A DNA stretch of 20,258 nucleotides, from IMG/VR virus record IMGVR_UViG_3300042446_000754, positions 1 to 20,258 of that record; one strand, 5' to 3'. Made by a program: the position numbers and the translations under genes. Below are positions 1-20,258 of this stretch, in pieces. The stretch's first letter is position 1. The number at the start of each line of letters is the position of its first letter. Origin of the DNA: a virus. The notes below the pieces were generated by a model. That model worked only from the letters and a program-made list of their open reading frames with translations, had not been told where the DNA came from and ran no database searches.

Positions 1-2
1 AT

Positions 3-74
3 GCCGCTAATATGTGTGCACTAAAGTCTGTTCTGATGCCCATGCTGAAGAACCTGGAGCGTTATGATGTATAA
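3..74 (+). CDS. C-terminal end of an upstream phage gene (partial)
   Basis: One frame is open from the window edge to a TAA at 72-74. It gives a 23-residue tail that ends LKNLERYDV. The gene starts outside the window. Its stop overlaps the start of the next gene by 11 bases, which is the tight packing seen across this structural cluster. The position just before the ejection proteins suggests a virion gene, but the visible part is too short to name. Confidence 0.5.
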   Translation, partial: AANMCALKSVLMPMLKNLERYDV

Positions 75-420
75 CCAGAACGTAAACCTTGCGGGCATGG
101 CCCTTACGCCTGAAGAACAGGCCCGGATGAACCGCGCTCAAGTTATGCAAGATGCTGGGGCTGCGCCTATTCAGGTCCAGTCTTACAAGGGCATTGAAGC
201 TCCCATATCGGGCGGTGAAGCCATTGCCAAGGTCTTGCAATCCTATATGGGCGCAAAGCAGAAAGACGCCATCCTAAACAGGGGTATGGGCAATAATGGC
301 ATGTCCGTTGGCGATACAAACTATATGGGCGGCGGCGCACTTGACGCTATTACGGGTTCGCAGATCAATAGGCCCAAGTCCTCTATGGGCTTTCTAAAAA
401 ACATGTTTGCAGGATCGTAA
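64..420 (+). CDS. Small virion/ejection-cluster protein with a VQSYKGI motif
   Basis: This 118-residue protein has no enzymatic motif. Residues about 31-65 carry GAAPIQVQSYKGIEAPIS followed by IAKVLQSYMGAKQ. The N-terminus of the next, much larger gene has nearly the same segment, so the two share a module. The rest is rich in Gly, Met and Asn (GMGNNGMSVG, NYMGGGALDA), as in small internal capsid or tail proteins. GGAG at 56-59 precedes two possible starts, ATG 64 and ATG 67; 67 has the better spacing. The gene overlaps its upstream neighbour, and its stop lies two bases before the start of the next gene. The likely role is as a minor internal virion protein that is packaged or ejected with the larger proteins. 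That role is inferred from position and the shared module. Confidence 0.6.
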   Translation: MMYNQNVNLAGMALTPEEQARMNRAQVMQDAGAAPIQVQSYKGIEAPISGGEAIAKVLQSYMGAKQKDAILNRGMGNNGMSVGDTNYMGGGALDAITGSQINRPKSSMGFLKNMFAGS

Positions 421-421
421 A

Positions 422-2362
422 ATGGCCAATTCGATTGTAGCCCTTACCGATACAGCGTCCCAGATTGCCGAACTTCAGCGCCGTCAGAAGCTTGCTGAAG
501 CCCTTTCGGCTCAAGGTGCTGCGCCTATTGAGGTTCAATCCTATAAGGGCATACAGGCTCCTATCTCGCCGCTCTCTGGCATAGCCAAGGTTCTGCAAGC
601 CTACCTAGGTGCAAAGCAATCGGCTGATATTGCAAAAGGCGATAAAGAAGCACGTCAAACGGCGCGGGATGAAGCGGTTAGCTACCTTGAAAGCATGAAG
701 CGTACCCCAGACATTGGCAGGTTTGAAACTCCTGTGTCAGTGGAAGAAGCAAGGCAGCAAGCGGCCGTTCCTGCATTGACGCCTGTTGCGCCCGCTGGCC
801 CTCCTGAAATGATGCAAGTGGGCGGCGTTCCAACCGATATGCAAGGCGGTGTTACGCCTACCGCATCCGTGCAAGCGCCTATGCCGCAAGTGTATAGCGA
901 TGCCCAACCGTCCGCGTATATGGGGCCACAGGCTACCGTTATGCCTGGCCGGGAAAGAACGCCTCAAGAGCGTATGGCTATGGCCTTACAAGCGCAAATG
1001 AGCGGCAACGAATATGCTGCGGCAGCTACCAAGCCTGAATATGAACGCGCCGTAACTGAGGCTGCTGATCAGGCGGAAGTGCAGCGTATTCTTAATAATC
1101 CAGCGGTCAAAGATGCACCAAAAGAGGTAAAAGACAAATTAACATTAATTTCGGCTCTTGGTTCAACAGCATTAAAAAGTGCTGTAGGAAAAATGTTTGA
1201 GCCTGAAGAAACAACGTCCCTTCAAAGAGATTATAAAGCAGCAGTAGCACAAGGTTATCCCGGATCGTTTATGGATTATGTGCAATTTGCAAATCCAAAA
1301 ACAATTGCGGTCACTGCGGGCGGTCAAGTATATGATACTAGAGCCTTAACTGGAACAAATCCTCCACCAACCGCGCAACCTGCCCCTACGGCTGGAACGC
1401 CTGCTGCTGCCACCCCTACAGCTAATGTGCCATCAATTGTAGAAAACAATAATCCCGGCGCTTTAGAATATCGTCCTTGGATGAAAAGGTATGGTGCGGT
1501 TGTTTCTGAGGATGGGCGTTTTGCAAGATTCCCAACGACTGAGGCTGGCATCCAAGCGCAAACCGCTTTAATTACAAATGATTATGTTAACAAAGGCGTC
1601 AATACAATTGACGCAATTGTTGACAAATATTTGGGTAAAGGCTCCGAAAATTCATTTGAAAGCCGCTCTGGTTACAAAACGTATTTGGTGCAAAAAACAG
1701 GCTTGTCGCTTGGTCAACAAGTTACTGCCGCAGACATTCCAAAACTAACCGAAGCCATGCGTCAGTTTGAAACGGGGCAACGCGCACCTGCGCCTACTGC
1801 TGCGCCAGCCCCTAAAGGTGCCCCAAAACCACTAGTTGTTGTTCCCCCAAAACCAGAGCCACAATATTCTGAAGCCCAATTAAAAGACCTTACGGAAATT
1901 TCAAAAGCGTCAAACGCAATTACTAGAGCAATAGAATTGGTTAATAAAGCTCCAAATTCATTTAATTTTTTACGCGCTGTTCCGGGTAAATTTGGTGGAG
2001 AAATGGGTGAAGCTTTAGCGGCCTCTAATTTAGATTCTCCAAAAGCCAAACAAGCGCGATATGCAGTCTTTAATACTGTTTCTGCTATAATTTTACAACG
2101 AGCCGGTACAGCCCAAACTTTAGGTGAAAGAGAAATTTTATTATCATTTCTTCCAGCTAAATTTGATGATCAAAATGCAATTCTTACTAAACTTCAAGGT
2201 TTTCAAGATCACTTGGTGACTCAAGAAAAAGCGGTTAAAGACCCTACTAAACCATTAGAACCTAGTTTTGGATCATCTGCAAAAACTACAAAAGCCCCTG
2301 CTGGGATTGATCAAGCAGATTGGGATGTTTTAACGCCTGAAGAAAAAAAGGCATGGAAATGA
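422..2362 (+). CDS. Internal virion (ejection) protein with murein hydrolase-like domain
   Basis: This is a 646-residue protein. I chose ATG 422 because AGGA (411-414) lies seven bases upstream; an in-frame ATG at 407 has no such site. The N-terminus (residues about 20-60) repeats the GAAPIEVQSYKGIQAPIS / IAKVLQAYLGAKQ module of the preceding gene. A Pro/Ala-rich linker leads to a domain at about 342-455 that begins NNNPGALEY and continues with RFARFPTTEAGIQAQ, TIDAIVDKYLGKGSEN and YLVQKTGL. This pattern is typical of the phage structural P5-like peptidoglycan-hydrolase domain. After a second Pro-rich linker, the C-terminal region has a helical segment (RAGTAQTLGEREILLSFLP) and ends in ADWDVLTPEEKKAWK, as in other podovirus internal proteins. 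It probably enters the host envelope during DNA ejection and locally opens murein. Its base composition changes near 1080, from GC-rich to AT-rich. Confidence 0.75.
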   Translation: MANSIVALTDTASQIAELQRRQKLAEALSAQGAAPIEVQSYKGIQAPISPLSGIAKVLQAYLGAKQSADIAKGDKEARQTARDEAVSYLESMKRTPDIGRFETPVSVEEARQQAAVPALTPVAPAGPPEMMQVGGVPTDMQGGVTPTASVQAPMPQVYSDAQPSAYMGPQATVMPGRERTPQERMAMALQAQMSGNEYAAAATKPEYERAVTEAADQAEVQRILNNPAVKDAPKEVKDKLTLISALGSTALKSAVGKMFEPEETTSLQRDYKAAVAQGYPGSFMDYVQFANPKTIAVTAGGQVYDTRALTGTNPPPTAQPAPTAGTPAAATPTANVPSIVENNNPGALEYRPWMKRYGAVVSEDGRFARFPTTEAGIQAQTALITNDYVNKGVNTIDAIVDKYLGKGSENSFESRSGYKTYLVQKTGLSLGQQVTAADIPKLTEAMRQFETGQRAPAPTAAPAPKGAPKPLVVVPPKPEPQYSEAQLKDLTEISKASNAITRAIELVNKAPNSFNFLRAVPGKFGGEMGEALAASNLDSPKAKQARYAVFNTVSAIILQRAGTAQTLGEREILLSFLPAKFDDQNAILTKLQGFQDHLVTQEKAVKDPTKPLEPSFGSSAKTTKAPAGIDQADWDVLTPEEKKAWK

Positions 2363-4908
2363 CAGAGCTTACAACTGAGCAAAATCGATTAGTTTTAATA
2401 GCAAAAGCAAGAAGGAGAAGGGCCGAAGCAGAGGCTAGCCCTCCCGCCGCTTCTGATGCGTTCAAACCTACGTTTGGCCAAACTATGGCTGACGTTGGCA
2501 TGTCTGCATTAAATGGTTTGGGTCGGGGATTGGCTCAGGGTACTGGCGACATTGTAAGTTCGTTTCAAGGCAATGTTCCGTTTTATCAAAACCCAACCCA
2601 GCAAGCTAATGCGGTGTTAGCAAATGCCTTGGCGGGCTTGGTTCCAACTAAAACTAAAGTTTTAGCGTCAACGGTGCGGGCAGCAGCAAATCCTAATGCT
2701 CAAACTTTTGCACAAATGCAAAGTACGCTTACGGGGGCGCTTCAGCCAAATACCAAACCGGGCGAAGAATTTAAGCCGCAAACTACGCCTGGAAGATTTG
2801 CCCAGACTGCCGCTGAATTTGTGCCGATGGGTGTTGCGGGTGGCCCAGGAAGCGTTGTAAGGCGCGTTGGCGAATCTGCTGCGTTAGGCGCTATATCAGA
2901 AGCGGGCGGACAACTTACGGAAGGAACGCCATTTGAAGGTTTTGCTCGGGCAGCAGCGCCTGTTATTGCATTGGCCGTTTCAAAAAGCCCCAAAGCATTA
3001 GCTGGTGCATTAAAGCTTGGAACTGCTGAAAAATCTTCTATTGCCGTAGGCGATAAAGCTAAGGCGCTTTTGACGGAACAACGGGCCGCTTCCGCCGCTG
3101 CTGCCGCCAAAGCCGAGGCTGATGCTATTGCTCAAGCCGAACGCGCTAAGAATCTTTTGACTAGGCAGACCGATACCAAGGGAAGAGCTTTGGCAGCGCT
3201 TTTGGAAGATCGCAAAGCGACCACTGCCGCCGTTAGAAGGGCCGAAACTAAAGGCGTTACGCAAGGCAAGCGTTCTGAAACTTTATTGGGTGAACAAGCC
3301 GCTGCCGAGAAGGCTGCAACGCCATCGCCCTTTACCGAGGGCCGCGTAACCACGCTTGATGAGCGCGGTCAGCCTATCCAGACGGATATTGTTAAGGCTA
3401 AAGAAAATATTTATGAAACCCGCGAAAAAGAATGGAATAAAAATAGCAAACCTGTAGATAAAAAAGCCGCAGAAAAAGAAGCTTCTGGTGATTATATTTC
3501 TGATGATAAAGATGCAAAAAAGATTCTTAAAGAATCTAAAGCAATCGTAAATCCAAGTCCTACAAAATCTCCAACAGCAACTTCGTCTCCAACGCCAGAA
3601 GAAGCTTCTGTGCATAAAAAAGTTATTGATGCTTTTGAAGATCGCTTGGTTGAAGTTCCAGAATCTTTTGCTAAATCTGAAAAAGCAAAAGGTATGGAAA
3701 TTATACCTGAAGAAATTGTAGATAAAAAAACTGGCAAACGGTCTACAAAATATTTTAGAAAATTTAAAACTACCTATGAAGCAGTCACCAACCTTAACCG
3801 TCGTTTTGGTGATGCTTATTATGGTAAAGATGTTACTGGATTTGAAGGTGTTTCAAACAGCCTTATCAAGAATATGTATGAAAAAATCAGCAATATTAAA
3901 AGAAATTATATTGGAGAGGATTTGTATGATCCGCTTCAAGAAAGCTACACCAAATATACTAAAATGCTTGCGCCATTTAATGAAACCCAGATTGGCAAAT
4001 CCATATCTGGCACTCAAGGCACAACGGATATTGCCAACCTGACGCCTTCGCAGGTGCCAGGTGCCGTCCTTAGCAAGGGGGCTGGCGGCTTTGAGCAGGT
4101 TCAGGCGTTAGGCGGCAATCCTACTAACGCATTGCTTGATGAGGTCGCTACGGCGTTTAATAACCCTAAAACCAATGCGCCGCGTACTTCCGAGGAAGTC
4201 CGCACGTTGTTGTATAACAGCGATCTTGGAAGCGCCGTAACCGCCAATCCAACCGTAAAGGCCGCTGTTGCCAAGCACCTTACCCAATTGGAAGATGCCG
4301 AAATGGCGGCTGTAAAGGCCGAAGGCTTTGGCAAACGCGCTGAGGCACTAAAGGTTAAAGCCGGGGAAAGTGCAAAAGCATCCGGTGCCGCCAAGGCTAA
4401 GGCTCAATCTTATGACGTTGAACTGGCAAACCTTCAAAGCTTGCCGCCCGCAGAATTACCTGCTCGTGCAGAAGTCATATTTAAAGATATGGCTAAAAAC
4501 GGCGTTATTAACCCTGAACAATATGCTCAGCTTTTGTCTGACGTTCGACGCAACAAAAAAATTGGCACCAATGCAGAAAAATTGATTGCCAAGGCTAACG
4601 AAAATGCAAAGGCAGCTGAAAAGGCTGCAAGCAAGGCAACGGAATATGAAACGCAAATTGCAAGCCTTGAAAGCTTACCTTATAAAGATTTTGCCTCTCG
4701 CGCAGAAACAATTTTTGATAAAATGGCTAAAGATGGCGTTATTAGCAAAAAACAATATTCTGAACTTTTGTCTGATGTGCGAAAAGCGGAAAAAGATTTA
4801 GATAAAAAAGCTAGTAAAAAACGCATCCTTTTGCGTGTTGCGGGCCTTATGGGTATATTGGCTGCTTCCAAACTTGGAGCGGATGTAGTTAGCGTTTCAA
4901 AGGATTAA
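2359..4908 (+). CDS. Large alanine-rich internal virion (ejection) protein
   Basis: This 849-residue protein has no recognisable catalytic motif. ATG 2359 forms an ATGA overlap with the preceding stop and has AGG seven bases upstream, so it is preferred over ATG 2353. In order, it has a Gly/Ala-rich N-terminal half (GRFAQTAAEFVPMGVAGG, ALGAISEAGGQLTEGTPFEG), coiled-coil repeats at about residues 230-320 (KALLTEQ, KNLLTRQ, ALLEDRK, TLLGEQ), and a lysine-rich polar middle. Two 50-residue repeats follow (4411-4560 and 4645-4794), and a hydrophobic helix lies near the C-terminus (LLRVAGLMGILAASKLGADVV). Size, composition and position directly before the tail fibre match T7 gp15/gp16-type ejection proteins that build the trans-envelope channel. 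The exact counterpart cannot be assigned. The coding sequence switches between AT-rich and GC-rich stretches. Confidence 0.7.
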   Translation: MTELTTEQNRLVLIAKARRRRAEAEASPPAASDAFKPTFGQTMADVGMSALNGLGRGLAQGTGDIVSSFQGNVPFYQNPTQQANAVLANALAGLVPTKTKVLASTVRAAANPNAQTFAQMQSTLTGALQPNTKPGEEFKPQTTPGRFAQTAAEFVPMGVAGGPGSVVRRVGESAALGAISEAGGQLTEGTPFEGFARAAAPVIALAVSKSPKALAGALKLGTAEKSSIAVGDKAKALLTEQRAASAAAAAKAEADAIAQAERAKNLLTRQTDTKGRALAALLEDRKATTAAVRRAETKGVTQGKRSETLLGEQAAAEKAATPSPFTEGRVTTLDERGQPIQTDIVKAKENIYETREKEWNKNSKPVDKKAAEKEASGDYISDDKDAKKILKESKAIVNPSPTKSPTATSSPTPEEASVHKKVIDAFEDRLVEVPESFAKSEKAKGMEIIPEEIVDKKTGKRSTKYFRKFKTTYEAVTNLNRRFGDAYYGKDVTGFEGVSNSLIKNMYEKISNIKRNYIGEDLYDPLQESYTKYTKMLAPFNETQIGKSISGTQGTTDIANLTPSQVPGAVLSKGAGGFEQVQALGGNPTNALLDEVATAFNNPKTNAPRTSEEVRTLLYNSDLGSAVTANPTVKAAVAKHLTQLEDAEMAAVKAEGFGKRAEALKVKAGESAKASGAAKAKAQSYDVELANLQSLPPAELPARAEVIFKDMAKNGVINPEQYAQLLSDVRRNKKIGTNAEKLIAKANENAKAAEKAASKATEYETQIASLESLPYKDFASRAETIFDKMAKDGVISKKQYSELLSDVRKAEKDLDKKASKKRILLRVAGLMGILAASKLGADVVSVSKD
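4411..4794 (+). repeat. Two 50-residue helical repeats inside the ejection protein
   Basis: Bases 4411-4560 and 4645-4794 each encode a 50-residue unit, 78 codons apart. By eye 26 of 50 positions are identical, including SLP, RAE-IF, MAK-GVI and LLSDVR. The first unit is written with more GC-rich codons than the second, so the duplication is old, or one copy was exchanged later. The linker between them is Lys/Ala-rich and probably a coiled coil. Confidence 0.8.
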
Positions 4909-4911
4909 ATC

Positions 4912-5889
4912 ATGTCATTCAACGGCACTGGTACATTCAATATCAACACTAGCGGTCAGCCTGTTGTCACGGGCACGACCATTAGTTCCACCGTGTTCAA
5001 CGCCCTTACCGCTGACCTTGGCAACGGCCTGACCAACACCTTGACCAAGGACGGGCAGTCTACCCCGACCAACAACATCAAGTTTGGCGGCTTCAAGCTA
5101 ACGGGCGTTGGTCTGGCAACCGTTACCGGGGACGCGCTTAGTTACGGGCGCAATGCCACGGTTAATGACCTTGCCATCCTGGGCAACGTAACGCTCTCTA
5201 GCGGCATTACTGGCACGACCATTAACAGCACTAGCATTGGCGCTACAACGCCCAGCACGGGCGCGTTCACGACCCTATCGGCATCTAGCACGGTAAACGG
5301 CGCAGGGTTCACGGCTTACTTTGCATCGCCTCCCGCCATTGGCGGTACGGCGGCGGCCGCCATTACCGGGACGACCATTACCGGGACGACCATTGCCGCC
5401 AATACACGGTTCGTTGGTGCAATTGATGGTACGATCGGTGCAACGACTGCGGCGGCTGGGTTGTTTACAACGCTTGGCGCTTCTGGCGTTACAACTATGG
5501 GCGCTGACGGTGTATTTACCGCAGCATATTCGCCAACGTCGGTACGCAGCATTGGCTACCGGGGCGTTCCCCAAGTCGGCGGTGCGTCCAAAACCACTAG
5601 CTACACCTTGGCCTTGGCTGATTCCGGCCATCACGTTTACCTGACGGGTTCGACGGCTTCGCAAACGGTTACGATCCCTGCCAATGGTTCCGTAGCGTTC
5701 CCAATCGGCACAACCATTTCCATCGTCAATGGCGCAACGGTGGCCTGGACGGTTCCAATTACGACCGACACCCTAACGCTTGCTGGTGGAACGACCACGG
5801 GGACGCGCACGTTGGCCGTGGGCGCGGTTGCGACCATTATCAAGGTAACGGCAACGGCATGGTACATTAGCGGCGCTGGGGTCTCCTAA
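4912..5889 (+). CDS. Tail fibre-like protein
   Basis: This 325-residue protein is very rich in Thr, Gly, Ala and Ser. The N-terminal half has repeated fibre motifs such as ITGTTINSTSIGATTPSTG, AFTTLSAS, and later TIGATTAAAGLFTTLGASG. These are typical of beta-structured phage tail fibres. The last 100 residues (YTLALADSGHHVYLTGSTA, TVTIPANGSVAFPIGTTI, TRTLAVGAVATIIKVTAT, WYISGAGVS) form a C-terminal domain found at the ends of many podovirus and siphovirus fibres. It probably binds the host receptor, and no chaperone gene is visible next to it. AAAGGA lies just upstream of ATG 4912, overlapping the end of the preceding gene. The stop overlaps the next start as TAATG. GC content is clearly higher than in the flanking genes, so this gene may be exchanged as a module. 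Confidence 0.8.
   Translation: MSFNGTGTFNINTSGQPVVTGTTISSTVFNALTADLGNGLTNTLTKDGQSTPTNNIKFGGFKLTGVGLATVTGDALSYGRNATVNDLAILGNVTLSSGITGTTINSTSIGATTPSTGAFTTLSASSTVNGAGFTAYFASPPAIGGTAAAAITGTTITGTTIAANTRFVGAIDGTIGATTAAAGLFTTLGASGVTTMGADGVFTAAYSPTSVRSIGYRGVPQVGGASKTTSYTLALADSGHHVYLTGSTASQTVTIPANGSVAFPIGTTISIVNGATVAWTVPITTDTLTLAGGTTTGTRTLAVGAVATIIKVTATAWYISGAGVS
5361..5390 (+). repeat. 15-bp tandem duplication in the tail fibre gene
   Basis: The 15-base unit CATTACCGGGACGAC occurs twice back to back and is followed by a third start of the unit (CATTGCC). It encodes ITGTT twice. Related GGCACGACCATTA segments occur near 4972 and 5213. The unit length keeps the frame, so slippage here would lengthen or shorten the fibre without breaking it. 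Confidence 0.85.
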
Positions 5890-6302
5890 TGAGCGGCGTC
5901 GGCATGATGATGCTGGGAAGCGGCGGGGATTTAGTTAAAATTTCCAATGCTACTATTTCTTCTGTAAATAGCGGCGGCAACGCTTCGGCTGCGTACCGCA
6001 TATCAAGCACGGGTTCTATAGACTCGGTAAGATCGCCTGAAGGCACGACCTCTTTAGGAAGTTGGGTTGTACCAACGACCTCAGCGTCAAAATATGAAGC
6101 AATGGCTACCGTTACGTCCGGCAGTTTGTCCTTAGGAACAACCGGATCATTTATAAACTGCGCGGCAAGCCCAATGTGGACTAGAAATGCAACAGTAGTT
6201 GGAACTTTTACGGCTGTTATAACTGTTGATATTAGGCTAATTGGTACCACAACAGTTTTGACAACTGCGTCAATTACGCTGACCGCTGAAAGGCAGCCTT
6301 AA
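5889..6302 (+). CDS. Small tail/adhesin-like structural protein
   Basis: This 137-residue protein is not recognised at family level. It starts in a TAATG overlap with the fibre gene, so it is probably translationally coupled to it. The N-terminus is MSGVGMMMLGSGG. The rest is Ser/Thr/Val-rich with alternating polar and hydrophobic residues (TGSIDSVRSPEGTTSLGSWV, TVVGTFTAVITVDIRLIGTT, ASITLTAERQP), as expected for a beta-sandwich or beta-prism. There is no signal peptide or membrane segment. Position after the fibre suggests a fibre tip, adhesin or accessory tail protein. That role is inference. An internal start at Met5-8 is possible. Base composition is lower in GC than the fibre gene. Confidence 0.6.
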   Translation: MSGVGMMMLGSGGDLVKISNATISSVNSGGNASAAYRISSTGSIDSVRSPEGTTSLGSWVVPTTSASKYEAMATVTSGSLSLGTTGSFINCAASPMWTRNATVVGTFTAVITVDIRLIGTTTVLTTASITLTAERQP

Positions 6303-6303
6303 A

Positions 6304-6525
6304 GTGTCCGATCAATCAGTCGAAACTCAGATTGCTTTGCTTCAAGCGGATGTGGAAGCCTTGACCAAGGCTGTCACCAAGCAATCTAATGATATTGAAG
6401 GCTTGGTACAGGCATGGAAAACAGCCAACGGCGTTGTGTCTTTTATGAAATGGTTGGCCAGTATCGCGGTTGCCGCAAGCATTTTGCTTGGCGCAATTAA
6501 ACTTAAACTATTCGGTGCACAATAG
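6304..6525 (+). CDS. Coiled-coil plus single-TM protein, XhlA/holin-accessory-like
   Basis: This 73-residue protein starts at GTG 6304, with AAAGG ten bases upstream. Residues 1-40 look like a coiled coil (ETQIALLQADVEALTKAVTK). Residues about 46-66 form one membrane helix (FMKWLASIAVAASILLGAI), followed by a short basic tail (KLKLFG). This architecture, a soluble coiled coil followed by one membrane span, is that of XhlA-type holin-associated proteins and other small phage lysis regulators. The gene lies between the fibre and the lysis pair, about 1.4 kb before the 3TM holin. A lysis role is inference; it could equally be a small membrane-anchored protein of other function. Confidence 0.6.
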   Translation: MSDQSVETQIALLQADVEALTKAVTKQSNDIEGLVQAWKTANGVVSFMKWLASIAVAASILLGAIKLKLFGAQ

Positions 6526-6536
6526 GGGCGTTTGAA

Positions 6537-6890
6537 ATGATTGAAGAACTAGTGTCACACGTTTTCGCTATGCGTAATGCAGCCCATACGGCGCATTGGG
6601 CTACAAAGTCTTTCAGCGAACATAGCGCCCTTTGCTCGTTCTATGATGGTTTGATTGATAGGATTGACGCCATCGTAGAAGCGTATCAAGGCTGGTTTGG
6701 CCTGATTGGAGAGGTTCGTATCCTTATGATGCCAAAGGATGATATAGCCAGCAAGATCAGGGATGAACTGGCTTGGATTGCTACCAATCGCAGCAAGATT
6801 GCCAAGAACAATACGATGATTGAAAACCTGATTGACGAACTAATGCAACATTATTCCTCAACCCATTACAAGCTAGTGAACCTGAAATAA
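6537..6890 (+). CDS. Dps/ferritin-like DUF5856-type phage protein
   Basis: This 117-residue helical protein begins MIEELVSHVFAMRNAAHTAH and continues HWATKSFSEHSALCSFYDGLIDRI and IVEAYQGWFG. The HWxTxSFxxHxAL and DxIVEAYQG spacing of His and acidic residues resembles Dps/ferritin-type helices and a DUF5856 family common in tailed phages. The protein is shorter than a typical Dps (about 160 residues), and iron binding cannot be shown from sequence. GGGG at 6524-6527 may serve as the ribosome site. The gene lies between the small membrane protein and the metallophosphoesterase. A role in the virion or in protecting DNA is possible but unproven. Confidence 0.6.
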   Translation: MIEELVSHVFAMRNAAHTAHWATKSFSEHSALCSFYDGLIDRIDAIVEAYQGWFGLIGEVRILMMPKDDIASKIRDELAWIATNRSKIAKNNTMIENLIDELMQHYSSTHYKLVNLK

Positions 6891-6908
6891 CCAAAGTAAG
6901 GAACCTAT

Positions 6909-7883
6909 GTGTCTTATACGGATGATGAGTTTATCGCCGCTTGGCAACAAAGCGGCGGAAGCCCAATAGCCTTAAGCGGTATCCTAGATATGGATATCCG
7001 CAGCATTTACAGGCGAAGGGCTAAAATGGCCAACAAAGGAATAGTTTTAACCACAACGCCAAACGAAGCTACAAAAGGCCAAAACAAAACATGGCGAACA
7101 GACATTGGCCGCGCCTACCCTAGACAGAACGACTACAATATTGAAAACGGAATTATGATCATCTTTTCAGATGCTCATTTCTGGCCCGATCATAACCAGA
7201 CCGTAGCCAACATGGCCTTGGTGGAATTGATCAAAGAACTTAATCCCAAAGTTGTTATCGCCAATGGCGACATATTTGATGGCGCAGGCGTTAGCCGCCA
7301 TCCCCCGCTTGGCTGGTCCAAGTTGCCTTCCGTAAAAGAAGAACTTGAAATTTGCGATGAGCGATTGCACGAAATCGTTATGGCGTCCAAGACAAAGGCG
7401 GATTTATTTTGGAATGTTGGCAATCACGACATGCGGCTTGACCGTACTCTTTGTATGTCTGTTCCTGGCTTTGAGGGGGTCGTTCAAAGGCTAGACGAGC
7501 GCTTCCATGCATGGAATTTTGCATGGTCCCTTAACGTCAATGACCATACGATGATCAAGCACCGTTACCATAATGGCGCTCATGCTGCGTATAACAACGC
7601 CATGAAATCGGGCCGATCAATCGTAACCGGACACCTTCACAGGCTGATCGTAACGCCTTGGGGCGATTATAACGGGCGTAGGTACGGTGTTGATACAGGC
7701 ACCCTATCGGATCCGCATGGCCCGCAATTTGATTATGCCGAGAATAACCCAAGCCCACATTGCTCAGGCTTTGCGGTCCTGACATTCAGGAACGGTATGC
7801 TATTGCCGCCTGAGCTGGTAGAAGTCATTGACAACGTGGCCTACTTTAGGGGCCAGTCGGTTATAGATGCGTCGGGAGAATAA
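6909..7883 (+). CDS. Calcineurin-like metallophosphoesterase with N-terminal HTH
   Basis: This 324-residue protein starts at GTG 6909, with AAGGA six bases upstream. Residues about 4-45 (DDEFIAAWQQ, LSGILDMDIRSIYRRRAKM) look like a helix-turn-helix. The catalytic domain then shows the full metallophosphoesterase signature: SDAHF (D88, H90), NGDIFDG (D121), GNHD (171-174) and GHLH (241-244), with further His in KHRYHNGAH. Two-metal hydrolysis of a phosphomono- or diester is therefore expected. The substrate (nucleotide, nucleic acid end or second messenger) cannot be read. The HTH resembles those in phage proteins that bind DNA, so action on DNA is plausible. The gene sits between tail and lysis genes, an accessory slot in many alphaproteobacterial podophages. 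Confidence 0.85.
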   Translation: MSYTDDEFIAAWQQSGGSPIALSGILDMDIRSIYRRRAKMANKGIVLTTTPNEATKGQNKTWRTDIGRAYPRQNDYNIENGIMIIFSDAHFWPDHNQTVANMALVELIKELNPKVVIANGDIFDGAGVSRHPPLGWSKLPSVKEELEICDERLHEIVMASKTKADLFWNVGNHDMRLDRTLCMSVPGFEGVVQRLDERFHAWNFAWSLNVNDHTMIKHRYHNGAHAAYNNAMKSGRSIVTGHLHRLIVTPWGDYNGRRYGVDTGTLSDPHGPQFDYAENNPSPHCSGFAVLTFRNGMLLPPELVEVIDNVAYFRGQSVIDASGE

Positions 7884-7884
7884 A

Positions 7885-8277
7885 ATGGCGTTTGGCGTTA
7901 GCGATGCAATTGCCGCTGGCTTAAAGATTGTAGATAAATTCGTTCCCGATCCGGCTGAAAAAATTAAGGCAGAGGCCGCATTGCGTGAATCCCTATTGGC
8001 TTGGGATGCACAACAAAACACCGTCAATGCGGCTGAAGCGTCCAATTCAAGCGTATTTGTTTCCGGTTGGCGTCCTGCTATTGGTTGGGTTTGCGCTATT
8101 GCCCTAATGTACCAATATACCCTATCTCCCATAGCGGTCTGGATAGCGGGCATTGCCAATTATCCGCTTCCTACGCCACCCTCGCTCGATAGCAGCCTCT
8201 GGGAATTGATGTTTGGCATGTTGGGTATGGGCGGTCTGCGTACATATGAAAAACTAAAAGGTGTAGCTTCAAAATGA
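7885..8277 (+). CDS. 3TM holin (GTA-type holin family)
   Basis: This is a 130-residue protein. ATG 7885 is preceded by GGGAGAA (7874-7880); an in-frame ATG at 7867 lies inside the previous gene. It begins with amphipathic helices (AIAAGLKIVDKFVPDPAEKI) typical of the family, then has VSGWRPAIGWVCAIALMYQ and further hydrophobic segments to WELMFGMLGMGGLRTYEKL. The WRP motif before the first span and the small size match the holin family with three membrane segments found in gene transfer agents and alphaproteobacterial phages. It would form membrane lesions that release the endolysin. Its stop overlaps the endolysin start as ATGA. Confidence 0.85.
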   Translation: MAFGVSDAIAAGLKIVDKFVPDPAEKIKAEAALRESLLAWDAQQNTVNAAEASNSSVFVSGWRPAIGWVCAIALMYQYTLSPIAVWIAGIANYPLPTPPSLDSSLWELMFGMLGMGGLRTYEKLKGVASK

Positions 8278-8807
8278 TCGGTAACTTTGACGAATCCCTG
8301 CGGCTTTTGCTCAAGTCTGAGGGCGGTTTTGTAAACCATCCGATTGATCCGGGCGGTATGACCTGCTTAGGCGTCACCAAGGCCGCGTGGGAGGCGTACA
8401 CGGGCGAGACGTGCCATGAGGCAGATATGCGAGCCTTGACACCCAAGGCCGTCACGCCCTTCTATAAAGACAATTACTGGGATAAGGTAATTGGCGATGC
8501 TTTGCCTGAGGGAGTTGACTATGCGATATTCGACTTTGCAGTTAATTCGGGGCCTATGCGGGCGGTTAAGGTACTTCAATCTTGCCTCGGTATTGTCACG
8601 GACGGGGCAATTGGACCTAAAACCCTTGCTGCTATTTTAAAAAAAGATCAGGAAACCCTGATTGAAAAATACTGCGAGGCGCGTCTGAATTTCCTCAGCG
8701 CCTTGCCGACATGGAGAACATTCGGCAAGGGCTGGGAACGGCGCGTTGACGAGGTATCAAGACGAGCCAAAATGATGCTTAAACAAGCGTCCCATAATAA
8801 GCGATAA
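8274..8807 (+). CDS. Endolysin, GH108 muramidase with PG-binding C-terminus
   Basis: This 177-residue protein has the GH108 N-terminal signature LLKSEGGFVNHPIDPGGMT, where E16 in SEGG is the expected catalytic acid, followed by GVTKAAWEAYTG. The middle (YWDKVIGDALPEG, YAIFDFAVNSGP) and C-terminus (LQSCLGIVTDGAIGPKTLAA, FGKGWERRVDEVSRRA) match the associated peptidoglycan-binding domain. It hydrolyses the glycan backbone of murein at the end of infection. There is no signal peptide, so export should depend on the holin upstream, to which it is coupled by an ATGA overlap. Its 3' end overlaps the convergent resolvase gene by 29 bases. I see no spanin gene. Confidence 0.9.
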   Translation: MIGNFDESLRLLLKSEGGFVNHPIDPGGMTCLGVTKAAWEAYTGETCHEADMRALTPKAVTPFYKDNYWDKVIGDALPEGVDYAIFDFAVNSGPMRAVKVLQSCLGIVTDGAIGPKTLAAILKKDQETLIEKYCEARLNFLSALPTWRTFGKGWERRVDEVSRRAKMMLKQASHNKR

Positions 8808-9240
8808 TGGCGGCTTCTGCCCTACCATCATGCTTTTTAAGTGGCCATTGGTGAGACTGGCGCGGCATAAGTTCAGATGCTCTTAGCCGCGCCCCATCCT
8901 TATCAGTTGGCGTCTTGGTAACTCTTTTCCAGACCTGTGGCGTGACCTCCACAATCGGAATAAAGTTCGCCGCAACGGCCCCAATAACCACCCCGGCAGC
9001 GCGTCCAAATGTAAACGCCCCGGCATGGCCGTTCCCCGGCATAGATGCAACCTTTTCTATGATGCACCTGATGCCTTGATGCTTAGCCCATACGTCCAAG
9101 ATAACCGCAAGCTGAGCATGGTCTACACGCCGCTTGGTGCCATCCTGCAAGGTGGGCATATCAAAGATTTCCAATCCATCGTCGGTCAATAGAGCCAAGG
9201 CCCCAGAAAGACCTGGATCAATGCCTATGATGGGTGTCAT
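8779..9240 (-). CDS. RuvC-like Holliday junction resolvase
   Basis: This 153-residue protein has the RuvC fold signature: IIGIDPGLSGALAL (D8), CIIEKV (E62) and KKHDGRAEAAIIAYYG (D138, with E142 nearby). This acidic set binds the two metal ions that cut branched DNA. Phages use such enzymes to resolve recombination and replication junctions and to clear branched DNA before packaging. It is the last gene of the leftward recombination operon, starting in an ATGA overlap with the preceding gene. Its 3' end overlaps the convergent endolysin gene, with no room for a terminator. Confidence 0.9.
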   Translation of the reverse strand: MTPIIGIDPGLSGALALLTDDGLEIFDMPTLQDGTKRRVDHAQLAVILDVWAKHQGIRCIIEKVASMPGNGHAGAFTFGRAAGVVIGAVAANFIPIVEVTPQVWKRVTKTPTDKDGARLRASELMPRQSHQWPLKKHDGRAEAAIIAYYGTLV

Positions 9241-9611
9241 GCAGCGCCTTTAACCATAAAAAGATGTTCCAAATACAAAACCCGATCTTCTATTTCTTCA
9301 AAACGCTCTTTTGATTTGGTATGAAGAAGATGAATCATGCCATTAAGTTCCTCATATTCAGAAGAAACGGTTTTTTTGCTGGTGGTGGCAAGCAAGCCAT
9401 AACCAAGCGTAATGCGGTACTTTCCCACGGCTGCACGGGCGTTCCCGGTGTAATTGGGAATTGCCTCTTTAGCTACGCGGTCATCGTCCCAACCGTCTGC
9501 ATAAACAGCGCCATCCCCTGTAACGGTAAGATGCTGCTTAAAAAGATCGGACACATTTACAATGTCGATAGCGGTCAGTTTCTTAAAGGTAGGATTCAGT
9601 GATTGAGCCAT
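9237..9611 (-). CDS. Hypothetical protein of the recombination operon
   Basis: This 124-residue protein is not recognised. AGGAG lies eight bases before ATG 9611, the strongest ribosome site in this operon. The N-terminal half (LTAIDIVNVSDLFKQHLTVT, GAVYADGWDDDRVAKEA) looks globular. The C-terminal part (EYEELNGMIHLLHTK, RFEEIEDRVLYLEHLF) is a predicted coiled coil, suggesting an oligomer or a partner-binding tail. The middle (ARAAVGKYRITLGYGLL) may be DNA- or protein-binding, but no motif proves it. It overlaps the genes on both sides: 16 bases with the upstream one and ATGA with the resolvase. Coexpression with recombination genes is the only hint to function. Confidence 0.65.
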   Translation of the reverse strand: MAQSLNPTFKKLTAIDIVNVSDLFKQHLTVTGDGAVYADGWDDDRVAKEAIPNYTGNARAAVGKYRITLGYGLLATTSKKTVSSEYEELNGMIHLLHTKSKERFEEIEDRVLYLEHLFMVKGAA

Positions 9612-9883
9612 GTGTTTTCTCCTAAGTGGTTACATTTGTTTTCTTCAAGGAATTTCAAAAGAACCCTAAGTTCGGTTCTTACGTCAAAAACTTCCTGCTT
9701 GAGTTTTGCAATCTCATTACGCAAGTCGTTGTTAGTTTTTTTGGCGTATTTTAGTTCTTCTATTTTTTCGTTAAGTTGATTGGTAAACCTCGTTTGAATC
9801 AGATCAAAATCATCAGTCATAAGTTTGATTTTGAGTTCTTCTTCAACAAACGGATTATTGTCAAACTTTGCATACAGTTTCAA
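9596..9883 (-). CDS. Small coiled-coil protein
   Basis: This is a 95-residue protein with no known domain. Residues about 30-85 (LNEKIEELKYAKKTNNDLRN, EIAKLKQEVFDVRTELRVLL) have strong heptad character and form a coiled coil. The C-terminus contains an isolated Cys and His (NKCNHLGENTW). The start overlaps the nuclease stop as ATGA, so translation is probably coupled. Its coding sequence is more AT-rich than the neighbouring nuclease gene. It may be an accessory subunit for a recombination protein, but that is inferred from position only. Confidence 0.6.
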   Translation of the reverse strand: MKLYAKFDNNPFVEEELKIKLMTDDFDLIQTRFTNQLNEKIEELKYAKKTNNDLRNEIAKLKQEVFDVRTELRVLLKFLEENKCNHLGENTWLNH

Positions 9884-10893
9884 AATGGCACCTCATCGTT
9901 AAAAGGCACTCCATTGTTGGAGCCGCGCTTGCGGCCTTCGGCCTGGCGCTTGGCGAGGCTATCCCGTGGCAATGCTACTTTCTTGCCGTGGGTGAAAATC
10001 TCGCCAGTTTCTTTGTCCTTGTACTCAATGAAGTTGACGCCAGCGTCTATCGGTTCCGCGCCATGTACAAAGTCTGGAATCAATAGATGCTGGTCGCAAC
10101 CCTTGCGCTGATCCGCGCCCGTCAAAAACGTATCGGCCAATTCGCAGCGCCATTTGCCATTGGCAACGGGCGTTGAATGGGCGCAGGTACGGCAATTGAT
10201 TTGCGCTGGCTCTGCATGGTGGCAAAGCCGATACATATCGCAGAACTTACATTCCCAATATGTAGGATCATCGCTTAGTTTTAGTGGTGCAGTCTTAGCC
10301 TCAACAATTGTGTTGGCGCGGTGATTATATTGCTTAAACACCGCATTATCTGCGGTGATCCACTCCGTGTAGATTGCGTCGGTATTTTTGTTGATCGCGA
10401 TATACATGGCCGCGTCAAGCTTTAGCAGACCCATATAGACCTGCATCTGAGCAAAATGTTGTGGCTTTTCAGTCTCGACGCACCAGGCTGATAGCTTGGT
10501 GAACGCCTTGTCTTTCATGGTTTTGCACTCGAGGACGGCCCAGACGTTAGGATTTTCGACAAAACCTTTTCCTACGCCATCGACAGACCCGCCAAAATGA
10601 CCAGAGTCATTTCTGCAAGTTATCTGTTTACCGTTTTCTTCCACATGAAGCTCAACGCCAATCCCGCGCAATTCCTCATGGATTCGGGCTTCCTCTCGAT
10701 GCCCGGTATTAAAGAGGCGCAAGATACGCCCCTCAAATTTCGGTTTAACGGCCCAGCGGAAATTGAGCCATAGGTATCGGTTGCAGTTGTGCCCGATCAA
10801 GGACGCACCAAGGTGTTCCCGGAAGTCTTCGGCCTTGGCCTCATACCAACCAAAAATTTGGCTAGCGGTCGTCACCTGATCGGGCTTGCTCAT
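9880..10893 (-). CDS. Cas4/RecB-like PD-(D/E)XK nuclease with Fe-S-type cysteines
   Basis: This 337-residue protein carries the PD-(D/E)XK core: GGSVDGVG (D105), VLECKTM (E122, K124) and QMQVY (Q149-Y153). One cysteine before the core (GHNCNRYLW, C37) and three after it (WECKFCDMYRLC, C215, C218, C224) are arranged as in Cas4/AddB/Dna2 nucleases, which bind a 4Fe-4S cluster. Four more cysteines (C234, C237, C250, C266) could form a zinc site. The expected activity is resection of DNA ends, feeding ssDNA to the annealing proteins encoded upstream. The very C-terminus, GVPFNDEVPF, resembles the acidic tip of single-stranded DNA-binding proteins. The gene is adjacent to the DUF669 gene and overlaps the next gene by ATGA. 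No CRISPR genes are nearby, so a recombination role is favoured. Confidence 0.85.
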   Translation of the reverse strand: MSKPDQVTTASQIFGWYEAKAEDFREHLGASLIGHNCNRYLWLNFRWAVKPKFEGRILRLFNTGHREEARIHEELRGIGVELHVEENGKQITCRNDSGHFGGSVDGVGKGFVENPNVWAVLECKTMKDKAFTKLSAWCVETEKPQHFAQMQVYMGLLKLDAAMYIAINKNTDAIYTEWITADNAVFKQYNHRANTIVEAKTAPLKLSDDPTYWECKFCDMYRLCHHAEPAQINCRTCAHSTPVANGKWRCELADTFLTGADQRKGCDQHLLIPDFVHGAEPIDAGVNFIEYKDKETGEIFTHGKKVALPRDSLAKRQAEGRKRGSNNGVPFNDEVPF

Positions 10894-11349
10894 TTACTTG
10901 CGCTCCCAAGGCTTAGCGGAAGCCGCTGGAGCGGTTGACGATGCAGATGGTGCGGACCCAGACCCTGCGCGCTTGTAGCCCATCACGCGGTTCCTGGTGG
11001 AATCCTTGCGGTCAATGTCCAGAACCAGAATAAACGGAATATCGTTAAGCTGATCTGTGTCATCGAGTTCAGCAAAACCGCAAGCCTCCGAAATGGCTTT
11101 GAGGTTTGCACGGGCAATAGTTTCGGCAACCTCATTAGGGTTATGCAGATTAAGGTTTTCCCAAATCTTGCGGCCAGAATGTTTGCCTTCAATAATCTGC
11201 ATGGAAAGCGCAAGATATTCGCCCGTACCTGCCTTGGTGATTTTCATCTGGCTTTCTGTGACAATTGCCATGTACTCACCCTTGGGCAATGGATCGTAAT
11301 CGCTCTTGGGTGCTTCATAGGTAGAAATGTCAAAATGGACCTTAGCCAT
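10894..11349 (-). CDS. DUF669 ssDNA-binding/recombination protein
   Basis: This 151-residue protein begins AKVHFDISTYEAPKSDYDPL and has PKGEYMAIVTESQMKITKAG, GEYLALSMQIIEGKHSGRKI and WENLNLHNPNEVAETIARAN. This is the DUF669 pattern, found beside phage recombinases and nucleases and thought to act as an ssDNA-binding protein. The C-terminus is a flexible Ser/Ala/Pro tail ending KPWERK. It lacks the acidic tip usual for bacterial SSB, whereas the nuclease encoded next ends in such a tip. GGGA precedes the start. The order Sak4-like ATPase, DUF669, Cas4-like nuclease is a standard phage recombination cassette. Confidence 0.8.
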   Translation of the reverse strand: MAKVHFDISTYEAPKSDYDPLPKGEYMAIVTESQMKITKAGTGEYLALSMQIIEGKHSGRKIWENLNLHNPNEVAETIARANLKAISEACGFAELDDTDQLNDIPFILVLDIDRKDSTRNRVMGYKRAGSGSAPSASSTAPAASAKPWERK

Positions 11350-11352
11350 GAT

Positions 11353-12090
11353 TTAGTTTCCCTTTTTGATGGAGTTTGAAAATTCCGACCAGATCATTGG
11401 TATGGTCTCTGGCAGGCTGTAGCGGTTCTTGGCCATATAGGCTGGACGCTCGCTCGTAAACAACAATCTTTCGCCCGTGGAAAATCCCCGGTTGCTCGTC
11501 TTGTTGAACCCAACATCGTCCTTCTTAACGATGGTCTTGTAGTTGGCAAACAGCACGGCATCCGCCCATTCGCGTACAACGGAACTGGAACGCTCCTGTA
11601 GCTTGGGTTGGTAACGGTCGTATGGTTCAACCTCTGGACTATCAAAACGTTTGATAGCGGTATGGGCCAGCAGAATAACCGTCATACCCTTATCGTTACG
11701 TAAGGCATTTAGGCCGTCCAAAACATCGCGCCATTTCTGCGCCGCAATGATAGCGCCCTTGCCATAGGCTAGGTCTTTGGCGTCATACTTGGCTTCAATT
11801 TCCTTCTGGATCATAGCTTCTAGCCAATCCAGGCTATCGACTACCACCGTTTGGAAAGCGTGTTCCTCGCTGTACAGGGTAGCGATTGCGTCCATAACGT
11901 CCTCAGCATTAGCGGCCAAGGGGAAATGGGCAATGTCTAGCGATCCTAAGCCATCTTCGGTAAGGATGAAAATTGGATCTGGCGCACCGGAAGCAAACGT
12001 CGTCTTGCCGATCCCCTCGACACCATAAACCATGATGCGAGGGGCGGCGATTGTCGCGTTTCGCTTGATGCTTTTAAGATCAAACGCCAT
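11353..12090 (-). CDS. Sak4-like RecA-fold ATPase
   Basis: This 245-residue protein has a Walker A motif at residues 23-31 (GVEGIGKTT) and a Walker B at about 80-88 (TVVVDSLDW). A further RecA-type segment is MTVILLAHTAIKRFDSPEVE. Length and motifs match the AAA_24/Sak4 group of phage single-strand annealing or strand-exchange proteins, which work with a cognate SSB. Here DUF669 is the likely partner. It starts in a TAATG overlap with the upstream gene and ends just before the DUF669 start, so all three are probably made together. No feature suggests truncation. Confidence 0.85.
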   Translation of the reverse strand: MAFDLKSIKRNATIAAPRIMVYGVEGIGKTTFASGAPDPIFILTEDGLGSLDIAHFPLAANAEDVMDAIATLYSEEHAFQTVVVDSLDWLEAMIQKEIEAKYDAKDLAYGKGAIIAAQKWRDVLDGLNALRNDKGMTVILLAHTAIKRFDSPEVEPYDRYQPKLQERSSSVVREWADAVLFANYKTIVKKDDVGFNKTSNRGFSTGERLLFTSERPAYMAKNRYSLPETIPMIWSEFSNSIKKGN

Positions 12091-12491
12091 TATTCTTCAA
12101 TCCTTTCGATTGATACTGAAACCTTGGCTGGTTTCATGGTGATGGCTTCCGACATACGCAGCCATACTTCTGGCCGGTACATGCGGATTTCCTTTAGCTT
12201 GGTTTCGTTAAGGTCTTTTTTGATGCGGACGACTTGGTATTCTGCGGGCCAGTCGGCAGACATAGCCTCCAATGCGTCACAATCGCCCTTGTAGATCATC
12301 TTGGAATCTAGGGTCAGCTTGTATCCGCTGCCCAGTTTAAGGCTCATACGGCCTTCTGCGTTGGGCCTTACGATGGCAAGAATATCTTTTTCGATACCAA
12401 TGCGTTTATCGTTAGCCGCCTTTTCTTCTTTCTTGGCGGCAAGCCAAGATAGCGTCAAAGTCTCTAGTTGTTCGTCTGTTGTCATTTGCAT
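12090..12491 (-). CDS. DUF7173-like phage protein, first gene of the recombination operon
   Basis: This 133-residue protein has an N-terminal helical part (EQLETLTLSWLAAKKEEKAA, DKRIGIEKDILAIV), then GRMSLKLGSGYKLTLDSKM and a C-terminal part with YQVVRIKKDLNETKLKEIRM. This matches a family of small phage proteins that commonly precede Sak4/DUF669 genes, but its function is unknown. GAGGA lies upstream. ATG 12491 and ATG 12485 both fit, and 12485 has the longer spacing. The gene is the first of the leftward operon and diverges from the regulator gene, with the control region between them. Confidence 0.65.
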   Translation of the reverse strand: MQMTTDEQLETLTLSWLAAKKEEKAANDKRIGIEKDILAIVRPNAEGRMSLKLGSGYKLTLDSKMIYKGDCDALEAMSADWPAEYQVVRIKKDLNETKLKEIRMYRPEVWLRMSEAITMKPAKVSVSIERIEE

Positions 12492-12510
12492 GTTTCCTCT
12501 GCTCACAAAC

Positions 12511-12530
12511 GCAGATAATCACGATTATGC
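12511..12530. promoter_or_regulatory. Short dyad in the divergent control region
   Basis: ATAATC (12515-12520) and GATTAT (12523-12528) form a perfect 6-bp inverted repeat with a two-base centre. Flanking GC/GCA bases extend it imperfectly. On the minus strand it overlaps a possible promoter for the recombination operon: TTGCCT as -35, then GATTAT as -10 with a short 15-base spacer. The size suits a repressor or Cro-like dimer. The HTH gene that starts at 12623 is the obvious candidate. Confidence 0.5.
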
Positions 12531-12539
12531 GGCTAAGGC

Positions 12540-12578
12540 AATATGATTTTTTATTTTTATTTCGCTTGAAATCATATT
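12540..12578. promoter_or_regulatory. 10-bp inverted repeat between divergent genes
   Basis: AATATGATTT (12540-12549) and AAATCATATT (12569-12578) are perfect inverted repeats with a 19-base T-rich spacer. The arms are centred about 29 bases apart, close to three helical turns, so two protein dimers or one looped dimer could bind. The site lies between the leftward recombination operon and the rightward regulator and primase genes. It may control both. Confidence 0.55.
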
Positions 12579-12622
12579 CGATGCGTGTAGGTTCCAAGGT
12601 CGTCAAAAAAGGAGCAATATAC

Positions 12623-12871
12623 ATGGCATCTATCAAAGGGCGGTGCGAACCTGCCTATAACATCGTGGTAAGGCTTGGCGGGGTTACTCGTACAGCCGAG
12701 CTGTTAGGAATCACACAATCAGCCGTTAGCCGCTGGCTAATCCCAGCAACAAGCAATGGCACAGAAGGCCGCATACCCCAGCGCTATTGGGATGATATGT
12801 TAAAATTTGCCCTAAAACATAACATAAGAATCGACCTCTACGATCTTTCCGGCCACCCCCGCCAACATTGA
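12623..12871 (+). CDS. Cro/YdaS-like HTH regulator
   Basis: This is an 82-residue protein. ATG 12623 is chosen because AAAAAAGGAG (12605-12614) lies just upstream; the frame is open further back but without a good site. The helix-turn-helix is at about residues 20-40 (TRTAELLGITQSAVSRWLIP). The first part (EPAYNIVVRLGGV) and the later IPQRYWDDMLKFALKHNI match YdaS/Cro-type phage repressors, in which the organism-specific tail helps dimerise. It is divergent from the recombination operon and seven bases ahead of the primase-helicase gene. It probably binds the dyads in the intergenic region and sets the timing of both operons. No CI-type repressor or integrase is visible. Confidence 0.8.
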   Translation: MASIKGRCEPAYNIVVRLGGVTRTAELLGITQSAVSRWLIPATSNGTEGRIPQRYWDDMLKFALKHNIRIDLYDLSGHPRQH

Positions 12872-12878
12872 GATCATT

Positions 12879-14789
12879 ATGCTTAACTCAGAGTTTCTTA
12901 GCGCCGCTTATGGGCGGTTGCGGGACACCTATGGCTGGACGACTAGTTTTGCATCTGATCCTAATCAGAGCGAGCCTACCGTCTGGTCTGGCAACCCGTA
13001 CATGGATACGCCCGCGCACCGATCCTTAATTGATCGGCGGATTGGCGACAACAATTTCTTTTGCGTTTCCGTTATGGAGGCACCGGACAAGAAAAAGCGG
13101 TCCAAAGACTTCTTTTGCCGCATGGCCGTTCTGCTAGCAGATGACGCTAGCCCAGATGACCTGTTTGGAACGCCATCGTATATCTTTGAAACCTCACCTG
13201 GAAATTACCAGATTGGGATATTTCTAGATCGCGACGATCCAGACACCGCCAATAGGCCGCTGCTAGATGCGGTCTTGCAGGTTATGGCCGCTAGTAAGCT
13301 TATCAATGCCGACTCTAGCGGTAATAACGTAGTGCGCTACGGTCGATTGCCCGTAGGCTACAACACCAAACAGCGCGAAAGCGGATCATTCCAAACCAAA
13401 ATTATCTATTACAAAACAAACGCCACATATAACCTAGCGGATGCGGTCGCCACGTTTGGGCTTGACCTAGAAGAAATCCGCCAAAACATAAACACTGCCC
13501 CCACAAAAACACAAAACCTAAACAATTCAACAGGCACAGCAGTTGACCTGTACAGAAACCTAATCAATCCAAACCTAGAAGAACGATCCTACCACGACCC
13601 GCTCATGAAGCTTTCGGCGGCAATGGTTGCGGCAGGTATGGCACCTGGTGCGGTAGTGAATAACCTTCGCTCGCTTATGCTGGCAATTCAACCCGAATCA
13701 ACGGGTGAAGAATTTGCCCGCTGGGAATCTCGCTACGGCTCCGAATTATCGCGCATGGTATCATCAGCCGAAAAATACGCTCCTGCCCGTCAGGAAGCGT
13801 TGCAGGGCGACGTATTCGTATCTGAAGAACAGTTAGAGGAGATGACAAAGAATGTTCGCTGGCTAGTTAAGGGCCTTGTGCCCGAGGATAGCATGGGGAT
13901 GATCTTTGGTGCGTCAGGGACGTACAAATCCTTTATCGCGATTGATATGGCCCTGCATATCGCGCACGGCATGGATTGGGCAGGTCTTAGGACCAAGCAA
14001 GGCCCGGTTGCCTATATCGCAGCAGAAGGTGGGGCAGGGATATCTAGGCGTTTGAAAGCCTGGCGCAATCAGTTTGGGCTAATCGAAACAAACAACCTGC
14101 ATATTTGCATCACGCCCTTTCTTTTAACGGCGCAAGATGAAATGGCGCATTTGAAAGCGGCCATTGCCAAGTTCCCCCAACGGCCTAGCGTGGTGATCAT
14201 CGACACCCTGTCCCAGACATTCAGCGGAGATGAGAACTCATCTAGTGATATTGGGACGTATCTCAGAATGATCAACAGCGAGATCAGGGCGGCGTTTAAT
14301 TGCACGGTTATCGTCATTCACCATACAGGCCATAGTGCGGCAGAGCGTCCTCGTGGTTCATCCGCCATTACCGCTAACTTGGACTTTATCTTAGGCGTGT
14401 TTAAGCCCGATCCAGAGGCGTCGCGGGCCAAGGTGGGCGTCCATAAGATGAAGGACGGCGACAAGGTAGACGACCTGTTTTTCAATATGACCCGGCTTGT
14501 GTTGGGCGAGGATAGCGACGGGGACGAAATATCGTCATTGGTCGCGGCGCATGATGAGGCTGGCGGCGGGCCTAAGTCGTTCAAGGCCAGCAAATATGAT
14601 TCGATGATTCTTAAAATGATGCCTGACAAGCGCCAGGTTACGGAAAAAGATATTCGGGACGAGGCTGGCAAGGGGTCAAACGAAACCGACCGGACAATTT
14701 ACCAAGGGGTAAAACGTTCCCTTGATAAGTTGCACCGGGCCGGAATGATTCGTAGCTTTGGGATAGGAGTATGGGGGCGGGTTGATTAA
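12879..14789 (+). CDS. Bifunctional RepB-type primase and RepA-like helicase
   Basis: This is a 636-residue protein. The N-terminal 200 residues resemble RepB-type primases: an acidic pair in VLLADDASPDD (D88, D89) and the FETSPGNYQIGIF segment (about 103-115). The central domain is a RecA-fold hexameric helicase. Its Walker A is GASGTYKS (344-351), a variant with Tyr before the Lys. Its Walker B is VVIIDTLSQ (D442), followed by IVIHHTGHS and RGSSAITANLD. The C-terminal 60 residues look like a winged helix (ITEKDIRDE-type, VTEKDIRDEAGKGSNETDRT). It probably primes and unwinds phage DNA at the origin and may recruit the host polymerase, as no DNA polymerase is seen here. It follows the regulator by seven bases. 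Its 3' end overlaps the convergent gcrA-like gene by four bases. Confidence 0.85.
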   Translation: MLNSEFLSAAYGRLRDTYGWTTSFASDPNQSEPTVWSGNPYMDTPAHRSLIDRRIGDNNFFCVSVMEAPDKKKRSKDFFCRMAVLLADDASPDDLFGTPSYIFETSPGNYQIGIFLDRDDPDTANRPLLDAVLQVMAASKLINADSSGNNVVRYGRLPVGYNTKQRESGSFQTKIIYYKTNATYNLADAVATFGLDLEEIRQNINTAPTKTQNLNNSTGTAVDLYRNLINPNLEERSYHDPLMKLSAAMVAAGMAPGAVVNNLRSLMLAIQPESTGEEFARWESRYGSELSRMVSSAEKYAPARQEALQGDVFVSEEQLEEMTKNVRWLVKGLVPEDSMGMIFGASGTYKSFIAIDMALHIAHGMDWAGLRTKQGPVAYIAAEGGAGISRRLKAWRNQFGLIETNNLHICITPFLLTAQDEMAHLKAAIAKFPQRPSVVIIDTLSQTFSGDENSSSDIGTYLRMINSEIRAAFNCTVIVIHHTGHSAAERPRGSSAITANLDFILGVFKPDPEASRAKVGVHKMKDGDKVDDLFFNMTRLVLGEDSDGDEISSLVAAHDEAGGGPKSFKASKYDSMILKMMPDKRQVTEKDIRDEAGKGSNETDRTIYQGVKRSLDKLHRAGMIRSFGIGVWGRVD

Positions 14790-15337
14790 CCCGCCTTCGT
14801 GGCCCTGCCTTGGTTGACTTTCCACATAACGCCCCGGTTAAGCGATAGATTTTTACGCTTGTAATCAGCCGGGGTCAGGTCGCTATAGCAAAGTTTTTTG
14901 TGGTGAGCGCAATAAGCCGACCCTTCGATTTTTGTGTCACCGCACATGATGGCCTGATCCATATCACCAGAGGGAAGGCTATCCGCAATGTATCTACAGC
15001 CATTTGGTCTGATCCTTATTAAGGTGGCCGAGTGCTGGCCGCGTGGTTCTGAACTAACAAACAATGCAACAACCTCCTGTTTAGAGATAGGCTTGGGCTT
15101 GATAGCTTGGGCCTTTGGTGCTTTCCACAACTTAACCTTTGGCTTCACAAAGGCGGGCTTATAAACCCTGTTTATTGTATTGATAGCGCCTTGCTTTTTC
15201 ATCCGATGAAGTTTGCCGCAAATCATGTTGCGGGTGGGCGCACCGATGAGTTTTGATATTTCAAGGGCGCTGTGGCCCTCTTGGTACAACCTGACCATTT
15301 GGTCAGTTCGCTCTTGCGTCCAAAAATCGTCTGTCAT
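14786..15337 (-). CDS. gcrA: GcrA-like cell-cycle regulator
   Basis: This 183-residue protein begins with the GcrA HTH: FWTQERTDQMVRLYQEG, SALEISKLIGAPTRNMICGK and LHRMKKQGAI. A basic Pro/Lys linker follows. The C-terminal domain has CRYIADSLPSGDMDQAIMCG and GSAYCAHHKKLCY, matching the sigma70-binding GcrA C-terminus. In Alphaproteobacteria GcrA works with RNA polymerase at promoters with GANTC sites methylated by CcrM. A phage copy could redirect host cell-cycle genes or switch phage promoters. Copies are known in some Caulobacter phages. It is the last gene of the leftward mini-gene operon and overlaps the preceding gene by ATGA. GGAG precedes the ATG. The linker is longer than I would expect for a minimal GcrA. 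Confidence 0.85.
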   Translation of the reverse strand: MTDDFWTQERTDQMVRLYQEGHSALEISKLIGAPTRNMICGKLHRMKKQGAINTINRVYKPAFVKPKVKLWKAPKAQAIKPKPISKQEVVALFVSSEPRGQHSATLIRIRPNGCRYIADSLPSGDMDQAIMCGDTKIEGSAYCAHHKKLCYSDLTPADYKRKNLSLNRGVMWKVNQGRATKAG

Positions 15338-15501
15338 ACCGTCTCCAATGGCTTGCTATTGCCGCCGCGCTTGTTCTTACGCTTAGCGACCAAGGCGGCA
15401 TAATATGCGCTATCGCCCCGGCTTTTCGTTGCGCCTTTGGTAGCGCCGCCTTTGGCCCCTATGGCCGCGAAGTGTTCCGGTGTGCCTGGTAGGTCAGTCA
15501 T
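15334..15501 (-). CDS. Small Gly/Lys-rich protein with KGG-like motif
   Basis: This is a 55-residue protein. ATG 15501 is chosen: GGGGAG lies seven to eight bases upstream, and the start overlaps the previous stop as ATGA. It contains AAIGAKGGATKGATKSRGDS and ends KRKNKRGGNSKPLETV. The repeated Lys-Gly-Gly or Thr-Lys-Gly pattern resembles small KGG-type stress proteins and basic phage peptides. It may bind nucleic acid or an acidic partner, but this is a guess from charge. Its stop overlaps the start of the gcrA-like gene. Confidence 0.6.
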   Translation of the reverse strand: MTDLPGTPEHFAAIGAKGGATKGATKSRGDSAYYAALVAKRKNKRGGNSKPLETV

Positions 15502-15698
15502 TTTAGATGCTCCCCTGCTTCGATGGCGTTGGCGGCAGTATCTATAAACCAATACCGCAGCCGAGCCACGATCTTGGCTCGTTCGTCGGCTGCAACGGAT
15601 GCGGCGTCTATTTTTAACTGTAAATTTTCTGCGGATAATTCCTCAATCCGTTGCTGCATATATTCGACGGTTTGGAATGATACGTTTTCGTTTATCAC
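15498..15698 (-). CDS. Small coiled-coil protein, GTG start
   Basis: This 66-residue protein probably starts at GTG 15698. GGAG lies eight bases upstream, and the GTG overlaps the previous stop as GTGA. An in-frame ATG at 15728 would intrude far into the upstream gene. The N-terminal half is a coiled coil (VEYMQQRIEELSAENLQLKI). The C-terminal half (DERAKIVARLRYWFIDTAAN) is also helical. No family is recognised. The gene is overlapped on both sides by four bases, so translation coupling is likely. Confidence 0.6.
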   Translation of the reverse strand: MINENVSFQTVEYMQQRIEELSAENLQLKIDAASVAADERAKIVARLRYWFIDTAANAIEAGEHLK

Positions 15699-15868
15699 TT
15701 CAGGTACTCCAATTCGCGGATAGCCCATTGGAGACCTTGGATTTCAACGCTCATGTCGTGAAGCCCGTAAGCGTCCTTGGACGATAAGAAAACCTCGGAC
15801 ATGCCCCAACAAATTGTTTCGCGGTCGCGCAGGAATTGGATACGGTCTTGTGTGGTTTGATCAATCAT
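15695..15868 (-). CDS. Mini-gene, 57-residue hypothetical protein
   Basis: This short frame runs from ATG 15868 to TGA 15695-15697. The protein begins MIDQTTQDRIQFLRDRETIC and ends EIQGLQWAIRELEYLK. It is largely helical with an aromatic-rich C-terminus. The start overlaps the upstream stop (TGATG), and the stop overlaps the next start (GTGA), exactly as in the neighbouring genes. That overlap pattern is the main evidence that it is real. The function is unknown. The final helix has Leu/Trp spacing that could support a dimer. Confidence 0.6.
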   Translation of the reverse strand: MIDQTTQDRIQFLRDRETICWGMSEVFLSSKDAYGLHDMSVEIQGLQWAIRELEYLK

Positions 15869-16035
15869 CAGAAATTACTCCCCTCTTTATCCGTGGCCGC
15901 GACGCGTGGCGCTGCATCGCCTGATCTTCCGCCCCTTACGCCGCCATCCTCCAGGTATGGCTTGCCCGTGGCGATAGCCCATAGGCGGCGCGTTTCGCGG
16001 TATAGGTCTTGCTTGGCTTCTTCTTCGCGTGTCAT
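15868..16035 (-). CDS. Small charged hypothetical protein
   Basis: This is a 55-residue protein. ATG 16035 is used because GGTGG lies upstream and because the start overlaps the previous stop as ATGA. A longer frame to 16089 would cover the preceding mini-gene. The N-terminal half is a charged helix (TREEEAKQDLYRETRRLWAI). The C-terminal half is Gly/Arg-rich and probably unstructured (GGVRGGRSGDAAPRVAATD). No known domain is present. It is part of the overlapping leftward series, and only coexpression with GcrA hints at its role. Confidence 0.55.
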   Translation of the reverse strand: MTREEEAKQDLYRETRRLWAIATGKPYLEDGGVRGGRSGDAAPRVAATDKEGSNF

Positions 16036-16121
16036 TTTTTCCACCGTCCGATTAAAATGCCTACGCCGATCCCATTTGCAAAAGCACAAAAATAAAGAAT
16101 TATATTTTCAAGATTGTTCAT
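16032..16121 (-). CDS. 29-residue single-span membrane mini-protein
   Basis: This short frame starts at ATG 16121, with GAGGA five bases upstream. The protein is MNNLENIILYFCAFANG followed by IGVGILIGRWKK. It has one hydrophobic helix with small-residue motifs (GIGVG, ILIG) and a basic end, so an N-out/C-in orientation follows from the positive-inside rule. The start overlaps the upstream stop and the stop overlaps the next start, both as ATGA. It is one of four such membrane peptides in this operon. The function is unknown; host-membrane modification or superinfection exclusion are possible roles. Confidence 0.6.
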   Translation of the reverse strand: MNNLENIILYFCAFANGIGVGILIGRWKK

Positions 16122-16231
16122 TGATTCCTCGGTTTGCAGGCGGCGCAATCGTAAGGCTGGCCGCGATTGTCTGTCTTTGTTGGGTGGCCGGGCGGTAGCC
16201 TAGCGCCGCATCGGCATACTAGTTTGACCAT
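16118..16231 (-). CDS. 37-residue zinc-ribbon-like mini-protein
   Basis: This short frame runs from ATG 16231 to TGA 16118-16120. The protein begins MVKLVCRCGARLPPGHPTKT and ends with YDCAACKPRNQ. Two CxC/CxxC pairs (VCRCG and DCAAC) separated by about 20 residues form a typical treble-clef or zinc-ribbon metal site. The start overlaps the upstream membrane-gene stop by 13 bases, and the stop overlaps the next start as ATGA. The ribosome site is weak, so translation probably depends on coupling. Such tiny zinc proteins in phages often bind host polymerase or RNA, but nothing here shows that. Confidence 0.55.
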   Translation of the reverse strand: MVKLVCRCGARLPPGHPTKTDNRGQPYDCAACKPRNQ

Positions 16232-16407
16232 ATCAACGCAACCGATAAAAATATTGATGTTAATGCGGCAATCCAGGACAGAACTAATTTAGTTTTGTAC
16301 CTAGATTTGTACGCGACCTCGTAAGCTTGAAGTCCTAGGCCATTGCTAGCGCCGCGCCTCAGCATGGTTTGGTGGGTCTCGCCTGGCATGTTCGGGGTCT
16401 CGATCAA
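16219..16407 (-). CDS. Small membrane protein with TTG start
   Basis: This is a 62-residue protein. AAGGAG lies eight bases before TTG 16407, and the TTG overlaps the upstream stop (TTGA), so the rare start is preferred over ATG 16389. The N-terminal 40 residues are polar (ETPNMPGETHQTMLRRGASN, GLGLQAYEVAYKSRYKTK). The last 22 form one membrane span (LVLSWIAALTSIFLSVALIW). Basic residues before the span place the N-terminus in the cytoplasm. It may anchor or sense at the inner membrane. No family is recognised, and a holin role is unlikely given the single late span. Confidence 0.6.
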   Translation of the reverse strand: MIETPNMPGETHQTMLRRGASNGLGLQAYEVAYKSRYKTKLVLSWIAALTSIFLSVALIWSN

Positions 16408-16673
16408 TTTATTTGCTCCTTAGCTGGCGGTTCGTATTGAACGGTCTTGACCGCATTAACGGCGCTAACCGCAATATCGTGAATGTCGGTATCGTCCGTG
16501 ATTTCTTGGATGGTTGCTAAGGCTTTCATAAGTAGGCCAATCTTGGCGTCATTGAGCGCCGTCATAATCAAGCCTTCCATCGCCAAGGCGTAAAGCTGGC
16601 GTTCGTAGCCTTCGATCATTTCCTCTAGTTCCGTAACAATTTCTTGTATTTCTTCTTTTACATCGTCGGTCAT
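16404..16673 (-). CDS. Hypothetical acidic helical protein
   Basis: This 89-residue protein starts at ATG 16673, with GGGGA eight bases upstream and an ATGA overlap with the previous stop. It begins TDDVKEEIQEIVTELEEMI, a strongly acidic helix, and continues GYERQLYALAMEGLIMTALN and LLMKALATIQEITDD. The charge and helix content resemble small phage proteins that inhibit a host enzyme by mimicking DNA, but there is no direct evidence. The stop overlaps the TTG start of the following membrane protein. Confidence 0.6.
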   Translation of the reverse strand: MTDDVKEEIQEIVTELEEMIEGYERQLYALAMEGLIMTALNDAKIGLLMKALATIQEITDDTDIHDIAVSAVNAVKTVQYEPPAKEQIN

Positions 16674-16894
16674 TTCACGTGTCCCCATGTTTCGCCTAGA
16701 TAGGCTTGTCTGATTGTTTTATGGCCGACGCCATAGCGTCTGGCAAAGGCGTTGAAGCCCTTTGAATGGCTATCTGGTACATATGAGGCCCGGATATGTC
16801 GAACCTGGTCCTCGGTCAATTTGGCGTGGGCGTGATCGTCCCCGCGCTTGCGGCTTGCGGTCTGTTTATAATCACGTGGTGGCTTGTCATGCAT
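16670..16894 (-). CDS. HNH-endonuclease-type HTH protein lacking a nuclease domain
   Basis: This is a 74-residue protein. ATG 16894 is chosen because GAGGG lies about nine bases upstream and the start overlaps the previous mini-gene stop. The sequence GDDHAHAKLTEDQVRHIRAS, then FNAFARRYGVGHKTIRQAYL and GETWGHV, matches the C-terminal DNA-binding helix-turn-helix common in phage HNH homing endonucleases. No HNH catalytic motif precedes it, so it is a stand-alone DNA-binding protein or a domesticated remnant. It could regulate the operon or bind phage DNA. The neighbours give no further hint. Confidence 0.65.
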   Translation of the reverse strand: MHDKPPRDYKQTASRKRGDDHAHAKLTEDQVRHIRASYVPDSHSKGFNAFARRYGVGHKTIRQAYLGETWGHVK

Positions 16895-17051
16895 AGCGCC
16901 AACCCTCGATAAATAGCCATACCATCGACAAGGCCAAGCCCGCGCCAATGCCTAGGCCGACCCCGATCTGGGCCGCGATAAGCAAGCCTTGGACAAATGG
17001 CATAGGCTTTGGGCATGGCGAGCAAATAGGAATGATTTTAGGTTTATGCAT
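16887..17051 (-). CDS. 54-residue membrane mini-protein with glycine-zipper helix
   Basis: This short frame starts at ATG 17051 and stops at TGA 16887-16889. The N-terminus is MHKPKIIPICSPCPKPMPF, with a CSPC pair and three prolines. Then follows a long hydrophobic segment, VQGLLIAAQIGVGLGIGAG and LALSMVWLFIEGWRYA. The GxGxGxG pattern suits helix packing in the membrane. The start lies in a TAATG overlap with the previous gene, and the stop overlaps the next start. The alternative reading in another frame (16816-17025) has no such junctions. The function is unknown; a membrane-associated takeover or exclusion role is inferred. Confidence 0.6.
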   Translation of the reverse strand: MHKPKIIPICSPCPKPMPFVQGLLIAAQIGVGLGIGAGLALSMVWLFIEGWRYA

Positions 17052-17305
17052 TACCAGGATTCCTGTCTGATATGACGATCAGTTTCCGCAATATCTTGGG
17101 CGCAAAGATCGCAATGGCTTAGGTCGTCCAGTAAGGCGCGTTCTGGAAACGGTGCCTCGCATTCTTCACAATGATAAAGGTCCTCATCATTGTAAAATTT
17201 ACCGTCAATCTCGGTTATTAGGTGTTTCCAGTTATCGTCAGCGTTCAATTCCGCGTATTCCTCTGGGTCTAGCGGCTGAGCGTCTGGATATGTATCAAAG
17301 CTCAT
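17051..17305 (-). CDS. Small acidic zinc-ribbon protein
   Basis: This 84-residue protein starts at ATG 17305, with AAAGGA eight bases upstream. The first 45 residues are acidic (SFDTYPDAQPLDPEEYAELN). The second half holds two CxxC pairs, YHCEECEAPFPERA and HCDLCAQDI, spaced about 20 residues apart, as expected for a zinc ribbon. It is probably a nucleic-acid- or polymerase-binding adaptor, but only the metal site can be supported. It overlaps the DUF6378-like gene by 11 bases and the next mini-gene as TAATG. Confidence 0.65.
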   Translation of the reverse strand: MSFDTYPDAQPLDPEEYAELNADDNWKHLITEIDGKFYNDEDLYHCEECEAPFPERALLDDLSHCDLCAQDIAETDRHIRQESW

Positions 17306-17582
17306 TGTTCTGTCCTTTCGTGGCTATCTCGGCGGCTAGGGCGGTATAGCCAAGCTTGTCAGCGTAGCTATCCAGATGCTCCGGGGTCTTGACTAGGCGG
17401 CAGGTCTTAAGCCAATCGAGGCATAAGGCGACCTGGGCCGCGCTGATATGGTATTGGCTGCCTAGGATGATCTGCCAGCCTTGGGCAATGTGCGTAAAAT
17501 TCAATTCAGCGTCCCCGTAATCATTGGCCCTTGGGCCGTTAATTAGAAGCTTGGCATGGTCAAGGATTGCGTCGCGATTCAT
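17295..17582 (-). CDS. DUF6378-like phage protein
   Basis: This is a 95-residue protein. ATG 17582 overlaps the previous stop as ATGA and has GGGAAAGG upstream. The sequence RANDYGDAELNFTHIAQGWQ, ISAAQVALCLDWLKTCRLVK and YADKLGYTALAAEI matches the DUF6378 family: a DYG motif, then IA-W, then K-R, then D-GY. This family is widespread in phages and looks like a small all-alpha MazG-type fold. Nucleotide binding or hydrolysis is therefore possible, but no reaction has been shown to my knowledge. It belongs to the early leftward operon. Confidence 0.7.
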   Translation of the reverse strand: MNRDAILDHAKLLINGPRANDYGDAELNFTHIAQGWQIILGSQYHISAAQVALCLDWLKTCRLVKTPEHLDSYADKLGYTALAAEIATKGQNNEL

Positions 17583-17782
17583 GCCTTTCCCGCCTTGATC
17601 TGGTTGCGCCAAAAGTCGCGTTGGCCGCGAAGCAATTGGCCAACAGGGCTTGATGAATCGAATAAGCGGATTGTACGCGTAAGATTGTCAAATTCAGCGC
17701 GGGCAATGCCGGGGCCGCAACGGCGCAACATTTCACGCCCTTCGCTAATGCCCATTAGATAATCAGATGTATATAAAGTCAT
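17579..17782 (-). CDS. Small hypothetical protein
   Basis: This 67-residue protein starts at ATG 17782, with AAAGG nine bases upstream. It begins TLYTSDYLMGISEGREMLRR and ends GQRDFWRNQIKAGKA. It is basic and helical, with no known motif. Its stop overlaps the DUF6378-like start as ATGA. There is a 24-base gap to the upstream mini-gene, one of the few non-overlapping junctions in this operon. Confidence 0.55.
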   Translation of the reverse strand: MTLYTSDYLMGISEGREMLRRCGPGIARAEFDNLTRTIRLFDSSSPVGQLLRGQRDFWRNQIKAGKA

Positions 17783-17806
17783 TGTGGTTGCCTTTCGAGT
17801 TGGTGG

Positions 17807-17899
17807 TTAGAACAATAGCCAAGGGGCTATAAGGATGACGGCCCAAACAACGGTCCAAAACGTGAATAGGATAGCGTCCTTGATGGTTGCGGCGCTCAT
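17807..17899 (-). CDS. 30-residue single-span membrane mini-protein
   Basis: This short frame starts at ATG 17899, two bases after the stop of the upstream gene, with AAGGGG about nine bases ahead. The protein is MSAATIKDAILFTFWTV followed by VWAVILIAPWLLF. It is almost entirely one membrane helix, rich in Trp and Phe. A longer frame back to 17992 lies inside the upstream gene and has no ribosome site. It is one of four membrane mini-proteins in this operon. The function is unknown. Confidence 0.55.
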   Translation of the reverse strand: MSAATIKDAILFTFWTVVWAVILIAPWLLF

Positions 17900-17900
17900 G

Positions 17901-18188
17901 CTATTGCCCCTTAGCCTTAGCAATAGCGGCAACAAGGGCCGCAAGGGCGGGAAACTCTGACAGCGCAAGCTCTGTCTTGACGCAATCGGCAAAGCTATCG
18001 GCCATAGCTTGCGCCGCGTTTAACAAGTCGGGAGCGGCGACGATTAGGCGGGCGTTGGCTTCCGCCTCTATCAAACTAATGCCATTCATACCGCCACAAT
18101 GTGCGCGGGCAACATTGCGCTTGCCAGCCATTATCTCGGTTTCGTTTCCAGCGTTTAAGCGCCATTCGCCTGAAGTATATGCGGTCAT
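17901..18188 (-). CDS. Conserved phage protein with NARLIVAAPDLL motif
   Basis: This 95-residue protein starts at ATG 18188, with AGGA nine bases upstream. The N-terminal part (TAYTSGEWRLNAGNETEIMA, NVARAHCGG) looks beta-rich. The C-terminal half has EAEANARLIVAAPDLLNAAQ and a final Ala-rich helix. The EANARLIAAAPDLL signature is very common in small phage proteins of early operons, but its function is not known. It is a good marker that this cluster is phage-derived. It is the second gene behind the operon promoter. Confidence 0.7.
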   Translation of the reverse strand: MTAYTSGEWRLNAGNETEIMAGKRNVARAHCGGMNGISLIEAEANARLIVAAPDLLNAAQAMADSFADCVKTELALSEFPALAALVAAIAKAKGQ

Positions 18189-18211
18189 GTGATTGTGTCC
18201 TGTGTTTGTGG

Positions 18212-18343
18212 TTATTGATTGATAAGGGTAGCGGCAATGGTGCGCGCCATTTCATAGGATGGGCAAACGCGCACAAGCTTAACGCCCTGATAAACGTAAT
18301 AATCGAAGCCGTAACGCTCTTGGACTTTTTCGATAGTGATCAT
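18212..18343 (-). CDS. 43-residue first gene of the leftward mini-gene operon
   Basis: This short protein begins MITIEKVQERYGFDYYVYQG and ends VRVCPSYEMARTIAATLINQ. ATG 18343 has AAGGA eight bases upstream. A longer frame to 18415 would start inside the promoter -35 element and is rejected. The first half looks like a small beta-hairpin with many Tyr, and the second half is helical. No family is recognised. It is directly downstream of the promoter at 18387-18415 and should be among the most strongly made products of the operon. Confidence 0.55.
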   Translation of the reverse strand: MITIEKVQERYGFDYYVYQGVKLVRVCPSYEMARTIAATLINQ

Positions 18344-18386
18344 GGTGTGTGTCCTTGTGTGAGTGGTTGCGTTGCTGTTGTCCCCA

Positions 18387-18415
18387 TTAGTAGGGAGCGC
18401 TTGCGTTGGTGTCAA
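18387..18415 (-). promoter_or_regulatory. Sigma70-type promoter for the leftward mini-gene operon
   Basis: On the minus strand TTGACA (18410-18415) is a perfect -35 box. A 17-base spacer leads to TACTAA (18387-18392) as -10, or ACTAAT one base later. The first gene starts at 18343, about 40 bases downstream. The spacer contains AGCGCT, a small palindrome that could hold a regulator. This is the best promoter I see in the window. Confidence 0.65.
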
Positions 18416-18527
18416 TCAAATAATGTAAGATTTTTTCAATGGCAAGAAATATGAGAGAGTTGTCATGTTTTTAGGAGGGATTAGTAGCATTTCGCGCACA
18501 AAAACGGCCGCAAAAACCATCATGATT

Positions 18528-18686
18528 TGCTTCACAACCTCTGATGAAAGTGAAGCACGCCTTGCACGCTATGGCTGGGCTATCTGATCCTACCGATCCT
18601 AAATGTAGCATTTTGTAGCAGGTTTTGAAGCATTTCCATGATTGCTTCACTTCCCTCAGGGGGTACTTGTACCCCTGAGTGAAGCA
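18528..18686. repeat. Array of TGCTTCAC / GTGAAGCA elements
   Basis: Exact 8-bp copies occur at 18528-18535 and 18643-18650 (TGCTTCAC) and at 18550-18557 and 18679-18686 (GTGAAGCA). A seven-base match (TGAAGCA) is at 18626-18632. The exact copies form two inverted pairs with 14- and 28-base spacers. Related TGTAGCA copies lie at 18604-18610 and 18614-18620, with AGTAGCA near 18483. The density is far above chance for 200 bases. Confidence 0.8.
18654..18678. repeat. Strong hairpin nested between the outer repeat pair
   Basis: CTCAGGGGGTAC (18655-18666) pairs with GTACCCCTGAG (18669-18679), with a two-base loop and a single unpaired G. The outer TGCTTCAC and GTGAAGCA elements flank it and can extend the stem after a five-base bulge on one side. 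It is not followed by a T run, so it is a poor intrinsic terminator. A cruciform or protein-binding site is more likely. Confidence 0.7.
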
Positions 18687-18710
18687 CACGGCGGCTTGTT
18701 TTGAGGTATG

Positions 18711-18738
18711 AAAAAGCCCCAGGTTTGACGCTGGGGCT
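18711..18738 (-). terminator. Intrinsic terminator behind the small minus-strand gene
   Basis: Read on the minus strand, AGCCCCAG and CTGGGGCT form a perfect 8-bp stem around an 8-base loop (18715-18738), followed by TTTTT (18711-18715). It lies six bases past the stop of the gene at 18745-18978. It would insulate that gene from the repeat region and the operon further left. Confidence 0.9.
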
Positions 18739-18744
18739 GGGGGA

Positions 18745-18978
18745 TTATGCCGGGGTGATCCAGAAACGTATAAAGTCTCCCTCGCGCCTCTGTATCATTT
18801 TAAGCCCTCGGCTATTGGCTATCTTGTTTAGGTGCGCCCAGCCTCCTCGGCTATTAGGCTTTCTCATGGGCAACAATAAGCTTTCGCCCTCCTTTAGCGA
18901 TAGCAAGGCTTTAGTTTCAGGGTTCTGTCTGCGGCCTACCCCGATAGGAGGCATGGCGTGTCCGGTTTGTATTTCCAT
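18745..18978 (-). CDS. Small basic hypothetical protein with its own terminator
   Basis: This 77-residue protein starts at ATG 18978, with AGGGAA eight to nine bases upstream. It begins MEIQTGHAMPPIGVGRRQNP and continues LSLKEGESLLLPMRKPNS, LNKIANSRGLKMIQRREGDF and IRFWITPA. The pattern (gly/basic N-terminus, then a helix followed by two strands) suggests a small winged-helix or nucleic-acid-binding fold, but no family is recognised. TATAAA at 19011-19016 on the minus strand is a candidate -10 box. An intrinsic terminator follows, so it is a single-gene unit and may be an early regulator. Confidence 0.65.
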   Translation of the reverse strand: MEIQTGHAMPPIGVGRRQNPETKALLSLKEGESLLLPMRKPNSRGGWAHLNKIANSRGLKMIQRREGDFIRFWITPA

Positions 18979-19238
18979 TATATAGGTTCCCTATGGTGCA
19001 CCATTGCACATTTATAGACATACAGGAAAACATTAGACACACAATAGACCTAAGCCACTCACCCCCCAGCATACCCATGCGCCCATAAAACATGGGGGCC
19101 GCGATGTATCATGGCTACCCGCCTGCCCCTATCGCCGAGGCCTCACGTTGACGCGTGACGGGCGAGAGCGTGGCCATTGGCATATGGGCATAGCATGAGG
19201 CGCGAAGCCGTGGCGCGTGACCATGCGACCAGGTGCCT

Positions 19239-19284
19239 GTTATGTTATAACGTAACACCCCACCCGGCATCGAACCCGGTGGGG
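19239..19284. repeat. Palindrome plus adjacent GC hairpin
   Basis: GTTATGTTATAACGTAAC (19239-19256) is an 18-bp palindrome with one mismatched pair. Immediately after it, CCCCACCCGG (19258-19267) pairs with CCGGTGGGG (19276-19284) around an eight-base loop, with one bulged C. On the minus strand the loop reads GTTCGATG, like a tRNA T loop. The two dyads abut, which suggests one composite protein site. Confidence 0.75.
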
Positions 19285-19289
19285 GGGGG
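19281..19289 (+). repeat. Run of nine G
   Basis: Nine consecutive G follow the hairpin arm. The run is non-coding, so length changes would not shift a frame, but they would alter the hairpin and spacing. It is also a place where the assembly could be wrong. Confidence 0.9.
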
Positions 19290-19339
19290 TCGTGTATGTA
19301 CATAGGTCACCCGTACAAATGGGACGCAAAAAACGGTTC

Positions 19340-19367
19340 TTGCTTTTCCGTAATAAATATATATATA
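19340..19367 (+). promoter_or_regulatory. Candidate late promoter for the packaging genes
   Basis: TTGCTT (19340-19345), a 16-base spacer and TATATA (19362-19367) give a plausible sigma70-type promoter reading toward the terminase genes. The match is moderate (three of six and four of six). The surrounding AT-rich tract stands out from the GC-rich region before it. Confidence 0.4.
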
Positions 19368-19395
19368 CGCACCTGTGTGGTGGTCTCCTCAACTA

Positions 19396-19436
19396 GGGGT
19401 CGGGCGTCGAGTTGATCTCCGTCCGGCCCCGCTTTT
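19396..19436 (+). terminator. Leader hairpin before the terminase genes, attenuator-like
   Basis: GGGGTCGGGC (19396-19405) pairs with GTCCGGCCCC (19421-19430) as RNA, with two G-U pairs and a 15-base loop. GCTTTTG follows. This resembles an intrinsic terminator with a short T run, but it lies between the candidate promoter and the first packaging gene. It may be an attenuator, an anti-termination site or part of a packaging signal. Confidence 0.45.
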
Positions 19437-19491
19437 GTTGACATAGACGATGCCAAGCCTTATTCTTGCAAAATCATCAGAAAGGGCCACC

Positions 19492-19677
19492 ATGCCAAGC
19501 CATTCCCCCAAGCAAGCGCGCCTAATGGCTGCTGCGGCCCATAGTCCAGAGTTTGCCAAGAAGACTGGCGTTCCAATGGAAGTCGCCAAGGAATTTAATA
19601 AGGCCGATACGCGCCGCAATAAATTGTCCAAGGCGATGGACGATCTAGAATCCGAAACCAAACCCAAGGGTAAGTAA
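19492..19677 (+). CDS. Conserved small phage protein next to terminase
   Basis: This is a 61-residue protein. ATG 19492 is chosen because AAAGGG lies seven bases upstream; an earlier in-frame ATG at 19450 has no site. The sequence PSHSPKQARLMAAAAHSPEF and AKKTGVPMEVAKEFNKAD matches a short family commonly found beside small terminase or portal genes in phages, with the SKKQARLMAA-type start. It is basic and helical and ends in a charged tail. The role is unknown; packaging or DNA binding is inferred from position. Its stop is immediately before the next start. Confidence 0.65.
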   Translation: MPSHSPKQARLMAAAAHSPEFAKKTGVPMEVAKEFNKADTRRNKLSKAMDDLESETKPKGK

Positions 19678-19678
19678 C

Positions 19679-19999
19679 ATGGGCGGCAAGAACCAAACGA
19701 CGTTCAAGTCCAAGGCAGAAGCTAAAGAGGGCGACCGCGTTCCTCGTGGCAGGCCAAAGGGCGCTGTAGGCAAGGCGACCGCAAATGCGCGTGAAGCCCT
19801 GGCTATCTTCATTGAAGGCAACACCGAGCGGCTTCAAGGCTGGCTTGATGAGGTGCATGACCGTGACGGTCCCCGCGCTGCTTTTCAATGTTTCGCGGAC
19901 TTGATTGAATATCATGTGCCCAAGCTTTCGCGTACCGAGGTTACGGGCGCGGATGAGGGTCCGGTTGAATTGGTGATTACGTGGTCCAACGAGAAATAA
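19679..19999 (+). CDS. Small terminase subunit-like protein
   Basis: This 106-residue protein begins GGKNQTTFKSKAEAKEGDRV and has a basic RGRPKGAVGKATANAREALA segment typical of phage small terminases, then LQGWLDEVHDRDGPRAAFQC, FADLIEYHVPKLSRTEVTG. The EYxxPKLxRTE motif is the best family marker. Small terminases bind the packaging start site and load the large subunit. The reading overlaps the start of the large terminase, which fits this role. No ATPase motif is present, as expected. Confidence 0.65.
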   Translation: MGGKNQTTFKSKAEAKEGDRVPRGRPKGAVGKATANAREALAIFIEGNTERLQGWLDEVHDRDGPRAAFQCFADLIEYHVPKLSRTEVTGADEGPVELVITWSNEK

Positions 20000-20258
20000 G
20001 ACTCAGCTACGCGCCCCGTGAATCGTTCAAGCCGTTTCACAACAGGACTCAACGCTGGGCTTGTCTCGTTGCCCATCGCCGTGCAGGCAAGACCGTATCG
20101 GCGGTAAATGATATTATTAGGGCGGCGGTAACATGCAGGTCGCCTAATCCGCTGTTTGGGTATATCGCGCCGTTTAGAAGCCAGGCTAAATCTGTGGCTT
20201 GGGATTATTTTAAACGGTTTTGCGCTCCGATCATGAAGTCGGCCAATGAAGCGGAACT
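19981..20258 (+). CDS. Large terminase subunit, N-terminal part (partial)
   Basis: The frame starts at GTG 19981, the only usable start after an upstream in-frame stop at 19966-19968, and runs off the window. It begins MVQREIRLSYAPRESFKPFH and carries the Walker A variant VAHRRAGKTVSAVNDIIRAA at about residues 29-48, then GYIAPFRSQAKSVAWDYFKR. This is the packaging ATPase of phage terminases (HRRxGKT type). The start overlaps the small terminase by 19 bases. The nuclease domain lies outside the window. Confidence 0.85.
   Translation, partial: MVQREIRLSYAPRESFKPFHNRTQRWACLVAHRRAGKTVSAVNDIIRAAVTCRSPNPLFGYIAPFRSQAKSVAWDYFKRFCAPIMKSANEAE

Follow-up and report, generated by a model that had tools for sequence, protein, structure and literature searches.

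A putative iteron origin in an uncultured phage, with the winged helix of its primase-helicase as the probable reader

We describe a dense array of short repeats in IMG/VR record IMGVR_UViG_3300042446_000754, an uncultured bacterial virus, whose 20,258 bases were analysed at full length and are called the window here. Judged from comparative sequence analysis, this array is probably an iteron replication origin that is read by the winged helix of the phage's own primase-helicase. Our proposal rests on the array and its hairpin, an architecture that is kept among relatives while the repeat word changes, the domains of the primase-helicase, and the way substitutions concentrate in its recognition helix. 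The individual pieces are already known from other replicons; their combination and the fast co-switching by few residues look new.

The repeat array and its hairpin

The region contains the following features (evidence in parentheses).

18386..18415, minus strand: candidate leftward early-operon promoter, weak (TTGACA, 17 nt, TACTAA; read from the sequence)
18494..18530, plus strand: conserved left box GCGCAC..AAAAACGGCCGCAAAAACCATCATGATTTGC, putative origin edge (sister contigs)
18528..18535, minus strand: putative iteron GTGAAGCA (TGCTTCAC on the plus strand), left arm of the first inverted pair (8-mer count and shuffles)
18550..18557, plus strand: putative iteron GTGAAGCA, right arm of the first inverted pair (8-mer count and shuffles)
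18581..18631, plus strand: tandem ~10-bp units TATCTGATCC / TACCGATCC / TAAATGTAGC / ATTTTGTAGC / AGGTTTTGAAGC (register read from the sequence)
18643..18686, plus strand: bulged hairpin, candidate priming hairpin (DNA fold)

A sequence-only reading of this DNA had noted four exact 8-bp copies and one seven-base copy lying close together, and this clustering is confirmed. The span 18528-18686 takes in every exact TGCTTCAC/GTGAAGCA site, four in all, together with the seven-base copy, TGAAGCA at 18626. The frequency check that had been suggested places TGCTTCAC at 18528 (+), 18550 (-), 18643 (+) and 18679 (-), with no further copy in the 20,258-base window (0.69 expected). Neither an 8-mer with four copies per 170 bp (maximum 3) nor a 7-mer with five copies (maximum 4) arose in 200 first-order shuffles. 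For the relaxed unit TG[AT][AT][GC]C, 18484-18700 contains nine copies where 1.2 would be expected, compared with at most five elsewhere.

The same reading had listed TGTAGCA variants, a GATCCTA direct repeat and a hairpin as items of their own. All are present (TGTAGCA at 18604 and 18614, GATCCTA at 18586-18592 and 18595-18601) but they mostly belong to one array of roughly 10-bp tandem units, with ends TGATCC, TGTAGC or TGAAGC, plus the hairpin. The unit consensus in the window is TG-WW-SC, and the tandem pitch of about one helical turn is combined with inverted pairs, the first of which (18528/18550) gives an 8-bp stem on folding (z -2.8). The register of the units in 18581..18631 agrees with decamers repeated in tandem at the corresponding position of the contigs L007, L008, L012, L053, and L059. 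A 72-aa reverse ORF over the array (18471-18689) lacks support, the stretch not being kept as a frame in relatives.

The tandem array is closed by the hairpin at 18643-18686 (-13.7 kcal/mol, z -4.5, matched by no shuffle), which is built from a basal stem TGCTTCAC/GTGAAGCA, a 5-nt bulge, and an apical stem around GGGGTAC-TT-GTACCCC, its base thus being an inverted unit pair. Hairpins also adjoin the arrays of relatives (z -1.7 to -5.5), where a GTA loop is common, albeit not universal. The idea that the bulge always sits on the 5' arm was dropped, as this is not universal among relatives.

Signals around the array

The array is located upstream of the leftward operon, at a distance of 70-300 bp; the candidate promoter of this operon was not returned by a consensus promoter scan. 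A second, imperfect palindrome (18450-18466) is found between the array and this promoter. It varies among sister phages (L006 3110-3130; L007 2015-2032; L009 1250-1268), with examples such as GTGACTGATTAGTCAG and GGTAGCCGGTTACC, is accompanied by TGACGGGCGTCA in L006, L007, L008, L010, and L012, and is likely the operator of a varying regulator. On the other side, the 77-aa gene (18715-18978) carries its own terminator-like site and occurs in the sister phage G001, not in G002 or G004, as a self-contained insert beside the putative origin. Further on, the gene-free stretch 19090-19440 is about 87-89% conserved in sisters and holds a strong GC-rich hairpin (CCCACCCGG..CCCGGTGGGG); possible roles are in packaging or in late control.

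No DnaA boxes, IHF sites, or GANTC sites were found near the array. The proposed GC-skew check proved uninformative, with no consistent turn at the array in the window and seven contigs.

Same layout, other word

Sister phages were gathered by terminase and primase searches. In relatives with 45-98% identity in the primase-helicase, an element of repeats plus hairpin is likewise present between the early and the terminase module, with repeat words such as TGAGCG, TGGGTG, TGGGCG, TGGGACG, GACCGA, and others. A look at related phages, also suggested beforehand, gave a twofold answer: beside conserved flanks in G001, G002, and G004 the 8-mer itself is missing, but an equivalent array with another word is present in each.

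Among closer relatives, the left box is kept in L006, L007, L008, L009, L010, and L012, and the DNA to its right diverges. At the equivalent site, L007 and L010 keep TGCTTCAC and TGTGATCC-type units, L006 and L008 carry TATGTGAGCG / TAAGTGAGCG, and L009 and L012 carry TATGTGGGTG / AAAGTGGGTG with GTACG or GTCCG. The local word is also found in the base of the hairpin, and this last difference, between L009 and L012, is present in unit and stem alike. More distant phages show the same layout with ATGTCCG and TGGGCG (L053), TGGGCG (L052, L054), TGGGACG (L059/L058/L061), GACCGA (L013), GCGTGACA (L077/L079), or ACGCGCC (L072). The arrays of L051 and L014 are weaker, and with 3-4 copies the word definitions are weak in L012, L014, and L051. 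In 16 contigs, representing ten recognition-helix types, array and hairpin accompany a primase-helicase gene, mostly at a distance of 3-6 kb.

Outside this family, the array DNA was unmatched in plasmid records (protein matches fell mostly in the helicase region), and the new matches from a conserved-box scan of viral contigs were unrelated sequence. A pattern search for spaced AATGTCCG returned nothing, even in L053, and was too strict. In G008, G023, and G028 the two contig ends are identical over 115-127 bp, which suggests that these assemblies, of about 36.7-39.9 kb, are circular and complete.

A strong hairpin of changing sequence, in an element that adjoins the terminase side of the genome, might also be a structured RNA, attenuator, or packaging signal instead of a DNA origin. 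We consider this highly improbable: Rfam (like tRNA) searches gave no match, an RNA stem would have no use for direct tandem units at ~10-bp pitch, the word TGAGCG is present five or six times in G002 and G004, and a terminator-like site (18715-18738) lies between the element and the 77-aa gene.

The primase-helicase

The proposed initiator is encoded on the same record.

12879..14789, plus strand: primase-helicase, 636 aa, proposed initiator (Pfam and profile match)
14592..14786, plus strand: winged-helix domain, residues 572-636 (AlphaFold model, PDB wHTH matches)

This protein combines a RepB-type primase, an RSF1010 RepA-type helicase, and a C-terminal winged helix. The Pfam match to RepB_primase (PF16793) is marginal (24.4 against a cut-off of 24.3); D88, D89, and D145 are invariant, with the spacing of the catalytic D77, D78, and D134 of RepB' (PMC4434180). 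The helicase region matches Pfam AAA_25 (E 1e-38) and, in a profile search, RSF1010 RepA (1g8y, E 8.6e-7). Residues 520-636 were modelled by AlphaFold as a winged helix (pLDDT 76-88 across the domain) whose recognition helix spans about 604-620, whereas the full-length model is poor (pLDDT 49). Many winged-helix structures in the PDB match this domain (Z about 8-9), a match of fold, not function. In a genome-contig search, one Phenylobacterium MAG was seen to encode a relative of the primase-helicase with an unrelated C-terminus.

Which protein reads the repeats

Comparison of near-identical phages points to the winged helix. The primase-helicases of the window and G001 are 98.2% identical over residues 1-570, and their repeat words differ. 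Of 636 positions, 16 differ between the two proteins, and five of these changes (R605Q, T606A, I607T, Q609K, V611I) fall in the 20-residue recognition-helix stretch from 600 (p=6.4e-5). Substitutions are enriched in this stretch between G001 and G002/G004 too (p=0.0014), while the helix contrast of the window with G002/G004, taken by itself, falls short of significance (p about 0.11). G002 and G004 have both the helix and the word TGAGCG in common.

Over the 16 contigs, an enriched 6-mer is common to none of 112 pairs with differing helices and to six of eight pairs with identical helices, the latter being mostly close relatives in which common descent accounts for much of the word sharing. 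The exceptions pair G024 with G023 and with G025: G024 has the helix of both, yet its dominant word is ATGTCCG and only two TGGGCG decamers are common; it also differs from them at a wing residue. The repeat word thus tends to change together with the recognition helix in these sequences, a link that comprises few independent contrasts, with motif words and 6-mer test picked after the sequences had been seen. Two contig pairs from shared samples (L045/L010 and L044/L007) resemble split genomes, and helix and word agree in both; their pairing is unproven and they were left out of these counts.

The sequence-only reading had offered an origin or a master operator. The former, with the primase-helicase as its user, is well supported by the comparison; the latter fared worse. 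Operators for a regulator of the leftward early promoter (the Cro-like HTH, GcrA-like, HNH/HTH, or 77-aa protein) would suit the position of the array upstream of that operon, inverted pairs suit dimers, and a Cro-like HTH is encoded. However, G001, with its different word, has Cro-like, GcrA-like, and 77-aa proteins of 98-99% identity to those of the window, which are therefore unlikely readers, and G002 and G004 keep the array without the 77-aa gene. Hairpin and long tandem decamers are moreover atypical of operators, and the separate palindrome closer to the promoter would make a more plausible operator, so that we regard an operator array as distinctly unlikely. The GcrA-family cell-cycle regulator itself (14786-15337, minus strand; Pfam E 2.3e-18) is consistent with an alphaproteobacterial host.

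It is also unlikely that the array is an origin read by some other phage or host protein, the helix changes being incidental. The few independent contrasts leave room for such a reader, and three small early genes (57, 67, and 95 aa) are without counterpart in sister phages. In sisters with an array, however, these genes are missing altogether and not altered, and the clustering of substitutions in the helix recurs between G001 and G002/G004.

Comparison with known replication systems

Iterons in the RSF1010/IncQ oriV are about 20 bp long, a length that the variable phage units, at ~10-bp pitch, do not reach. Like the phage element, this oriV combines iterons with hairpins as priming sites (PMC4434180, PMC4234260), a role that the phage hairpin would share; one main hairpin was found in the phage, whereas RSF1010 has the ssiA/ssiB pair, which its primase recognises. 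In RSF1010, RepC is the iteron binder; unwinding by RepA exposes the hairpins, next to which RepB' starts priming (PMC4234260). The phage has a RepA-type helicase (the 1g8y match) and a RepB'-type primase with matching Asp spacing, but carries primase, helicase, and a putatively DNA-binding winged helix in one protein, which thus appears to join the activities of RepC, RepA, and RepB'. A separate RepC-like iteron-binding protein was not recognised among the window proteins scanned (a subset of the ORFs, the window being a fragment).

Closer in that respect is the alpha protein of satellite phage P4, a single primase-helicase with a DNA-binding function on origin repeats (PMC4234260), as proposed for the phage protein. 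The P4 primase is of the Toprim type, whereas the phage domain is of the RepB_primase type. P4 also has a second repeat site, crr, and nothing comparable was seen in the phage. P4 alpha-type replicons read their repeats with a C-terminal winged helix; in the phage protein the fold of such a domain is supported by the model and the PDB matches, and covariation suggests that it may read the repeats.

ORF904 of pRN1 likewise unites an archaeo-eukaryotic primase, a helicase, and a C-terminal winged helix, and the pRN1 origin stem-loop is conserved in shape and not in sequence, as is the phage hairpin (PMC4234260). pRN1 differs in having an SF3 helicase and no iterons, where the phage has a RecA-like RepA/AAA_25 helicase. 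Covariation of initiator and origin is known from RepA of PLE (Vibrio cholerae phage satellites), whose DNA-binding domain covaries with the ori repeats, as swaps have shown experimentally (PMC8263062), and the C-terminal domain of SaPI Rep acts on iterons (PMC7581432). PLE, however, swaps whole N-terminal domains, whereas the phage changes few helix residues in an otherwise 98% identical protein.

Proposed mechanism and perspective

In the origin model, the C-terminal winged helix would bind the ~10-bp units, both tandem and in inverted pairs, and so gather the primase-helicase on the array. The RepA-type helicase ring would then be loaded and the DNA opened, presenting the hairpin as a single strand, beside which the RepB-type primase domain would prime, much like RSF1010 does with three separate proteins. 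Binding, helicase loading, hairpin priming, and origin activity itself are all proposed steps.

More tentatively, these phages may repeatedly re-code their origin, with a few helix residues and all repeats, including the hairpin base, switching within near-identical genomes; we find this conceivable without favouring it outright. If true, such re-coding would make mutually exclusive replication groups, and the pressure behind it would perhaps come from origin-directed nucleases or satellites, by analogy with the PLE/Odn case.

For this uncultured phage group, the proposal provides a defined, testable origin and initiator, in which the initiation activities of RSF1010 are apparently united in one phage protein. 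It also offers natural near-identical pairs whose origin specificity may depend on a handful of helix residues, and both the recognition code and the cause of rapid origin switching are open to direct testing.
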